Source: Chitinophagales bacterium
Lineage (GTDB): Bacteria > Bacteroidota > Bacteroidia > Chitinophagales > Saprospiraceae
Length of the DNA: 64,000 nt
Direction of reading: 5' to 3'
NCBI GenBank assembly: GCA_013299105.1
Contig: JAAFJY010000002.1
Location: 248,001-312,000, forward strand
Shown: piece by piece, positions 1-64,000 of the stretch
Layout of the letters: every line of letters starts with the position of its first letter
How positions within the stretch are numbered: position 1 is the stretch's first letter
The notes under the pieces: generated by a model
Seen by the model: the letters and a program-made list of their open reading frames with translations, nothing else
Database searches by the model: none
What the model was told of the DNA's origin: nothing
Position numbers and translations under genes: made by a program

Positions 1-1442
1 TACAGCAATTTGACCCTTTTGACGCCCCCACTGGTCGACTCAATTACTGGGGATATAGCCCCATTGCTTTTTTTGCTCCCCACAATGCTTATGCCGTCGA
101 CCAGGATCCAATTGCCGCAGTCGATGAGTTTCGAGACATGGTCAAAGCCCTGCACCGGGCCAATATCGAAGTGATTCTCGATGTGGTGTTCAACCACACA
201 GGTGAAGGAGATGAAAATGGCCCCACCCTTTCACTCAAGGGGTTGGCCAATCGCAGTTACTACATTTTACAGAATGAGCCCCGATTTTACAAAAATTTCA
301 GTGGTACGGGCAATACCTTGAATGCCAACCACTCGGTGGTGCGCAGAATGATTCGGGATTGCCTGCGCTATTGGACCTCGGTGATGCACGTGGATGGCTT
401 CCGCTTCGACTTGGCTTCGGTTTTGAGCCGCGACAGCGATGGTGCGCCCTTGAAAAACCCACCACTGCTTTGGGAGATCGAATCGGATCCCGTTTTGGCC
501 TCTACTAAACTCATTGCCGAGGCCTGGGATTTGGAATTGTACCAAGTCGGAAATTTCATCGGCGAACGTTGGGCGGAATGGAATGGGCCGTTTCGCGACC
601 AGGTGCGGGCCTTCATCAAAGGCGATTCGGGGCATGTGGGTGCTTTGGCGCAGCGCTTTTTGGCCAGTCCGGACTTGTTCAACACCAAAGAGCGCAATCC
701 CAATCGCAGCATCAATTTCTTCTCTTGCCACGATGGCTTCACCCTCAACGACCTGGTTTCATACAACGAAAAGCACAACGAAGCCAATGGCGAGAACAAC
801 CGCGACGGCCACAACCACAACCTGAGCTGGAATTGCGGTGTAGAAGGCCCTAGTCAAGACCCCATGATCGAAGCCACTCGCTTGCGGCAGTGCAAAAACT
901 TTTTCAGCATTTTGCTCTTGTCACAAGGCACGCCTATGCTCTGGATGGGCGATGAAGTACGGCGTACCCAATTGGGAAACAACAACGCTTACTGCCAGGA
1001 CAGCCCCATTTCTTGGTTTGATTGGACGGCTTTGGAACGCGAAAAAGACATGCTGCGTTTTGTGCAGAAACTGATCCGCTTCAACCTCAGTTCTCCATAC
1101 AGCATGGAAAAAGCCTTCCTCAACAGCGATCGTACCGTATTGCGCTGGCATGGCATAGAGGCCACCAAACCCGATTGGAGCGACCATTCGCGCAGCTTGG
1201 CTCTGGTGTTGAGCAATCCAGAGTATGGACACGAACTCTACATCGCCATGAATGCCTTTTGGGAACCCTTGACCTTTGAATTGCCCCCGCCATTTGCATT
1301 CCAGGAAAGCGCCTGGCACTTGTACATCGACACCGCAAAACCCAGTCCTCAAGACATTGCTGAAGAATTCCCTGGAAAAAAACTCCAAAATGGCCATTAC
1401 ACCCTCGCCCCAAGATCGGTGGTGGTGCTAGTGGGCAAGTAA
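1..1442 (+). CDS. glgX: Glycogen debranching enzyme GlgX / isoamylase-type GH13 (5' truncated by window edge)
   Basis: Frame is open from position 3 (QQFDPFDAPTGRLNYWGYSPIAFFAPHNAYA...) into the listed ORF; GH13 motifs DVVFNHT, DGFRFDLAS, IAEAWD. Confidence 0.9.
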   Translation, partial: QQFDPFDAPTGRLNYWGYSPIAFFAPHNAYAVDQDPIAAVDEFRDMVKALHRANIEVILDVVFNHTGEGDENGPTLSLKGLANRSYYILQNEPRFYKNFSGTGNTLNANHSVVRRMIRDCLRYWTSVMHVDGFRFDLASVLSRDSDGAPLKNPPLLWEIESDPVLASTKLIAEAWDLELYQVGNFIGERWAEWNGPFRDQVRAFIKGDSGHVGALAQRFLASPDLFNTKERNPNRSINFFSCHDGFTLNDLVSYNEKHNEANGENNRDGHNHNLSWNCGVEGPSQDPMIEATRLRQCKNFFSILLLSQGTPMLWMGDEVRRTQLGNNNAYCQDSPISWFDWTALEREKDMLRFVQKLIRFNLSSPYSMEKAFLNSDRTVLRWHGIEATKPDWSDHSRSLALVLSNPEYGHELYIAMNAFWEPLTFELPPPFAFQESAWHLYIDTAKPSPQDIAEEFPGKKLQNGHYTLAPRSVVVLVGK

Positions 1443-1729
1443 ACCTAGACCTTGAATTTGCTGTTAAAAAATGTGAATTTTGGTTTGTTCGGCATGTTTT
1501 TTTGACATACGATAGACGACTTACGACATAGGACTTACGATTTAGAGGCTCGCTGGAAAAACTTGTCGTGTTTAGGTTCTCGTTTGCACGGTTTGAGATC
1601 TTTGAAATTTAATATTGATCAATCCTTGCCTGTTCCCTGGAACCAATCATTGAAAAACAAGCTCTTTTATCCAGAACTCACGTTATTTGTAATGTAAAAC
1701 GCACCCAAGTCCACCAATTTTGCCCTGCC

Positions 1730-4700
1730 ATGACCACAACGAAACCATACCAGCCGATCCACAAGATCCGCCTTGTCACTGCGGCCTCCCTGTTCGACGG
1801 GCACGACGCGGCCATCAACATCATGCGCCGCATTTTGCAAAGTACCGGGGCCGAAATCATCCACCTGGGCCACAACCGCTCGGCCCTGGAAATTGTGGAA
1901 ACTGCGATCCAGGAAGACGTGCAGGGCATTGCCATTACCTCCTACCAAGGTGGGCACCTGGAGTTTTTCAAGTACATGTATGACCTGCTAAAGGAACGTG
2001 GGGCGGGGCACATCAAAATTTTTGGCGGCGGTGGTGGCACTATTTTACCCGAGGAAATCGAAGCACTGCATCAATACGGCATCGCCCGCATTTACTCGCC
2101 GGATGATGGGCGGCAAATGGGCTTGCAGGGCATGATCAACGACCTGCTCCAACAGTGTGATTTCCCATTGGGGCAGCACTTGAATGGTGAACTGAAAGTC
2201 TATCAAAAACGCAATGCCCGCGCCTTGGCACGCATGATTTCGGCCATTGAGAATTATCCGCAAGAAAACCAAGCTTGGTTGAAAGACTTGGCCCATGTAG
2301 CAGCCGAAAAAAAAGCGCCCATCTTGGGCATCACGGGCACGGGGGGCGCTGGCAAGTCGAGCGTGGTAGATGAATTGGTAAGGCGTTTTTTACTCGATTT
2401 CCCTGAAAAAACCCTGGCCATAGTGTCGGTGGACCCCTCCAAACGTAAAAGTGGTGGGGCTTTACTAGGCGACCGCATCCGCATGAACGCGGTATCGAAC
2501 GATCGGGTTTTTATGCGCTCTTTGGCTACCCGTCAGGCCAATCTGGCCCTTTCTCAACACGTAGATGGGGCTTTGAACATTCTCAAAGCCGCTGGTTTTG
2601 ACCTGATTATCCTCGAAACTTCGGGAATTGGGCAGTCCGATACCGAAATAGTGGACCATGCCGACCTCTCGCTTTATGTAATGACCCCAGAATACGGCGC
2701 AGCCTCGCAGCTCGAAAAAATTGATATGATCGACTACGCCGACGTCATTGCCCTGAATAAATTTGACAAACGCGGAGCACTCGATGCCCTGCGCGATGTG
2801 CGCAAGCAATTTCAACGTGCCCACAGCCTTTGGGAACAAAACCTGGATGACATACCTGTGTTTGGCTCCATCGCAGCCCAGTTCAATGATCCGGGTATGA
2901 ACGCTTTGTACCGGAAAATCATCGACTTGCTGGGCGAAAAAACGGGGCAAAAGTGGGATTCTGTTTTGTTGCCTGAGGCCAAAATTAGCGAAAAAGTCCA
3001 CATCATTCCGCCCAGCCGCAATCGCTACCTGGCCGAGATTGCAGAGAACAATCGCCAATACGATCATTGGGTTCGCACGCAAAGTGAGTTGGCTCGTCAA
3101 GCTTTTGCGCTGCACAAAACCCTGGAAACCTTGCCCACCCAGACTGACCACAAAGTACTGGAAACCCTCAAAGAAAACCAGCAGCGCGTTTGGCAAAGCC
3201 TTGATCCTCACTGCCGAGAAATCCTGCAAAACTGGAAGCAAGACAAGGCCAATTATGCCGCCGACGAGTTTGTGTACCAGGTTCGGGGCAAGGACATCAA
3301 GGTGCCTACTTTTCACTTGTCTTTGTCACAAACCCGGATTCCAAGGGTGGTTTTGCCCCGTTACGTGGATTGGGGCGAGATTTTGCGCTGGGTTTTGCAA
3401 GAAAACGTACCCGGCAGCTTTCCTTATACCGCAGGTGTTTTTCCGTTCAAACGCCAGGAAGAAGACCCCACCCGCATGTTCGCAGGGGAAGGCGGGCCGG
3501 AGCGTACCAATCGGCGTTTTCATTATGTGTCGCTCGACCAACCAGCCAAGCGCTTATCCACCGCTTTTGATTCGGTGACTTTGTACGGCGAAAACCCCGA
3601 CGAACGGCCCGATATCTATGGCAAAATTGGCAATTCAGGCGTCAGCATTTGCTCACTTGACGATGCCAAGCGCTTGTATTCGGGGTTTGACCTTTGTGAT
3701 CCCCGCACCTCGGTATCGATGACCATCAATGGGCCAGCAGCCACGATCGCAGCTTTTTTCATGCACGCCGCGATTGACCAGCAATGCGAAAAATACATCC
3801 ACGAACAAGGGCTGGAAGCGCAAGTTGAAGCCGTTTTGCAAAAAAAATACGATCTACAAGGCTTCTCTCGCCCAACTTACCGTGGAGATTTACCTCTTGG
3901 AAACGACGGCTTGGGCCTGCTTTTGCTAGGCATCAGTGGCGATGAAGTACTGGAACCCGCAGTTTACCAAAGCCTCAAAGCCCAGGCCCTGAAAGCCGTG
4001 CGTGGTACCGTGCAGGCCGACATTTTGAAAGAAGACCAGGCCCAAAACACCTGCATTTTTTCCACCGAATTTTCGCTCAAACTGATGGGCGATATGCAGG
4101 AGTATTTTGTACAAAACCAGGTGCGCAATTTTTACTCGGTATCCATTTCGGGATATCACATCGCCGAGGCGGGGGCCAATCCGATCTCGCAATTGGCCTT
4201 TACCCTGTCCAATGGTTTTACTTTTGTGGAATATTACCTCAGTCGAGGGATGCTCATCGACGATTTTGCACCCAATCTCTCTTTCTTTTTCTCCAACGGC
4301 ATTGACCCCGAATACGCAGTGATTGGGCGGGTGGCCAGGCGCATCTGGGCCAAAGCCATGCGCGAAAAATACGGGGCCAATGAGCGTTCGCAGATGCTCA
4401 AGTACCACATCCAAACCAGTGGGCGCTCCCTGCACGCACAGGAAATCGACTTCAACGATATTCGCACCACTTTACAGGCCCTTTATGCCATTTACGACAA
4501 CTGCAACTCCCTGCACACCAACGCCTACGATGAGGCCATCACCACCCCTACCGAAGAAAGTGTACGCCGAGCGATGGCCATCCAACTGATCATCAACCGC
4601 GAATTGGGCCTGGCCAAAAACGAAAATCCACTGCAAGGTGCGTTCATCATCGAAGAGCTGACCGACTTGGTGGAAGAAGCCGTTTTGCAGGAATTCGAGC

Positions 4701-5101
4701 GCATTTCGGAACGTGGTGGCGTATTGGGCGCGATGGAAACCATGTACCAACGGGGTAAAATCCAGGAAGAAAGCCTTTACTACGAAACCCTCAAGCACAA
4801 CGGTACTTATCCCATCGTGGGTGTCAATACTTTTTTGAGCAAAAGCGGCTCGCCTACTTTGATTCCTGGCGAAGTGATTCGTGCAACCGTGGAGGAAAAA
4901 ATGGCTCAAATCCAGGGCTTGAACGATTTGCACCAGGCGCAATCCAAAAAATCAGCTACCCAGTTGCGTCGCCTTCAAGAAGTGGCGATCAACAACGGCA
5001 ACTTATTTGAAGCTTTGATGGAAACCGTAAAATATTGCTCTTTAGGGCAAATCACCCAGGCACTTTATGCCGTGGGTGGACAGTACCGACGAAGTATGTA
5101 A
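1730..5101 (+). CDS. icmF: Fused isobutyryl-CoA mutase IcmF / methylmalonyl-CoA mutase family protein (B12-binding + MeaB-like GTPase + mutase)
   Basis: N-terminal [11 protein letters not shown]12-binding region, Walker [10 protein letters not shown], then mutase domain ([36 protein letters not shown]); the fused order is diagnostic of IcmF. Confidence 0.88.
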
Positions 5102-5234
5102 CCTTTGAAAATGGGGAAAAAGCTGTAAATGCTACCAACTTTTCCATTTTTACTGCTGCCTTTACATTTTCCTTTTTCAAAAAACGCTAATCCTGACTAT
5201 TTTACAGCCGATTTCGCATCAAGTACGCCAACAA

Positions 5235-7256
5235 ATGACTCGTATCACCCTGCCAGGGCTTTTTGCCGCCCTCCTCGTTTGCATCTGTGCCTGTGTGCCG
5301 CCTAAAGACAAAAGCGGTGTCGCAGTAGTCAACACTGACTTGTTTGCGGATGCAGAAATTCAGGAAATATATCGACTACAAGACTTGCGCAATACGGACA
5401 GCCTGTTGAGCTATTTTGAAGCACAAGACCCAAGTTACCGCTACGCCGCAGCCTTGGCTTTCGGCTCGGTACGCGATACCAATGCCATTGAAAAACTGGG
5501 GGAGCTACTCAAAGATGAGTCGATGGACGTGCGCTATGCAGCGGCTTATGCACTGGGCCAAATCGGCAACGCCGCTGCCGAACCAGTCTTATTGGAAGGT
5601 TTCGAACGTTACGACAGCACTGGTGAGTCCATGAAAGTCAATGGGGCCATTTTGGAAGCCATTGGCAAATGCGGCAGTTTGAAGTCTTTGCAGCAAATGA
5701 GCAAAGTAAGTACTTACAAAGCTGGCGACACCCTTTTGCAAGAAGGCCTGGCTTGGAGTGTTTACCGTTTTGGTTTGCGCGGCATCACCGATACTTCGGC
5801 TACGGCTCGCATGGTGGGCATAATAGCCAACAAGCGCAACTGGCCGCGCCTTCGCCTGATTGCTGCCCATTACCTGGGGCGTGTGAGAGGCATTCGCCTC
5901 GATACTTTTGGTCGAACCTTGGCTCCTTTGGCCGTAAAAGAGCCCGATGTAAATATTCGCATGGCCCTCGCCAGTAGCTTGGGCAAAAGCAACCGTTTGT
6001 ATGTTTCAGATACTTTGATGAAATGGCTGCCGCGTGAAACCGATTACCGGGTGAGGGTCAATATCATCAACGCACTGGGCACACACCTTTATAAAAATGT
6101 ACGCCCCGCAGTTTTTAATGCCCTCAAGGATCCCAACGTTCATGTGCAAAACACCGCAGCGCAGTTTTTTGTCACTGCGGGGCAAGGCATGGACGCTACT
6201 TATTATTGGCGTTTGGCCAAGGATTCTACCCTGACTTGGTCACAACAGGCGGCCTTGTATGCCGCAGCTCAGAAACACTTGCCGCCAAGTTTTGCAGAAT
6301 TTCGTGATCCCATGAATTATCAGTGCCGCAAGCGCTACGAACGGGCAACCGATCCCTACGAAAAAGCGGCTTTTTTGAAAGCAATGGGCCAGTTTGGTTG
6401 GAATTTCCGCTACATCTACCAACAAGGAGCTGCGGCTAAAAGCACTACCTTGCGCACCGCAGCCTGGGAAGCTTTGTCGGCCATCAATGAAAGGCCTGAT
6501 TTTTTCAAGTTTTTTGGCGCAGGTTGGCCCAAGGTTGCCAAAGAACTGTCGATTTATTTCAAAAGAGGCACCATGGGCGGAGATGCGGGTGTGATCGCTT
6601 TAGCAGCAATTGCCCTTCGCTCGCCTCAAAGGGCTTACCGTGAGTTTTTCCCACAATACGGTTGGTTGGACACAACCCTAACGACCCTGAAAATGCCAAG
6701 GGATTTAGAAACTTACCATGAAGTTCAAAAGACCGTTGCCTACCTCAAAAATTCGGGTCCGCCAGATTTGTACAAAAACAAGGCTGGCAAAAACCAAGTC
6801 GATTGGTCGGTGTTGCAAAGCCTTGATAATGACACCCGTACCATCATCCAAACTTCCAAGGGTGCAATTCGGGTGCAGCTATTGCCTAATCTAGCCCCAG
6901 CCAGCGTAGCGAGTTTTGTAGAACTCGTTAAAAGTGGCTACTACAATGACAAAACCTTTCACCGGGTAGTCCCCAACTTTGTCATCCAGGGCGGTTGTCC
7001 ACGGGGTGATGGTTACGGAAGTCTCGATTTTACCCTGCGTACCGAAGTGCCCCCCGCTTCGCGCTATTCGGAAGGAGGCTACATCGGCCTGGCTTCCGCC
7101 GGGCCCGATACCGAAGGGGTACAATTTTTTATCGTACATTCGCCTACCCCTCACTTGGATGGCAAATACACCATTTTTGCCAAAGTGGTGGAAGGAATGA
7201 ATGTGGTGCATGACATTCAGGTAGGTGATTTGATCAAGCGCATTACGGTGCAATAA
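5235..7256 (+). CDS. Lipoprotein with HEAT-like repeats and C-terminal cyclophilin-type peptidyl-prolyl isomerase domain
   Basis: Signal/lipobox-like LLVCICAC; repeated YAAALAFG../[15 protein letters not shown]-like segments; C-terminal [21 protein letters not shown]...[23 protein letters not shown] cyclophilin signature. Confidence 0.85.
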
Positions 7257-7315
7257 TTCACCGTAGCGTTGCCTTTTATTTTTTCAAGACATTTTCTATT
7301 AAGCTTAGCCCAAAC

Positions 7316-8428
7316 ATGAAAAACACAGTGCTTTTTGAAAAACACCAGGCGTTGGGAGCTAAAATGGCTCCTTTTGCGGGTTACAACATGCCCATTTCTT
7401 ATGCGGGCATTCAGGAGGAACACCACGCGGTTCGCCAAGCTTTGGGGATTTTCGATGTATCGCACATGGGAGAGTTCATCGTCAAAGGTAAAAACGCTTT
7501 GGAATTCATCCAGGAAGTTACCTCCAATGATGCTTCCAAATTGGGTATTGGCCAAGCCCAATACTCTTGTCTGCCCAATGAAAATGGGGGCATCATCGAC
7601 GACTTGCTGGTGTACCGCTTGCCTGAAGACACCTGTAATGAAGGGGAACGTGCTTATATGCTGGTGGTCAATGCTTCCAACATCGAAAAGGACTGGAATT
7701 GGCTCAATGCCCACAACCAGTACAGCTACAATACCCGCCTAATCAATATTTCAGACCAAACTTCACTACTGGCTGTACAAGGGCCAAAAGCGGTAGAGGC
7801 TTTGCAGAGCCTGACGAATATTGATCTCAGTCGCATCAAGTACTACCATTTTTCCAAAGGCACCTTTGCGGGTCTGGACAATGTGCTCATTTCTGCCACG
7901 GGCTACACTGGGGCCGGCGGTTTTGAACTGTATGTAGACAACAAACAAGCGGCCGCGCTTTGGGAGGCGGTGATGGAAGCAGGCCAAAAGTATGGCATCA
8001 AGCCCGTTGGCCTTGGTGCTCGCGACACTTTGCGTTTGGAAATGGGTTTTTGCTTGTATGGAAACGACATTGACGACAGCACTTCGCCGCTGGAAGCTGG
8101 CTTGGGCTGGATTACCAAGTTAGACAAACCCAAATTTGTAGCCAAGGAGTTTTTAAGTGCCCAAAAATCTGCTGGCGTGACTCGTCGCCTAGTGGGCTTC
8201 AGCATGGAAGAACGCCGGGTACCTCGTCACGACTACCCCATTTGCGACCAAGCTGGCCGGGTCATTGGCAAAGTAACCTCAGGCACCCAATCGCCTACCC
8301 TGAGCAAACCCATTGGTCTGGGCTACGTCGAAAAGGAATTTGCAGTGAATGGCAGTGAAATTTACATTGACATGGGTGGCAAACTCATGCAGGCAGAAGT
8401 GCAAAAATTGCCATTTTTGAACCAGTAA
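7316..8428 (+). CDS. gcvT: Glycine cleavage system aminomethyltransferase
   Basis: [29 protein letters not shown]...[27 protein letters not shown]. Confidence 0.95.
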
Positions 8429-8454
8429 ACAGCCTCTAAGGAACAGAAAAGAAA

Positions 8455-8722
8455 CAAAGTGGACATCTTTGACTTTTGATCAAGCCCTTTTCGTGGCAAC
8501 GCTAAAGCCAAAATCATGGTCAAAATCATGCTGGAAATCCGCAAGAATGGGTGTGTGTGTAAGTGTGAGTTCGGGTGTGTGGTGCTTCGAGTTGAATCTT
8601 TCGTCTTGGCCAATTGGAAACGGTGTTCCCTCACACGCACACCCAAACACACACCCAAACCCATTTTCATCCGTGTTCCCAACTAGCCTCGCACAGCGAG
8701 GCAACGAAGATGTCTACTTTAT
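8455..8722. repeat. Imperfect inverted-repeat element with GT/AC-rich inner arms
   Basis: Ends AAAGTGGACATCTTTG (left) versus AAAGTAGACATCTTCG (reverse complement of right), inner gggtgtgtgtgt... / ...acacacaccc arms; no credible ORF. Confidence 0.5.
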
Positions 8723-8891
8723 TTAATCTGCGGCCCCAAACTGGGGTATTGGGAAATAAAATGGTTAAAAAAGCCCGCCAAAGTGGAATCTATGCAACAT
8801 TTCCGCTCACATTGCATTTATCTTTGTACTTTCAGGAAGTTTTGAAAAAATCGAAATTTCACCCGAGTGCTAATTACAAAGTTCGCAAGCC

Positions 8892-9392
8892 ATGAACCTG
8901 ACCGAAGGAAAAGAGAAATTTTTGCAATCCTGGGGCGCATTGGGCTCTAGCTGGGGAGTCAATCGCACCATGGCCCAGATCCATGCCTTGCTGATGATCT
9001 CGCCACACGCCCTAAGTGCAGACGACGTGATGGAGGAATTGAAAATCTCTCGCGGAAATGCCAACATGAACATCCGCGCCTTGATCGATTGGGGTTTGGT
9101 GTTCAAAGAACTTCGTGCAGGCGAGCGCAAAGAATTTTTCGTTGCAGAAAAAGACATGTGGAAAGTCGTGAAAAATATCATCATCCAGCGCAAAAAACGT
9201 GAACTCGAGCCCATGATCAAAGTACTCGACGAGCTATCCAGCGTAGAAGGCGATGACGCCGAAACCGAAGAGTTCGTCAAAACCATCAAAGACATCAAAC
9301 TATTTTCAAGCAAAGCCGATTCTACCCTCGATACCCTGATCAAGGCCGATTCCAACTGGTTTGTGGGGACTTTTATGAAGATGATTAAGTAG
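8892..9392 (+). CDS. GbsR/MarR-type HTH transcriptional regulator
   Basis: SSWGVNRTMAQIHALLMISPHALSADDVMEELKISRGNANMNIRALIDWGLV winged-helix typical of the GbsR family. Confidence 0.8.
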   Translation: MNLTEGKEKFLQSWGALGSSWGVNRTMAQIHALLMISPHALSADDVMEELKISRGNANMNIRALIDWGLVFKELRAGERKEFFVAEKDMWKVVKNIIIQRKKRELEPMIKVLDELSSVEGDDAETEEFVKTIKDIKLFSSKADSTLDTLIKADSNWFVGTFMKMIK

Positions 9393-9450
9393 AAGTAGAA
9401 GTGTTGAAATATTTAAAAGAGAGGTTTTCGCTCAGGAAACTGGCCTATAA

Positions 9451-10392
9451 TCAACCATATACTTTTTTCAATCGCAAAGCCAAATCCTCAATATCCACTT
9501 TTCTAGCCATTGCACTGATCCAAGTTGCGGGGATATTTTCCCAACCATAAATCAAGCCTGCCAAACCACCCGTCACCGCGCCCGTGGTATCAGTATCCGA
9601 GCCCAGGTTGACTGCCTTGAGGGTGGCATCACGGTAGTTATCAGTGGTTAAAATGCACCAAATGCTTGCTTCGAGGGTATGTACCACGTAGCCACTGCTA
9701 GCAATGTCTGCTTCTGGTAGTTCGTAGATGTTTTCGTCCAACAGGCGTTTAAAAATGTTGATTTCCTGGGGATTCATTTCCGATTTTTTCAAGAATGCCT
9801 TGATTTCCTTTTGCAGTTGTTGATATACTGCGAACTTGTCTAAACCAGCCAAAATATGCCGGGCAAACTCTAGGTAATAAAAACAGGCAATCGACGAGCG
9901 CACATGCCCATGCGTAATGGACGACACCTTGCGGGTGAGCTGGTAACGCTCGTCAATGGGCCGATCTTTGATGTAAAGCAAAAGCGGCAAAATCCGCATC
10001 AACGAGCCATTGCCGTTGTCTGTTACATCCATTCCTCCGGCAAATTCAGGGGTTTCGCCACCCTGCAACCGAACAATGGCTTGCCTCGTGGCAATCCCCA
10101 CATCGAATACATGCCCCCTTGGCGTCCAATAATTTTTGGTGAGCCAGCGCACAAAATTGTCGGCAATTTTTTGCAAATCAAAGTCTTCGGTCAAAGCTTC
10201 AGCCAAGCAAAAAGCCAAAGAGCTGTCGTCGGAAAAGGTACCTGGGGGCAAGTTGTAAGTGCCGTATCCAATCATGTCAGTCACTGGCCTACGAGTGATT
10301 TCTGCCCTGCTTTTGAATTCCACGGGCACGCCCAGGGCATCGCCGACGGCAAGCCCGAAAAGGATGTCTTTGGATGGGTTATGGTTTCGCAT
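9451..10392 (-). CDS. ADP-ribosylglycohydrolase family protein
   Basis: LFGLAVGDALGVPVEF, GTFSDDSSLA, NLGSDTDTTGAVTGGLAGLIYG motifs. Confidence 0.9.
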   Translation of the reverse strand: MRNHNPSKDILFGLAVGDALGVPVEFKSRAEITRRPVTDMIGYGTYNLPPGTFSDDSSLAFCLAEALTEDFDLQKIADNFVRWLTKNYWTPRGHVFDVGIATRQAIVRLQGGETPEFAGGMDVTDNGNGSLMRILPLLLYIKDRPIDERYQLTRKVSSITHGHVRSSIACFYYLEFARHILAGLDKFAVYQQLQKEIKAFLKKSEMNPQEINIFKRLLDENIYELPEADIASSGYVVHTLEASIWCILTTDNYRDATLKAVNLGSDTDTTGAVTGGLAGLIYGWENIPATWISAMARKVDIEDLALRLKKVYG

Positions 10393-10527
10393 GGTTTGTT
10401 TTTTGGTGAAGGTAGGGGTTTTGGAGATGTGGCTGGGGGAAGCTGAAAATCACCTGGCCACCTACATAGAACAAAAAAAGCATGAGAAATACTCCCATGC
10501 TTTTCTTTTAAGTGCCAAAAAATTGCT

Positions 10528-11793
10528 TTAAGGTGTATTCTTTTGTGCCTCCCCTCGCCCAAACCTCAACAGCTCCTCAAATACCTGCCCATAAGCCCCC
10601 ATCTTCCCCCCTTCCAAATCAGTATTGGTGAACAAAATCACGCCAACTTTCTTATCTAGCGTAGCCAACATTTCAGTACTTACGCCGGGGTCCGATCCAC
10701 CGTGCCCGACCATCGTGCAATCGTATTTGGTTTGCCAAAAAATTCCGGAATTTTTTTGATCCAACTTGACGTTTTTGGGTTTGTTCTGAGGCGTAAATTG
10801 TAAGGTGAGCATGGTCTCGACCGTACTTTTGGCTAAAATTCGGGTGCCTCCGTATTCGCCTCCACTCAAAAGACTGATAAAAAATTTGGACAACTCCGCC
10901 ACCGAGGTCCTAACACCGCCATCGGGATAAGTGGTGATCGAATAAAGTGGAATTTCGGCGTACTTCTCACCCTCAGGTTTGTACAATTTACTGTGCAAGG
11001 AAAGATCCGTTTCGGCCAGAAACCAGGCCGATTTCTGCATATTGAGGGGGCCAAAAATCTGCTCTTTGCAGTATTCGTTGAGTTTTTTCCCAGTCCTACA
11101 CTCCACAATATAGCCCGCCAAACCTGCGGCGATGTTGGAATAATCGCGGTAAGTACCTGGTTTTTTGTTCAAAAAATTTTGCTTGGAGTAGTACTTGCCA
11201 CCCGGCACAAAATATTTTTTCAAAAACTCGCCCAAGCTTTCGGGTGCATCCTTGCCGTAGTGATAAAGGGTGTCGGAGTAAAAAGGAGAACGGTCTACCA
11301 GGCCCGAAGTATGGGTAGCCAAATGCCGCAGGGTAATTTTTGCTTTGGGTTGGTAGGGATTCACGACTTTGAAGGGCAGGTAAGCATTGATGTCTTCATC
11401 CAACGAAAGCAGTCCCTCCTCTTGCGCTTTCATGAGGCAAGCCCCAGTGAAGGTTTTGCTGATTGAGCCGATGTTCATGAGGGTATTGATTGTAAATGGT
11501 CTTTGCTTTTCCAGGTCTGCAAAGCCATAGCCCTTGGTCCACACCACTTGTTGATCGACAATGACCGCAGCGCCAAGCCCGACCATGCCCGCTTCTTTCA
11601 TTTTTTGGGTGATGAATGCATCCAATTCCGCAGTAGCTTTGGGTTTTTCAGGTGTTTGTCCAAGCACAGTTTGGCTACATAAAATGACTCCCAAAAAAAG
11701 GGATTTTAGTATTCCAAGACAAGCCATTCGGTTCTGTTTTGGCAATAGCCGTTTGGTCGCATCTGGTACTGATGCGCTTGATTTGTTTTTCAT
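10528..11793 (-). CDS. Serine hydrolase, beta-lactamase class C / D-alanyl-D-alanine carboxypeptidase-like
   Basis: SxxK motif (GSISKTFTG), YSN motif (YRDYSNIAAGLAGYIVE), HGG near the C terminus; start chosen at an internal Met. Confidence 0.85.
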   Translation of the reverse strand: MKNKSSASVPDATKRLLPKQNRMACLGILKSLFLGVILCSQTVLGQTPEKPKATAELDAFITQKMKEAGMVGLGAAVIVDQQVVWTKGYGFADLEKQRPFTINTLMNIGSISKTFTGACLMKAQEEGLLSLDEDINAYLPFKVVNPYQPKAKITLRHLATHTSGLVDRSPFYSDTLYHYGKDAPESLGEFLKKYFVPGGKYYSKQNFLNKKPGTYRDYSNIAAGLAGYIVECRTGKKLNEYCKEQIFGPLNMQKSAWFLAETDLSLHSKLYKPEGEKYAEIPLYSITTYPDGGVRTSVAELSKFFISLLSGGEYGGTRILAKSTVETMLTLQFTPQNKPKNVKLDQKNSGIFWQTKYDCTMVGHGGSDPGVSTEMLATLDKKVGVILFTNTDLEGGKMGAYGQVFEELLRFGRGEAQKNTP

Positions 11794-11912
11794 GTCGAGT
11801 GATTTAAAAAGATTTAAAAACAAAAATATCTTCTTAGAGCTGCTTATTTTGACTAAAATTAGGCGCAAGTGCGCATGATTTAATCGAAATTTACCAACAA
11901 AACGGGTAAAAT

Positions 11913-12374
11913 ATGCACAAGCTAGATGAATACGACAAAGCCCTCTTGCGACAACTACAACTCAACAACAAAATCAGTGCTGAGGAATTGGGGGAAATGG
12001 TGAAACTCAGTACCAGTGCTGTTCAGCGACGCCTCAAACGCTTGCGCGACGACAAAGTGATTGTGGCCGACATCTCCGTTGTGGCTCCGGCAGCAGTGGG
12101 CATGGGCATCACTTGTATTGCTGATGTGACCCTGCACCTAGGAGGCTCGCAGTACATCGACAAGTTCAAAGCACTGATGCTAGCCTGTCCAGAGGTCAGT
12201 CAATGCTACTATGTCACCGGTTCTTATGATTTTGTGGTCATCGCACACGTTTCAGACATGAAGCAATACGAGGATTTTTCCAAAAAATGCTTCATGGACA
12301 ATCCCGATGTCAAGCAGTTTTATACCCATGTGGTCATGGATCGGGTGAAGATGGGTTTTGGGGTAGAGTTGTGA
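11913..12374 (+). CDS. Lrp/AsnC family transcriptional regulator
   Basis: LDEYDKALLRQLQLNNKISAEELGEMVKLSTSAVQRRLKRLRDDKVI HTH plus AsnC ligand domain. Confidence 0.92.
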   Translation: MHKLDEYDKALLRQLQLNNKISAEELGEMVKLSTSAVQRRLKRLRDDKVIVADISVVAPAAVGMGITCIADVTLHLGGSQYIDKFKALMLACPEVSQCYYVTGSYDFVVIAHVSDMKQYEDFSKKCFMDNPDVKQFYTHVVMDRVKMGFGVEL

Positions 12375-12395
12375 TGCGATCATATGATGGCATCA
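12372..12395. promoter_or_regulatory. 24-bp palindrome copy 1 (TGATGCGATCA-TA-TGATGGCATCA), candidate operator
   Basis: 11-bp arms with a single mismatch and 2-nt spacer; overlaps the stop codon of the Lrp gene; near-identical to copy 2. Confidence 0.6.
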
Positions 12396-12470
12396 AAAAT
12401 AGGTATTTAAAAAACTCCTCTCGAAAAACTCAAAACAATTCAACCAACAACTATTTGATAATGAATTTAT

Positions 12471-12502
12471 TTTGTGATTTTTGACAAAATTAAATACCTT
12501 TG
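12471..12502 (+). promoter_or_regulatory. Bacteroidota-type promoter for the Fic gene (TTTG-N20-TACCTTTG)
   Basis: TTTG at 12471-12474 and TACCTTTG at 12495-12502, 20-nt spacer, matching the -33 TTTG / -7 TAnnTTTG consensus. Confidence 0.6.
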
Positions 12503-12524
12503 ATGCGATCAAATGATGGCATCA
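12501..12524. promoter_or_regulatory. 24-bp palindrome copy 2 (TGATGCGATCA-AA-TGATGGCATCA), candidate operator over the fic start
   Basis: Differs from copy 1 by one spacer base; abuts the -7 element and reaches the first base of the ATG at 12524. Confidence 0.65.
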
Positions 12525-13483
12525 TGAACCACATTTACTACGAAGGGACGCCCAAAATCATCAATTTATCCATTGAGATTGGCAGGATGTTGGGATTAGT
12601 AGATGCCACCCATCTTCGGAAAGCACCAACCGAACTTCGGAAGAAAAACAAGGTAAAGACCATCCGTGCTTCACTGGCGATTGAGGGGAACACCCTGGGT
12701 GAAGAACAGATTACTGCGATTCTCGATCGCAAACGGGTCATTGGTCCCGCAAAGGACATCAAAGAAGTGGAGAATGCGATTGTGGTTTACGACAAGTTAT
12801 CAGATTTTAATGCCTTTTCCAAGGAATCTTATCTGGAGGCACATGGTTTATTGATGGCTGGTTTGGTGGAAAAACCTGGCCAGTTCAGAACCAGTTCGGT
12901 CGGTGTGGTTCAAGGAGACAGGATTGCGCATTTGGCTCCACCAGGATGGAATGTCGATCATTTGATGGACAATTTATTTGGCTATCTCCGCAGCGGAAAA
13001 GATAACCTGATCATCAAAAGTTGCGTGTTTCACTATGAGATGGAATTCATTCATCCTTTTCTGGATGGAAATGGCCGCATGGGCCGTTTATGGCAAACTG
13101 TGATTTTAATGAACGCAAATCCGGTGTTTGAGTATTTGCCCATCGAGAAAGAAATAAAAGAAAGCCAGGAAGAATACTACCGTGTGCTCAGTCAATGCGA
13201 CCAGGAAGGATTGTGTACAAAGTTTGTGGAATACATGCTGGACAAGATCAAATTGAGCTTGGAAGAATTAGTGGGTGTCCGAAGGGAAAACTTGTCAGAC
13301 CTGGACCGCTTGTACTATTTTCTTGAGCAAAATAGTGTTCCTGATTTCAGCAGAAAAGACTACCTCCAAATGTTCCCTAAAATCTCCACGGCTACTGCCA
13401 CCCGCGATTTGAGAAAAGGAGTTGAAATGGGCATTTTAGACCGAGAGGGAGAGGACAGGCTTGCCCGTTACCGAAGGAGATAA
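12524..13483 (+). CDS. Fic family protein (likely AMPylase, class II with N-terminal inhibitory motif) with C-terminal winged-helix region
   Basis: HPFLDGNGRMGR Fic motif; SLAIEGN matches [S/T]xxxE[G/N] inhibitory motif; C-terminal DYLQMFPKISTATATRDLRKGVEMGIL winged-helix-like. Confidence 0.92.
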   Translation: MNHIYYEGTPKIINLSIEIGRMLGLVDATHLRKAPTELRKKNKVKTIRASLAIEGNTLGEEQITAILDRKRVIGPAKDIKEVENAIVVYDKLSDFNAFSKESYLEAHGLLMAGLVEKPGQFRTSSVGVVQGDRIAHLAPPGWNVDHLMDNLFGYLRSGKDNLIIKSCVFHYEMEFIHPFLDGNGRMGRLWQTVILMNANPVFEYLPIEKEIKESQEEYYRVLSQCDQEGLCTKFVEYMLDKIKLSLEELVGVRRENLSDLDRLYYFLEQNSVPDFSRKDYLQMFPKISTATATRDLRKGVEMGILDREGEDRLARYRRR

Positions 13484-13506
13484 TTGATTCATAAATTAGC
13501 TCAAAA

Positions 13507-14115
13507 ATGATGGACCAAAATAGTACCCAACTACTTGATCTCGCCCTCGAAACCATTGACCAAAAATATGCTCCGCTTTCGGAAGCTTGCAAAACAGACA
13601 TCAAAAATTGCGTGCTTATCAAGCATTATACTCAAGCGGAAACCCTGGTCAGGCAAGACCAATATGCCGACAAACTCTACTTCATCATCCAAGGCGGCGT
13701 GAAAATCTTTTACCTCAAAAATGGCAAGGAAGTCGTGGATTGGTTCGCCTTTGAACACGAGTTTTTCAATGCCATTGTCAGCTTTTTTCAAAATGTTCCC
13801 AGCCCACACTATGTCAAAGCCCTTGAAGATACAAGCTGTCTGGAGATGAGCCGGGAGGATGTATTCCGGCTTTCCGCTCAACACCACTGTTTTGAAACCC
13901 TGGCCAGGATAGCGGTGACCAAAACCATGCTTCGCCTTCAACGAAGGGTGGTTTCGCTCCAGTTTGAAACCGCACAGCAGAAATACCTGCTGCTGCTCGA
14001 AGAACGCGAAGACATCCTGCAACGCTTGTCTCTGACCGAGATTTCCTCTTATCTGGGCATCACCCTCGAAACCTTGAGCAGAATCCGAAATCCGAAACGG
14101 GAAAAACGAATTTGA
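13507..14115 (+). CDS. Crp/Fnr family cyclic-nucleotide-binding regulator
   Basis: cNMP-binding fold (LVRQDQYADKLYFIIQGGVKIFY) and C-terminal HTH (LSLTEISSYLGITLETLSRIRNP). Confidence 0.9.
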   Translation: MMDQNSTQLLDLALETIDQKYAPLSEACKTDIKNCVLIKHYTQAETLVRQDQYADKLYFIIQGGVKIFYLKNGKEVVDWFAFEHEFFNAIVSFFQNVPSPHYVKALEDTSCLEMSREDVFRLSAQHHCFETLARIAVTKTMLRLQRRVVSLQFETAQQKYLLLLEEREDILQRLSLTEISSYLGITLETLSRIRNPKREKRI

Positions 14116-14160
14116 TCTATGTCAAATGCGGATTGAATCGGCGGCCATACTTTTGTGCCC

Positions 14161-14778
14161 ATGAACACCAAACGAATCCACTACTACTCCGGGCTCATCA
14201 TCGCTATTTTTGTGGGCATCCATTTACTCAATCACCTGGCAAGTCTTTTTGGTGCAGCCTACCATATTGAGCTGATGGACCAGTTGCGGAAATACTACCG
14301 GAATTTTTTCGTGGAGCTTTTACTCTTGGCGGCTGTATTCGTACAAATCAGCTCTGGATTTCAGCTTTTTAAAGCCCGCTGGAAAACTGCGGGCTTCAAC
14401 TTCGAAGGTCTCCAGGTTTGGTCTGGTTTTTACTTGGCGATTTTTTTCATCATTCATTTGAGCACCGTCTTAGGTGGGCGAATTTTCTTACAGCTCGATA
14501 CCAACTTCTACTTTGGCGTGGCGGGTGTCAATACCTTCCCTTTCAACTTGTTTTTTGTGCCTTATTATGGCCTGGCCGTTTTGGCTTTCTTTGGGCACAT
14601 TGCTGCTATTCACCACCAAAAAATGAAGCGGTCTTTTTTCGGTTTATCGCCACGCAAACAGGCGGTGGGCATTCTGGTACTTGGATTTGTTTTCACGTTT
14701 GCACTTTTTGCAGGCTTAACTGACTATTTCAAGGGTGTGGAAATTCCGGCGGCTTACCATGTCTTGATCGGGAAATAA
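14161..14778 (+). CDS. Hypothetical multi-pass membrane protein (cytochrome-b-subunit-like)
   Basis: Long ORF with several hydrophobic helices containing His; family not certain. Confidence 0.6.
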   Translation: MNTKRIHYYSGLIIAIFVGIHLLNHLASLFGAAYHIELMDQLRKYYRNFFVELLLLAAVFVQISSGFQLFKARWKTAGFNFEGLQVWSGFYLAIFFIIHLSTVLGGRIFLQLDTNFYFGVAGVNTFPFNLFFVPYYGLAVLAFFGHIAAIHHQKMKRSFFGLSPRKQAVGILVLGFVFTFALFAGLTDYFKGVEIPAAYHVLIGK

Positions 14779-14966
14779 ATTAGAGCGGCTGGCGAAAGAA
14801 TAGAGTGACTCTCGTCCCAACATGAACAAGAATGCAAACAAACTTTAGACTTGAAACCGAAAACACATCCTGCATCGTGTAACCCTGGACTTCAGTCCGG
14901 GGACAAATGTAGCCCCCAGATTCACATTCTGCATCTATCCGGCAGTTGCATCAAAAATCACGAAAC

Positions 14967-15362
14967 ATGAACACAGCATTGTTGATCGCAAACCTCCTGA
15001 CTGCACTGGCTTTTGTCGTCCATACCTTTGTTGGCGATAAAGAACTCAAAGTGATTGAACCTTCAGACGATTCCGATGTAAATTCCCAAAAAAGAGAAAA
15101 ATGGACCATGGCCAGGTGTGGTTGGCATTGGGTTTCTTTTGATTTGCTTTTTGCCAGCATGGGGCTGGGGCTCGTCAATTTCACTTCATTTTTTGAGCAT
15201 GAAAAAACCATCCTGCAAGTGCTTGCTGTCTATTTTTTCGGCTATGCCCTGATTTGGTTTTTGACCATCGCGATCTCTAAGCCATTTGCAAACAACTACC
15301 TCAAACTTGGACAATGGTTATTGCTGTTGATCATTGGGGGATTGATTTGGATAGGGGCTTAG
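14967..15362 (+). CDS. Hypothetical membrane protein
   Basis: Four hydrophobic segments; its 3' end is duplicated at ~17932-18020. Confidence 0.6.
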   Translation: MNTALLIANLLTALAFVVHTFVGDKELKVIEPSDDSDVNSQKREKWTMARCGWHWVSFDLLFASMGLGLVNFTSFFEHEKTILQVLAVYFFGYALIWFLTIAISKPFANNYLKLGQWLLLLIIGGLIWIGA

Positions 15363-15531
15363 ATCTTGTACATTTTTTCACAACCTGGGCTCAGGAATTT
15401 TTGTTAAGCTAACTTAGCTTTAGGCAGTATCCTACCTTACATTTATACCCAAAATATAAACATAGCAAGTAACTATCCATAAAATCAACGACACCAAAAT
15501 CGCCGAGATCACATCCGATACTGTTTTCTTA
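15275..15531 (+). repeat. Left copy of ~258-bp direct duplication (3' end of membrane-protein gene + intergenic + 5' fragment of DUF4180 gene)
   Basis: Aligns by eye to 17932-18190; exact runs include 35 nt (15484-15518 = 18142-18176) and 21 nt (15275-15295 = 17932-17952). Confidence 0.85.
15460..15531 (+). pseudogene. Truncated DUF4180 5' remnant (start codon altered, ends after ~70 nt)
   Basis: aatataaacatagcaa...atcaacgacaccaaaatcgccgagatcacatccga versus intact atgaacatagcaa... at 18121. Confidence 0.75.
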
Positions 15532-15603
15532 TGCTAGATTTTATGTCCAAACCAATCCTCGGTGTGAGTTGTACCAGCCCGTCACTTTGGAAAATGGGCT
15601 TCT

Positions 15604-17364
15604 TCAATATTGCTTTTTGGCTAAATTGATCGTAAATTCTTTGACGGTATCGAGACCTTGCAAGTAGTCATCAATACTTTGGGACACAAAATGATCGGGA
15701 AAAATGCCTGTTTCATCCGGCAGCGAGGTAGCCGTTGTTACGTGGGTGTTGTTGGCTACATAATATTCCAATTTGCTGTGTTTGAGCCTGCAAACTTTCT
15801 GGCCCGCCGAACAAAATTGATTGGAACCAAGTTCTTCGCCCACGATTGTCCCCAGGTTCAATACTTTGACCAATGACATAAAATGTCCAGTGGTGGAATT
15901 GCCTAATCCATCCATCATAAAATAGAGTTTTCCATTGTATCGGTTTTCAAAAGGCGTAAATTCTTCTTCGCCTTCTGTGGCACTCGTTTTCCCTTCAAAC
16001 TCTGATCTGGAATAATACACGAAAGGCTTTTTGACCAAATACCGCAGCAAATGAATACTCGCAGATTGAGAACCGCCACCATTCCACCGAACATCAATAA
16101 TCAGGTTTTTAATGCCTTTGCCATTTATTTCCGCCATGCTCTTGTCCACGAATGCCTTAAAAACATCGAAGTTATTGAACCTGTAATAGACGAACGAGGT
16201 AATGCTCATGACTGCGGTCTTTTGGTCGTCTAAAAATTCAAGGCACAGACCATCATTGCAGCGGAAAATCGGGTTGCTGCGCGGTTTTACTTCGCCTATT
16301 GCTTTGTTCAAAGTGATTGGCGTGCTTTTACTTTTCAACACGATGGAATACGTTTCGGGAAAGCCGAGTGCGTATGGAATCAAGACCCTTGACCACATAT
16401 TAAAAACGTGTCGTTTGGTGGTTTTTACAAACCCTTGCGCGGTGATGTGCGGATAAATTTCATCAATCAGTTGGGAAACTACCACACCGTTGATGCTCCA
16501 TATTTCGTCTTTTGTGTTGATGGTGCCCGCATTGTCCAAAGCATCAATGACGTATAATTTTCCGTCCACCAGACGAGTCAGCAGCGGAAATTTAAGGCGG
16601 GCGGGCAACATCTCGTTTTCGATAGCAAACCTGCCCATTTCGGTATGCGAACAATGGATGCTGGCAATAACTTCGCTGCAATGCCAGGCGAATTCGGCGA
16701 AAGTTGTACCGTCGGTGACCATAGATTTTTTTTGCTCAATGAGGTTCCAAAAATCTTTTTGTGAAATGAATTTGAGTGCGTTTGGATGGACTTTCAACAA
16801 AGTTTCCCCCAATTGATCCAAATCTTGGCGGTATTGATTTGCAGAAAAAACGCGTGCAAACTTATCGGCGAGTTTTTCAATGGGTTTTTCTGGATGTTTG
16901 ATACGCTCAATTTGATCCTCCGCATTAAAATTATCGGGGTTCATGGCTAGCGATTTTTCATAATTTTTTAATGAAAGTTCGGTGTCTCCATTTTTTAGAT
17001 AGGCTTCGCCCAAACTATCATAAGCATTGGCAGAATTGGGAAATTCCAAAGCTATCAACTTGAATATTTCAATCGCTTCCGTTACCTTATTTTCCCACAA
17101 CATGGAGTAACCATACATTGTGAGCTCGTCTTCGTTTTCGAAATTGTATTCCCCGCTGTTTTCTTTTTTCAGTTCATGGTACCAAGCAATCCGTTCGCCG
17201 ACTGGCAAATGTGAACGCTCCTTTATCTTTTGGACAATGGACTTTTTAGGGGCAATGGTTTCCTGGTTCGTTGATATTTTAGTTGCTTTGTTGTGCAAAC
17301 AAGACGACAACCCAAAACAACAAAAAAGGAAAAGCACTTTGGCAACAGCAAAAATTTTAGGCAT
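15604..17364 (-). CDS. S41 family peptidase (tail-specific-protease-like) lipoprotein with TPR segment
   Basis: Lipobox LSSC; TPR AYDSLGEAYLKNGDTELSLKNYEKSLAMNPDN; peptidase S41 region IKNLIIDVRWNGGGSQSA...MDGLGNSTTGHFMSLVK. Confidence 0.85.
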   Translation of the reverse strand: MPKIFAVAKVLFLFCCFGLSSCLHNKATKISTNQETIAPKKSIVQKIKERSHLPVGERIAWYHELKKENSGEYNFENEDELTMYGYSMLWENKVTEAIEIFKLIALEFPNSANAYDSLGEAYLKNGDTELSLKNYEKSLAMNPDNFNAEDQIERIKHPEKPIEKLADKFARVFSANQYRQDLDQLGETLLKVHPNALKFISQKDFWNLIEQKKSMVTDGTTFAEFAWHCSEVIASIHCSHTEMGRFAIENEMLPARLKFPLLTRLVDGKLYVIDALDNAGTINTKDEIWSINGVVVSQLIDEIYPHITAQGFVKTTKRHVFNMWSRVLIPYALGFPETYSIVLKSKSTPITLNKAIGEVKPRSNPIFRCNDGLCLEFLDDQKTAVMSITSFVYYRFNNFDVFKAFVDKSMAEINGKGIKNLIIDVRWNGGGSQSASIHLLRYLVKKPFVYYSRSEFEGKTSATEGEEEFTPFENRYNGKLYFMMDGLGNSTTGHFMSLVKVLNLGTIVGEELGSNQFCSAGQKVCRLKHSKLEYYVANNTHVTTATSLPDETGIFPDHFVSQSIDDYLQGLDTVKEFTINLAKKQY

Positions 17365-17931
17365 AAAAGTCATTGTTGAACATTTTTTGCAATGCTACTG
17401 CTTTGGGACAACATTTGGCTTCAAAAAATGTAAAACCATGTAAATCAAACGTAAAAGGTAGCCCCAGATGACTTTTGGAGAGGTTTGCGGCTCTTTTTTG
17501 AACTGTTTTCCTTGTAGTCACTGCACTTGCAAGGTTTTTGTGTAGGTTTTTACATCAGTTCCTGAGTATTTTTTTATTTGGTGGCCCATCAAATGTAATG
17601 CTATTTTGTATGACAATCCTTTGGTTTCAGTCTTTCATTCAGAAGACTACCAGTTCAAAAAGACTTAGTTGAGCACGACGATCTTGTCTTTTCAACATTT
17701 CAACCCTTCAACATTTCAACTTCTTCTTCCAGCATTACATTTAGAGCACTACCTTTTATTTATAGAGCGTGTTAAACACAGGGGTTTAGTCGGAAAACCT
17801 GTCAAATTTTGACTACCCCTTTTAAGAACGGTAGCAAGAAAAGTGGAATTATGCAGTGCATAATGAGCATTTTCATAACGAAGGGTAGGCGAGACAGGGC
17901 TGTTTTATGGCAAACAAAAATTCCAACTATG

Positions 17932-18190
17932 CTCTAAGCCATTTGCAAACAAATACCTTAACTTGGACAATGGGTGTTGGTGGTGGTCATTGCAGGATTG
18001 ATTTGGGTTGGGAGCTGAGTTTTTTCTTTTCCACATTTTTCTACCACTTGAGTCCTGGAACTTTTGTCTATTGATCTTAGTTTATTCAGCTATCTAAACT
18101 TGTATCTTTTACTTGAAAACATGAACATAGCAATCCACAACATCAACGACACCAAAATCGCCGAGATCACATCCGAGGTTGTTTTCCTCA
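17932..18190 (+). repeat. Right copy of ~258-bp direct duplication
   Basis: See left copy; here the membrane-protein end is a decayed fragment and DUF4180 is intact. Confidence 0.85.
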
Positions 18191-18483
18191 AAACCGCAGA
18201 CGATGTCATGGAAGTGATCGGCAATTTATACTTTCACGATGTGGACAAAATCCTTGTTCACCAAAACAACATCACGCCTGATTTTTTCGACCTAAAAACC
18301 GGAATAGCGGGTGAGATGTTGCAAAAATTTTCCAATTATCGTTTTCGATTGGCGATTGTTGGCGACTTTACGGCCTATTCCAGTAAAAGTTTGAAGGACT
18401 TCATTTTTGAAAGCAATAAAAATGGGCGGATTAATTTTGTGGGGTCTAAAGACCAAGCAATAACATTACTTTTAAAACCATAA
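18121..18483 (+). CDS. DUF4180 domain-containing protein
   Basis: MNIAIHNINDTKIAEITSEVVFLKTADDVMEVIGNLYFHDVDKILVHQNNITPDFFDLKTGIAGEMLQKFSNYRFRLAIVGDF resembles DUF4180. Confidence 0.8.
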   Translation: MNIAIHNINDTKIAEITSEVVFLKTADDVMEVIGNLYFHDVDKILVHQNNITPDFFDLKTGIAGEMLQKFSNYRFRLAIVGDFTAYSSKSLKDFIFESNKNGRINFVGSKDQAITLLLKP

Positions 18484-18592
18484 ATTTTGAGACTCGGGTT
18501 TGATCAGTTTTTCGACTTACCAAAGCCCCTTGTATTTTACATGAAAATTGACTAAATTTGCATTTATACTGCCAAAATCAACAATAGCGTAG

Positions 18593-19066
18593 ATGAAACT
18601 CCTCCAAAAATCGTCTGGCCTTTTAGTGGATGCATTTATTGCAGCGCTGGGGCCTGAGGATTTTGCTGCAATGCGCAAAGAGAAAGGTTTTGTCTTTGAT
18701 TGGTCTTTAGAAAAGGATAACGAAGTGTATAAAATCTGCTTGAAAGCGGACGATACAAAAATTCTGGGCTTGCTTTCTATGACCGATCACCCAAATGAAC
18801 TGAGAATCCACATCAACCTACTTGAGGTGACCAAAGAAAATGTTGGCCGAAGCAAAAAGCTGGATTATATCGCAGGCTGCCTAATTGCCTTTGCTTGTGC
18901 TTCAGCTTTCAAAAGAGGATATGAGGGATTTGTTTCTTTGCTACCCAAGACCGAGTTGATTGAAATGTACCAAGCAAAATATGGCTTTCGCAAGTTGGGA
19001 AGACTACTCGCCATAGAACATGAATATTCAAAGCAAGTCATTGACCAATACCACGGAGATGAGTAA
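18593..19066 (+). CDS. GNAT-acetyltransferase-like protein, candidate toxin of a bicistronic module
   Basis: C-terminal IAFACASAFKRGYEGFVSLLPKTELIEMYQAKYGFRKLG resembles the GNAT C-terminal half; overlaps the next ORF by 8 nt. Confidence 0.6.
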   Translation: MKLLQKSSGLLVDAFIAALGPEDFAAMRKEKGFVFDWSLEKDNEVYKICLKADDTKILGLLSMTDHPNELRIHINLLEVTKENVGRSKKLDYIAGCLIAFACASAFKRGYEGFVSLLPKTELIEMYQAKYGFRKLGRLLAIEHEYSKQVIDQYHGDE

Positions 19067-19595
19067 GCAAGATACCTACACTGAACTGAAAAAACAGTTC
19101 TCCGATCAAGAGCTGGTCGAAGGATATGTATTTCCATCCGATTTGGATGAACAAGAAAAAAATGGCATCGAAGCCGAGTTCAAAGCCTTGCGCATAAAGG
19201 CATTGAAGGAAACTACCGAAGAACAACGCTTGTTGTCGGGCCTCATGCGCATGAAGTTGTTGATCAAAGACTATTTAGAAATAGGTGTTTTTGATCGTGA
19301 TTTTTCTTTTGCTAAACAGTTAGGCGATTACATCAAACTACTCGGTCGCAGCCAAAACGTTGTGGCTGCCGAACTTGATTTTGAATCGAGTCATTTGAGC
19401 AGATTGATCACAGAACAGCGGCGCCCCACCCAAGAAGTGATCTACCGCTTGGAAAAACATTGTGGCCATGTCATTCCAGCCATCTACTGGTGGAAACTAT
19501 ATGCTCTGCAATTGGAAGATGATATTAAATCGAACGAAGCTTTACGAAGTGCCGAGTGGGAAAAGGTGAAAAACAATTTGAAGTTTAGGGCTTGA
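19059..19595 (+). CDS. XRE-like HTH protein, candidate antitoxin
   Basis: ATG at 19059 inside ATGAGTAA overlap; HTH region LGDYIKLLGRSQNVVAAELDFESSHLSRLITEQRRPTQEVIYRLEKHC. Confidence 0.7.
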   Translation: MSKQDTYTELKKQFSDQELVEGYVFPSDLDEQEKNGIEAEFKALRIKALKETTEEQRLLSGLMRMKLLIKDYLEIGVFDRDFSFAKQLGDYIKLLGRSQNVVAAELDFESSHLSRLITEQRRPTQEVIYRLEKHCGHVIPAIYWWKLYALQLEDDIKSNEALRSAEWEKVKNNLKFRA

Positions 19596-19673
19596 GCTTG
19601 CCTACCCAAGATGAGAAAGGCTCTACGACTTTTAGTCATAGAGCCTTCATTTATCTCTATCTCAAAAACCCGA

Positions 19674-20927
19674 TCAACGCATATCCGCGATCGCTTCCAG
19701 CTTTTGCATGTAAGCGCCCGCTTCGAGTTTTTCTTTGATGTCTTTGAATGCTGCCAAAGTGCGGTCCACGTCATCGTCGGTATGGGCGGCGGTGGGGATC
19801 AAGCGCAGCAGGATCATGCCCTTTGGAATCATCGGGAACATTACCACTGAGCAGAAGATACCGTGGTTTTCGCGCAGGTCTTTGACCAGGTTGCCCGTTT
19901 CATCCACCGAACACTTCAGGTACACCGGAGTTACGCAACTGTTGGTCGTGCCCAGGTCGTGGCCCATTTCGCGGAGGCCACCTTGCAGGCGGTTCACGAT
20001 GTGCCAAAGTTTTGCGCGCAGTTCGGGCTTGGTGCGCAGCAACTCGAGGCGCTTCAAAGCTCCAATTACCAGCGGCATTGGTAGTGATTTGGCAAAAATT
20101 TGCGAGCGCATGTTGTAGCGCAAGTAGTCGATGATGTCGCGGTCGCCAGCCACAAACCCGCCGATCGAAGCCATCGACTTGGCAAAAGTGCTGAAGTACA
20201 GATCCACCGCATCGGTTACTCCTTGGGCTTCAACGGCACCCGCGCCCGTTTCGCCGAGCATCCCAAAACCGTGGGCGTCGTCCACGAAGAAGCGGAAATC
20301 GTACTGGGACTTCATGGAGGCAATTTCCTTGAGGATGCCCTGGTTGCCGCGCATCCCAAATACACCTTCAGAGATGACCAAAATGCCGCCGCCCGTTTCT
20401 TTCACGTGTTGGTCGGCGCGCTCCAATTGTTTTTTGAAACTATCGAAATCGTTGTGCTCGAATGGGAAACGCTTGCCGATGTGCAAACGCACGCCATCGT
20501 AAATACAACCGTGGCTGTCTTTGTCATAAACCACCGCGTCAAAACGGCTCAACACAGAGTCGATGATCGACACTACCGCCTGGTAGCCAAAGTTGATCAA
20601 CAAACCTCTTTCCTTACCCACAAAGCTAGCCAATTCATTTTCTAGTTGCTCGTGGTAGTTCGATTCACCCGACATGATGCGGGCTCCCATCGGATAAGCC
20701 ATGCCCCACTCGGCGGCGGCCTTGGCATCGGTTTCGCGTACTTCAGGGTGGTTGGCCAAACCGAGGTAGTTGTTCAAACTCCACACGATGCGCTCTTTGC
20801 CTTGAAAGATCATGCGACTGCCGATTTCACCCGTCAATTTAGGGAAAGCGTAATAGCCGTGTGCAATGGATGCATATTGTCCCAAAGGACCGCGGTTGTC
20901 TAGTATTTTCTTGAAAAGATCCGCCAT
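19674..20927 (-). CDS. PLP-dependent alpha-oxoamine synthase family (serine palmitoyltransferase / KBL-like)
   Basis: NNYLGLANHPEV, VDDAHGFGMLGETGAG, FSTFAKSMASIGGFVAGD motifs; Spt assignment is by Bacteroidota context. Confidence 0.85.
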   Translation of the reverse strand: MADLFKKILDNRGPLGQYASIAHGYYAFPKLTGEIGSRMIFQGKERIVWSLNNYLGLANHPEVRETDAKAAAEWGMAYPMGARIMSGESNYHEQLENELASFVGKERGLLINFGYQAVVSIIDSVLSRFDAVVYDKDSHGCIYDGVRLHIGKRFPFEHNDFDSFKKQLERADQHVKETGGGILVISEGVFGMRGNQGILKEIASMKSQYDFRFFVDDAHGFGMLGETGAGAVEAQGVTDAVDLYFSTFAKSMASIGGFVAGDRDIIDYLRYNMRSQIFAKSLPMPLVIGALKRLELLRTKPELRAKLWHIVNRLQGGLREMGHDLGTTNSCVTPVYLKCSVDETGNLVKDLRENHGIFCSVVMFPMIPKGMILLRLIPTAAHTDDDVDRTLAAFKDIKEKLEAGAYMQKLEAIADMR

Positions 20928-20945
20928 TACAGTTTGTTTTTGGAT

Positions 20946-20984
20946 GTTGCTTGAACCTCAGAACCAATTTTAGGTTCAAGCAAC
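20946..20984 (-). promoter_or_regulatory. Perfect 13-bp inverted repeat in the 5' leader of the Spt-like gene
   Basis: GTTGCTTGAACCT (20946-20958) / AGGTTCAAGCAAC (20972-20984); on the minus strand a TATCTTTG -7-like motif lies immediately upstream. Confidence 0.6.
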
Positions 20985-21322
20985 AAAGATATACACTTTA
21001 TCGCTTTTTGCGCATATCCTGATCAAAGTCATTGATGCTCAATTGTTGGCAAAAGCCGATTTCTAAGCAGAAGTAGTTGTCTAACCCAGAATTCTCAGCA
21101 TTACAGATTTATAGAATTACTTGAGTGAGTTGACCCCGCATGAATTTGAAAGAATTTTCAGCATTGGACGGCCTCGCAATTGTGGGAGCAACGTTTTCAA
21201 TAAACTTGCTCGAAGCCTGAACTTTGGAGAAATTGAAAGTTTGTAGCCATCAGAATCCCAGGTGTCGTGGGCACTCACGCTGTGGCGTGGCACGGTTCGG
21301 ATGAAGGTGCGACGAAAAAACT

Positions 21323-22420
21323 TTAGCCCAATCTCAAGGGCCCATTCCCTACCCGATCTTCAATACATTTCCTTTCTTCGCAAAAAGGCAACAATTCAGC
21401 CTGGATAAAAGCCTTGATTGGGACTGCCGATTCAGCCGGATACAACAAATGCAAATTCGGGCCAGCATCCAGGGTGAAATACAAAGGCAAACCCGACTCT
21501 TCCCTAAAATCCCGGACCTTGCTGATCAGCGCCAAAGAATTGGGTTGCATCAGTACATAAGGTGGTTGCGAACTCATCATCAGCGCATGCAAAGTCAGTG
21601 CCTCGAGTTCGGCGACCTGACCAAAGGTCTCCACATCACCTCCCCTGAGCACATCCTGCAATTGGCGCATGTGCAAATAAGCCTGTTCATACCGAGCATG
21701 GGCATAAGGATTGCCTTCCATCAAACCATGCCCGGCTCGGCTGGACACTTTCTTCTCCCCTTTGCTCACAATCAGAATATCGTCGTGGAAAGTATGAAAA
21801 ACCGGGTGGATCCAATCACCACATGGGACAGCGTATTCGTTGGTACTTTCTTCCAAACTCCCATCGCCCCACCAAGCCATCAAAGGATATACCGAACGAC
21901 AAGCGCTGCCCGATCCCAAGCGCGCTACATAAGATGCTTTTTGCAAAAACTCTTTTTCGTCAGCCAAGGTCCCAAACAAATCTCGCTCCATGCTACAAAG
22001 GCACAAAGCCAAAGTACTCATGCTCGATGCCGAGGAAGCAATGCCCGCAGAATGGGGAAAGGAGTTGTGTGAATCAATCCTGAATTGAAATTGCGATAAA
22101 AAAGGGAAGACCCCATCCCGCACCAAGCTCTCTAAAAACCGCTGGATTTTTTGGGCAAAAGCGAGATTGCTTTGCCCTTCAAAACGAAAATCCAAAACAA
22201 TGCCTTCGGTCTCGTTTTCAGCGGGAGCATAGTGAAACTCCATGTCGGTATAGGCCGCCGACAAGGTAAAGCTGATAGAAGGGTTGCGTGGTTCCTGAAT
22301 TCCGAATTTGCCCCAGTATTTGACAATGGCAATGTTCGACGGGCTTTGCCAGTGGCTCTGGCCAGTTTGGTTTACTTCGGATGAAAGACGAAGCGCGGGA
22401 TTTTGAAATGTGCTTGGCAT
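21323..22420 (-). CDS. mvaD: Diphosphomevalonate decarboxylase family (GHMP kinase superfamily)
   Basis: SPSNIAIVKYWGKFG, NSFPHSAGIASSASSMSTLALCL, YPLMAWWGDGS. Confidence 0.85.
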   Translation of the reverse strand: MPSTFQNPALRLSSEVNQTGQSHWQSPSNIAIVKYWGKFGIQEPRNPSISFTLSAAYTDMEFHYAPAENETEGIVLDFRFEGQSNLAFAQKIQRFLESLVRDGVFPFLSQFQFRIDSHNSFPHSAGIASSASSMSTLALCLCSMERDLFGTLADEKEFLQKASYVARLGSGSACRSVYPLMAWWGDGSLEESTNEYAVPCGDWIHPVFHTFHDDILIVSKGEKKVSSRAGHGLMEGNPYAHARYEQAYLHMRQLQDVLRGGDVETFGQVAELEALTLHALMMSSQPPYVLMQPNSLALISKVRDFREESGLPLYFTLDAGPNLHLLYPAESAVPIKAFIQAELLPFCEERKCIEDRVGNGPLRLG

Positions 22421-22651
22421 GTATAAAAGTTGACGAGAACTGAACGCAGGCCGGGGCGGAGTGTTCACGATTTTGGCAAAGTTAGGGAAAAAGGGTGGGG
22501 GAGAAATGCTGTACTTTGCCCAGTATTTGAACATAGCAAGTCTCTAATTTTACAAAAATTGCTGTTTTTGCAATATTTCTTTCATGACCTATTGACAATC
22601 AATTATTTAATTTTTATTTTTGGAATCATTAATTCTATTTTTGGACCAAAA

Positions 22652-23821
22652 ATGGAAACATACATTCCAAGATTCCTGACTTTGCCGGATCAACACTGCT
22701 TTCTCTTTGGCCCTAGGGGTACAGGAAAGTCAACTTTTTTGAAGCAACAACTTCCAGAGGCTTTATGGATTGACCTACTCAAACCAGAGAGTTTAAGGGC
22801 TTATCGGGCAAGGCCAGAGCTTTTAGAGGAATTGATTTTAGGCAATCCAAGGAAGAAGGATGTCATCATTGACGAAATCCAAAAAGTGCCTGAGCTGCTT
22901 TCGTTGGTACACCGTTTGATTGAAATGAAACTTGGGTATCGTTTTATTTTGACGGGGTCCAGTGCCCGAAAACTAAAAAGTGCTAATGTTGACCTACTTG
23001 GAGGAAGAGCCCTTAGAAAATCAATGTACCCATTCATGTTAGCTGAACTGGGGCAAAATGTCAAATTTGAAGACGTTTTGAAGCATGGCTTGATTCCTGT
23101 TGTGCTCCAGTCCAAAAATAAAGCTGCAACCATTGATGCTTACCTATCCTTGTATTTAGAGCAAGAAGTTTACCAGGAATCTTTGGTGCGTAACATTGGT
23201 GATTTTGCTCGCTTCATGGAAGCCATCAGTTTTTCACACGGTGCAGTATTGACCATCAGCAACGTTGCACGCGAATGTGGGGTGGGACAAAAAACAGTAG
23301 GGAACTATATTCAAATATTGTACGACATTTTGGTAGCCTTCGAAATTCCGGTTTTTACCAAAAGAGCTGCGAGGGCAATGTCGGCTCATCCCAAGTTTTA
23401 TCTTTTTGACGCTGGTGTATTTCAGGGACTCCGCCCCAAAGGGATACTTGATCGACCCGAAGAAATTGGTGGAGCTGCACTCGAAGGATTGGTCGCTCAA
23501 CATTTTTTATCTTGGCTTGCTTACAGTGATAGAGACCCTTCAGATTTACATTTTTGGAGATCCGTCAACGGGGTTGAAGTAGATTTCGTCTTGTACGGAG
23601 ACTTTGGATTTTATGCTTTTGAAGTAAAAAATAGTGATAAGATCAGGTCTGCTGATTTAATCGGATTGAATGAATTCGGGAATGATTATCCGGAGAGTAA
23701 ACTCATTTTTTTGTACCGAGGGAAAGAACGTCTGATGAAAGGTCGAATACGCTGTATCCCTATTGACGAGTTTTTGATAAAACTCCATCCTCAAAATACG
23801 ATAGAGTTTGCAATAAATTAA
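22652..23821 (+). CDS. AAA_14/DUF4143 family ATPase
   Basis: Walker A GPRGTGKSTF, VIIDEIQKVPELLSLVHRLIE, C-terminal DUF4143-like HFWRSVNGVEVDFVLYGDFGFYAFEVKNSD. Confidence 0.88.
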   Translation: METYIPRFLTLPDQHCFLFGPRGTGKSTFLKQQLPEALWIDLLKPESLRAYRARPELLEELILGNPRKKDVIIDEIQKVPELLSLVHRLIEMKLGYRFILTGSSARKLKSANVDLLGGRALRKSMYPFMLAELGQNVKFEDVLKHGLIPVVLQSKNKAATIDAYLSLYLEQEVYQESLVRNIGDFARFMEAISFSHGAVLTISNVARECGVGQKTVGNYIQILYDILVAFEIPVFTKRAARAMSAHPKFYLFDAGVFQGLRPKGILDRPEEIGGAALEGLVAQHFLSWLAYSDRDPSDLHFWRSVNGVEVDFVLYGDFGFYAFEVKNSDKIRSADLIGLNEFGNDYPESKLIFLYRGKERLMKGRIRCIPIDEFLIKLHPQNTIEFAIN

Positions 23822-23872
23822 ACAGGGTGAGCACGTAAAACAATGCTCACCCTGCTTTCATTATTTTACGGA

Positions 23873-26224
23873 TTAATTCGCCCCATTGCCACGCTGCTGG
23901 ATGCGCTTGGCTTTTTGCATTGGATTCTCGCCCGGTGCACCAAATGGGGAAGGCGCTCCTTTGAAAATCTCATAACGGCTCAACTGCGTTTTGGGCGGAT
24001 AGAAATTGTTACTCATGTCCACGTCGGCAGTTTCGAGGTATGGATCAAGGGTGATTTGCACCGCCTCTTTGTCCATGATGAAAACTTTGCTTACTTGCTC
24101 GTTATTCAAACGCCAGATTTCGGCGGGGATGCGGAATTCCTTGTTGGTGCCGTCGGCAAAATCGAACCGTACGATCAAGGGCATCACCAAACCGCCTTGG
24201 TTTTTGAAAGTCAGTTCATAGTAATTGCGGTTGTCGGCAAGGGCCTTTTTCTCAGCTTCGCTCAGACCACTCAAGTACTTTTGGTATTCTTCTTTGTCCA
24301 AGATGGTCACAAGTGTTGGATCGTAGTTGTCGTAAAAATCCTTCAGGCTTGGGTCGATATCCTCTTGGGTTTTACTGATCGCTTTTTCGTTGCGAATTGC
24401 AGTGATCCCTTTGGGCTGCTTTTCTTTTTCTTTGGCCGCCACTGGTTTCTCCAGTTCTGGGTTTTTACTGTCCACGCGGAACCACTTTACATTGTCGAGT
24501 GCAATATCCACGTTATCGCAGGTATAGAACCAGCCATTCCAAAACCAATCCAGGTCAATGCCCGATGCGTCTTCCATCGTGCGGAAAAAGTCAGAAGGAG
24601 CTGGGTGCTTAAATTTCCAGCGGTTAGAATACATCTTGAAGGCATGGTCAAACAACTCACGGCCCATCACCGTTTCGCGCAGGATGTTCAAGGCTGCAGC
24701 AGGTTTGCCGTAAGCATTGTTACCCAATTGCGAAACCTGTTCAGAGTTCGTCATGATCGGCTCCTGTGTTTTTTTATCCATTTTCATGTAAGGTACAATG
24801 CTGTGAGCGTTGCCACGGCGAGAAGGGTAATTGCGCTCCCATTGTTGTTCAGCTAGGAATTGCAAGAAAGAGTTGAGGCCTTCATCCATCCAAGTCCACT
24901 GGCGTTCGTCGGAATTGACGATCATCGGAAAGTAGTTGTGCCCCACTTCGTGGATGATTACGCCAATCATACCATATTTCACTTGCTCAGAGTAAGTACC
25001 ATCTTTTGCCGGACGACCGCCATTGAAGCAAATCATCGGATATTCCATCCCGATTTGGTCAGTATGAATCGACCAAGCTGCCGGGTAAGGATAATCAAAA
25101 GTGTAGTGTGAATACCATTTCAGGGTGTGGGCAACTGCCTTGGTAGAATATTGCCCCCACAGCGGATTGCCTTCTTTGGGGTATGCAGACATGGCCATCA
25201 CCACACTACCGTTGTTTTGTTTCACAGCCATTGCATCCCAAATAAATTTACGAGAAGTTGCAAAGGCAAAATCACGTACATTGGATGCAAGAAAGCGCCA
25301 GGTCTTCTCCCCTTTTCCTTTGTCTTTTTCGTTTTCACGTGCCTCTGCTTCAGTCACGATCACCACTGGATTGGTGAATTCAGTTTTGGCCTTTTCGAAA
25401 CGTGCGATTTGGTCTTTGGTCAAAACATCCTTGGTATTTTGCAAGGTGCCCGTAGCAGCCACTACGTGATCATCGGGTACTGTCAAACTTACATCGTAGT
25501 TGCCAAAAGCAAGCGTAAATTCACCGCCGCCAAGGAACTGCTTGTTCTGCCATCCTTCGATGTCGTCATATACGCACATGCGGGGAAAGAACTGTGCAAT
25601 GGTATAAAGATAGTTTTGGTCTTCAGGAAAATATTCCCAGCCAGAGCGCCCACCTAGTTTCAAGCGGTCGTTGATATTGAACCACCATTTTATTTTGAAG
25701 GTATATTTTCCTCCGGGCATAATTGGTGCTGCTGGATCAATCCGCATCATGGTCTTGACCACCGTATATTTCAGGTCTTTCCCAGTTGCGTCTTTTACAA
25801 AATCCACTTTAAACCCACCGTCAAAAGTTGGGGTCATGGCCTCCAATTGACGAGCAGTCATGCGTTCTGACATGCCTCCGCCGCGGGTTTGATAAGTTTC
25901 AGACTCCTTATCGAAAAGATTCTGGTCCATCTGCAACCACAGATACTCCAATACATCGGGTGAGTTATTGGTGTAAGTGATGGTTTCTTCGCCGTACAAT
26001 TGCTGCTTTTCATCGTTCAATTTGAGCTGCATCACATAGTCAGCTTGCTGCTGCCAATACTTGTGACCAGGTCCACCCGCGCCATTTCGGTAAACATTGG
26101 GCGTAGGCAACTCTTCATACAACTGCTTAAACTTGTCTTTTTTATCGGGTTGCTGTTGTGCCCACACCAATGCAGGCAATAATAACAAGAGCAAAAGCAA
26201 CGGTTTTATTCTTTGTGGCTTCAT
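23873..26224 (-). CDS. M1 family metallopeptidase
   Basis: GMEYPMICFNGG and HEVGHNYFPMIVNSDERQWTWMDEGLNSFLQ (HExxH-18-E). Confidence 0.92.
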   Translation of the reverse strand: MKPQRIKPLLLLLLLLPALVWAQQQPDKKDKFKQLYEELPTPNVYRNGAGGPGHKYWQQQADYVMQLKLNDEKQQLYGEETITYTNNSPDVLEYLWLQMDQNLFDKESETYQTRGGGMSERMTARQLEAMTPTFDGGFKVDFVKDATGKDLKYTVVKTMMRIDPAAPIMPGGKYTFKIKWWFNINDRLKLGGRSGWEYFPEDQNYLYTIAQFFPRMCVYDDIEGWQNKQFLGGGEFTLAFGNYDVSLTVPDDHVVAATGTLQNTKDVLTKDQIARFEKAKTEFTNPVVIVTEAEARENEKDKGKGEKTWRFLASNVRDFAFATSRKFIWDAMAVKQNNGSVVMAMSAYPKEGNPLWGQYSTKAVAHTLKWYSHYTFDYPYPAAWSIHTDQIGMEYPMICFNGGRPAKDGTYSEQVKYGMIGVIIHEVGHNYFPMIVNSDERQWTWMDEGLNSFLQFLAEQQWERNYPSRRGNAHSIVPYMKMDKKTQEPIMTNSEQVSQLGNNAYGKPAAALNILRETVMGRELFDHAFKMYSNRWKFKHPAPSDFFRTMEDASGIDLDWFWNGWFYTCDNVDIALDNVKWFRVDSKNPELEKPVAAKEKEKQPKGITAIRNEKAISKTQEDIDPSLKDFYDNYDPTLVTILDKEEYQKYLSGLSEAEKKALADNRNYYELTFKNQGGLVMPLIVRFDFADGTNKEFRIPAEIWRLNNEQVSKVFIMDKEAVQITLDPYLETADVDMSNNFYPPKTQLSRYEIFKGAPSPFGAPGENPMQKAKRIQQRGNGAN

Positions 26225-26342
26225 GACAATGGTTTGGTGAATCAAATCTTTTTAACCCTTTAAAGATATAAAACCCAAAGCCGCCCTGCAAGATGATTTC
26301 CAATTAGTCGATCAACTGCCTATTCCAGCCACTTTACAACAT

Positions 26343-26358
26343 TGTTCTACGTGGAACA
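26343..26358. promoter_or_regulatory. parS-like site 1 (TGTTCTACGTGGAACA)
   Basis: One mismatch to perfect palindrome TGTTCCACGTGGAACA, fits the ParB site family TGTTnCACGTGnAACA. Confidence 0.55.
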
Positions 26359-26410
26359 TCGCCAAAAAATCTTCGAAATCTCTACCATTAAGCGCTAATT
26401 ACTTCATCAA

Positions 26411-26426
26411 TGTTCCACGTAGAACA
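26411..26426. promoter_or_regulatory. parS-like site 2 (TGTTCCACGTAGAACA)
   Basis: One mismatch to TGTTCCACGTGGAACA. Confidence 0.55.
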
Positions 26427-26458
26427 TCGACCACGCAAGTCAAAAAGAGGCTAGATAA

Positions 26459-26502
26459 GTCAAAAGGCCAGATGTTCCACGTGGAACATCTGGCCTTTTG
26501 AC
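26459..26502. promoter_or_regulatory. Perfect 44-bp palindrome containing parS-like site 3 (TGTTCCACGTGGAACA, 26473-26488); also a potential thrC terminator hairpin
   Basis: GTCAAAAGGCCAGATGTTCCAC|GTGGAACATCTGGCCTTTTGAC, every position complementary; 20 bp beyond the thrC stop. Confidence 0.7.
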
Positions 26503-26522
26503 AAAAATAGGCGGCAGAAGCC

Positions 26523-27845
26523 TTAACCAGAATAACGTTCAATCAATAGCTTTTTGAAAGAATTGTACTCAGGCTTGAGAAAAGTAGCTTCTTTTTCTTC
26601 ATCTGCCAAGGCTGCCAGGCGGGCTGGTATCTCGATTTTCCGATCCAAAGTTTCTTCTACGTCGTCGATAAACTTGGCAGGATGCGCTGTTTCAAGAACA
26701 ATTCCCCTGGTATTTGGATGCTCTTTTTGGTAGGCATCCAAGGCTAAATAACCAACCGCGCCGTGTGGATCGATGGTATAATTGTATTTTTCATCCACTT
26801 CGCGCATGGCTATTTGGGTTTCCTGGTCAGGAAAAGCGTAGCCAGAAACCTGATTTCGCATATTGTTCCACGTGGAACTTTCATCTGAACCAAGGAATAT
26901 ATCCAGCATTCTGGCAAAATTAGAGGGATTCCCTACGTCCATTGCATTGGATAAAGTGCGTACTGAAGACCGGGAAATATACTTCCCATGCTCCAAGTAA
27001 GCCGGAACAACATCATTGGCATTGGTGGCTGCAATGAAGTGATGAACAGGCAAACCCATTTTTGCCGCCAAAAGCCCGGCGGTAAGGTTTCCAAAATTGC
27101 CACTCGGTACACAAAAAACCACAGGGTCGCCGCCTTTGGCCAGTTGTTTGTACGCTTCAAAGTAGTACAAAGCTTGGGGAATGAGCCGGGCAATGTTGAT
27201 CGAATTGGCCGAACTGAGGCGTAAATGCTGGTTCAAATCTGTGTCCAGGAAAGCCTGTTTCACCAAAGCCTGGCAATCGTCAAAGGTTCCGTCGATTTCC
27301 AGGGCGCTGATGTTGTGGCCCAAAGTCGTCAATTGCTTTTCTTGTAGCATACTGACCTTGCCAGAAGGGTAGAGGATGACCACCCGAATACCCGGAGTTT
27401 TATAAAAACCCGATGCTACTGCCCCACCTGTATCACCCGAAGTAGCTACCAAAATGGTCAATTCCCGACTTTCACCCCGGTTGAAATAGCTCATCAACTG
27501 GGCCATGAACCTTGCACCAAAGTCTTTGAAAGCAAGAGAAGGTCCGTGAAAAAGTTCGAGGATGTATTTCTGCTCGTCCAATTTGACCACTGGTGCTGGA
27601 AAATCAAAGGCGTTTTTCAGCAAAGTCTTCAAGTCTTCGTCAGGAATAGCTCCTTTGAACAAGGTCTTGCAAACTTTTTCTGCAATCTCCAAAAAAGAGA
27701 AATTTGCCAAGTTTTGGATAAAATCAGTTGGCAAAGCCGGAATATCAAGGGGCATGAACAGGCCATTGTCATCTGGCAAGCCCTTCATCACCGCTTCTTT
27801 CAAGCCTACTTGGTAGGACTTATTCTTTGTACTGTAAAGAATCAT
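26523..27845 (-). CDS. thrC: Threonine synthase
   Basis: KNKSYQVGLKEAVMKGLPDDNGLFMP; HGPSLAFKDFGARFMAQ PLP lysine region. Confidence 0.95.
   Translation of the reverse strand: MILYSTKNKSYQVGLKEAVMKGLPDDNGLFMPLDIPALPTDFIQNLANFSFLEIAEKVCKTLFKGAIPDEDLKTLLKNAFDFPAPVVKLDEQKYILELFHGPSLAFKDFGARFMAQLMSYFNRGESRELTILVATSGDTGGAVASGFYKTPGIRVVILYPSGKVSMLQEKQLTTLGHNISALEIDGTFDDCQALVKQAFLDTDLNQHLRLSSANSINIARLIPQALYYFEAYKQLAKGGDPVVFCVPSGNFGNLTAGLLAAKMGLPVHHFIAATNANDVVPAYLEHGKYISRSSVRTLSNAMDVGNPSNFARMLDIFLGSDESSTWNNMRNQVSGYAFPDQETQIAMREVDEKYNYTIDPHGAVGYLALDAYQKEHPNTRGIVLETAHPAKFIDDVEETLDRKIEIPARLAALADEEKEATFLKPEYNSFKKLLIERYSG
26864..26879. promoter_or_regulatory. parS-like site 4 within thrC (TGTTCCACGTGGAACT)
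   Basis: 15/16 to TGTTCCACGTGGAACA, embedded in coding sequence (STWNN). Confidence 0.5.
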
Positions 27846-27860
27846 GGGAAAAATCTTGGG

Positions 27861-28790
27861 TTAAATACGAACTGAGCCTGCCTGGTTGATCGCCGAAACG
27901 AACACCTGGCAATTGATCCGGGCATCGTGGTAAACCTTGCGCATGGCTTCACCTACATTTTCAGCAATCTCGCGGCCCTGGCAAAGGGCAAAAATTGATG
28001 GCCCCGCGCCCGAAATACTACAGCCCAAAGCACCAGCCCGCAGTGACATGCGCTGGGTAGTTAGGAAATGTGGGATCAATTGCGAGCGCTGTGGCTCGAT
28101 AATCACATCGTGCAAAGAGCGTGAGATGAGTTCATAATCATTGTTGAACAAACCCAAAAGGAACGCCGAAAGATTTCCGCTTTGTTCGATCACTTCGGTC
28201 AGTGGCACTTCGCGGCGCAGAATGGCCCGTGCTTCGCGGGTCAAAACTTCTACATCGGGATAAACTACACTGGCGTACAATTCAGCAGGTACGTTCAATT
28301 GGTGTACGTCCAAGTCGCGGTTGTTGCGGATCAGCACAATGCCACCGAATAGGGAAGGGGCCACGTTGTCGGCATGATAAGCACCATCGGCTAATTGTTC
28401 ACCCAAAACCGCGTAATGCAGGATGCCCCTTTTGTCTAAAGGTTTACCCAGAAGTTCATTCACCGCCATCACCCCTCCTACTGCACTGGCCGCACTGGAC
28501 CCCAAACCACTGCCGAATGGCATTCGTTTGTGTACTTCCATTTCAATCCCACGCTGGCTTTCACCCAATTTTTCCAGCATTTGAATCGCTGCAAAACTTG
28601 CAGTATTCTTCATCGGATCCAGTGACAATTTGCCATTGTCACCCGTGATCTTGCTGATGTAGACACCGGGTTTATCGGAAAATCGGGCCACAATTTCGTC
28701 GCCTGGCTTCTCCAGGGCAAAGCCCAGGATATCGAAACCCACCGCCACGTTGGCTACTGATGCGGGGGCGAAAACACGTACTTCTTGCAT
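27861..28790 (-). CDS. thrB: Homoserine kinase
   Basis: GHMP kinase: VFAPASVANVAVGFDILGFALE, RMPFGSGLGSSAASAVGG. Confidence 0.95.
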   Translation of the reverse strand: MQEVRVFAPASVANVAVGFDILGFALEKPGDEIVARFSDKPGVYISKITGDNGKLSLDPMKNTASFAAIQMLEKLGESQRGIEMEVHKRMPFGSGLGSSAASAVGGVMAVNELLGKPLDKRGILHYAVLGEQLADGAYHADNVAPSLFGGIVLIRNNRDLDVHQLNVPAELYASVVYPDVEVLTREARAILRREVPLTEVIEQSGNLSAFLLGLFNNDYELISRSLHDVIIEPQRSQLIPHFLTTQRMSLRAGALGCSISGAGPSIFALCQGREIAENVGEAMRKVYHDARINCQVFVSAINQAGSVRI

Positions 28791-28828
28791 TTTGTTTGGG
28801 TTTTGCTACGCTGACTAAAGGTAGCTGA

Positions 28829-31285
28829 TTAGTTGAGGTAGTTCCCAATTTTGATGATCTCTGAAAAAACCCCAGCTGCGGTTACTTCCGCGCCAGCACC
28901 TGGGCCGCGTACCACCAAAGGCCGCTCTTTGTAACGCTGCGAGGTAAACACGATCATGTTGTCGCTGCCACTGAGTTGGTAAAAGGGATGCGTTGAGTCC
29001 ACACTTTGCAAGCCAATCCGGGCCTGCCCATTTTCCAGGCTGGCTACCATGCGCAAGACTTTTCCTTCGGCAGCAACCCTTGCTGCCAAGTTGGCAAAAT
29101 GTTCATCGGCTTTTTCCAATTCCACAAAAAAATCATCGACCGTTGGTGCATTGCGGCAGGCATCTGGCAGAACATTGTCAATGATCACATTTTCGGCTTC
29201 GAGTGGCAATCCTGTCTCGCGGGCCAAAATGATCAACTTGCGCCGCACGTCAATCCCATTCAAGTCGATACGTGGATCAGGCTCGGTGTAGCCTCGGCTT
29301 TGGGCTTCACGAACAATGCTGCTGAAGGCCATACCTGGTTTGAAGGTGTTGAAAATGAACGAAAGCGAACCGGAAAGTACCGCTTCAATTTTCAATATCT
29401 GGTCACCACTGATGATCAAATCATTTAAAGTAGAAATCACTGGAAGGCCTGCGCCTACATTAGTTTCGTACAAAAACAGAATACCCCGCTTGCGTGCCAC
29501 TTCCTTCAAACGCTTGTATTGCTGATACGAAGATGAAGTAGCAATTTTATTCGGCGTACTGATCGAAATGCTCTCGTTGAGAATTTGCTCATAGTAATTG
29601 GCGATTTCCTCATTGGCCGTATTGTCAATGAAAACAGCGTTGGGTAAATTCATCGAAGTCATCACGGACACAAAATTGGCATGGCTCATGGCTTGTGCTG
29701 ATGCCGTCAACTTGTCGCGCCAATTTTCCAAGGCAATGCCCTCTTCTGCAAAAATCATTTTTTTGCTATTGGCCAAACCCACTACCCGGACATCCAAGGA
29801 GTGTTCTTTTTTCAAAAACTCGGTTTGGGCCTTGATTTGATTTAACAAAGTATTTCCGATTAGCCCAACTCCAACCATGAACACATTGACCGAAGCGGTA
29901 TCTGACAGGAAAAAAGCCTGGTGAACTGCGTTGAGCGCTTTGGCTTCATCGGCCTTGTTGATCACCGTCGAAATATTCAACTCCGATGAACCCTGGGCAA
30001 TGGCAATGACATTGATCCCGTTTTGTCCCAGTGTTTGGAACAAGCGGCCAGAGATGCCAGGGGAGTAGCGCATGTTTTCGCCGATGATGGCAATCACAGC
30101 CAATTGATCCTCCATTTTCAGGGGGTCTACCAGGCCAGAGCGAATTTCGTACTCAAATTCTTTCTCTACTACTTTGACTGCTTTTTTAGCCTTATCAGGT
30201 TGAACGGCAAAACTGATCGAGTGCTCGGATGAGCCTTGGGTAATCAGGATCACATTGATCTGAGCGTTGGCCAGACTGTTGAATAGACGTGCCGCAATCC
30301 CAGGCACCCCAAACAAACCACTGCCCTGCATGGTCAACAAAGCAATGTCACTAATCGAAGAAATGCCTTTAACCGGAGGAGTATTCTCGTCGTGCTGATC
30401 CGAGACCAAAGTGCCGGGATGTTCGGGCTCGAAGGTATTTTTGATCCACATGGGGATCTTTTTACCCAAAACTGGTTGAATGGTAGGTGGGTAAATTACC
30501 TTGGCCCCAAAATGTGACATTTCCATTGCCTCGGCATAAGTCATGGTCGGGATGGAAAAAGCTTTTTTCACTTTGCGTGGGTCGGCAGTCAATACACCGT
30601 TTACATCGGTCCAAATTTCCAAAGACTCCGCTTCGAGGCCAGCAGCCAATAATGCTGCGGTGTAGTCGGAGCCCCCGCGGCCCAGGGTGGTGGTCAAGCC
30701 GCCTTTGGCCGAGGCAATAAATCCAGTGACCACTTGGGTCTGTGGATTTTCCTGGTAGTATTGTTTGATATTGGCATAAGTCTCTTCGAGCTCTACTTTC
30801 GCCGAACCAAAATTCTTATCGGTCTTGATGACCTTGCGGGCGTCGAGGTATGCGGCATCCAAACCATTTTGGCGCATCACCTGGGTAATGATAAAAGCAG
30901 AGTTGCGTTCACCAAAACTGATGACATAATCCATGGTCCGCTGCGAAGCTTCGCGAACCAGGAAAATACCATACAGCAAATTTTTCAACACCTCATGGTT
31001 ATTTTCCAAGCCGCTGATGACTTCGCGCAGATAAGGCTCATTGAGCATTTCTTTGGCTGCATCCAAATGCCGCTTGCTGAATGCCTGAAAATGATCGAAG
31101 TATGATTCATCACCTTGGGCTGCAAGTTTACCCATGTTGATCAATGAATCAGTTACCCCGCCAAAAGCCGAAAATACTACAGTGAATTTTTCTCCTTTTG
31201 CATGATAAGATCTCAAAATATCCACTAACCCACTGATGCGATCAGGGGTCCCCACGGACGAACCGCCGAACTTCAATACCTTCAT
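28829..31285 (-). CDS. thrA: Bifunctional aspartate kinase / homoserine dehydrogenase I
   Basis: MKVLKFGGSSVGTPDRI kinase, ACT domains, homoserine dehydrogenase half (VFMVGVGLIGNTLLNQI ... SRGYTEPDPRIDLNGIDVRRK). Confidence 0.95.
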   Translation of the reverse strand: MKVLKFGGSSVGTPDRISGLVDILRSYHAKGEKFTVVFSAFGGVTDSLINMGKLAAQGDESYFDHFQAFSKRHLDAAKEMLNEPYLREVISGLENNHEVLKNLLYGIFLVREASQRTMDYVISFGERNSAFIITQVMRQNGLDAAYLDARKVIKTDKNFGSAKVELEETYANIKQYYQENPQTQVVTGFIASAKGGLTTTLGRGGSDYTAALLAAGLEAESLEIWTDVNGVLTADPRKVKKAFSIPTMTYAEAMEMSHFGAKVIYPPTIQPVLGKKIPMWIKNTFEPEHPGTLVSDQHDENTPPVKGISSISDIALLTMQGSGLFGVPGIAARLFNSLANAQINVILITQGSSEHSISFAVQPDKAKKAVKVVEKEFEYEIRSGLVDPLKMEDQLAVIAIIGENMRYSPGISGRLFQTLGQNGINVIAIAQGSSELNISTVINKADEAKALNAVHQAFFLSDTASVNVFMVGVGLIGNTLLNQIKAQTEFLKKEHSLDVRVVGLANSKKMIFAEEGIALENWRDKLTASAQAMSHANFVSVMTSMNLPNAVFIDNTANEEIANYYEQILNESISISTPNKIATSSSYQQYKRLKEVARKRGILFLYETNVGAGLPVISTLNDLIISGDQILKIEAVLSGSLSFIFNTFKPGMAFSSIVREAQSRGYTEPDPRIDLNGIDVRRKLIILARETGLPLEAENVIIDNVLPDACRNAPTVDDFFVELEKADEHFANLAARVAAEGKVLRMVASLENGQARIGLQSVDSTHPFYQLSGSDNMIVFTSQRYKERPLVVRGPGAGAEVTAAGVFSEIIKIGNYLN

Positions 31286-31490
31286 AACTTGGTGTTTGTG
31301 CTTATTTGTTGCTCAGGCAAATGCTGAATTAGTCCAACACACTGAGGTATGCAAAATTAGAAATATCCGCAAAGGCGTATAATAGTTTTGTTCAGTCAAT
31401 TGTATTAAAATGATCGAGCTTAGGATCGTAAAACGCTACTTCCTGCAAGTTTTTTCTGTTGATAGAATTTTTCTGGGTTAGCTCTTTACG

Positions 31491-33212
31491 TCAACGTTTA
31501 AAAGCTCGTTCCCAAACCCGTTTGTTGCCGAGTGCGTCGCTGACTTCCAAGCGAAACTGGTGCTGCCCCGGCCCCACGTGTTCGTCAAAGCGATAGGTCA
31601 GGCGATCGCTTTTTCCATCGTGTTCCATCAATATCCACTGGCCATCTACTTCTGCCCGAAATTTGAGGTCTGGGGCGAACCCACCTACATTAAAATTGTC
31701 ATTGATGCGGAAAGCAACTGAACCACTTTTCGATAAGTCCGCAGCAAAACGCTCGGCTACGATGCTTGGCGGCACAGTATCGATCATGATGCAAAATTCG
31801 CCGAGGGTTCGAGTTTGGGCTTTCAACACATCACCTTCCCAAGTCCCTCCATAATTGGTAAACCTACCATTGCTTCCACAGTGTGCAATGAAAGCTTTCG
31901 ACTTCAAACTATCCGGCAATTTCAATGCCCTGATACCGATGTGGTAATGGTGATGAACAGGTACGCGTTGGTGGTGCAAACCATGCACCCTTGAAAAAAC
32001 ATTGGCTGACTTTTCTTTGACCACAGCATAGTTCATGTAGCAATCTTCGTAAAAAGTACCCTTGGGAAAGGTCACTTGCAAATCGTAATTATCGATTTGA
32101 TTGGTTTGTTTATGAGGGAGGTGATAGTTGTAAGTTCGGTTTGTTCCAGCAACCAGAATGGTGTCGAGCTTGAGGTACAGTTTAGCTCGGGCAGTATTAC
32201 CGGCAACGTCTCGTACTGCAAATTCTACTTGTTTGATCTCTCCAGGATTCAAAGTAATCTTACCATCATTGCGCACTTCATCGTACATCTGTAGGGCATT
32301 GCCTGGTAATAAAAAACAACGATGGTAGTATGAGTTGCGCGCAACGCGGTCTTCGTAATCCACATGGGCATTGATGTAGCGGGTTTGGTTGAAATCCAGC
32401 TTCTCGGCTTTGAAGCGATAATGACTTTGCCCATCGACTTTCATATTGAGATCAAAAATGCCATTCCAGTTGGTGGTGCCATCCATGTGATCGTAAGTTT
32501 TCAAAGCAAGACCAATTTGCTGGCTGCGCACCCGGATAGTGTCTCCGCTTATACGATACACCCCTTCTTTGAGCAACAGGGGCAAGCGACGATTTTCGCC
32601 TATCTGTGGTCCTTCGCCTAGTTGGTACAATTTGATCTCGTGCAGTTTTGGCGCAATATTGTCCGTGACCTGCAAACCAAAAAGCAAGGGGTTGATTGGG
32701 CGATCAGTAGCGGTTTCCCGAATTTCAAAGTGAAGGTGTGGTCCAAAGGAATGACCAGTTGATCCCATCTTACCAATCAGCTGCCCTCTTTTTAATACAA
32801 ACTGTCCCGGCTCAGGGTAAATTTCAACGGCAAACATTTGCTGGGCATATTGTTTGCTTTTCAAAAAAATACCCAACTCACCAACATATTCCTGCAAGTG
32901 GGCATACACCGTGGTGTAGCCATTGGGGTGGCGCACGTACAGAACATTGCCGTAACCACCCGCGCTGACTTTGATGCAATAGACCTCGCCATCACCTGCG
33001 GCATAAATGGGAACACCAAACCCACCTTTTATATCTACACCCGAATGGAAGTGGTCCGGGCGCAATTCGCCAAAGGTTCCACTCAAGCGCAAAGTCCCGC
33101 CGACTGGCGACCAAAAAAAGTCTTTCGGATAAGGATAAACTTCTGATTCAGGAAAAGCAAAGGCCAAACTAGCCAAAGCAACAAGCAGTAGAAAAAAGCG
33201 AAAAATCATCAT
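31491..33212 (-). CDS. M23 family metallopeptidase (secreted)
   Basis: HFHSGVDIKGGFGVPIYAAGDGEVY ... YGNVLYVRHPNGYTTVYAHL ... FGPHLHFEIRE; signal peptide. Confidence 0.9.
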   Translation of the reverse strand: MMIFRFFLLLVALASLAFAFPESEVYPYPKDFFWSPVGGTLRLSGTFGELRPDHFHSGVDIKGGFGVPIYAAGDGEVYCIKVSAGGYGNVLYVRHPNGYTTVYAHLQEYVGELGIFLKSKQYAQQMFAVEIYPEPGQFVLKRGQLIGKMGSTGHSFGPHLHFEIRETATDRPINPLLFGLQVTDNIAPKLHEIKLYQLGEGPQIGENRRLPLLLKEGVYRISGDTIRVRSQQIGLALKTYDHMDGTTNWNGIFDLNMKVDGQSHYRFKAEKLDFNQTRYINAHVDYEDRVARNSYYHRCFLLPGNALQMYDEVRNDGKITLNPGEIKQVEFAVRDVAGNTARAKLYLKLDTILVAGTNRTYNYHLPHKQTNQIDNYDLQVTFPKGTFYEDCYMNYAVVKEKSANVFSRVHGLHHQRVPVHHHYHIGIRALKLPDSLKSKAFIAHCGSNGRFTNYGGTWEGDVLKAQTRTLGEFCIMIDTVPPSIVAERFAADLSKSGSVAFRINDNFNVGGFAPDLKFRAEVDGQWILMEHDGKSDRLTYRFDEHVGPGQHQFRLEVSDALGNKRVWERAFKR

Positions 33213-33345
33213 TACTATACTGGTTTTAACTTCCAGTTGGTTCTTGAGGTACAAGTTGAAATTCGGAACTGTGTATTTTCGACGTAAACTAGTCAATCTA
33301 ATGTGGATCAAAAAAGTATTTGTCAAAAAAATGTAAAAGCCGTGT

Positions 33346-34041
33346 CTATTTTAACAAATTTGCCCAAGATCCGATCAAAGTGTCCTCGGCTTCATTCTTT
33401 TTCAAAGTTTCACAAAATTGGGTGCGCGGAATGGCTCTAGCCCCCAAACTCCCCAAATGCGGCGTTTCTTGTTGACAATCAATCAGCCAAAAATTCAATT
33501 TCCGTAGTTTTTGCACCAGGCTGATGAACCCAAACTTGGATGCGTTGCTGCGGCGGGCGAACATCGACTCGCCAAAGAAAACTTTACCCAAGGAAAGGCC
33601 ATACAAGCCCCCAACCAGTTCTTCACCCTCCCATACTTCAACCGAATGTGCAAAACCAGATCGGTGCAAAGTAGAATAAGCTGCGATCATGTCCTCTGTA
33701 ATCCAGGATCCGCCGCCTTGGCCAGGTCGGTACTGTTGCTGGCATCCGCGCATTACTCCTTCAAAATCTTGATCGAGGGTAGCTTTGAATTTTCCTTGGT
33801 TGAAGTAGGGGCGCATACTTTTGGCGACGACCAATTCATCGGGAAACAAAACAAAACGTGGATCGGGTGACCACCAAAGGATCGGGTCATCTTCATTGAA
33901 CCAAGGGAAAATCCCCAGTTGATAAGCATACAACAAACGCACTGGTGATAGGTCTCCGCCAATGGCCAGAACCCCTTCCGGGGTCGCTTGATCCGGAGAG
34001 GGAAAACTTATTTCATTGTCGTCTAGCCAAAAAACGGGCAT
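33346..34041 (-). CDS. aat: Leucyl/phenylalanyl-tRNA--protein transferase
   Basis: FPSPDQATPEGVLAIGGDLSPVRLLYAYQLGIFPWFNEDDPILWWSPDPRFVL. Confidence 0.95.
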   Translation of the reverse strand: MPVFWLDDNEISFPSPDQATPEGVLAIGGDLSPVRLLYAYQLGIFPWFNEDDPILWWSPDPRFVLFPDELVVAKSMRPYFNQGKFKATLDQDFEGVMRGCQQQYRPGQGGGSWITEDMIAAYSTLHRSGFAHSVEVWEGEELVGGLYGLSLGKVFFGESMFARRSNASKFGFISLVQKLRKLNFWLIDCQQETPHLGSLGARAIPRTQFCETLKKNEAEDTLIGSWANLLK

Positions 34042-34058
34042 AAAAAACAATCATTGAG

Positions 34059-34079
34059 TTATCCACACACTTATTCACA
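34059..34079 (+). other. Two perfect DnaA boxes (TTATCCACA, TTATTCACA)
   Basis: 34059-34067 and 34071-34079 in the aat/ctaA gap. Confidence 0.65.
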
Positions 34080-35163
34080 TTTTTGTTTCTTGGGGCTCTA
34101 CTAGTTGATAATTCAAGTACAAAACCACCGTCAGCAAGAGCAGTGCTCCTGCTTGATGGAATACGCCCAAGCCAACAGGAATGGTTCCTACACAGTTGAT
34201 TACGGTCAGAATTCCCAATAAAACTTGCAGCAAAGTTACTACCAATAAAGCATAAATTCCATTTTTAACCTGTTTTGTGACAGAAATTTGAACCCCTTTA
34301 AAAACATAATACAACACCATGATTGTCAAGGCGTAAGCAACACCTCGATGCAAGGTGTGTACCAAAGCGGGCATGAATGAGCTGCGATCGTATTCGTTAA
34401 AATTTTTACTATTCCATTCACCCCCATCAAACAAAATACCAGGAATCCATTGCCCCCCAATATCAGGCCAAGTAGGGAATACCAACCCTGCCTTCATTCC
34501 TGACATGATGCCCCCAAGGATGATCTGAAAGCCTAAAACATAAGCCAGCGCTTTTCCCCACTTTTTCAACCAATTCCTGTGGATAACTTGTGGATAAAAG
34601 GAAGAACCTTGCACGGTCGTAAGAAAAGTCCAAAACAAGTACCCATATACACACAACGCAATCGACAAGTGCATGGTTAGTTTATACGCATTGACCCAAG
34701 GTCTTTTGACCAATCCACTGGCAACCATGATCCACCCAAAAGATGCCGCGAGCGCCGCTAATAAGACCACAATTCCTAAGCGACGCATAAGCGCAGGATC
34801 AATCCACCCCTTGCGCCAGAAGAACAAAAAGGGGATCAAAAAAACGAAGCCCATGCTGCGGGCCCACAAACGATGAAAATATTCCCAGAAATAAATAAAC
34901 TTGAAATCGGTCATGCTCATGCCCTCATTGATTTTTGCATACTGCGGAGTGGCCTTGTACAAAACAAAAGCTTCTTGCCATTGCGCGGCATTGAGCGGCG
35001 GCAAAGTTCCCGTTACGATTTCCCATTTGGTAATGGACAAACCAGAACCTGTAAGTCGGGTCACGCCTCCAATGACTACCTGCATAAAAACCATAAATAC
35101 GCCAATGAATAGCCAAATTTTGACTGTGGCGGGATATTTTTTCGCTTGGTTTGTTGTTTCCAT
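34075..35163 (-). CDS. ctaA: Heme A synthase (COX15/CtaA family)
   Basis: FMQVVIGGVTRLTGSGLSITKWEIVTGTLPPLN; eight predicted TMs. Confidence 0.92.
   Translation of the reverse strand: METTNQAKKYPATVKIWLFIGVFMVFMQVVIGGVTRLTGSGLSITKWEIVTGTLPPLNAAQWQEAFVLYKATPQYAKINEGMSMTDFKFIYFWEYFHRLWARSMGFVFLIPFLFFWRKGWIDPALMRRLGIVVLLAALAASFGWIMVASGLVKRPWVNAYKLTMHLSIALCVYGYLFWTFLTTVQGSSFYPQVIHRNWLKKWGKALAYVLGFQIILGGIMSGMKAGLVFPTWPDIGGQWIPGILFDGGEWNSKNFNEYDRSSFMPALVHTLHRGVAYALTIMVLYYVFKGVQISVTKQVKNGIYALLVVTLLQVLLGILTVINCVGTIPVGLGVFHQAGALLLLTVVLYLNYQLVEPQETKM
34578..34597 (-). other. Two perfect DnaA boxes (TGTGGATAA x2) within ctaA
   Basis: 34578-34586 and 34589-34597. Confidence 0.5.
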
Positions 35164-35253
35164 TTTTCTCACTTGCTTCTTACCCAGGTCTTCCTCCTAG
35201 GGATTACAAAGATAGCCTCTTTTGCGACTTGAAAAATTTTGGGCTTGCCCCTT

Positions 35254-35727
35254 ATGGTTAATTATATTGATTTTAAATTTCAATAAATTCATCCTTCATC
35301 GTCGTCAGTGATGTGAGTTTGTGGAAAAAAAAGTGAATAAAAATTTGTTTGGGTTTATACTCACATCACATTGAGTTTACCCACAGTTTACCAACAACTG
35401 AAAGTGCTGTGGATTCAAGATTTTGCCAGTTTATGCACAAGCTGTTGGTACGTTATTCAGGGGATAACTTTTTTTGGCGCACTTGTTGGGAGAGCGTTAA
35501 ACTAACACCCCAAAAAGGGGCAAAAGCCCTTGTTGCAATGTGGAAAACTGGGGATAAGTCGCCCCTGAACGATGACAAGTGAGGGAATGTGGATAAAGTG
35601 CTACTTATTAAGCGTGAGTTCACAAAAAGTATGTTGAAAAGCGGTTTAGCTAAAAGCCTGAAAGTGAAGCAGTTTTTTGAAAATCCCAAAAATCGAGTGT
35701 GGATAAATACTTGTACATCGTGGATAA
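35254..35727. other. Candidate oriC: AT-rich stretch plus DnaA-box cluster in an ORF-poor intergenic region
   Basis: AT-rich 35254-35292; perfect TTATNCACA at 35431-35439 (+), 35588-35596 (-), 35698-35706 (-); one-mismatch boxes at 35332-35340, 35377-35385, 35540-35548, 35549-35557, 35719-35727; inverted repeat GTGATGTGAGT/ACTCACATCAC (35308-35318/35359-35369). Confidence 0.65.
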
Positions 35728-35767
35728 AAAAATGAGGCTTCAAAAAATTGGGTACAATGTGGAGCCA

Positions 35768-36547
35768 TTATTCAGCCTCACGCTCCTCAATTCCCAACCC
35801 AAACAAGGCAAAGTCGTATTTGACCGGATCCTGGGCGTCAAACTGCCTCAAGTTTTCGGTCAATTCCAGCACCGCTTGCCAGTCGCTTTGCTTGCGTTCC
35901 AATAATCCATAGCGCCTAGCGATGCGATCCACGTGCACATCCAGGGGCATGAGCAATTGGGCAGGACTAATGTTTTGCCAGCAACCAAAATCTACCCCAT
36001 GTCCATCTTTTCTCACCATCCAGCGCAGGAACATGTTGATGCGTTTGCAAGTAGAATTGCGCAGTGGGGTGGGCAAATGTTTGCGGGTGCGCTGCGGCGC
36101 ATCGGGCAAGCTGAAAAACAAATCGTGAAAACCAATCAGTGCTTCGGAAATATCTGGGCTATTGGGCTTTAAAAATTGGGTAAAAGCCGACTCTAGGCTT
36201 TCGTACTGTCGGTAGTACTGTTGTAGAAAGGTCAAAAAATACGCGGTATCGGTGGAGTTGAAGGTCCGGTGCTTGAAAAGTGCCAGTCGTTCTCGGTCTT
36301 CGGGCCGGTGGTTGAGGATGAAATCATAAGGTGCTCCGTCCATGAGTTCGATCAACTCCAGGGCTTTGTTGATGATGGTTTTGCGCTGACCCCAAGCCAA
36401 GACAGCCACCCAAAAGCCCATGATCTCGATGTCTTGTAATTGTGAAAAACCATGCGGAATGGCGATGGGGTCCGATTCGATAAATTTAGCTTGGTTGTTG
36501 CGTTGTACGGCTTCGTCCAGGAATTGTTTCAGTGCGGCCTTGTTCAT
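35768..36547 (-). CDS. TIGR02757 family protein
   Basis: DPIAIPHGFSQLQDIEIMGFWVAVLAWGQRKTIINKALELIELMDGAPYDF ... KRINMFLRWMVRKDGHGVDFGCW; ATGA overlap with recX. Confidence 0.88.
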   Translation of the reverse strand: MNKAALKQFLDEAVQRNNQAKFIESDPIAIPHGFSQLQDIEIMGFWVAVLAWGQRKTIINKALELIELMDGAPYDFILNHRPEDRERLALFKHRTFNSTDTAYFLTFLQQYYRQYESLESAFTQFLKPNSPDISEALIGFHDLFFSLPDAPQRTRKHLPTPLRNSTCKRINMFLRWMVRKDGHGVDFGCWQNISPAQLLMPLDVHVDRIARRYGLLERKQSDWQAVLELTENLRQFDAQDPVKYDFALFGLGIEEREAE

Positions 36548-37035
36548 GTTTTCAGTATTTGCCAAATCAGATCGGATTCAAAGCCTCGGCGCAGGGCATA
36601 TTGGACCGCTTTGGCAGTCGCTTGAAATTCGCCCTCCGGGGCGTATTCCTCCAGTTTTTTTTGCAGCAAAACAGTGAGTACACCTAGGTATTCCTGCTCA
36701 TCAATTTCCTGCAAGCCTTTTTTGATACAATAAGCCGTGAGCTGGCGTTGCTTCAGTTCTTGTTGGATGCGAACCCGGCCCCAGTTTTTGGTGCGAAACT
36801 TCCCGCGGGCATATGACTGGGCGAAGCGCTCTTCATTTAGAAAATTGTCGTTGATCAAATCGAGAATGACCTCTTCCAAGGTGTCTCCATAAACCCCCAA
36901 GTCCAACAACTTTTGCCGAACTTCTTGGTGGCAACGCTCTTGGTAAGCACAATAGCGCTGGAGTTTTTGCAAAGCAGCACTGCGACTTAGGTATTTTTTC
37001 TCCATGTAAACTTTGTATGGTTTTTGCACAAACAA
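36544..37035 (-). CDS. recX: Regulatory protein RecX
   Basis: ALQKLQRYCAYQERCHQEVRQKLLDLGVYGDTLEEVILDLINDNFLNEERFAQSYARGKFRTKNWGRVRIQQELKQ. Confidence 0.92.
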   Translation of the reverse strand: MFVQKPYKVYMEKKYLSRSAALQKLQRYCAYQERCHQEVRQKLLDLGVYGDTLEEVILDLINDNFLNEERFAQSYARGKFRTKNWGRVRIQQELKQRQLTAYCIKKGLQEIDEQEYLGVLTVLLQKKLEEYAPEGEFQATAKAVQYALRRGFESDLIWQILKT

Positions 37036-37095
37036 TGTAACGATTGCCGTAAATAAAACGTTTATTATCTTAATTTCGCAAGATAAAACCCAAAC

Positions 37096-37920
37096 ATGGA
37101 AACGAGCAATGAATTGCTGGCAAAAGCTAATAAGCTATATGATTTTGCCATTGATAACGGCCCCAAAGTTATTGGTGCTATTGTTGCCCTACTAATCGGC
37201 TTGTGGATGGTCAATCGCCTAATCAAGTTAATGCAAATGCGCATGAACAGCTCTCAAGTTGACGAGAGTTTACAGCCTTTTTTGTTGAGCTTGACCAATG
37301 TGATGCTGAAAACCTTTGTTATTTTGTTTTCAGCGGGAATTTTGGGGGTGCAAACCGCTTCAATTTTGGCCGTATTGGGTGCAGCGGGTTTTGCGGTAGG
37401 TTTGGCTTTACAAGGCAGCTTGGGTAATTTTGCTTCAGGTATTTTGATTTTGCTTTTCCGACCTTACAAGGTGGGTGATCGCATTACGGTGCAAAACTAT
37501 ACTGGGGATGTCAAAGAAATTCAGATTTTCACCACGATCATGCACACCCTCGACAACCGGGTGGTAATCATTCCCAATTCTACCATCACCAGCGGACCGA
37601 TTGAAAACCTGAGTTCAGCAGGAGAAAGGCGATTAGAAACCCAAGTGAGCATCCACCCTAAAACCGACCTTATGCTGGTGCGCGAAATCCTGGAAATAAG
37701 CGCCAAAACCAGCCCCGGATACCTGGCCGAAAATCCCATCGAATCGCCCGTGTTAGAGGTAAAACCGGATGCGGTAATTTTGGCCTTTCGTTATTGGGTA
37801 AACCCAGATTTGTACGAAGAAGCCGCAGCACACGCCAAAGAATCGGTACACCAAGCTTTCAAAAAAGCAGGTATTGAGATCGACGAAGATGATACCATGC
37901 AAGTGAAAATGGTCAATTAA
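37096..37920 (+). CDS. mscS: MscS-family small-conductance mechanosensitive channel
   Basis: LAVLGAAGFAVGLALQGSLGNFASGILILLFRPYKVGDRITVQNYTGDVKEIQIFTT. Confidence 0.92.
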   Translation: METSNELLAKANKLYDFAIDNGPKVIGAIVALLIGLWMVNRLIKLMQMRMNSSQVDESLQPFLLSLTNVMLKTFVILFSAGILGVQTASILAVLGAAGFAVGLALQGSLGNFASGILILLFRPYKVGDRITVQNYTGDVKEIQIFTTIMHTLDNRVVIIPNSTITSGPIENLSSAGERRLETQVSIHPKTDLMLVREILEISAKTSPGYLAENPIESPVLEVKPDAVILAFRYWVNPDLYEEAAAHAKESVHQAFKKAGIEIDEDDTMQVKMVN

Positions 37921-37932
37921 TCACACAAACAC

Positions 37933-38724
37933 ATGCCTGAATTACCAGAAGTCAATACTTTTCAGCGTTATTTTGATGCTTGTGCGCCAGGCAGGACAAT
38001 ACTCGAAGTGGAAGTACATGATGACAAAATCATTCGCAATTGCAGTGGTACTGAATTTGCGGAAAGGCTGCAAAGCCGAACCTTCACAGGTTCCTATCGT
38101 CGAGGCAAATACTTGTTCGGACACTTAGACAATGGTCACCATGTGCTCTTGCATTTTGGCATGACTGGCGACTTGAAGTATTACTCGGAGCTGGAGGATA
38201 AACCCAGGTATGAGCGATTTGCCTTTGTTTTTGACAATGGCTTTCGGCTTGGTTTTGATGACCCGCGCAAGTTTGCCAGGATACTCTACTTGGAAGACCT
38301 TGAAACTTATATTCGTTCTTTGCCCCTGGGTGAGGATGCCTTGGTCATTAATGAAGCGGAATTTTTAGCCTTATTGGATAAAAGCAAAGGCCAGCTCAAA
38401 GCTTTTTTGCTCAACCAAAAGCTACTGGCTGGGGTGGGGAACTTGTATGCGGATGAAATTTGTTATCAAGCCAGAATCCATCCAGCCTCAAATCCCCAAA
38501 AGTTAAAAGCCAAGGATAAGAAATTAATTTTTGAGTTAATGCGTTCTATTTTGAATCGCGCAATCGAAAGACAGGCCTATTATAAGGATTATCCGGATGA
38601 TTGGTTTTGGCAGTGGCGGGTAGAAGGTCACAGTGGGCCAGATGGCAAAGGAAAAGTGAAAAAAGCCGACATCGCTGGACGTACAACTTACTGGTGCGAA
38701 CCTTGGCAGAAGTTGATTGTTTAA
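37933..38724 (+). CDS. Fpg/Nei family DNA glycosylase with degenerate (cysteine-poor) C-terminal zinc-finger region
   Basis: MPELPEV N-terminus, RRGKYLFGHLD, AGVGNLYADEICYQARIHP; C-terminus HSGPDGKGKVKKADIAGRTTYWCEPWQKL has only one Cys. Confidence 0.88.
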   Translation: MPELPEVNTFQRYFDACAPGRTILEVEVHDDKIIRNCSGTEFAERLQSRTFTGSYRRGKYLFGHLDNGHHVLLHFGMTGDLKYYSELEDKPRYERFAFVFDNGFRLGFDDPRKFARILYLEDLETYIRSLPLGEDALVINEAEFLALLDKSKGQLKAFLLNQKLLAGVGNLYADEICYQARIHPASNPQKLKAKDKKLIFELMRSILNRAIERQAYYKDYPDDWFWQWRVEGHSGPDGKGKVKKADIAGRTTYWCEPWQKLIV

Positions 38725-38739
38725 AATAAGAAGGTCAAC

Positions 38740-38770
38740 TTTGTCGATCAGCGAGCACCCAATACCTTTT
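38740..38770 (+). promoter_or_regulatory. Candidate promoter TTTG-N19-TACCTTTT just after the glycosylase stop
   Basis: TTTG 38740-38743, TACCTTTT 38763-38770 (7/8 to TAnnTTTG). Confidence 0.35.
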
Positions 38771-39032
38771 GTAGTTCAAGGGATGGGTTTTGTCGATTAA
38801 ATGTGCAAGCTTCCCAAAAAAAAACGAAAATTGATGCAACCATTCACCCCGAAATGTGTCTGTTATAAACGCATCGAACGGATGAGTAGTAAAGCCTGAA
38901 GTGCAAAAGAAAAAAATGGATTGTAAGTTCAACACCGACAACCCATTTCTTTGAAACGAGACCAAGTAGCCTCGCCCCTCAATTGCCGAGGCAATCAAGA
39001 GACATATTTTTCATACTAATCCGATAGGTAAG

Positions 39033-39063
39033 GCCGCGTGGTATCCATGCGGCTTCTTTTTTT
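39033..39063 (+). terminator. Intrinsic terminator
   Basis: GCCGCGTGG-TAT-CCATGCGGC (one G-U) followed by TTCTTTTTTT. Confidence 0.75.
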
Positions 39064-39205
39064 GGTGCTAAAGACCAAGTTTGTTAATCAAAAGTAAAGA
39101 AAGTTTCCAGAAATGGAAATGTCTGTATAAAAAAATTGGGGTTTTGTGCTCTTCAATTGGCATAAAACCCCATTTTTTATTTTTAACTGTTTGAAAAACA
39201 GTATT

Positions 39206-42200
39206 TTACCAGCCAGGCATGAAGTTAAGACCAAATGAGCCCTGAGCACCCTTGATCAGAGGAATGGCATAGTAAGGTTCTAAAATTAAAGCCCCAAAAA
39301 CGTTCACTCTCAACGATGCGCCCACCGAGGAGATGGGGCGAATGAGGTTCTTTCCATTCGAGTCCTTGAAATCAAATTGCTCGAATCGGGTCCAACTGAT
39401 TCCAGTATCGAAGAAAAAATTCAAGTCTGCGGGAATGATTTGAGAAGGAATCAGCGCCAAACGTTTAGGACCTAGGAAAGGAATCCGTACTTCCGCGTTG
39501 AAAACTCCAATTTTGGTGCCCAGAATGTTATCGCGGTTGATGAGACCACCGCGTTCGAGAATGTTGACTGCATTGCCTTGGTAGCCTCGTACCCACCATG
39601 GAGAGCCAAGAAACAGTGGCGGGAAAACGTTCGTATTTTCAGAGTCGCGACCATAACGTCCGGTATGCATGGCTCGTACAGCAAAGGTAAATTTGCCACG
39701 CCGTAGATAATTACGAAAGTCGATAGTAGGGTTTAAAAACTGCACATCCCCGGTATAATATCGGAAACCCACCCGGTAACGATACCCCTGCAAAGGTGCG
39801 GTCAGGCCAAAATTGGAGTTGTCGCCTACCAAAGCAGCACCTATCCCGCGCATGGTGAACCCTGCTGGGGCATCTTGTTTGGTTTGTTGGCGGTCCAATA
39901 GCTGACCACGACCAAAACCATTGATGAATTGACTAACTTCTTCCACTTGCCTCAGTGACTGACCAATTCTGGTTAAGTCTAATTCTGTTTCGACCCTCAA
40001 AGTAGGAGAGAATGGCAATTGGGCAAACATGGTAGCACCACTCTGGAAAATGCGAAAAATATTGTAGCGATCCACTACTACAGGACCAACGCTACTGTTA
40101 GCCAAGAAAGTAGTATCAGGGGAGAAAAAAGGAAAAGGAATATGCATCAAAGAGCCACCCCACTGAATTTTACTTTTGCGGTTGATGTAAGTCATCATGC
40201 CGCCAAAATCCTGTACCTGACCATTCAAATTGGCTTGGGTGATGATCTGGTTATTGCCCAAGATATCACTGAATAAGGCCTGAATACCACCGGCCAGCCC
40301 AGCGTTGGTGCCGAATAGGTTGTTGCCAACCCCAACCCCGCCCCCACCTGTGAGGAAGTCCAGTTTGAATTTGGAACGGTAGGCTTGTTCATTGACAACC
40401 GTAGCGTCACCTTTCAGTTCTTCGTCAGCATTGTGCAGTTGTTTGTCCACTATACTCGTCAAACGGGTATTCAGGCGAGGTAATTTAGCGGCCTCGTAAG
40501 TGACTACATTGCCATCCACAGGCTCGTTGAGGCAGTCCTGCAAACGGATGCGGTAAATGCTGTATGATTTTTTGTTGTAAAGGGTATAAAGTACCCGGTC
40601 TAGTTTTCGGTCAAGGGTAATGGCTGGAGAATAGAAACCAATACCACTGATGCCCGTAGCCAAGTCAGTCATTTTAAAAACTTCCTTCGTATCGGGGTTG
40701 AAGCGATATAAGTTGCGGTAGCCGTCCGGAGTCGATAGGAAAACAATGTCTCCATTATTGTCGATTTGTGGATTGAGGTTATCCGCACCAGGAAATACAT
40801 CATAATTGGTCACCGCGCCACCAACCAAGTCAAGTTCGGCCAAATTAAAGGTCAGACGACCATAAGTGCGGCCATTTTCCCAAGCCAATTGATCCGTTGA
40901 AAAAACCAGGGTCTGGCCATTGTCACTCCATACAGGCTGGATTTCAGAATACTTGTCATCGGTGAGTTGCTTCAGTTCAGCCGATTTGATGGTGTATTGG
41001 TACAAATCGGTTTGGCCTTCTTTTAAGCCTGATACCACGATGCTTTTCCCATCTGGCGACCAAGCTGGATTGTAAAAAGCCTGCAAACCTGAAGGCGAAT
41101 ACTCATTCAAGGTTTTACCAGTGAAAGGGTCTTTGACAATCAATACGTTGCGGCCTTTTTTGAAAGCCACGATGGCTACTTTTTTACTATCAGGCGACCA
41201 GGCACCAGCAGATTCCAGGAAGTCGAAATTGTCGATGTTGCCATTTCGAGCCGTACTTGCTACAGTTTTCATGATTTTCCCGGTAGCAGCATCGGCCAAG
41301 AATACATCGGTGGAGAATAAATTGCGCTCCGAGATGAACAAAACATACTTACCGTTTGGGCTCAAAGACGGGGAGATGTTCATGGTGCCGCCATCTTTTT
41401 CGTCCAAAATGGGTTTGCCTAGGATGTTCTTACCCTTGTTTTCCACAAAGGGTTGAAATTGTTTTTTGAGTGCATCTTGCCAAAGCTTGTTTAAGTCCTG
41501 TTTGCTCATTTCCAACACCAATGGGATGGCTACATCAATGCCATAAATCGCAGTGGCTTTGAAAAACGGTTCAATTACCCCATCTCCTTTCAAACCCGTG
41601 AGGAAAACCCAAAACGCGTGTCCATAGCGATAGGGGAAATATTTAGGGTTGTTCATTTGATCTAGGGTCGGCACATCGTCATTGATCACCGCATCGCGCA
41701 TCCACATGCTGGTGAAGGGATCCACGCTGCCGATGGACATGTACTCGGCCATGCCCTCTACAATCCAAAGTGGGAGGTTACTCAAGCTATTGAGCGAAGT
41801 AGAATCACCCGTCAAAATGCGGTTGAACTGAAAAGCATGCACCAATTCGTGCCCCAAAACCTGGTAAGTGCCTTGGTTGGTTACCGCAATCGGCATGATA
41901 ACCCTATTTTTAAAGGCCTCAGTGACGCCACCTGTTCCTACGCCAACCCCACCACTGATGGTATTGGTTTGTTGAAAATCAGCGTGATCGTTGTAAAAAA
42001 TGATCGGGTTGCGTTGGCGGATGGTATCGCGCAGCAGAAATTGATGATAGCGGTACCACATTTCGGATTGTGAGATCAGCTCTTGCCTGCGCTCCGCATT
42101 TTTGAGGTAAAAGTAGGCCTCAAAATTGGGCGAGTTGTACACGTTGAAATTGAATTTCTCATAGTTGGGTTTGTTGCGACCGAAGTACTCTTGGGCCTGG

Positions 42201-42280
42201 ACATTCGAGGCAGCGATTGTCAAGCAGGCCAACAAAGCCCAGAACCGAATGAGCTGATTCCCTTTGGGCTGTTTTTTCAT
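39206..42280 (-). CDS. Multi-domain envelope protein: HExxH peptidase-like N-terminus, TolB/PD40-type beta-propeller, C-terminal outer-membrane beta-barrel-like region
   Basis: VLGHELVHAFQFN...WIVEGMAEYMS; SPNGKYVLFISERN, SPDGKSIVVSG propeller blades; C-terminal LNFFFDTGISWTRF...LRVNVFGALILEPYYAIP. Confidence 0.82.
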   Translation of the reverse strand: MKKQPKGNQLIRFWALLACLTIAASNVQAQEYFGRNKPNYEKFNFNVYNSPNFEAYFYLKNAERRQELISQSEMWYRYHQFLLRDTIRQRNPIIFYNDHADFQQTNTISGGVGVGTGGVTEAFKNRVIMPIAVTNQGTYQVLGHELVHAFQFNRILTGDSTSLNSLSNLPLWIVEGMAEYMSIGSVDPFTSMWMRDAVINDDVPTLDQMNNPKYFPYRYGHAFWVFLTGLKGDGVIEPFFKATAIYGIDVAIPLVLEMSKQDLNKLWQDALKKQFQPFVENKGKNILGKPILDEKDGGTMNISPSLSPNGKYVLFISERNLFSTDVFLADAATGKIMKTVASTARNGNIDNFDFLESAGAWSPDSKKVAIVAFKKGRNVLIVKDPFTGKTLNEYSPSGLQAFYNPAWSPDGKSIVVSGLKEGQTDLYQYTIKSAELKQLTDDKYSEIQPVWSDNGQTLVFSTDQLAWENGRTYGRLTFNLAELDLVGGAVTNYDVFPGADNLNPQIDNNGDIVFLSTPDGYRNLYRFNPDTKEVFKMTDLATGISGIGFYSPAITLDRKLDRVLYTLYNKKSYSIYRIRLQDCLNEPVDGNVVTYEAAKLPRLNTRLTSIVDKQLHNADEELKGDATVVNEQAYRSKFKLDFLTGGGGVGVGNNLFGTNAGLAGGIQALFSDILGNNQIITQANLNGQVQDFGGMMTYINRKSKIQWGGSLMHIPFPFFSPDTTFLANSSVGPVVVDRYNIFRIFQSGATMFAQLPFSPTLRVETELDLTRIGQSLRQVEEVSQFINGFGRGQLLDRQQTKQDAPAGFTMRGIGAALVGDNSNFGLTAPLQGYRYRVGFRYYTGDVQFLNPTIDFRNYLRRGKFTFAVRAMHTGRYGRDSENTNVFPPLFLGSPWWVRGYQGNAVNILERGGLINRDNILGTKIGVFNAEVRIPFLGPKRLALIPSQIIPADLNFFFDTGISWTRFEQFDFKDSNGKNLIRPISSVGASLRVNVFGALILEPYYAIPLIKGAQGSFGLNFMPGW

Positions 42281-42852
42281 AATTTTGGCGATTTGGTGGT
42301 TATTGGAAAAACCAATGTACCACTTTGTTGCAATAAAAGAATGGATACTCAACGGATGTAACGAAGTTCATGACTAGGCTACACCCGTTTACCTTGGTTT
42401 TTACATTGAATGTCACTATCCAACTGTTTTCCGTTTTAGCAAAAAAAGTCGTTTTTTGCCTCAAAGTATTTGAGCTAAAATGAGATGGACATCTTTGTTT
42501 TTGAGGTTTAGCAAAAAAAGAACACAACTTCCTTTCATCCAGGTGTTTAAGCAGGTAGTTATCTTTTTTCACTAAACCCAAACCTGTCCACCTTATTTTT
42601 TTACGCTCCCAAAACTACTCGGCTGGATAGTTTCATTAAACTAACTGTTTTTCGCAGGATTTGGTTTTTACAGCTTGTTCAGTATAAACATTTTAACAGA
42701 CGTATTTGTAAGTGAAATCGTCATGAAAAGAGCGTTAAAGAACTCTTAAAGCCTGTTTTGTGTAAGACTGAAGACAGAAAAGCCTGGCTTTTTTGGCGCT
42801 TTGTGGTCTTTTTTGGGCAAACAAAAAAGAGAATACCTTAATACACGGTGCT

Positions 42853-44154
42853 TTACTTCCTTTTAACCACCCGCTCATAAACTTCGCCCCAGCCTTTCCA
42901 GCCTTCGGCGGCAAAAAAAGAACTATTGTGCCAAAGGATACAAAAATGCCCACCGACAGCCAGACATTGTTCGCGCAGTTGGGTCATTTTTTCCTCTGCT
43001 TGCGCAGGTTTGAGTTTCAAGTAAGAACGCAGCGTAACATCCATCGCGGCAAAGGGGTGAACCCAAAAATCTTTACTGGTTTCTTCTTCCAAATCATACC
43101 ATTGATAAGGGCGGGAAATCCCGGCTCGAAACCCCACATTATCAGCATACCCCATCGAGTGGTCGTGTTTGATGCCCGCAGCCATCAAGGATCGGTAGGT
43201 TTGGGGGAAACGCAGCATTAAAAAGTGTTGACGACTATGCTCTACAATAATTTTCCCAAAATCCTCTACCCTTTTTTTTTCTATCGATATCCGTTCCGGG
43301 TCTGTATTGGATGCATAAGATGGGTGCATACCAAAGTCTTGGTGCCCACAGAGCATTCTAATTAAACTCCGCATGATTGGGGAAGTAACAGGGTTGTTGA
43401 TGTCGTGTTTACCATAATCGGCTACCAGGAAAAAATAACGACATTTGATTTCTGCCTCTTTGTGCCATTCCAAAATACTGGGGATGGTGAAATAAGGATC
43501 TTCAAATACCTCAAACCAGGCTTTCCAACGTTTGTACAAATGTACGAATCTAAATCCCAGCAAGTCTCGGGCAATGCCAGCAAGGTAGCGCCAGTTTTCG
43601 AGGTACTGCATACTGAAAGCGCGGTCGATGTCGACGGTAGAGACAAACTCGTAACTGGGCAAAGGCCAATCAAACCCAGGAAAGCGGGCTACAATTTTTT
43701 TTCGCAACAACAACAGCCAATGTTCCACAACCGGTATATGCAAAAACCCTTCGGCTTGAGCCAAGCTATTTGCCGCTGTAAAACGATTGTGTCGATCGGG
43801 TTTGAAAGGCAGGTATTCCTCGTATCGGCTGAGTAAGTAGAAAATTTGCGAAAATACGTCACCAGGAAAATCGCTACCAGTTTCCCCAAAAAACCAAGGC
43901 AAACCTTGCTCCCACTTGACAATTGGTTTGACCGAAGCAATGTCTCCAGCAGCCAGCAGGCCAGCTGGTTCGATCCAAAGCTCATGCGGGTCTTGGGCAG
44001 CATTGCTGTAATTGATTTTTACACCTTCAGCTTTGAGATAGGTATCTAAATCACGTATTGTGCGCCAGTTCAAGGGGTGCAAAACCTCAAAGCATTGCCT
44101 AAAAACGTACTGCGAACGAGGCGTATAAGTAGGGCTGTAGATGATCAATTCCAT
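42853..44154 (-). CDS. Polysaccharide-deacetylase-like protein (DUF7033-type N-terminus)
   Basis: FFGETGSDFPGDVFSQIFYLLSRYEEYLPFKPDRHNRF ... VSTVDIDRAFSM ... DFGMHPSYASNTDPERISIEKKRVE. Confidence 0.75.
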   Translation of the reverse strand: MELIIYSPTYTPRSQYVFRQCFEVLHPLNWRTIRDLDTYLKAEGVKINYSNAAQDPHELWIEPAGLLAAGDIASVKPIVKWEQGLPWFFGETGSDFPGDVFSQIFYLLSRYEEYLPFKPDRHNRFTAANSLAQAEGFLHIPVVEHWLLLLRKKIVARFPGFDWPLPSYEFVSTVDIDRAFSMQYLENWRYLAGIARDLLGFRFVHLYKRWKAWFEVFEDPYFTIPSILEWHKEAEIKCRYFFLVADYGKHDINNPVTSPIMRSLIRMLCGHQDFGMHPSYASNTDPERISIEKKRVEDFGKIIVEHSRQHFLMLRFPQTYRSLMAAGIKHDHSMGYADNVGFRAGISRPYQWYDLEEETSKDFWVHPFAAMDVTLRSYLKLKPAQAEEKMTQLREQCLAVGGHFCILWHNSSFFAAEGWKGWGEVYERVVKRK

Positions 44155-44339
44155 AAAATGTCGGTCAAATGGCTTATTGCATCGACAAAGTCATAAAAAT
44201 TACGTACATTTCACTGGTTTTGAACCCAGAAAGATGTTCAAAATGTGCAAACACTGCTACTATTTTGCACTACAAAACCAAAACATTAACCTTGGATTAA
44301 TGTTAGTAGCATTTAGTGTACACGTAAAAATCGGCCAGC

Positions 44340-45149
44340 ATGAAAACACGCTACACCGCCATTGTCATACTGCTGTTTGGGTCTGTCAGCTTGCTTCAGG
44401 CACAACAATCATTGAACTTGGGCCAAAACAACTACCAAACACGCAAAGGGGTCATTTTTAGCAAAGAAAGTTCATTCAATATCAAACCCCACACCAATGG
44501 GATCGCCTTGGGTTTACAGTTTGGTAAAATTCAGTCCTACAACCGTACCACTTATTGGGGTTTGGAATTGGGGGAACTGCGCCACATCAAGGAAACCCGT
44601 CAAAACAAACAAAGCTTGATTGCATCAGTTGATGCTTCTTTCCGGGGCTTTGTGTTTGGCAAGCAGAACAATTTTTTTGTCATGCGGGGCAATTTTGGCC
44701 AAAAAATATACCTCTCCGAAAAAGCTCGCCGCAAAGGGCTGGCGCTGGGGCTTGACTATTCAGCAGGGCCAAGTTTGGGTTTGTTAAAGCCCTATTACCT
44801 TATTCTCCGCTACGTGCCAGAAGATTTCGTGCGGAATTACCGCAGCGAAAAGTACAGTGCTGAAAATGCCGATCGTTTTTTGGACATCAACAGCATCTTT
44901 GGTGCGGATGGTTTTTCAAAAGGATTGGGTGAAATCAAAATGACCCCTGGATTACACGCCAAAGCTTCTTTGCATTTCGACTGGGGGGCCTACGATGAAT
45001 TTGTAAAAGCCTTTGAAGTAGGCATCATGGGTGATTTTTATTTCAAAGAAGTACCCATCATGGTCGAATCTCCCAGCATTCCCGCAGTACGAAATCAGGC
45101 ACTTTTCCTCAACTTGTTTTTGATGGTACAATTGGGTAAGCGCTCATGA
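44340..45149 (+). CDS. Hypothetical secreted/outer-membrane protein
   Basis: Signal peptide-like N terminus (YTAIVILLFGSVSLLQAQ); alternating hydrophobic pattern. Confidence 0.6.
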   Translation: MKTRYTAIVILLFGSVSLLQAQQSLNLGQNNYQTRKGVIFSKESSFNIKPHTNGIALGLQFGKIQSYNRTTYWGLELGELRHIKETRQNKQSLIASVDASFRGFVFGKQNNFFVMRGNFGQKIYLSEKARRKGLALGLDYSAGPSLGLLKPYYLILRYVPEDFVRNYRSEKYSAENADRFLDINSIFGADGFSKGLGEIKMTPGLHAKASLHFDWGAYDEFVKAFEVGIMGDFYFKEVPIMVESPSIPAVRNQALFLNLFLMVQLGKRS

Positions 45150-45305
45150 ACAGGGTTTCTCGGTATTGAGCGCGCTTTTAGCCTGAAATTTTATTGAAAA
45201 GCAAACTTTTGGCGGCGCTTTTGTGTAAATTATAGGACCTTTGTTTCTCGAAATTTAAATTGTAGTGTTCCAAACCATCGTGAACATTTACCATACAAGT
45301 AATCC

Positions 45306-46190
45306 ATGCTCGAACTGCCTGTTGTATCCGCTGACGAAAATAAAGAAGCACCCCGCCAACGCAAACCTGATTGGTTGCGGGTTAAATTGCCAATTGGGCC
45401 TAGCTACAAGAAAGTACGCAGCCTGGTTGATGAGTACAAGTTGCACACCATTTGCCAAAGCGGCAACTGCCCCAACATGGGCGAATGCTGGGGAGCAGGC
45501 ACGGCAACCTTTATGATCCTGGGCAACACTTGTACCCGTTCTTGTTCTTTTTGTGCGGTAAAAACGGGGCGCCCCAATGAATATGATACCGACGAACCTC
45601 GTCGGGTAGCCGAAGCCATTTTTCTCATGCAGGTGAAACACGCAGTGATTACCTCGGTCAACCGGGATGAATTGGCCGACCGCGGGGCTGAAATTTGGCA
45701 CCAAACCGTTCGCCTGGTCAAAGAAACCAGCCCCAGTACCACCATCGAAACCCTGATCCCAGATGTTAAAGCCAATTGGGAAGCCCTGGAGCGCATGATC
45801 AGTGCGGGCCAGGAAGTGGTATCACACAACATGGAAACCGTTGAGCGCCTTTACCGCAAAGTGCGCCCGCAAGCCAAATACCAAAGAAGCTTAGAGCAAA
45901 TTAAGCGTACCAAAGCATTTGGTAAACGCACCAAATCGGGCGTAATGGTAGGATTGGGCGAAACCCAGGAGGAGATGTTCAAAATCATGGATGACCTGCG
46001 CGAGCACGATTGTGATGTTTTAACCATCGGCCAATACCTGCAACCCACCAAGATGCACATCGAGGTGGCTGAATTCATTCACCCTGATGTATTTGCCATG
46101 TATCACGAAGAAGGCATGAAACGCGGTTTCGCTTTCGTAGAAAGTGGCCCACTGGTGCGCTCCTCTTACCACGCCGAACGGCATTTATAG
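45306..46190 (+). CDS. lipA: Lipoyl synthase
   Basis: [41 protein letters not shown] (CxxxxxC and CxxxCxxC clusters). Confidence 0.97.
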
Positions 46191-46202
46191 TACTTGCCTG
46201 TT

Positions 46203-47093
46203 ATGTCCAAACACCTACTTTTTGCCCTGCTTACTTGTTTACAAGTTGGCCTGATGAATGCACAAACACCCACTTGGCCCGATCCTATTTTGCTCTATCC
46301 ACAAGGCGCACCCGATGCAATGGGCGCTGCCGATAAAGATAAGCCGGCCCTGTTCCATTTTCCAGCACCAAAAGACAAAGCCACAGGGGCAGCCGTGATG
46401 ATTTGTCCTGGTGGTGGCTATGTGGTTCACGCCATGGACCATGAAGGAATTCAGATTGCCAAGTGGTACAATGATTTGGGCATCCATGCTTTTGTGCTGC
46501 GTTATCGCCTGGGCAATTGGGACAATCCCTCGTATCGTCACCCCACCATGCTAGAGGATGCCAAACGTGGATTTCGCATCATCCGCGACCGCGCACCAAG
46601 TTTAGGCATCAATCCAAACAAGGTCGGTGTCATGGGATTTTCTGCAGGAGGGCATTTGGCTTCCACCTTGGGGACTCATTTCGACGACGGCCAAGCCAAT
46701 GCCGTCGAAACAGTTGAGCGTCAAAGTAGTTTGCCCAACTTTATGGTGTTGGGCTATCCGGTGATTTCTTTGAAAGAATACGCTCATTCGGGCTCGCGAC
46801 GCTTTTTATTAGGGCCTACGCCAAGCAAGGCTGCTGTGGATTCCTTGTCGAATCACACCCAGGTTTCGGCGCTTACGCCACCTACTTTTTTGTTCCATAC
46901 GGATGAAGACAGTGCGGTACCGCCTGAGAACAGCATATTGTTTTACCTCGCCTGTCGCAAAGCTGGAGTACCCGCCGAGTTGCACATATATGAGAAAGGG
47001 AAACATGGGGTGGGTTTTGCGCCCCAAGATCCTATTTTGAGCACTTGGAAAGATCGTTTGCGGGATTGGTTGAAAGTAAGGGGAATGCTCTGA
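46203..47093 (+). CDS. Secreted alpha/beta hydrolase (acetyl-esterase/xylanase-like)
   Basis: MICPGGGYVVHAMDHEG ... VGVMGFSAGGHLAST (GxSxG) ... HTDEDSAVPPENS ... HGVGF. Confidence 0.85.
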   Translation: MSKHLLFALLTCLQVGLMNAQTPTWPDPILLYPQGAPDAMGAADKDKPALFHFPAPKDKATGAAVMICPGGGYVVHAMDHEGIQIAKWYNDLGIHAFVLRYRLGNWDNPSYRHPTMLEDAKRGFRIIRDRAPSLGINPNKVGVMGFSAGGHLASTLGTHFDDGQANAVETVERQSSLPNFMVLGYPVISLKEYAHSGSRRFLLGPTPSKAAVDSLSNHTQVSALTPPTFLFHTDEDSAVPPENSILFYLACRKAGVPAELHIYEKGKHGVGFAPQDPILSTWKDRLRDWLKVRGML

Positions 47094-47294
47094 GGTTTTA
47101 AACAATAATTTTACAAATTTTAGGCGTAATTTCAGACTAAATTCTTTTCCAAATTGCATTAACCAAGGAAAGTATTCTCCGTTATTAAAGCTAAGAAACT
47201 CCTAACTTGCAGCAATAAACCTCAATTGCACAATTTTGGCGAATTTCGCACTTCGGAAATTTTGTGCGCTATAAAAAACTATTTAAAGTTTAAG

Positions 47295-47403
47295 TAACGC
47301 CAGACGCATAGACTAGAGGAACCCGAAGGGCGTTAAATAACAAATTGGCTAATCTAAGTTTCATACATTATTTGTTCGCCGGCTCGAAAGGTCGGCTTTT
47401 TTT
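47295..47403 (+). ncRNA. Candidate structured ncRNA / terminator-ended element
   Basis: Consecutive hairpins TAACGCC/GGCGTTA (47295-47301/47329-47335), AACAAAT/ATTTGTT (47339-47345/47370-47376), GCCGGCT/GGTCGGC (47378-47384/47390-47396) followed by T7; no ORF. Confidence 0.35.
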
Positions 47404-47576
47404 ATGCTTGTTTCCAAGGCGTACCCAGTATAATTATCGTTTTTATAGGCTATTTCGCTGCTTTGACCAAAGAAAAAGTAAAAAAGAAAGTTGCAAACAG
47501 TTAAAAAAATTGATTTTTCAGTTTTGTATAAGCGAGTAGGTTTACCCTCTCGGGTTACAGTTACAGCCGATTTACC

Positions 47577-48020
47577 TTATCGGGTGCGGGTAGAATGCAT
47601 TTGCACCAGCCACCATTTTCCTTTTCGGCGTTCTAGAATCACACTTTCCAACCAACGCACGCTTTGCTGCTTGCCGTCGGGTTGGTGGAAAATACCCGTG
47701 TTCCAATAACTGGCCCAAGCGATGTTTTTCCGAAAATTGAATTGGATGAAGCGGAATTTATTTTCGCGGTTATAAGGTTTAGGATATTTGCTGGTGTAAG
47801 TGCGAATGCTGTCCACATTCCAGACCAGGCCCACATCGTAAAGCTCAAAATCTGGGGTGCAAGTTTTATCCACATACTTCATGTCATGTTGTGAAAAAAC
47901 CTGGAAGAATTCGTCCACGATGGCTCGGACTTGGGTTGAGTCGATGCCGCCGGATTTTTGGGAGTAGCCATGCGTAGCAAAAGTGAAGAAAAGCAGGAGG
48001 GCGCTGATTAGCTTGGTCAT
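47577..48020 (-). CDS. Hypothetical secreted SnoaL/DUF4440-like protein
   Basis: Signal peptide then IVDEFFQVFSQHDMKYVDKTCTPDFELYDVGLVWNVDSI...RWLESVILERRKGKWWLVQMHSTR. Confidence 0.65.
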   Translation of the reverse strand: MTKLISALLLFFTFATHGYSQKSGGIDSTQVRAIVDEFFQVFSQHDMKYVDKTCTPDFELYDVGLVWNVDSIRTYTSKYPKPYNRENKFRFIQFNFRKNIAWASYWNTGIFHQPDGKQQSVRWLESVILERRKGKWWLVQMHSTRTR

Positions 48021-48106
48021 TTGGAAAGGATTGTTGGCGATCAAAGGGTGCCCAAATTTAACATAAGTTAGGGCTTGATACAAGGCTTTGTTGCCTAAAT
48101 AAAAAA

Positions 48107-48134
48107 GCCCGCTGGATCTTTTACTCCAGCGGGC
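48107..48134 (-). terminator. Intrinsic terminator (for 48189-49142 gene)
   Basis: GCCCGCTGGA / TCCAGCGGGC perfect 10-bp stem; T6 on the minus strand. Confidence 0.8.
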
Positions 48135-48188
48135 CTCATCATTTGGATATGTTTGTGGGATTATGCTAATTGTGGAGCTGGTGCAGGA

Positions 48189-49142
48189 TTAATCCTTGCA
48201 CTCCTTACCAGCTCTCAGCAAATCAGCTGGCTTACTGATCGTGGCGGTAGTTTTATTGCTGTAAATGATGTTGAAGGGCAATTTGATGATCGTGACACCG
48301 CGGTCGCGGGGATTGTCTTTTTTGTACTGAGCAGCCAAACGCAGGTATTCCTCATTGTTTTTTACAACGGCAGTTTTGCCATTGGGATACAAGATCGTAT
48401 CCGGGAATACCACCCGGAAGCAAAGTTTATCGTCGAATGGGCCATTGCCATTACCGGGCCCGTTGCCGTTGCCAGGTCCATCAGGGCGACGATTGTTGCC
48501 GCAAGCCTCATGGATTTTTTTCAACGCTTCAGCGCTATTGACTTTTACCACTTTGCCATCGCTATTGGTGATGTTTACCGGGAATACCAACTCCGGGCGA
48601 TTATCCGCGCCTGGGTGTTTGCGTTTCCAGCGCAGCAAGAGTGCGCCCAATTCGCGTGCATTGTTCACCGTTACTACTGCGCTGTCTGGAATTTTTACTT
48701 GAACGGGAAAAACCAGCTCGTAGCAAGGTTTGTGAACCATCGTGTCTGGGCGGCAGCTTTCCAGTAGCTTTAGGAAGTCTTCTGCTTTGGTAATTGTCTT
48801 GGTAGAACCATCAGACAGGGTCACGTTGATTGGGAAAACCAATTTAGGGCGCTTATCAGGATTGCGCTCTTTTTTGAAACCCTCCATAAAGCGGCGATAT
48901 TGGCGCAAAGAATCTAATTTTATGGTGTCGCCATTCGGTTTTACAATCTTCACGGGGAAAACCAGGTCAAAACAGTCGCCACCGGGGCGTGGTCCATTTT
49001 GGGGATCCAGGTTGGTGTACAGCGGATTGCCAAAGGTAAAGTTGCTTTCGCTCAGTACGATGTCTTCTTTTTGACAAGCGTTGAAAGCAAGAACAGCTAG
49101 GAACAAGAATGCGGTTCCGAACTTCGTCAAACGATTGAACAT
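48189..49142 (-). CDS. Hypothetical lipoprotein with about six ~50-65-aa repeats (LVFPVxI..DGxxxxI motif)
   Basis: Lipobox LAFNAC; repeats CFDLVFPVKIVKPNGDTIKL / PKLVFPINVTLSDGSTKTI / CYELVFPVQVKIPDSAVVTV / PELVFPVNITNSDGKVVKV / CFRVVFPDTILYPNGKTAVV / IKLPFNIIYSNKTTATI. Confidence 0.8.
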   Translation of the reverse strand: MFNRLTKFGTAFLFLAVLAFNACQKEDIVLSESNFTFGNPLYTNLDPQNGPRPGGDCFDLVFPVKIVKPNGDTIKLDSLRQYRRFMEGFKKERNPDKRPKLVFPINVTLSDGSTKTITKAEDFLKLLESCRPDTMVHKPCYELVFPVQVKIPDSAVVTVNNARELGALLLRWKRKHPGADNRPELVFPVNITNSDGKVVKVNSAEALKKIHEACGNNRRPDGPGNGNGPGNGNGPFDDKLCFRVVFPDTILYPNGKTAVVKNNEEYLRLAAQYKKDNPRDRGVTIIKLPFNIIYSNKTTATISKPADLLRAGKECKD

Positions 49143-49329
49143 AGGATGTTTTTTTTGGATTATGAAATTCATTGTTCGATGCAGTAAGTCTGGTTTTCGT
49201 ATTTTGTACCCATCTTTGCAGCAGATTTTTCTCATAGAAATTTCAAATCTTTTTGTAATGGTTTGATTTACAGAAGGATGGTTGTGGAAAATATTTTTTC
49301 AATAGTAAAGCTGTCGCTACAATAACGCT

Positions 49330-49908
49330 ATGTCAGACATCGAACTTTGGAATGCACTGCGCCAAGGGCAAAAAAATGCCCTTGAATGCATCTATCGGGA
49401 CCACGCCGAAGTATTGCTTCGCTATGGACGCAAGTTTATAGCCGACGGGCAATTGGTCGAAGATTGCATCCAAGATTTGTTTGTTGACCTTTGGAACAAA
49501 CGCGAAGGCTTGGGAGAAAACGACAGCGTGCGCAAGTACTTACTGGTAGCCTTGCGGCGCAGGATTTTTCGGGTGATGGAGCGCGAAGTGAAAAAAGTAG
49601 CCACGGAAGAACCAGAAGAGCGCCATTTTCAAGCCGACTTCAGCATTGATCAGCAATTGATTCAGGAAGAGTTGAGCGCCGAAAAAAGCAACTTGCTACA
49701 AAAAGCCCTGGATAGCCTCAGCGACCGCCAGCGCGAGGTGATTTATCTGAAGTTTTTTGCCGAAATGGACTATCCGGAGATCAGTGAAGTAATGGGACTT
49801 AACTATCAATCGGCCCGTAACCTGGCTTATCGGGCCTTGGAAGCACTGCGCGACGCGATGTTGGTGCTTTTTTTGCAATGGTGGCTAAATTTTTTGCCCA
49901 CCAACTGA
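49330..49908 (+). CDS. ECF-type RNA polymerase sigma factor
   Basis: sigma-70 region 2 (DGQLVEDCIQDLFVDLWNKRE) and region 4 (LDSLSDRQREVIYLKFFAEMDYPEISEVMGLNYQSARNLAYRALEALR). Confidence 0.93.
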   Translation: MSDIELWNALRQGQKNALECIYRDHAEVLLRYGRKFIADGQLVEDCIQDLFVDLWNKREGLGENDSVRKYLLVALRRRIFRVMEREVKKVATEEPEERHFQADFSIDQQLIQEELSAEKSNLLQKALDSLSDRQREVIYLKFFAEMDYPEISEVMGLNYQSARNLAYRALEALRDAMLVLFLQWWLNFLPTN

Positions 49909-49960
49909 GTACAAAACACCTTAAAGTAGGCTTAGGTGATAAATCCATGAACCAATACGT

Positions 49961-50416
49961 ATGAAAACGACCCAAATTTTTGCCCTTTGTTTGCTGTTTT
50001 TGAGCCTGGCTGCCTGCAATAAGGAAAATGAAGTCAGTGTAAATGCTGATTTGCAACCTTATTTTGACAGTTTTGCAGCAGAGGCTAAAGCGCGAAACCG
50101 AAGTGTAGAAATGGGTCATGTTTCAGGGGATATAGCGGTTTTGAATGAAAACAATGTGGCAGCGAAATGCCAGAGCTTGGCTTCTGGCCACAAAAATGTA
50201 TTGGTTGATGAAAAATTCTGGAAAACTGCTGATGCGATGGCTCGCGAAATGGTGGTTTTTCATGAATTGGGCCATTGTGCCTTGAGTCGCCCGCATACCG
50301 ATGCGACCAAAGCCGATGGTTCTTGTGAAAGCATGATGCAAAGTGGAACTGGATTGTGTAAAATGATTTATAATTCCAAAACCCGCTCCGCCTATCTGGA
50401 CGAATTGTTTAAATGA
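49961..50416 (+). CDS. Putative metallopeptidase-like lipoprotein (HELGH)
   Basis: Lipobox LSLAAC; HELGHCALSRPH; downstream CESMMQSG resembles a Met-turn. Confidence 0.65.
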   Translation: MKTTQIFALCLLFLSLAACNKENEVSVNADLQPYFDSFAAEAKARNRSVEMGHVSGDIAVLNENNVAAKCQSLASGHKNVLVDEKFWKTADAMAREMVVFHELGHCALSRPHTDATKADGSCESMMQSGTGLCKMIYNSKTRSAYLDELFK

Positions 50417-50455
50417 CCGTAAAAACTTAGCCTAAGTTTTTACAAATTACCGCCT

Positions 50456-51415
50456 ATGGAAGATAAACGGCTACAAAAAGCACTTGAGTTCGCTCAAGAC
50501 CCGGCCTTCATCCGCTGGGTGAAATCTGGGGATGAGGCCTTGGGCCGCAACTGGCAGCAGTTGCAGGAACAGGACACTGCTTTGCAGCCCGCTATCGACC
50601 TGGCTCGCAGCATGGTCCTTGGTTTGCAGGTAAGAGAGGAGCCGATTGAACCCAGCCAAGTGGATGCGCTGTGGGCTAAAATTGACGCCCAAACCCCTGC
50701 AAGCCCTGCTAGTGTATTAGTTCGTCGCTTGATTCCCTGGCGCATGGTGGCTGTTGCTGCCAGTGTGGCGATTTTACTGAGCGCTTACTTGTTCAATGTG
50801 CGCAAGGATTTTCAAACTGCGATTGGGGAAAAAGAAGAACTACTCCTGCCCGATGGTTCTGGTGTGGTGTTGAATGCGGCCAGCAACTTGCGTTATTACC
50901 CTTGGCGCTGGTATTTTTTCCGTAAAGTAGAGTTGGTGGGTGAAGGCTTTTTTGAAGTGGAAAAAGGAAGAAAATTTCAAGTCAGCACGAAATTGGGCAC
51001 GGTAGAAGTATTGGGTACCAGTTTCAATGTGCGGGCCCGCAACAAGCACTTCAGCGTGGCCTGTTTAAGCGGAAAAGTGAGGGTAAGTACCTCGAAAAAT
51101 ACCTGTCTGCTGACGCCTGGCCAGTCGACGGGAGCGATTGATGGTACGCCTTTGAGCGAGCCAGCAAACGTTGAAGTCGCCGAAAGTGCAGCCTGGCGTG
51201 AAGGTAAATTTTATTTCCGCGAAGCATCTTTAGGTGAAGTATTTGAAGAGTTGCAGCGCCAGTATGACATCCGCATTCAAACCAGTCCAGCTATTGCGCG
51301 TCGGGTGACCACCACTTATTTTGAAACAAGCAATCTTGATTCTGCCTTGTTCAAGGTATGTTGGCCGATGCGGCTTGAACCTGTTCGCAAAGGCAAAGTG
51401 GTGTTAATTCGCTAA
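50456..51415 (+). CDS. FecR-family anti-sigma factor
   Basis: TM segment; LPDGSGVVLNAASNLRYYPWRW...VELVGEGFFEVEKGRKFQVSTKLGTVEVLGTSFNVRAR. Confidence 0.93.
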   Translation: MEDKRLQKALEFAQDPAFIRWVKSGDEALGRNWQQLQEQDTALQPAIDLARSMVLGLQVREEPIEPSQVDALWAKIDAQTPASPASVLVRRLIPWRMVAVAASVAILLSAYLFNVRKDFQTAIGEKEELLLPDGSGVVLNAASNLRYYPWRWYFFRKVELVGEGFFEVEKGRKFQVSTKLGTVEVLGTSFNVRARNKHFSVACLSGKVRVSTSKNTCLLTPGQSTGAIDGTPLSEPANVEVAESAAWREGKFYFREASLGEVFEELQRQYDIRIQTSPAIARRVTTTYFETSNLDSALFKVCWPMRLEPVRKGKVVLIR

Positions 51416-51424
51416 CTTTGTGGC

Positions 51425-54160
51425 ATGTCAAAATTACAGTGGCGATTAATTTACTGTTTTCTATTGTTGACCCTAGGAAACACTTTTTTTGGTGTAAAAC
51501 TTTACGCCCAACAGAAATATGCCTTCAGCGAACGCTTTCAACAAACGCCTTTGTTGGAAGCGTTTCAAATTTTAGAAAAAAAATACGGCCTGCGCTTTTC
51601 GTTTGAAAATAGTGCGGTAGCAGGCATCAAAACTACTGCCAAGGTCCAAGGCAAGGACTTGGATCTGGCCATGCAAGCCCTTTTCGAGGGTACTCAACTT
51701 GATTTTTACATTACTGGCGAGAATCAGGTCTTGGTACGCAGAAAAATGGACCGCCCCCTCAGCGAAGGGGGAGAGCAGGTTCCTCCACGGCCTCGCAGTA
51801 TCACAGGCGTTTTGCTGGACGGCCTTACCCGAGAACCTTTGGCCTTTGGGCACGTACTGAGCGGACAAGGTGAAGTAACGGTGAGTGATGAACAAGGGCG
51901 CTTTCAATTAGAGTTGCCCAATGGGAATGCCAAAACCGAAATCGCTGCGCAGTTTTTGGGCTATCAAACCCGCAAATGGTGGGTTGGACCAGGCAATGAA
52001 CCCTTGGAAATGACCCTGCGCCTGACTCCAAAAATTGAAGAACTGCAAGGGGTAACCATTGCACAGCGATTACCTACCTTGAGCAGGGGAACAAATCAGC
52101 AAATCAGCGCTTTGAACTTAAAAGCCCTGGATCGACTGCCTTCTTTTTTAGGGCAAAAAGACGTGCTCCGCAGCCTGCAATATTTGCCTGGGGTCAGCGC
52201 AGTTGATGATTTTTCAGCCAATCCAGGCATCCGTGGCGGCACGGGCGACGAAAACCTGGTTTTACTCGATGGCATTACCTTGTATAATGTAAGTCATTAC
52301 TTCGGTATTTTTTCATTGGTCAACCCCAACGTGGTCGATAAAGTGACTTTGTACAAAAATGCTTTTCCAGTAGAATATGGTGGTCGCACCAGTGCGGTGA
52401 TTGATATTCGCAGCAAAAATCTGCTGAATGAGGAGCGTAAATCCCAAGGTATCTTTGATTTTAATGTGCTCACCAGCAGCGGGGTTTTAGATGCTCCCCT
52501 GGGCAAAAAACTGCGCCTGATGGCAGCAGGTCGGGTCACCAACCAAAATCTGGCAGGAAGCGACTTGTTTAATTTACTGAGTCAGCAAACTCAAAACTCT
52601 CCGGTATCTGGCGACAATAATAACAATGCCAAAGTCACCAGGGAAGTCGTATCGCAAAGCCCAGCGGTTCATTTTTTTGACCTTAATACCAAATTGTATT
52701 GGCAACCGAGTAACAAGTTTTCGGCTCAATTAAGTGCTTTTCGTGGTGATGATACTTATGATTATACTCAGAATCGCAGTGTGACCCAAATCCAACGCAA
52801 TCGCCGTGAATTGGTAAAGGATACCTTCGCAGAGAGCGCTGACTGGCAAAACCAAGGGTTTAGCCTGGCATTGGAACCAATTTGGAGCAAAAATTGGTCA
52901 TCGAATGTCATACTGGCCTACTCGGCATACGACTTGGAGCGACAGCTCACTCAAAATACAACGATTACAACTCCCCAATTTCAACGACCTTTATTTAATC
53001 TTGACAATGCTCACCGCAATGAAATTCAAGGATTGGACTTCAACTGGAAAAATACTTGGATCTGGGGGAAAGCGCAATCGCTCGATTTTGGCTACCAATT
53101 GACGGGTAATCGGGTGCGGGTCAAGCTCAACAGCGAACGTGGCCTCCATCTCGACCGCGATGACCAAGCTGCACAACATACCCTTTATACTGGGTATCGT
53201 GGAAAAACATTGCATGAAAAACTGCAAATCAACGGGGGCTTGCGCGGCAGTCTTTTTAACCAAAAAATATACTACTCCCCTCGAGTAGAACTCAGTTGGG
53301 GGCTTACGCCACAATTCAAACCCAAGGCTTCCTGGAGCATTTACCAGCAATTCGTGACCCAATTGTATCACGAAGACCGTTATGGACGCACTTATCCTTA
53401 TTGGGTGATGGCCGGAGATGACTTGCCGGTGCAGCAATCGCACAACTTCATGCTAGGTTTTGACCACAAAAATACCTGGTTTGACTTGAATGTCGAATTT
53501 TATCACCGCAACATCAGCGGGGTATTGGAATACGCCCGCCAGCAAGTCAGCTTGACTTTTAACCGCGAGGAAGTATTGCGCGATAATTTTCTCTTTTTTC
53601 AAGGCACTGGAAAAGTGATCGGGCTGGACTTGCTGCTCAGTAAAACCATTGGGCCCTATTCGGGCTGGTTGTCATACACCCTCAGTAAAAGTACCCAACA
53701 GTTTCCGCGAGTAGCCAATAACGAGCCATTTCCAGCGCCCAACGATCGCAGGCACCAACTGAAATGGGTAAACCAATACCAGTGGAAAAAATTCGACTTT
53801 GCACTGACGTACAATTACGCAACGGGTCGGCCTTATACCGATTTGTCAAAGCTGGAAGGTCAAATCCCCAATCGCGACAACCTAAATAGTACGGATCGCA
53901 TTTCCTATTTGGAGGCCTATATTCGTACCGATTTCTCGGCTACTTATTCTTTTCAACTGAAAGGGGCCAAAATGCAAGCCAATGTGACCTTGTTCAATCT
54001 TTTTGACCGCAACAACGTCAAGTACCGACAGTACATTTATTCTTACCAAACAGCTGACCCGCGCCAAGGGACCCGTGCATTGAACACGGTGCAAGGTTTA
54101 GAATTTCAGATGCTGGATTTCACACCCACTTTTGGTTTGACGATGCAGTTTCCACCTTAG
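51425..54160 (+). CDS. TonB-dependent receptor with STN and carboxypeptidase-regulatory-like N-terminal domains
   Basis: STN (FQILEKKYGLRFSFENSAVAGIKTTAKVQGKDLDLAMQALFEGTQLDF), GVLLDGLTREPLAFGHV, plug GIRGGTGDENLVLLDGITLYNVSHYFGIFSLVNPNVVDKVTLYKNAFPVEYGGRTSAVIDI. Confidence 0.92.
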   Translation: MSKLQWRLIYCFLLLTLGNTFFGVKLYAQQKYAFSERFQQTPLLEAFQILEKKYGLRFSFENSAVAGIKTTAKVQGKDLDLAMQALFEGTQLDFYITGENQVLVRRKMDRPLSEGGEQVPPRPRSITGVLLDGLTREPLAFGHVLSGQGEVTVSDEQGRFQLELPNGNAKTEIAAQFLGYQTRKWWVGPGNEPLEMTLRLTPKIEELQGVTIAQRLPTLSRGTNQQISALNLKALDRLPSFLGQKDVLRSLQYLPGVSAVDDFSANPGIRGGTGDENLVLLDGITLYNVSHYFGIFSLVNPNVVDKVTLYKNAFPVEYGGRTSAVIDIRSKNLLNEERKSQGIFDFNVLTSSGVLDAPLGKKLRLMAAGRVTNQNLAGSDLFNLLSQQTQNSPVSGDNNNNAKVTREVVSQSPAVHFFDLNTKLYWQPSNKFSAQLSAFRGDDTYDYTQNRSVTQIQRNRRELVKDTFAESADWQNQGFSLALEPIWSKNWSSNVILAYSAYDLERQLTQNTTITTPQFQRPLFNLDNAHRNEIQGLDFNWKNTWIWGKAQSLDFGYQLTGNRVRVKLNSERGLHLDRDDQAAQHTLYTGYRGKTLHEKLQINGGLRGSLFNQKIYYSPRVELSWGLTPQFKPKASWSIYQQFVTQLYHEDRYGRTYPYWVMAGDDLPVQQSHNFMLGFDHKNTWFDLNVEFYHRNISGVLEYARQQVSLTFNREEVLRDNFLFFQGTGKVIGLDLLLSKTIGPYSGWLSYTLSKSTQQFPRVANNEPFPAPNDRRHQLKWVNQYQWKKFDFALTYNYATGRPYTDLSKLEGQIPNRDNLNSTDRISYLEAYIRTDFSATYSFQLKGAKMQANVTLFNLFDRNNVKYRQYIYSYQTADPRQGTRALNTVQGLEFQMLDFTPTFGLTMQFPP

Positions 54161-54263
54161 TGCATTGCAAAAACATCCACTTGCAAACCTAATTTTGGGT
54201 TTTAGCCATAGTAAGATGGGTTTTGGTTAGAAAAGCACCTACTTTTGCAAAAAAACAAAGTTC

Positions 54264-55112
54264 ATGAAACAGTTTCTTTTTGCAAGCCTATTTGCTACTG
54301 TTTTTGCCTTGACAGTACAAGCGCAAATCAACACTCCTGCTCCCAGCCCACTTTCTAAAATTTCGCAAAGCGTGGGCCTGACGAATGTTGGCATCGAATA
54401 CAGCCGCCCAGCAGTAAAGGGCCGCAAAATCTTCGGCAACCTGGTTCCATTTGACAAAGTTTGGCGTACGGGTGCCAACCAAATCACTTCAATCAAAGTT
54501 GACAATGATGTGATGGTCAATGGCCAAAAACTGGCTGCGGGCAAGTATGGCCTGTACACCATTCCCGGCAAAACCCAGTGGACCATCATCTTCAACACCG
54601 ACAGCGAGCAGTGGGGCTCTTATGCTTATGACCAGGCCAAAGACGTTCTACGCCTGACTGTAAAACCCGAAAAACTCCTCAGCAATGTCGAAAACCTGAG
54701 CATTGCAATGGAGGCCATCAACCCATCAGCGATGAATGTGGTCCTGTCTTGGGAAATGACTGCGGTGCGCTTCAAAGTAGAGCACAATGCCCACGACCAG
54801 ATCATTGCCCAGATCAAGGAAAAAACGGCTAAGGCCGATTGCAGCACTGATGATTTCTTCGCTGCTGCTGACTACTATTACGAAAGCAATATTGACCTGC
54901 CACAAGCCCTGGCCTGGGCCGATAAAGTAGTGGAAAAAGACAAGCAATACTGGACTTACCAGTTGCGCGCTCGCATCTATAGCAAAATGGGTAAGTGCGA
55001 CAAAGCAGTAGGCGATGCCCGTACTTCTTTGGAAATGGCCAAAAAAGAAGGGGACGATGCTTATGTTTTGAAAAACAAAGCTATCCTGGACAAGTGTGGG
55101 GTGAAGCCTTAA
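54264..55112 (+). CDS. DUF2911 domain-containing protein
   Basis: SPLSKISQSVGLTNVGIEYSRPAVKGRKIFGNLVPFDKVWRTGANQITSIKVDNDVMVNGQKLAAGKYGLYTIPG. Confidence 0.9.
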   Translation: MKQFLFASLFATVFALTVQAQINTPAPSPLSKISQSVGLTNVGIEYSRPAVKGRKIFGNLVPFDKVWRTGANQITSIKVDNDVMVNGQKLAAGKYGLYTIPGKTQWTIIFNTDSEQWGSYAYDQAKDVLRLTVKPEKLLSNVENLSIAMEAINPSAMNVVLSWEMTAVRFKVEHNAHDQIIAQIKEKTAKADCSTDDFFAAADYYYESNIDLPQALAWADKVVEKDKQYWTYQLRARIYSKMGKCDKAVGDARTSLEMAKKEGDDAYVLKNKAILDKCGVKP

Positions 55113-55129
55113 GTTTAGCCTAGGCCTTG

Positions 55130-55168
55130 TAGCGAGCCCGATTTTTGCTGCAAAAATCGGGCTCGCTA
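55130..55168. terminator. Perfect 19-bp-arm palindrome between convergent genes (probable bidirectional terminator)
   Basis: TAGCGAGCCCGATTTTTGC-T-GCAAAAATCGGGCTCGCTA; overlaps the stop of the minus-strand regulator. Confidence 0.6.
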
Positions 55169-55867
55169 AACACCTCCAAAAATAGCAGACAATACCCCCT
55201 CTTTTTTCTCCCGACTGATCGGAATTTTGACCCTCCCAAGGTCCAATTGATTTCCTTCCAATGATTGTACTGCCTGTTTGGCCACAATGAAAGACTTGTG
55301 TACCCTCACAAAATCGGCAGCAGGCAATAGTTCTTCGATGTTTTTCAAGCGCTCAAAAGTTACGTATTGTTTGCCATTGCAGACCAGTTTCACGTACTCT
55401 TTCAAGCCTTCCACGTACAGCAAGTCTTTGAGCAACACTTTTTGCAAACGGCCATCTACTTTCACCACAATGAAGTTGGGTTCATTTGGCGATTCCGTTT
55501 TTTTGGCCAATATGTCGCGGACTTTATTGATGGCTTGCACAAAGCGCTCAAAACCGTAAGGCTTTAACAAATAATCGACTGCATTGAGGTCGAAAGCTTC
55601 CACTGCGTATTCAGCATAGGCCGTAGTGAAAATGGCTAGGGGCTTCTTTTGGAGTGACTTGAACAGGTTTACTCCACTCAAAATGGGCATTTGGATATCC
55701 AAAAACAAAAGGTCAATTTGCTCTTTGGCCAAAATGTCCAGCGCTTCAGCGACCGATTTGGTTTTGGCCACTACTTCCAATCCCGGCAATCTTGAAATGT
55801 AGTCTTCGAGCAGTTTCAATGCCAAAAACTCATCATCGACCATCAAAATGCGGATGTTGTTGTTCAT
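55166..55867 (-). CDS. LytTR-family response regulator
   Basis: REC (ILMVDDEFLALKLLEDYI...LLFLDIQMP) and LytTR (VLLKDLLYVEGLKEYVKLVC...FVRVHKSFIVA). Confidence 0.93.
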   Translation of the reverse strand: MNNNIRILMVDDEFLALKLLEDYISRLPGLEVVAKTKSVAEALDILAKEQIDLLFLDIQMPILSGVNLFKSLQKKPLAIFTTAYAEYAVEAFDLNAVDYLLKPYGFERFVQAINKVRDILAKKTESPNEPNFIVVKVDGRLQKVLLKDLLYVEGLKEYVKLVCNGKQYVTFERLKNIEELLPAADFVRVHKSFIVAKQAVQSLEGNQLDLGRVKIPISREKKEGVLSAIFGGV

Positions 55868-56910
55868 TTTGCTTGGGTATTTTCGAGTTGAATCAGCAAG
55901 CGGCTTTCGAAAACTTCGCCCGATGCGCGATAAGAAAATTCGTATTGTCCGGCATAGCGCAAATTCAAGCGTTGTTGGATATTGCTCAGGCCAACGCCAC
56001 CAACTTGGTCCTTTTGCAGGTCATTTTCCTGAAAAGTGTTTTGCGTAAAAAACAGCAACTGGCCACCCTCACAAGTCAAGTCAAGCTTGGCAAATGCGCT
56101 GGGATTGAGCTCAAAATCGGCGTGTTTGAAGCAATTTTCTACCAGTGGAATGAGGATCATGGGCTCGATCTCCACACCGCCGAAATCTCCTTGCAAGTTG
56201 AATCTAATGTCAAGTGGAGCTTCGCTGCGCATTTGGTACAAGACGATGAAATTTTGGATGTGCTGGACTTCTTTCTTTAAATCTACCGTTTTTTGCTGGC
56301 CGTCGTAAATCACATACCGCAGCAGTTCGGATAATTTCAGGAGCATCCTGGGCGCTTCAGCGGACTTCAGTTCTACCAGGCTGTAAATGTTGTGCAGGGC
56401 ATTGAAGAGGAAATGGGGATTGATTTGGGCTTTCAAAAAATCAAGCTGTGCAGCCTGTTGGGCGGCTAGCAATTCCTGGTTTTGTTGCTCCCGTTGTTCG
56501 CGATTGAGCAGCAAAGCATACGCAACACCCAAAGCAGCAATCAAGGCGGAAGTTGCTTGCACCAACACCGAAACCCGGATCAATTGACCAAAGATTTCTT
56601 GTGAATCAAGTGCCTGGGGCAATTGTTTGAGCAATTGATAATTCACTAAGGTCCGTGGTGCGCTGATCAGCAACAATAAGCCTAAAATGGCCAATACAAA
56701 CCACCACATTCGGCCCCGCAAGTAGAAACGCTGAAAAAGATAAGCGCTGCCGTAAAAAAGCAAAGCCAATAAGGAAATGTTGATACTGGCGTGCAACAAG
56801 ACGAGGCGCATGGGAAAAAACAGGCCAAAAACCGAGATGCCTCCAAGGAACAAAAAGCCCCATACGAGCAAGTGTACTGCTACCCGCCTTTGCTGTCGTT
56901 TAGGTTCCAT
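55864..56910 (-). CDS. LytS-like sensor histidine kinase
   Basis: LKAQINPHFLFNALHNIYSLVELKSAEAPRMLLKLSELLRYVIYD; overlaps regulator by 4 nt. Confidence 0.92.
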   Translation of the reverse strand: MEPKRQQRRVAVHLLVWGFLFLGGISVFGLFFPMRLVLLHASINISLLALLFYGSAYLFQRFYLRGRMWWFVLAILGLLLLISAPRTLVNYQLLKQLPQALDSQEIFGQLIRVSVLVQATSALIAALGVAYALLLNREQREQQNQELLAAQQAAQLDFLKAQINPHFLFNALHNIYSLVELKSAEAPRMLLKLSELLRYVIYDGQQKTVDLKKEVQHIQNFIVLYQMRSEAPLDIRFNLQGDFGGVEIEPMILIPLVENCFKHADFELNPSAFAKLDLTCEGGQLLFFTQNTFQENDLQKDQVGGVGLSNIQQRLNLRYAGQYEFSYRASGEVFESRLLIQLENTQAK

Positions 56911-57042
56911 TTTCCAAAGATACGCAGCTTTTGACCTCAAAGCCGTTGCTTTCAACGAACCTTGGAAATTCTTCAACAAAGAGTGGAAATTAAGAGTTCA
57001 GTTGGGCAAAAATAGATGCGGGCGAAGTTTTACCTTCTCCTA

Positions 57043-57486
57043 TTACGCTGTGGTCATTTCCACCAACTCCTTCAACTTCAAATTCATCAATTCAAAACCC
57101 TGCGGGGTATTTACCTCCAGCATTTTTTTGAAAAAAGGAATGAGGATGCCCTTGAATTTTTCACCCTGCACAAAAGTGGTGCTGCCATCGCCGTTATCAA
57201 TGAGTTGGAAATAGTGCTCGCCGTCAAAAATGCCAGGTAGTAGCAGGTGACCAATCCAGCGGAATTCTTTGTGGGGCTCGTACACCAATACTTTTGGCTT
57301 AAAGGTCATGCCACTGCTTTGGGGCGGCTCGATGTAAGCTTTGAAGTGTTTGCCGAGCTCAATCGGCCCTTCGATTTTTTTGATGAAAGGATTCCAGTTT
57401 GGATAGTTTTGGAAATCGCTAAAAATGGCCCATACTTTTTCAGGGCTGGCCTGGATGCGAATTTCGGTTTTGATTGCGGTTGCCAT
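57043..57486 (-). CDS. SRPBCC domain-containing protein
   Basis: IKTEIRIQASPEKVWAIFSDFQNYPNWNPFIKKIEGPIELGKHFKAYIEPP. Confidence 0.9.
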   Translation of the reverse strand: MATAIKTEIRIQASPEKVWAIFSDFQNYPNWNPFIKKIEGPIELGKHFKAYIEPPQSSGMTFKPKVLVYEPHKEFRWIGHLLLPGIFDGEHYFQLIDNGDGSTTFVQGEKFKGILIPFFKKMLEVNTPQGFELMNLKLKELVEMTTA

Positions 57487-57555
57487 TGCAGTTGTTTTTG
57501 TTACTGCAAAACTGCGGGCATTTCCACTGGCTCTACTTGACAAATATCAAGAAAA

Positions 57556-58131
57556 TCAATTTCCTAGATTTTTCTTTCGGATGCGTGAAAAAGTCTCCGG
57601 TGTCATCCCCAGCATGGAGGCGATGTATTGCAAAGGCACTTGGTTGAATAGTTCGGGATTTTGGGCAAAAAAAAGCTGATAACGCTCTTCGGCACTCATG
57701 GAAAGGTGGCTGAAAATGCGGTCTTCCATGATGCTGAAACAGCGCACCAAGAACAATTTCTCCAACTCAGGCCAGCCTTTGACCATTTTACCCAATTGTT
57801 GGTGTTCTGTTTTATGGATGCTGTAAATCTCAGTATCGCTCAAAGCTTGAATGTTCCAACGGGCGGGTATTTCAAACATGAAACTAGCGATGTCAGTGGC
57901 AAAATAACCTGGAGTAGAGATCCATTGGGTGATTTCTCGCTCCCCCTCGGCCACGTAAACACGCAACAGGCCTGATTTTACAAAGCACATGTCGCGGCAA
58001 ATTTTGCCAGAATGCAAGTAAAATTCTCCCTTTTTGAGGGTTTTTAGCCTGAACAAGGTGCCTACCTGCTTCAGTTCTTCGGGATTGATCACACCAAAAT
58101 AAGATTCGATGTAAGCGCTGAGTTCGGCCAT
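57556..58131 (-). CDS. Crp/Fnr family transcriptional regulator
   Basis: cNMP-binding domain, C-terminal EERYQLFFAQNPELFNQVPLQYIASMLGMTPETFSRIRKK. Confidence 0.92.
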   Translation of the reverse strand: MAELSAYIESYFGVINPEELKQVGTLFRLKTLKKGEFYLHSGKICRDMCFVKSGLLRVYVAEGEREITQWISTPGYFATDIASFMFEIPARWNIQALSDTEIYSIHKTEHQQLGKMVKGWPELEKLFLVRCFSIMEDRIFSHLSMSAEERYQLFFAQNPELFNQVPLQYIASMLGMTPETFSRIRKKNLGN

Positions 58132-58158
58132 GATTGCAGTTGATTGGTGTAATTCGGA

Positions 58159-59199
58159 TTAAGCTTCGCCTCTGCGTAAAATTCCCTGATTGATCTCCTT
58201 CACCAAGCCAGGCCCGGCATAGACCAAACCCGAATAAACCTGCACTAAACTGGCCCCAGCTGCCAGTTTTTCCAAGGCATCAGTTGCTGAATTGATGCCG
58301 CCTACCCCGATGATGAAGAGTTTTTGCTCGGATTTTTCCCACAAATAGCGGATCACCTCGGTGGCGCGTTGGCGCAAAGGCTGCCCGCTGAGGCCGCCCG
58401 CGCCGATGGCTTCCAGTTCACTTGGGCTGGCTCGTAACCCACTGCGGTCGATGGTGGTATTGGTGGCCACCACGCCCGCAATTCCAGTCTCTTGCACAAT
58501 GGTCAGGATGTCATCAAGTTGGTGCTCATTCAAATCTGGTGCGATTTTCAGCAAAATAGGCTTGGGCAAAACATGCTGATGGTTGAGTTCCTGCAAGGCG
58601 CGCAAAATGGTGGTCAAGGGGCCTTTGTCCTGCAATTGCCGCAGGTCGGGCGTATTTGGTGAACTCACATTGACCACAAAATAATCGACAAAAGGAAACA
58701 ATTTCTGGAAGCAGTAGGTGTAGTCATTCACCGCTTCTTCATTGGGTGTAACCTTGTTTTTGCCAATGTTGCCGCCGACCACCAGGCCTGGAATGCGCTC
58801 TTTTTTCAGCTCTTCCGCCAAGGCATCCACCCCAGCATTGTTGAAGCCCATGCGGTTGATCAAAGCCCCATCAGTGGGCAAGCGAAAAAGCCGGGGGTGC
58901 GGGTTGCCATCCTGGGGCTTGGGGGTGACCGTACCCAGCTCCACAAAACCAAAACCCAGGTTCGACATGGCGCGGTAATGCTTGCCGTCTTTGTCAAAAC
59001 CCGCTGCCAGGCCCACTGGGTTTTTGAAGTGCAAACCCAAAAAATGGCGCTCCAGGCGTGGGTCTTCCAGGCAGTATTGGCTGCGAAAAAGGGCTTTCGC
59101 CCCAGGAACGGCCAACAAAGTTTCCAAAGCGCGTACCGTAAACAAGTGGGCACGCTCCGGTGCCATTTGAAACAAGAATGGTTTGATCAAGCCGTACAT
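58159..59199 (-). CDS. pyrD: Quinone-dependent dihydroorotate dehydrogenase
   Basis: [62 protein letters not shown]. Confidence 0.95.
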
Positions 59200-59317
59200 C
59201 CAGCACATAATTTGTGGGCTAAGGTAGGGATGTTGGGGGATAAATTCAGGACTAGTCAACTTAACTTTTGTTGGCGACAATCCCCTATCTTCGCCCCTCC
59301 AAACCCAAATCACCACC

Positions 59318-61111
59318 ATGACTGACTACCCAAGTAGGCAAGCCCACTTTGAAGACCTGGCTCAAACCCTGCGCAAGCGCTACAATTTGCTTTCACTGGT
59401 ACGGCTCTTGTTTTTTTTGGCCGTAGTGGCGGGCGGCTTTGTGCTGCTTTCACTGCATTGGGTTGCTGCGGTGTCGTTCTGGGTATTGGGCCTGGCTGCT
59501 TTCTTGTTTTTGGTCAAAAGGCACCAAAAAATACAGGAAGAAGAAGCTTTTCAAACCCACATGGCCCTGGTGAATGCCCAGGAACATGAAGCCCTCCATT
59601 ATAATTTTCAGGCGTTTGCAGATGGGGCCGAGTTCATGGACCCTCAGCATCCGTATGCCAATGACTTGGACGTTTTTGGTCGCCGTTCATTTTTTCAAAG
59701 CATCAACCGCTGCGTGAGTGCAGGTGGAAAAAGCCACCTTGCCGCTTACTTATTGGTATCCGCAGAGCCAAGTGTCATCAAAGAAAGGCAGCAAGCGGTA
59801 GCAGAGTTGAGCCAACATTTGGAGTGGCGGCAACAGTTCCGAGCCTGTGGCATGGCCAATGAAGACCAAGCCAAGTACCAACAGCTTTTGCAGCAATGGC
59901 TGGCCTTGCCCAACCATTTGCACGGCCACAACCAGTTTTATTGGGCGCTTACCCTCCTGCCTTTTTTCAATGTGATTGCTTTGGCATTGATTTTGCCATT
60001 TTATCCGGCGTTTTTGGGGCTGGTTGTGTTGATTCCTTCGGTGCTGTTGCTGCGGCGTTATTTTGTGCAGGTGAATGAAGCCATTGCCCAAACCCAACAG
60101 GCCGAGACTTGGCTCCACGCCTACGCGGGTTTGATCGATTTGGTCGAAAAAGCAGCTTTTCAAACACCTTTTTTGCAAAAACTACGCGCCGAATTGGCCC
60201 CACAAGGTGATAAAAACACCTCGGCGGTTTTGCGAGATTTGTCCTATTATTTGTCGCAATTGCAAGTGCGCAACAACCCCTTTGCCATTTTTCTGAACCT
60301 GATCGGCCTTTGGGACTTGCAATGGTTATACAAACTCGAAGGCTGGAAAAGCCGTTGGCGCGACTCCTTGCCACAGTGGTTTGCAGCCTTGGCCGAAATA
60401 GATGCTTTGTGCAGCCTGGCCAATTCGTACCACAACAATCCAGACTGGACTTTTCCTAAAGTTGAAGTAGGAGTCGATTTGAAGGTCAATCAACTTGGCC
60501 ATCCGCTCATTCCCGCTAATCGCCGAATTGGCAATGACTTGAAAATGCAGACCCAGGCCCAATTGAAATTGTTGACGGGCTCAAACATGGCTGGAAAAAG
60601 CACTTGGCTGCGCACCTTGGGCCTGAACATGGTGATGGCCCAGGCCGGATCTGCGGTTTGTGCACAAGCCTTGGAAATGCCGCCTTTGCACCTGTTCACA
60701 GGCATGAGAACGCAAGACGATTTGAGTGAAAGTACTTCCTCGTTTTATGCCGAATTAAGGCGCCTGAAAGCCTTGGTAGACCGGGTAGAAGGCCCTGAAA
60801 AAGTGGAAATGGATGTATTTTTCCTTTTGGACGAAATCCTGAAGGGGACCAATTCGCGGGATCGGCATGCAGGCTCCAGGGCTTTGATTTTGCAATTATT
60901 AGAGGCAGGGGCCGCAGGATTCATCGCTACCCACGATTTGGAATTGACAGCGATGGAAGATGAAAACCCCTCGCAAATTGAAAACCTGTGCATGGAAGTG
61001 GACATCCAAGGCGAGGAGTTGCATTTTGACTATACCTTGAAAAAAGGCATCAGTCAGAGTTTCAATGCTACTTTGCTCATGAAGGGACTTGGATTGGGGA
61101 AATACGACTAA
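59318..61111 (+). CDS. MutS-family ATPase, membrane-anchored short homologue
   Basis: MutS ATPase [32 protein letters not shown] ... [18 protein letters not shown] ... FIATHDLEL; two hydrophobic segment pairs upstream. Confidence 0.9.
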
Positions 61112-61580
61112 AATTGTGGTACGTCGGGCCGCAGCCCGACGTGTGCGAAGTACGGACTTCGGGCTTAGCGGCCTAATTGGGTGTCATCGGTAACGACGAT
61201 CCAAGGCATACCAAGCCCTTGTGTTGGGGTTTGATAGGTGTACATGGCTAACTGGGTTACTAGGGTTTGTGTAAATGGGTTTGTTCTTGGGGTGAAGATA
61301 GGATGCCTTTTTGGGGCCTGCAAGACAAAAAAACGCGTTTTGTTCCCTGGACTTTGATCCTAAAATCAACACGTATGTTTTTGTAAATTATTGGAAAAGA
61401 ATTGATTGTAAATATTGTTTGAAGCGAAAAGTCCAGTTTTTGAGATGGTAGAAAATGAGAAAAAATATCAAGAAACCTGCTTTTTTCTGCATTTCATGAG
61501 GTTTTGCTAACTTTGCGGCATTAAAAAATGCTCTACATGCAAGTTTCAAACGCTTGAATTTTGAGCTTATCCATTTGACC

Positions 61581-62201
61581 ATGTTTATCATCGATATTCG
61601 TTTGCGATTTGCACTCATGGCCGTATTGATTTTCGGCGGCCTGCTGCTGAGTGTTTTTACTGGCTTTTGGTATGGGTTTCCCTTGATCCTGATTGGTTTG
61701 ATCCTTTTGGTAGGTTATATCTTACTAGGTACAGTTCAATCTGCTGCTCAGTTGATGCAGGAAGGTGACATGGAAGGAGCTGAAAAGCGTTTGTCCATGA
61801 CCTTCAAGCCCGAATGGTTGTATGTGACCAACCGCGCCTATTATTACATGCTCAAGGGCTCGATTGCAGTGGCCGATAAGCGCGTGGAAGAAGGCGAAGA
61901 ATACCTGATCAAAGCCCAAGGCCTGCAATTGCCCAGCGACAACGAAAAAGCGATGATCGAAATGCAGTTTGCGGGCATGAAAGCCAATCGCGGACAGATC
62001 AAGCAAGCCGAAGTGCACCTGCGCAACCTGCGCAACCTGAAAATAACCGAACCGATGCTGAGGGCTCAAGTAGATGAATTAGAAAAGGCCCTGAAGCAAA
62101 ACAAAGGTGCCATCAGCACTTCTGCGCGCATGGGTTTTCGCGGCCAGGCAATGGCCAAAGGAGGAGGCAGTAGCAAGCGCCGTCGCCCACCGATGCGTTG
62201 A
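61581..62201 (+). CDS. Hypothetical membrane protein with TPR-like C-terminal region
   Basis: Two N-terminal TM helices then helical repeats; basic C terminus. Confidence 0.65.
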   Translation: MFIIDIRLRFALMAVLIFGGLLLSVFTGFWYGFPLILIGLILLVGYILLGTVQSAAQLMQEGDMEGAEKRLSMTFKPEWLYVTNRAYYYMLKGSIAVADKRVEEGEEYLIKAQGLQLPSDNEKAMIEMQFAGMKANRGQIKQAEVHLRNLRNLKITEPMLRAQVDELEKALKQNKGAISTSARMGFRGQAMAKGGGSSKRRRPPMR

Positions 62202-62219
62202 TTTTTAATCCGTATAAGG

Positions 62220-62263
62220 ACAAACCCGCATTCCAGGATTTTCAGGAGTGCGGGTTTGTTGTT
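62220..62263 (+). terminator. Intrinsic terminator
   Basis: ACAAACCCGCA / TGCGGGTTTGT 11-bp stem followed by TGTTT. Confidence 0.6.
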
Positions 62264-62334
62264 TAGTGCTTTTCTCAAAGCGGATTCGTGGTCTTTGTAA
62301 AGAACTGCGTCGTATTGTTTAAAAACCCAAACAA

Positions 62335-63093
62335 ATGCAAAATCCATTTTCACTCGATAATCAATTAGCGCTCATTACTGGCGGCGGTACTGGAATTGGG
62401 CTTGCCATTGCCCAAAAAATGATTGAGGCCGGAGCGAAAGTTGTCATCACTGGCCGACGCAAGGACGTTCTGGAAGAAGCTTGTCAAAAATTAGGCGAAA
62501 AAGCCAACTGGCGACAGCACGACATTGCAGACCTAGAAAGTACAGCAGGGGTAGTCGAAGAAATCGAAAAAAGCCTGGGGCCCATTGATATTCTGGTCAA
62601 CAATGCAGGCATTAACAAGAAAAAAATCATCACGGAGGTAGAAACACCAGACTTTCTGCAAGTGATTCAAACCAATCTCAATGGCTTGTTCGTGATGACC
62701 CGTGAAGTAGCCAAGTTCATGAAAGAACGCAATCACGGCTGCATCATCAGCATTAGTTCGATGGCGGCGATGTATGGCCTGCCTTATGTGTCGGCTTATG
62801 CCATGTCCAAGTCTGCTGTTTTGGGAGTTACGCGTACCTGGGCCCAGGAGTTGGCTCCTTTTGGCATCCGGGTCAACTCGATTGCACCAGGTTTTATCTA
62901 CTCCGAAATGACCAATGCGGCCCTCAATAGCGACCCAGAACGCAAAGCCAAAGTCTTTTCCCGCACCCCCATGGATCGCATGGGCAACCCCGAAGACATT
63001 GGTTATGGTGCTGTGTACCTGGCCAGCCCAGCGGCCAGTTTTGTTACGGGCATCAACCTGCCGATTGATGGTGGGAATTCGATTGGGTTTTAA
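62335..63093 (+). CDS. SDR family oxidoreductase (gluconate-5-dehydrogenase-like)
   Basis: ITGGGTGIGLAIAQ, NNAGI, YAMSKSAVLGVTRTWAQELAPFGIRVNSIAPGF. Confidence 0.92.
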   Translation: MQNPFSLDNQLALITGGGTGIGLAIAQKMIEAGAKVVITGRRKDVLEEACQKLGEKANWRQHDIADLESTAGVVEEIEKSLGPIDILVNNAGINKKKIITEVETPDFLQVIQTNLNGLFVMTREVAKFMKERNHGCIISISSMAAMYGLPYVSAYAMSKSAVLGVTRTWAQELAPFGIRVNSIAPGFIYSEMTNAALNSDPERKAKVFSRTPMDRMGNPEDIGYGAVYLASPAASFVTGINLPIDGGNSIGF

Positions 63094-63145
63094 GCACAAA
63101 AACTGAGGAGTTGAGTGCATCATTCTCAACTCCTCAAGCTCTCAA

Positions 63146-64000
63146 CTACTTCTCGTAGTAAATCCGGTAAATCGCATCGGCGTAATCATCGGATACCAGC
63201 ATCGAGCCATCTGGTAAAAATTCCATGTCTACTGGTCGACCCCATACATCGTCTTTGCTTTGGTCCAACCAACCCTGGGCAAAAGGCTGGTAATCGACGG
63301 CCTTTTGTTGATCGTCCAAGGTGACCATCACAATTCGATACCCGCTTTTTTTGCTGCGATTCCAGGAGCCGTGTTCGGCGATGAAAACCTGGTTTTTGTA
63401 TTTTTTGGGAAAATTATTGCCCGTGTAAAATTCGATACCCAGCGGAGCCACGTGCGCGCCTAATTTTTGAGCAGGGGCGACAAAATCGCTGCAATTCCTT
63501 TTTTTGCCAAACTCTGGATCGGCATAATCACCCTGGTGACAATAGGGATAACCAAAATGCTGCCCGTCGGCGCTAGCGTGGTTGAGCTCGCAGGCGGGTA
63601 AGTCGTCGCCTAACATATCACGGCCATTGTCGGTGAACCAAAGTTGCTTGTTGTCGGGATGCCAAGTGAAGCCTACGGTGTTCCGTACTCCTTTCTGCAC
63701 GATTTCCAAACCAGTGCCGTCGGGATTGATGCGGGTGATGCTATTGAAAATTTCGTTTTCCGATTCGCAAATATTGCAAGGGGCACCAACGGGTACATAC
63801 AATTTCCCGTCCGGCCCAAAGGCGATGTACTTCCAACCGTGGTGTTTTTCGCTGGGGTATTTATCATAAACCACTACAGGTGCAGGTGGTGATTCTAATT
63901 TCGACTCGATATTGACCAATTTAATGATCCTATTGACCTCTGCGATGTACAAATCTCCATCGCGGAAAGCCACTCCATTGGGCATGTTCAACCCTTTGGC
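63146..64000 (-). CDS. PQQ-dependent sugar dehydrogenase / sorbosone dehydrogenase-like (5' end beyond window)
   Basis: MNMPNGVAFRDGDLYIAEVNRIIKL ... TRINPDGTGLEIVQKGVRNTVGFTWHPDNKQLWFTDNGRDMLGDDLPACELN; frame continues past 63991. Confidence 0.85.
   Translation of the reverse strand, partial: AKGLNMPNGVAFRDGDLYIAEVNRIIKLVNIESKLESPPAPVVVYDKYPSEKHHGWKYIAFGPDGKLYVPVGAPCNICESENEIFNSITRINPDGTGLEIVQKGVRNTVGFTWHPDNKQLWFTDNGRDMLGDDLPACELNHASADGQHFGYPYCHQGDYADPEFGKKRNCSDFVAPAQKLGAHVAPLGIEFYTGNNFPKKYKNQVFIAEHGSWNRSKKSGYRIVMVTLDDQQKAVDYQPFAQGWLDQSKDDVWGRPVDMEFLPDGSMLVSDDYADAIYRIYYEK

What the first reader, a model, noticed from the sequence alone, without database searches (positions are those of the whole stretch)
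12372..12526. Twin 24-bp palindromes bracketing the fic promoter, the second lying on the start codon
TGATGCGATCA-NN-TGATGGCATCA occurs twice, at 12372-12395 and 12501-12524 (129 bp apart), differing at only one spacer base. Copy 1 overlaps the stop of the Lrp gene. Copy 2 directly follows a TTTG-N20-TACCTTTG promoter and ends on the A of the fic ATG, so it would cover the transcription start. The Fic protein has a C-terminal winged-helix-like region, suggesting autoregulation by the Fic protein, possibly with DNA looping between the two sites; the neighbouring Lrp-like regulator is an alternative binder.
Basis: partly seen in the sequence, partly recalled or inferred. Interest (0 to 1): 0.7.

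Follow-up and report, generated by a model that had tools for sequence, protein, structure and literature searches.

The report
Self-made operator of a Fic enzyme
The two palindromes are copies of a DNA switch that accompanies one family of Fic (AMP-transferring) enzyme genes wherever the gene goes in the Bacteroidota and a few other phyla, almost certainly read by the enzyme's own DNA-binding tail so that it can limit its own production; self-repression by a Fic protein is already known in Yersinia, but this compact switch and the enzyme-DNA matching rule found here appear undescribed.

Summary
Confirmed and largely supported. Both 24-bp sites are real (0 expected by chance), and they are the only two such sites in the 7.7-Mb genome. 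The site before fic is not local. At 60 of 61 homologs from other genera and phyla a TGATasTATCA-WW-TGATasTATCA site lies within 60 bp of the start codon, usually fused to the TAnnTTTG promoter box; in a second set it is 40 of 43. It is absent from 37 of 37 related Fic genes with a different C-terminal HTH. In 247 genomes the motif occurs 18 times, once per genome: 12 at an intact fic, 4 at broken fic, 2 alone. The Lrp gene is a neighbour only here. Residue 293, in the predicted recognition helix, tracks operator position 5: Ser with A, Thr with G/C/T. A prediction written down beforehand held for 18/18 Thr and 18/19 Ser homologs. Best explanation: the Fic dimer represses its own promoter by covering the start site, as shown for Yersinia CccR, which uses a different operator. 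The upstream copy is an auxiliary site found in few lineages (about 5 of 100 genes), with variable spacing, so looping is possible but unsupported. Binding itself is not shown.

The parts
12501..12524 (+). primary Fic operator TGATGCGATCAAATGATGGCATCA, overlapping the last two bases of the -7 box and ending on the A of the fic ATG
   Evidence: conserved at 60/61 and 40/43 homologs
12372..12395 (+). second (auxiliary) operator copy TGATGCGATCATATGATGGCATCA, beginning on the stop codon of the Lrp-type gene
   Evidence: full second copies occur in only about 5 of about 100 homologs
12471..12474 (+). TTTG, putative -33 element, 20 bp from the -7 box
   Evidence: sequence; consensus from PMC7366714
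12495..12502 (+). TACCTTTG, Bacteroidota -7 element (TAnnTTTG)
   Evidence: 45 of 60 homologs have TAnnTTTG overlapping the operator start
12394..12411 (-). inverted promoter-like flank of copy 1 (AGGTATTTAA 12401-12410 pairing with TTAAATACCT 12490-12499; TATTTTTG on the minus strand at 12394-12401)
   Evidence: significance unknown
12524..13483 (+). fic gene: class II Fic AMPylase-like enzyme (SLAIEG inhibitory motif, HPFLDGNGRMGR active-site motif) with C-terminal winged helix
   Evidence: Pfam PF02661 E=1.9e-18; alignment A2; AlphaFold model pLDDT 89
13298..13477 (+). coding part of the C-terminal winged helix (residues 259-318); predicted recognition helix residues 289-301, specificity-linked Thr293 at 13400-13402
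   Evidence: helices 259-269, 277-283, 289-301; strands 305-308, 315-318
11913..12374 (+). Lrp/AsnC-type regulator gene, neighbour only in this genome
   Evidence: Pfam AsnC_trans_reg E=1.6e-18; not near fic elsewhere

Best explanation
The 24-bp site is the dedicated operator of this Fic family. The Fic protein, as a dimer (inferred), binds it through its C-terminal winged helix. Because the site overlaps the -7 box and the expected transcription start, bound Fic keeps RNA polymerase off and represses its own gene (inferred). This would hold a potentially toxic AMP-transferring enzyme at a low level. Residue 293 of the recognition helix reads position 5 of the half-sites: Ser with A, Thr with G, C or T (shown as co-variation, not as contact). 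The gene carries this circuit with it when it moves. The upstream copy is a second binding site that probably strengthens repression locally (inferred).
For: Position and promoter fusion. Conservation confined to exactly 24 bp with a sharp drop outside. Present at 60/61 homologs within 60 bp of the start (the other 217 bp away), 40/43 in a second set, and the inner ATCA-NN-TGAT dyad at 15/15 of a diverged clade. Absent from 37/37 Fic homologs with other C-terminal HTH types. Nearly exclusive to fic or its remains in 247 genomes, 0 control hits. Residue 293 is the best of all columns (phi 0.93; next 0.81). Written prediction held in 18/18 Thr and 18/19 Ser. On a tree built without the winged helix, 4-5 of 5 independent changes go the same way and none the other way. 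Residue 293 lies in the predicted recognition helix. Precedent: Yersinia CccR, class II Fic with C-terminal HTH, represses its own promoter by binding inverted repeats (PMC9755527).
Against: No binding or expression data for this family. The tree-based sign test reaches only p = 0.06-0.125 with 5 pairs. In the diverged f10 clade the Ser/Thr rule is loose (several Ser proteins with G arms). Three homologs lack the operator (two of one genus, L239, L257; and L248). Repression rather than activation is inferred from position only.
Confidence: 0.85

Rival explanations
1. Another regulator of the host, for instance the neighbouring Lrp-type protein, binds the palindromes.
For: Lrp-type gene adjoins copy 1; Lrp/AsnC proteins often act on neighbouring genes (general knowledge).
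Against: No Lrp gene next to any other homolog nor an ortholog in three related genomes tested; operator never found away from fic or its remains apart from 2 solitary sites; operator varies with the Fic recognition helix.
Confidence: 0.04
2. Fic binds the operator, but mainly so that DNA controls the enzyme (dimerisation, switch to removing AMP) rather than to control its own gene.
For: Coxiella CbFic2 is a class II Fic whose winged helix binds DNA, inducing dimerisation and deAMPylation (PMC10628234).
Against: The operator nearly always lies on the fic promoter and start site and is not scattered elsewhere; this fits gene control. The two are not exclusive.
Confidence: 0.06
3. The sequence acts in the mRNA, as a hairpin over the start codon that limits translation.
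For: It is an inverted repeat touching the ATG in many homologs.
Against: Expected transcription start lies inside the site, so the hairpin would be cut short; distance to the ATG varies from 0 to about 14 bp; one homolog has it 217 bp upstream; base at position 5 follows a protein residue.
Confidence: 0.03
4. The palindromes are ends or target sites of a mobile element that carried fic in.
For: Fic is patchy (68 of 398 family genomes), its tree mixes families and phyla, and copy 1 shares an inverted flank with the promoter.
Against: Nearly all homologs have one site only, fused to the promoter, and there is none at the 3' end of the gene in the window; sharp 24-bp conservation and co-variation with the winged helix fit an operator.
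Confidence: 0.02

Closest known systems
CccR of Yersinia pseudotuberculosis (PMC9755527)
   Same: Class II Fic enzyme with C-terminal HTH domain; binds inverted repeats in its own promoter and represses its own gene (shown there by reporter, EMSA, footprint).
   Different: CccR operator is two 10-bp boxes AGATAATCAT/ATGATAATCT 26 bp apart near -35/-10 (46 bp); here a compact 24-bp pair of 11-bp palindromes at the -7 box and start codon. CccR is a secreted type VI effector; nothing of the kind is known here.
CbFic2 of Coxiella burnetii (PMC10628234; PDB 8cil)
   Same: Class II Fic with C-terminal winged helix that binds DNA; related fold (Foldseek E=1.3e-10, 16-17% identity).
   Different: Bound random-sequence DNA in the tests reported; no operator in its own promoter found in the passages read; carries DUF4172 at the N-terminus.
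Dde_2494 of Desulfovibrio, PDB 4rgl
   Same: Nearest solved structure over the whole length (39% identity, Foldseek E=8e-25; phmmer 1.3e-72).
   Different: Structural genomics entry; regulation unknown to me, operator not examined.
SoFic, anti-phage defence Fic (PADLOC PDLC03963)
   Same: Best PADLOC model, E=1.4e-40; Fic core.
   Different: NCBIfam SoFic equivalog cut-off not met (53 against 550 bits).

Membership tests
Class II Fic (Fido) enzymes | Fic core with HxFx(D/E)GNGRxxR motif | tested here: met
   PF02661 E=1.9e-18; HPF-DGNGR invariant
Class II Fic (Fido) enzymes | N-terminal inhibitory helix (S/T)xxxE(G/N) | tested here: met
   SLAIEGN at residues 50-56, invariant Glu54
Class II Fic (Fido) enzymes | AMP-transferring activity | not testable with these tools
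   needs biochemistry
Self-repressing Fic-HTH proteins (CccR type) | C-terminal HTH/winged helix domain | tested here: met
   AlphaFold model, helices 259-269, 277-283, 289-301 and wing
Self-repressing Fic-HTH proteins (CccR type) | inverted-repeat operator in its own promoter, linked to the HTH | tested here: met
   (comparative only)
Self-repressing Fic-HTH proteins (CccR type) | binding and repression demonstrated | not testable with these tools
   needs EMSA/footprint and reporter
Self-repressing Fic-HTH proteins (CccR type) | same operator layout as CccR (10-bp boxes, 26-bp spacer) | tested here: not met
   24-bp compact site here; CccR site
SoFic (NCBIfam NF046030) | score above equivalog cut-off | tested here: not met
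   53.2 of 550 bits
Lrp/AsnC binding site | conserved association with an Lrp gene | tested here: not met
   only in the window's own genome

The most novel reading that the evidence does not exclude
A whole family of mobile, single-gene AMP-transferring toxins carries a self-contained one-protein circuit (enzyme plus operator) whose DNA code drifts and resets with one recognition-helix residue (Ser reads A, Thr reads G/C/T), so that each lineage's Fic represses only its own kind. Coexisting or incoming copies would then be insulated from, or able to silence, each other, like phage repressor immunity groups.
Probability: 0.3. Interest if true: 0.7.

Novelty: new variant of a known kind. Interest (0 to 1): 0.52.

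Why it matters
It ties a large, functionally unexplained group of Fic enzymes to a defined DNA target, so regulation of the enzyme becomes directly testable with a 24-bp probe. It gives a one-residue/one-base specificity rule for a winged helix that survived a prediction made in advance. It also suggests that self-repression by Fic proteins, known from Yersinia, is widespread, perhaps with each HTH subtype having its own operator, and it offers a motif for finding such genes and their remains.

Tried and rejected
Viral contigs held no relative. Lrp as binder: rejected by lack of linkage. Mobile-element end: no 3' copy and nothing to support it; the empty-site comparison failed because the four genus relatives searched lack the stretch. 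Peptide conservation instead of DNA conservation (MRSNDGIM): rejected, the Ser-type genes mostly have no start codon in the site. Regulon: no further operator in the genome, though several other loci in it carry distant Fic-domain matches. Looping with fixed phase: second sites lie 129, 55, 154, 62 and 44 bp away, with no common helical phase. Other Fic subfamilies share no common operator. Literature: none of the listed papers that print the 11-mer is about Fic (20 of 27 listed); only CccR is described as self-repressing. attC-like sites before some fic genes: no Rfam match.

Full report
WHAT IS THERE. They are the only ones of their kind in the whole genome. Copy 2 begins on the last two bases of a Bacteroidota -7 box (TACCTTTG) with TTTG 20 bp upstream, and ends on the A of ATG 12524. 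The consensus TTTG(-33)/TAnnTTTG(-7) is as cited in PMC7366714. The expected start of transcription therefore lies inside the palindrome (inference). The ORF could be read from ATG 12503, inside the palindrome, but related genes mostly have no start codon there, so the DNA and not a peptide is conserved.

THE SITE BELONGS TO FIC. I collected homologs from the family, class, phylum and an 85,000-species collection. Of 61 genes of the family with readable upstream DNA, 60 have TGATnnnATCA-NN-TGATnnnATCA (at most 2 mismatches) within 60 bp of the start and the last has it 217 bp upstream. The set includes two Bdellovibrionota and one Spirochaetota MAG. The consensus is TGATA(G/C)TATCA-AA-TGATA(G/C)TATCA; information content is high over 24 positions and falls sharply outside, except for the TA..TT of the -7 box. 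TAnnTTTG overlaps the operator in 45 of 60. A more diverged clade (about 35-38% identity at L169) keeps the inner ATCA-NN-TGAT at 15 of 15. Another 37 Fic homologs, alike in the core but with unrelated C-terminal HTH domains, have none (the six 'other' genes with an operator are family members that the pattern for the winged helix missed, some of them cut short).

THE SITE IS FOUND ALMOST NOWHERE ELSE. A strict pattern search of 247 class genomes gave 18 sites, one per genome, and no control hit. Twelve are at an intact or contig-cut fic, four at fic remnants (L163, L167, L178, L179) and two (L162, L174) stand alone (the L163 remnant rests on a short MKPPYTT start seen by eye). There is thus no sign of a regulon. 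The Lrp-type gene is next to fic only in this genome.

THE PROTEIN READS IT. AlphaFold gives a confident model (pLDDT 89) with a winged helix at residues 259-318 and a recognition helix at 289-301. Among all alignment columns, residue 293 in that helix best separates G-type from A-type operators (phi 0.93; next 0.81). I then wrote down a prediction: new homologs with Thr293 carry at least two G/C among the four arm-5 bases, those with Ser293 at most one. In 43 new genes it held for 18/18 Thr and 18/19 Ser. Two features were not foreseen: a separate Thr group (L252-L258) whose operators use C and T, and several Ser reversions within the Thr clade with A-type operators. Restated, Ser goes with A and Thr with not-A: in the core family 67 of 69 Ser genes have at least three A, and all 26 Thr genes have at most two. 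On a tree made from the Fic core alone, 4 or 5 of 5 independent pairs agree, depending on the cut-off, and none oppose; with five pairs the sign test cannot go below 0.06. In the diverged clade the rule is loose.

HOW IT MOST LIKELY WORKS. Shown: site, position, linkage and co-variation. Inferred: that Fic binds as a dimer, that binding represses, and that this limits a toxic activity. The Yersinia Fic protein CccR does precisely this with a different operator (PMC9755527). Coxiella CbFic2 shows that DNA binding can also switch a Fic enzyme's activity (PMC10628234); both effects could act here.

THE UPSTREAM COPY. Exact extra 11-bp units within 300 bp upstream occur in 6 of 60 genes against 0.65 expected. 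Full second copies were seen in this genome (129 bp), L250 (55), L251 (154), L256 (62) and L139 (44). In L256 the second copy shows the same unusual C/T code as its Fic, which suggests it is bound too. Spacing follows no helical phase, so looping is unproven. In this genome copy 1 is joined to an inverted stretch of the fic promoter, which looks like an inverted partial duplication; whether it drives an antisense transcript into lrp is unknown.

NOVELTY. Self-repression by a Fic-HTH protein is known; this operator type, its family-wide spread and the residue-base rule were not found in the library searched, which lacks most subscription journals.

Noticed in passing
window 14848-14957: A roughly 100-bp interspersed repeat with about 40 further copies (75-92% identical) across this genome, sometimes in close inverted pairs.
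   Followed up: no
L163, L167, L178, L179 (around position 1501): Broken or truncated fic genes whose promoter and operator remain; L178 keeps only the start and the last 50 codons. L162 and L174 have the operator with no recognisable fic.
   Followed up: partly
L010, L033, L017, L137, L175, upstream of fic: Imperfect palindromes with GTTRRRY-like ends resembling integron attC sites just before the fic promoter; fic may travel as an integron cassette with its own promoter. No Rfam match.
   Followed up: partly
L034 (G077), fic C-terminus: Second fic copy in one genome has lost the recognition helix by an internal deletion while its operator is intact, beside a complete copy (L019): a natural case of an enzyme that may no longer bind its operator.
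   Followed up: no
L060, L062, L066, L071, upstream of fic: Fic genes with another HTH type have direct repeats of the kind GCAAGATAATGCGCAAG before the start, suggesting each HTH subtype has its own operator.
   Followed up: partly
window 12372-12411 and 12488-12524: The lrp-fic intergenic region is an imperfect 153-bp inverted repeat: copy 1 is flanked by an inverted piece of the fic promoter with a TATTTTTG box pointing into lrp.
   Followed up: partly
L239, L257 (genus g57) and L248: The three homologs of the hold-out set without a recognisable operator; they appear to have other DNA directly before the start.
   Followed up: no

Follow-up and report, generated by a model that had tools for sequence, protein, structure and literature searches.

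A very likely chromosomal centromere (parS cluster) at the 3' end of thrC in a Saprospiraceae-group bacterium

Introduction

The 3' end of a threonine synthase gene (thrC) in a draft genome of the Saprospiraceae group is surrounded by four short palindromes that resemble parS. This raises the question of whether these palindromes form the chromosomal centromere of the bacterium or have a local role at the genes beside which they lie. The parS consensus across phyla is TGTTTCACGTGAAACA (PMC10197239). In P. aeruginosa, parS1 to parS4 are clustered less than 16 kb from oriC, and 9 of the 10 parS sites are predicted to lie within coding sequences (PMC4368675). The window that was analyzed is the whole stretch of 64,000 nucleotides at positions 248001 to 312000 of one contig (G000:C12), from a draft genome of 7,665,608 bases (7.67 Mb) in 77 contigs.

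Results

Four parS-like sites are confined to one short stretch of the genome. Site 1 (TGTTCTACGTGGAACA, positions 26343 to 26358) and site 2 (TGTTCCACGTAGAACA, 26411 to 26426) are intergenic, between thrC and a gene for a peptidase family M1 protein; site 3 (TGTTCCACGTGGAACA, 26473 to 26488) is a perfect palindrome at the core of a hairpin; and site 4 (26864 to 26879, minus strand) lies within thrC. The first three carry no strand assignment. All four sequences were recovered at 26343, 26411, 26473, and 26864, the positions given in the initial annotation, and their measured span is 537 bp, in agreement with its stretch of 540 bp. Each is a 16-bp palindrome that matches the ParB consensus with its CACGTG core, with one core change (TACGTG or CACGTA) in two of the four, and together they straddle the thrC stop codon, with one site inside the gene and three outside.

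The initial annotation had seen no further copy of the motif in the window and had suggested a genome-wide scan, in which a uniform scatter of matches would speak against parS. When the whole draft genome was scanned with TGTTCYACGTRGAACA at up to two mismatches, these four sites were the only matches, so that the motif is not scattered. A reversed control pattern gave 6 matches at the same threshold (random expectation, about 7 scattered matches), and with one mismatch allowed, the pattern matches 4 times in the genome and the control 0 times. A span as short as 537 bp would contain four randomly placed points with a probability of about 1e-12. In 100 dinucleotide-preserving shuffles of the window, the mean number of matches at up to two mismatches was 0.26 and the maximum was 2, and no shuffle reached 5. 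A fifth match in the window, at 56037 (TGTTTTGCGTAAAAAA), was set aside as a chance occurrence, since it lacks the core. The lack of stray parS-like sites (zero against about 6 to 7 expected) looked suggestive of avoidance, an idea that was dropped because 260 kb of the genome's own sequence showed no depletion at three to four mismatches.

The genome encodes ParA, ParB, and SMC, with parA and parB at a distance from parS. The initial annotation had placed parA and parB out of view of the window, and they are indeed on another contig (G000:C15, about 43.3 to 45.1 kb), where the single over-threshold ParB (312 aa) directly follows ParA (267 aa). This ParB scores 160 bits on TIGR00180 (cutoff, 58 bits), and a canonical SMC is present as well (SMC_prok_B, 968 bits against a cutoff of 567). 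Residues R173 and G201 of Caulobacter ParB contact parS, and Noc has Q and R there (PMC7383237). In an alignment with solved ParB and Noc chains, the ParB of this bacterium has R and G at the corresponding positions, as would be expected of a protein with parS-type specificity.

The parS cluster lies near a candidate replication origin. A cluster of DnaA boxes occupies positions 34059 to 35727 (no strand assigned), at a local cumulative GC-skew minimum at 35299, and is 7.2 to 9.4 kb from the parS sites, where the initial annotation had estimated 8 to 9 kb and had proposed measuring the distance to a skew-defined origin. Since the window's contig shows only weak overall GC skew, as does a relative of the same genus (G019, with an 8.37-Mb chromosome), the DnaA-box cluster is a candidate oriC only. 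The association of parS with DnaA boxes and a local skew minimum is repeated in G064 and G059, and G019 shows the boxes alone, which start about 9 kb from its parS. In G064 (a single contig of 7.5 Mb), the sampled skew reverses between 2.21 and 2.37 Mb, with its local minimum, at 2,349,196, next to DnaA boxes and 14.6 kb from the parS pair; G059 has ten perfect DnaA boxes within the 20 kb that contain most of its parS sites. Whole-chromosome skew shows a clear switch in G064 only, and in G019 and the sampled G059 it is too weak alone to place an origin. In the complete or near-complete relatives G019, G059, G064, and G130, parS is separated from the dnaA gene and from parB by roughly 1 to 4 Mb each, so that an assembly rotated to dnaA would not begin at the origin. 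The likely origin region here is marked by the parS cluster and not by dnaA, in agreement with a published report that dnaA is not in every case a marker of the origin (PMC10197239).

Taken together, the uniqueness of the sites, the presence of ParA and ParB, the specificity residues of ParB, and the origin-proximal position support the identity of the sites as a ParB-family parS cluster. It is very likely that these four sites are the chromosomal parS cluster of this bacterium and that the first reading of the locus was correct; two features described below, the fixed codons at site 4 and the 44-bp palindrome around site 3, were absent from that reading.

The position of parS beside thrC is conserved. 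The gene containing site 4 (26523 to 27845, minus strand) was correctly named thrC in the initial annotation, as it scores 296 bits on TIGR00260 against a cutoff of 167. It is accompanied on the same strand by thrB, for homoserine kinase (27861 to 28790), and by a thrA-like gene for aspartokinase/homoserine dehydrogenase (28829 to 31285), and the conserved neighbor on the other side of the cluster is the M1 peptidase gene (23873 to 26245, minus strand). Among 29 loci (L087 to L115) that were fetched by the parS pattern alone, with their neighbors disregarded, thrC, thrB, or the M1 peptidase gene was within 1.5 kb of parS in 27, and the two exceptions are both cut short by contig ends. Sites of the TGTTTCACGTGAAACA form occupy the same genomic place as the form in the window, and most strong sites of this second form have the same neighbors (L178, L181, L184, L186, L187, and L189 to L192). 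Nonconsensus matches (L177, L179, L188, L193, and L194) have none of the thrC, thrB, and M1 peptidase neighbors and act as a negative control. The arrangement at thrC, with one parS inside the gene and another at the core of its putative terminator, is kept across much of the bacterial family. At one locus (L199, from G064), near position 1501, parS is read in another frame as MFHVEH, with which an extended frame begins upstream of the M1 peptidase; gene starts may be miscalled as a result.

Of 151 genomes drawn from the family, 124 had a site within one mismatch, whereas the control pattern was absent from nearly all, and ParB was found in 143. Many of the remaining 27 genomes have TGTTTCACGTGAAACA instead, either exact or with one base changed. 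In four genomes with ParB (G066, G084, G091, and G140), no parS was found within two mismatches of TGTTTCACGTGAAACA or one mismatch of TGTTCCACGTGGAACA; G091 does contain the 14-mer GTTCCACGTGGAAC. Two genomes that are 100% complete (G036 and G105) lack both a ParB match at an E value of 0.001 or less and a parS with up to one mismatch to TGTTCCACGTGGAACA. Their TGTTTCACGTGAAACA-type matches are weak and lack the CACGTG core, and a joint loss of ParB and parS is possible in these two. A phylum-wide search found parS clusters in 87 of 120 genomes outside the family, and in many genomes of one family in that search (f15) pairs of TGTTTCACGTGAAACA lie about 1.9 kb apart. The loci L026, L030, L034 to L039, and L049 (Dyadobacter) share a conserved TGTTCCACGTGGAAAT-like sequence some 6.9 kb beyond the thrC stop codon, a distance that hardly varies among eight loci. 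This sequence could be a parS that has degenerated or a run of conserved codons with no relation to parS.

Site 4 coincides with thrC codons 323 to 327 (AGT TCC ACG TGG AAC A), which encode Ser-Ser-Thr-Trp-Asn. The same five codons (xGT-TCC/TTC-ACG-TGG-AAC) hold a parS site in 31 related thrC genes, that of the window included, and in relatives without the site this stretch of ThrC is variable (GDDWN, NGDLD, REDQT, and so on). This contrast suggests that the site dictates this part of ThrC. The leading codon, NGT, encodes Cys, Ser, Gly, or Arg with the G and the T constant, and in L016, L017, and L095 TTC replaces TCC, which changes Ser to Phe by exactly the C-to-T change that parS tolerates. 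ACG and AAC are used at 100% in the site, compared with 21% of Thr and 37% of Asn codons overall in these genes, and columns 325 and 327 are the most codon invariant of 417 (median top-codon share at conserved residues, 0.45); as the 31 genes were selected for having the site, these codon figures describe its retention and are not an independent test. The NGT leading codon, the replacement of Ser by Phe, and the fixed ACG and AAC point to selection on DNA rather than on protein. A Lewinella-type clade has lost the site, and the four genes there that retain Thr all use ACC. On a tree of 97 ThrC proteins, presence and absence of the site require 6 label changes, compared with 26.5 in shuffles, which suggests that the family has had the site for a long time, with a few losses or gains. 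A loosely drawn pattern for the in-gene site across the family was poorly designed and was excluded from counting. In a predicted structure (mean pLDDT, 91), the site residues open a helix that follows a loop modeled with lower confidence, a position that could plausibly tolerate imposed residues.

Site 3 is nested within a 44-bp perfect palindrome (26459 to 26502, minus strand), a candidate intrinsic terminator of the thrA-thrB-thrC genes. The palindrome begins about 20 bp and ends about 64 bp past the thrC stop codon and is predicted to form a 20-pair RNA hairpin flanked by an A tract and a T tract; folded as RNA, it and its surroundings (101 nt) give -44.7 kcal/mol, with a z score of -7.9. 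The locus thus has a stable, G+C-rich hairpin just after a gene, as intrinsic terminators do. Its T run on the thrC strand, TTTT, is short and lies inside the outer stem, with longer runs in relatives, and the hairpin was not listed by a generic terminator scan, probably because of the placement and shortness of this run.

For comparison, the 14 positions beyond the 16-mer were examined at the first parS site after the thrC stop codon, with the in-gene sites as controls. The mean number of extra Watson-Crick pairs was 6.65 of 14 at the first downstream sites versus 4.94 at the in-gene sites. Several downstream sites had all 14 arm positions paired, and at least eight contiguous extra pairs occurred at none of the in-gene controls. 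Folds with a z score of -3 or lower were found at 12 of 37 first downstream sites versus 3 of 31 in-gene sites, to which two hairpins at later sites (L112 and L014) can be added. In 14 long-arm cases (the window and 13 relatives), which were picked for their palindromes, the arm sequences differ between cases yet still pair: positions 9 to 14 are paired in all 14, and all four pair types occur at positions 11, 12, and 13. T runs follow most of these 14 hairpins on the thrC strand. The 16-bp core is nearly invariant, whereas the outer arms vary between genera, and at about 60% of the downstream sites the long arms are missing. From the folds and arm sequences, the hairpin is likely an intrinsic terminator with parS as its inner stem.

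Discussion

The sites themselves, their uniqueness in the genome, the adjacent DnaA boxes, the conservation, and the covarying arms were all computed here, and from them we infer with high confidence that the cluster serves a ParABS system of this Saprospiraceae-group bacterium as chromosomal centromere (parS). The ParB from the other contig would load at the four palindromes and spread along the neighboring DNA as a CTP-dependent clamp, and together with ParA, and probably SMC, it would bring the freshly replicated origin region to each of the daughter cells. One parS copy, overlapping thrC codons, would be held by selection on DNA. Another sits within the hairpin at which transcription of the thr genes most likely stops, and the same palindrome may thus function in DNA, where ParB would bind it, and in RNA, as the stem of a terminator.

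Palindromes beside a biosynthetic operon are typical of operators, and three of the four sites are upstream of the M1 peptidase gene, so that they could be read as operators of a local transcription factor for thrABC or for the peptidase gene rather than as a centromere. We consider this very unlikely, because the sites cluster where the thr genes end, with one of them in coding sequence, match the ParB consensus, and are unique in the genome; they also occur where thrC is not a neighbor (L087, L099, L104, L113, and L184), and in relatives whose parS has the TGTTTCACGTGAAACA form, the parS consensus across phyla, that form occupies the same place. That the 44-bp palindrome is a terminator only, with a coincidental match to the parS core or to the thrC codons, would agree with its strong fold and with how common hairpins past stop codons are, but the core stays nearly constant while the outer arms change between genera, and no in-gene control reaches eight contiguous extra pairs; we regard coincidence as extremely improbable.

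Similarly remote is the view that these are Noc-type (NBS) sites or partition sites of a plasmid or an integrated element. The best PDB match of the ParB is Noc, and the protein's score on the Noc model, 205 bits, is higher than its 160 bits on the generic ParB model, but it is far below the Noc cutoff of 315 bits. The Noc residues Q173, K179, K184, and R201 are absent, the protein having R, Y, N, and G at these positions, and the sites carry the CACGTG core. The surroundings of the cluster are conserved chromosomal genes, without replication or mobility genes, and a 47-bp piece from around site 2, when searched against plasmids, gave no meaningful match.

The chromosomal parS cluster so identified shares with the ParABS systems of the B. 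subtilis and Caulobacter type (TGTTTCACGTGAAACA) the 16-bp palindrome with a CACGTG core, the cluster near the origin, and ParA and ParB with SMC, but its perfect form here is TGTTCCACGTGGAACA, and parAB and dnaA are megabases from parS in complete relatives. As in P. aeruginosa, there are four sites near oriC, within 7 to 9 kb here, but unlike in P. aeruginosa, the genome has no further sites, one site falls on the same thrC codons across much of the family, and another is in a covarying hairpin. In comparison with intrinsic terminators, with which the hairpin shares its G+C-rich stem just past the stop codon and, in most relatives, a T run on the gene's strand, the apical 16 bp are parS, and the T run in the window is short and part of the stem. 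Four-site clusters near oriC and parS sites within coding sequences are already known kinds of arrangement. Our literature search, of partial coverage, found no report of parS in thrC or nested in a terminator, and the terminator-nested, codon-frozen arrangement looks undescribed.

RNA polymerases are reported to block or attenuate ParB spreading (PMC7053999), so that stopping transcription at parS could protect ParB loading. This raises the possibility, which we put forward tentatively and would sooner doubt than assert, that a dual-purpose element, both parS and thr terminator, is kept by selection: RNA polymerase would be stopped at the ParB loading site and the platform protected, the arms would covary around a core that cannot change, and the in-gene parS would long have forced xSTWN into threonine synthase. 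With RNA (terminator) and DNA (centromere) functions in one palindrome, interference between transcription and ParB loading becomes testable, and thrC offers a clean natural example of a DNA-binding site that appears to prevail over the sequence preferred by the protein itself. For this family of large, mostly uncultured Bacteroidota, our results locate the very likely centromere and the probable origin region and suggest that, in the complete relatives that were examined, the position of dnaA is megabases off as a guide to the origin.

Follow-up and report, generated by a model that had tools for sequence, protein, structure and literature searches.

The ctaA locus of this Saprospiraceae bacterium raises the question of whether a dense group of DnaA boxes that does not lie next to dnaA is the place at which the chromosome begins to replicate. 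Within the window, a stretch of 64,000 nucleotides (C12:248001-312000, on a 464-kb contig of the window genome), an earlier, sequence-only reading had taken positions 34059-35727 to be oriC. This proposal is supported by features that we observe directly, namely the boxes themselves, their conserved positions, an unstable AT-rich block and, in the closed relative G282, a position at the sampled skew minimum and across from dif, and we hold it to be very probable that 34059-35727 is the chromosomal oriC of this Haliscomenobacter-like bacterium.

A cluster of DnaA boxes in and around ctaA

Seven perfect DnaA boxes, 9-mers of the form TTATNCACA, lie within 1.65 kb on both strands (34059+, 34071+, 34578-, 34589-, 35431+, 35588- and 35698-), each exactly where the sequence-only reading had placed it, and an eighth perfect match in the window is found at 47866. 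Shuffled whole windows contain a mean of 2.05 TTATNCACA matches, with a maximum of 7. The genome, a draft in 77 contigs, carries 186 matches in 7.67 Mb and, at this background, approximately 0.04 perfect boxes would be expected in 1.65 kb where seven are seen; the Poisson probability of at least seven in 1648 bp is ~2.4e-14 per place and ~2e-7 after multiplication by all genome positions. This puts DnaA-box density at 34059-35727 well above background, as is characteristic of an oriC. Among the TTATCCACA sites listed, near-completely for the window genome and completely for its closed congener G002, never more than two occur within ~2 kb elsewhere.

Four of the seven perfect boxes fall outside the gap between ctaA and the TIGR02757 gene, one pair being located within ctaA and the other in the ctaA/aat spacer. 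The gap itself (35172-35767) was said to hold at least five one-mismatch boxes and in fact holds seven (35320, 35332, 35355, 35377, 35539, 35549 and 35719); its sole reading frame is 96 aa long with a TTG start. The features of the locus are as follows.

33346..34050, minus strand: aat (leucyl/phenylalanyl-tRNA--protein transferase), above the NCBIfam cut-off; next after ctaA
34059..34079, plus strand: DnaA-box pair in the ctaA/aat spacer, TTATCCACA and, 12 bp on, TTATTCACA, which overlaps the stop codon of ctaA
34075..35172, minus strand: ctaA (heme A synthase), the conserved origin neighbour, whose family homologs lie beside box clusters
34578..34597, minus strand: double DnaA box TTATCCACA-AG-TTATCCACA, 11 bp apart, within the ctaA coding sequence
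35250..35299, no strand: AT-rich element, proposed DNA unwinding element on the basis of low stability and conservation
35320..35328, minus strand: near-box TTTTCCACA, nearest the AT-rich element; congeners have TTCTCCACA
35377..35385, plus strand: near-box TTACCCACA; congeners align TTATGCACA or other boxes or near-boxes
35431..35439, plus strand: DnaA box TTATGCACA; congeners have TTGTCCACA or TTATACACA
35549..35557, minus strand: near-box TTATCCCCA, unchanged across the five genus members
35588..35596, minus strand: DnaA box TTATCCACA; congeners have TTATACACA, TTATGCACA or TTATCAACA
35698..35727, minus strand: DnaA box TTATCCACA (35698) and near-box TTATCCACG (35719), on the TIGR02757 side
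35768..36565, minus strand: TIGR02757/DUF2400 gene, far-side origin neighbour in the window genome only

The names ctaA and recX denote best matches that fall under the NCBIfam model cut-offs; for ctaA this is NF045570 heme A synthase at 231.8 bits, under the cut-off of 550 of an alphaproteobacterial model. Outside the window and ~50 kb from the origin, the same contig also carries two perfect TTATCCACA boxes on opposite strands, 24 bp apart (G000:C12:333805-333837).

An unstable AT-rich element adjoins the boxes

The AT-rich run described in the sequence-only reading is present at 35250-35299 and is the least stable stretch of the gap at both 30 bp and 50 bp, its 30-bp instability being matched by only four loci in the 464-kb contig. 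It is among the best conserved blocks of the genus gap alignment, and in each of the four congeners the corresponding block has the lowest 50-bp stability of the entire locus. Computed stability and conservation thus both identify the adjacent, easily melted element that is expected of an oriC. The 11-bp inverted repeat GTGATGTGAGT/ACTCACATCAC (35308/35359), noted alongside it, does exist but shows no conservation across the genus alignment, and we have dropped it as a component of the origin.

A DnaA-trio, taken as at least three YTD triplets just after a box following the published consensus (PMC8235120), gave two matches against 2.3 expected, neither of them in the window, so a basal unwinding system of box plus DnaA-trio is not what is found here. 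As these repeats are not above chance, strand opening may differ from the Bacillus type.

Box positions are retained across the genus

The genus set comprises the window genome and four congeners, among them the closed genome G002, whose chromosome of 8,371,686 bp has the same length as that published for Haliscomenobacter hydrossis DSM 1100 (PMC3156403). Five of the 94 TTATCCACA sites in the complete G002 listing lie at C1:3803591-3805701, right at the ctaA homolog, and form the strongest TTATCCACA cluster of that genome. Each of the five genus genomes has five to seven perfect boxes at the ctaA locus, and all share the same layout: the gap contains boxes, the spacer has boxes or near-boxes, and ctaA carries a double box (34578..34597 in the window; a single box stands there in several other genera). 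At the spacer pair (34059..34079), all four congeners have boxes or near-boxes at the same spot, and counterparts in other genera stand ~+1076/+1088 from the ctaA start. In the gap, alignment shows that the places of the boxes are retained while the box variant differs; the box at 35698 corresponds to a perfect box in G002.

The double box inside ctaA falls in a variable loop of the CtaA protein. The residues V-I-H that underlie one of its boxes recur in some CtaA proteins, and they are coded by the box-forming GTT ATC CAC in four of ten cases, against 4% expected from codon use. This codon choice suggests selection on the DNA, and we go no further than that, since the cases are few and the sequences, being related, are not independent.

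Location relative to dif, GC skew and dnaA

Besides G002, a second closed chromosome is available from G282, whose 4,345,237 bp we take to be the size of Saprospira grandis strain Lewin. Sites for dif were sought with a pattern based on those of E. coli and B. subtilis and are putative here; according to a survey, it was with the proteobacterial profile that most dif sites of Bacteroidetes had been predicted (PMC3025954). The exact 19-mer ATAATTTATATTATGTTAA is present in 35 of 101 family genomes, as a single copy in 34 of these 35, while its reversed-pattern control has no match, and the flanks of the putative sites have a wider motif in common. In G282, dif lies at C1:4164112, giving arms of 2.11 and 2.23 Mb to the ctaA cluster (48.6/51.4%), and in G002 at C1:59172, with arms of 3.75 and 4.63 Mb (44.7/55.3%). 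The cluster is therefore roughly opposite dif in both closed chromosomes, as would be expected of an oriC.

The GC skew, which had been named as a check on the proposal, agrees in G282, where the cluster is at the sampled minimum, and is ambiguous in G002, where it is at one of two near-equal minima. In G282, sampled in 20 stretches of 20 kb, the raw minimum falls at 1.96-2.16 Mb and so encloses the cluster, which is at 2.05 Mb; codon correction moves the minimum one sample further on, and gene strand bias switches at the cluster. In G002, sampled in 60 stretches, cumulative skew peaks near 8 Mb/0 and has near-equal minima at 2.6 and 3.8 Mb, with a square-wave fit that is best at 2.6 Mb and not at 3.8 Mb. 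The 2.6 Mb point is without a TTATCCACA cluster in the complete listing, and an origin there would give arms of ~30/70% to dif; an inverted segment at 2.6-3.55 Mb would explain the second minimum. The window genome is a draft in 77 contigs, and its own skew was therefore read from just two of them. On C12, the cluster (282-284 kb) falls within a broad low of the codon-corrected cumulative skew that extends from 270 to 370 kb, whereas the raw curve is lowest at 167 kb.

The smaller replicons of G002, which are plasmids, carry one dif-like site each (C2:35075, C3:57648 and C4:92043), in which the outer halves are retained and the centre differs (ATAATTTTTCTTATGTTAA or ATAATTTTTGTTATGTTAA); these are possibly dimer-resolution sites. 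One of these plasmids also has a double DnaA box TTATCCACATTTTATTCACA (L170, C2:47058-47077), possibly an element of the plasmid origin.

That the origin would not be next to dnaA was part of the original proposal, and it is borne out: an oriC adjoining dnaA is not what we find. The window genome has one DnaA (PF00308) match, on contig C6, and just one box lies close to it; in five relatives the 1.5 kb on either side of the main dnaA match, or as much of it as the contig includes, is free of perfect boxes. In the closed records dnaA stands at position 544 (G002:C1) and 617 (G282:C1), only 59 kb and 182 kb from dif, respectively, which places the initiator gene close to the terminus; in both, the two chromosomes in which this can be checked, the cluster is about half a chromosome from dnaA. 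Both records start at dnaA, near the terminus as judged by dif and skew, and their ‘position 1’ is consequently the wrong end. For the control of initiation it is unusual that the gene of the initiator should be present at low dosage and distant from the site on which the protein acts.

Conservation across the Saprospiraceae and neighbouring genes

Conservation of the cluster in relatives, likewise named as a check, was found in all five genus members, in G282 and, judged by where the boxes lie, across a further 80 ctaA loci. G282 has ten boxes in ~0.33 kb, located 0.5-0.85 kb upstream of ctaA. Thirty family ctaA loci (117 kb, the window genome and G002 included) contain 92 boxes against eight for reversed-pattern controls. 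Measured from the ctaA start, the 80 loci have 91 boxes against seven controls at -500..0, 31 against none at 500..1000 and 22 against one at 1000..1500; density is low outside these three peaks, which coincide with the three places that carry boxes in the window. In 24 of the 80 loci there is no perfect box in the kilobase upstream of ctaA, and many distant family members have just 0-2 there.

As for the gene context, the proposed order aat-ctaA-ori-TIGR02757-recX holds on the ctaA side and in its separation from dnaA, but its TIGR02757-recX side is peculiar to the window genome. The aat gene keeps its place throughout the genus and in some other Saprospiraceae. Across the gap from ctaA, the four congeners, G282 and most closer relatives have a divergent SRAP gene (PF02586), seen with a single SRAP query in at least 30 of the 73 ctaA loci with enough upstream sequence, and the only SRAP gene of the window genome is on contig C21. 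No relative examined has TIGR02757 adjoining the origin; in G002, TIGR02757-recX-mscS are kept together at 7.72 Mb, away from the ctaA cluster. We also rejected the TIGR02757 side as a conserved origin marker, with two boxes against four controls in 30 relatives' loci. Gene order thus indicates that the general family context is SRAP-ori-ctaA, with TIGR02757 as an apparent local replacement in the window genome. The TIGR02757-recX-mscS block occupies 35768-37920 of the window, and its G002 counterpart is ~0.7 Mb from dif; its place beside the origin would reflect a major rearrangement that broke at the edge of the origin or, with lower probability, an artefactual join in the assembly.

Alternative explanations

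Clusters of DnaA boxes that are not origins, such as datA and DARS, exist in Escherichia coli, and the cluster could be such a reservoir or reactivation site, or a DnaA-controlled ctaA promoter, with the origin elsewhere. The presence of some boxes within ctaA and the second G002 skew minimum at 2.6 Mb would fit this reading, but the listings of G002 and, near-completely, the window genome hold no other TTATCCACA cluster of equal strength, the G282 cluster is both at the skew minimum and opposite dif, and a conserved AT-rich element adjoins the boxes; we consider it improbable. Far less credible still is that the boxes are an artefact of chance or composition, or a leftover of coding constraint on ctaA. 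Two boxes do lie in coding sequence and V-I-H recurs under one of them, but reversed-pattern controls are near zero at the same loci, the double box occupies a variable CtaA loop, GTT ATC CAC codes V-I-H in excess of expectation (4/10 versus 4%, in related sequences), and for the gap boxes position-specific conservation refutes this explanation.

An origin at dnaA, with clusters and skew both misleading, has precedent on its side, since in ~60% of 568 chromosomes surveyed oriC adjoins dnaA and lies close to the switch in skew (PMC2275245), and the closed G002 and G282 records start at this gene. Against it stand the scarcity of boxes (one near dnaA here and none in the five relatives), the proximity of dnaA to dif and the cumulative skew of G002, which is at or near its maximum there, and we give it almost no weight. 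We thus return to oriC at 34059-35727, and propose the following as its probable mechanism. DnaA would bind the strong boxes that lie upstream of ctaA in the gap, its loading assisted by the flanking paired boxes, of which one pair is in ctaA and the other in the ctaA/aat spacer; it would then open the AT-rich element at 35250-35299. Helicase would load at the opened element, where replication would initiate and two forks depart. A broader generalisation, to which we assign about even chances, is that across the Saprospiraceae dnaA is fixed near the terminus while oriC is anchored at SRAP-ctaA, the origin extending through ctaA with working boxes in the coding sequence.

Comparison with known origins

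The locus is very probably an oriC of a familiar type, placed at a gene landmark that the family conserves. It shares with the origins of Escherichia coli, Bacillus subtilis and Helicobacter pylori the clustered TTATNCACA boxes in both orientations and the adjacent AT-rich, unstable element, as well as, seen in a relative, a place at the skew minimum and opposite dif. It differs from them in its neighbours, which are ctaA and SRAP (TIGR02757 in the window genome) rather than dnaA or gidA, in the spread of its boxes over 1.65 kb and partly within ctaA, and in having no DnaA-trio above chance. More than one group of boxes with a gene between them is also found in the bipartite oriC of B. subtilis and of H. 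pylori (oriC1/oriC2), but there the separating gene is dnaA, whereas here it is ctaA. The Synechococcus origin, which is near dnaN, likewise does not have dnaA as its neighbour (PMC2275245); in the two closed genomes here dnaA is, in addition, near the terminus.

In the literature we found nothing specific on oriC of Saprospira or other Saprospiraceae, or on an origin near heme A synthase, although DoriC may already have a prediction for the closed genomes. SRAP and ctaA together provide a gene landmark for oriC in the family, which is of use when draft genomes are closed, oriented or analysed for growth rate.

An order-wide search for double boxes returned mostly isolated pairs. Three very dense clusters, none of them adjoining ctaA, were nevertheless observed in members of another family of the Chitinophagales: 17 DnaA boxes lie beside an ssb-like gene (L164) and 16 beside a NUDIX-type gene (L165), both neighbours being named from their translations, and a further locus (L166) has eight. 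These are candidate origins with different neighbours.
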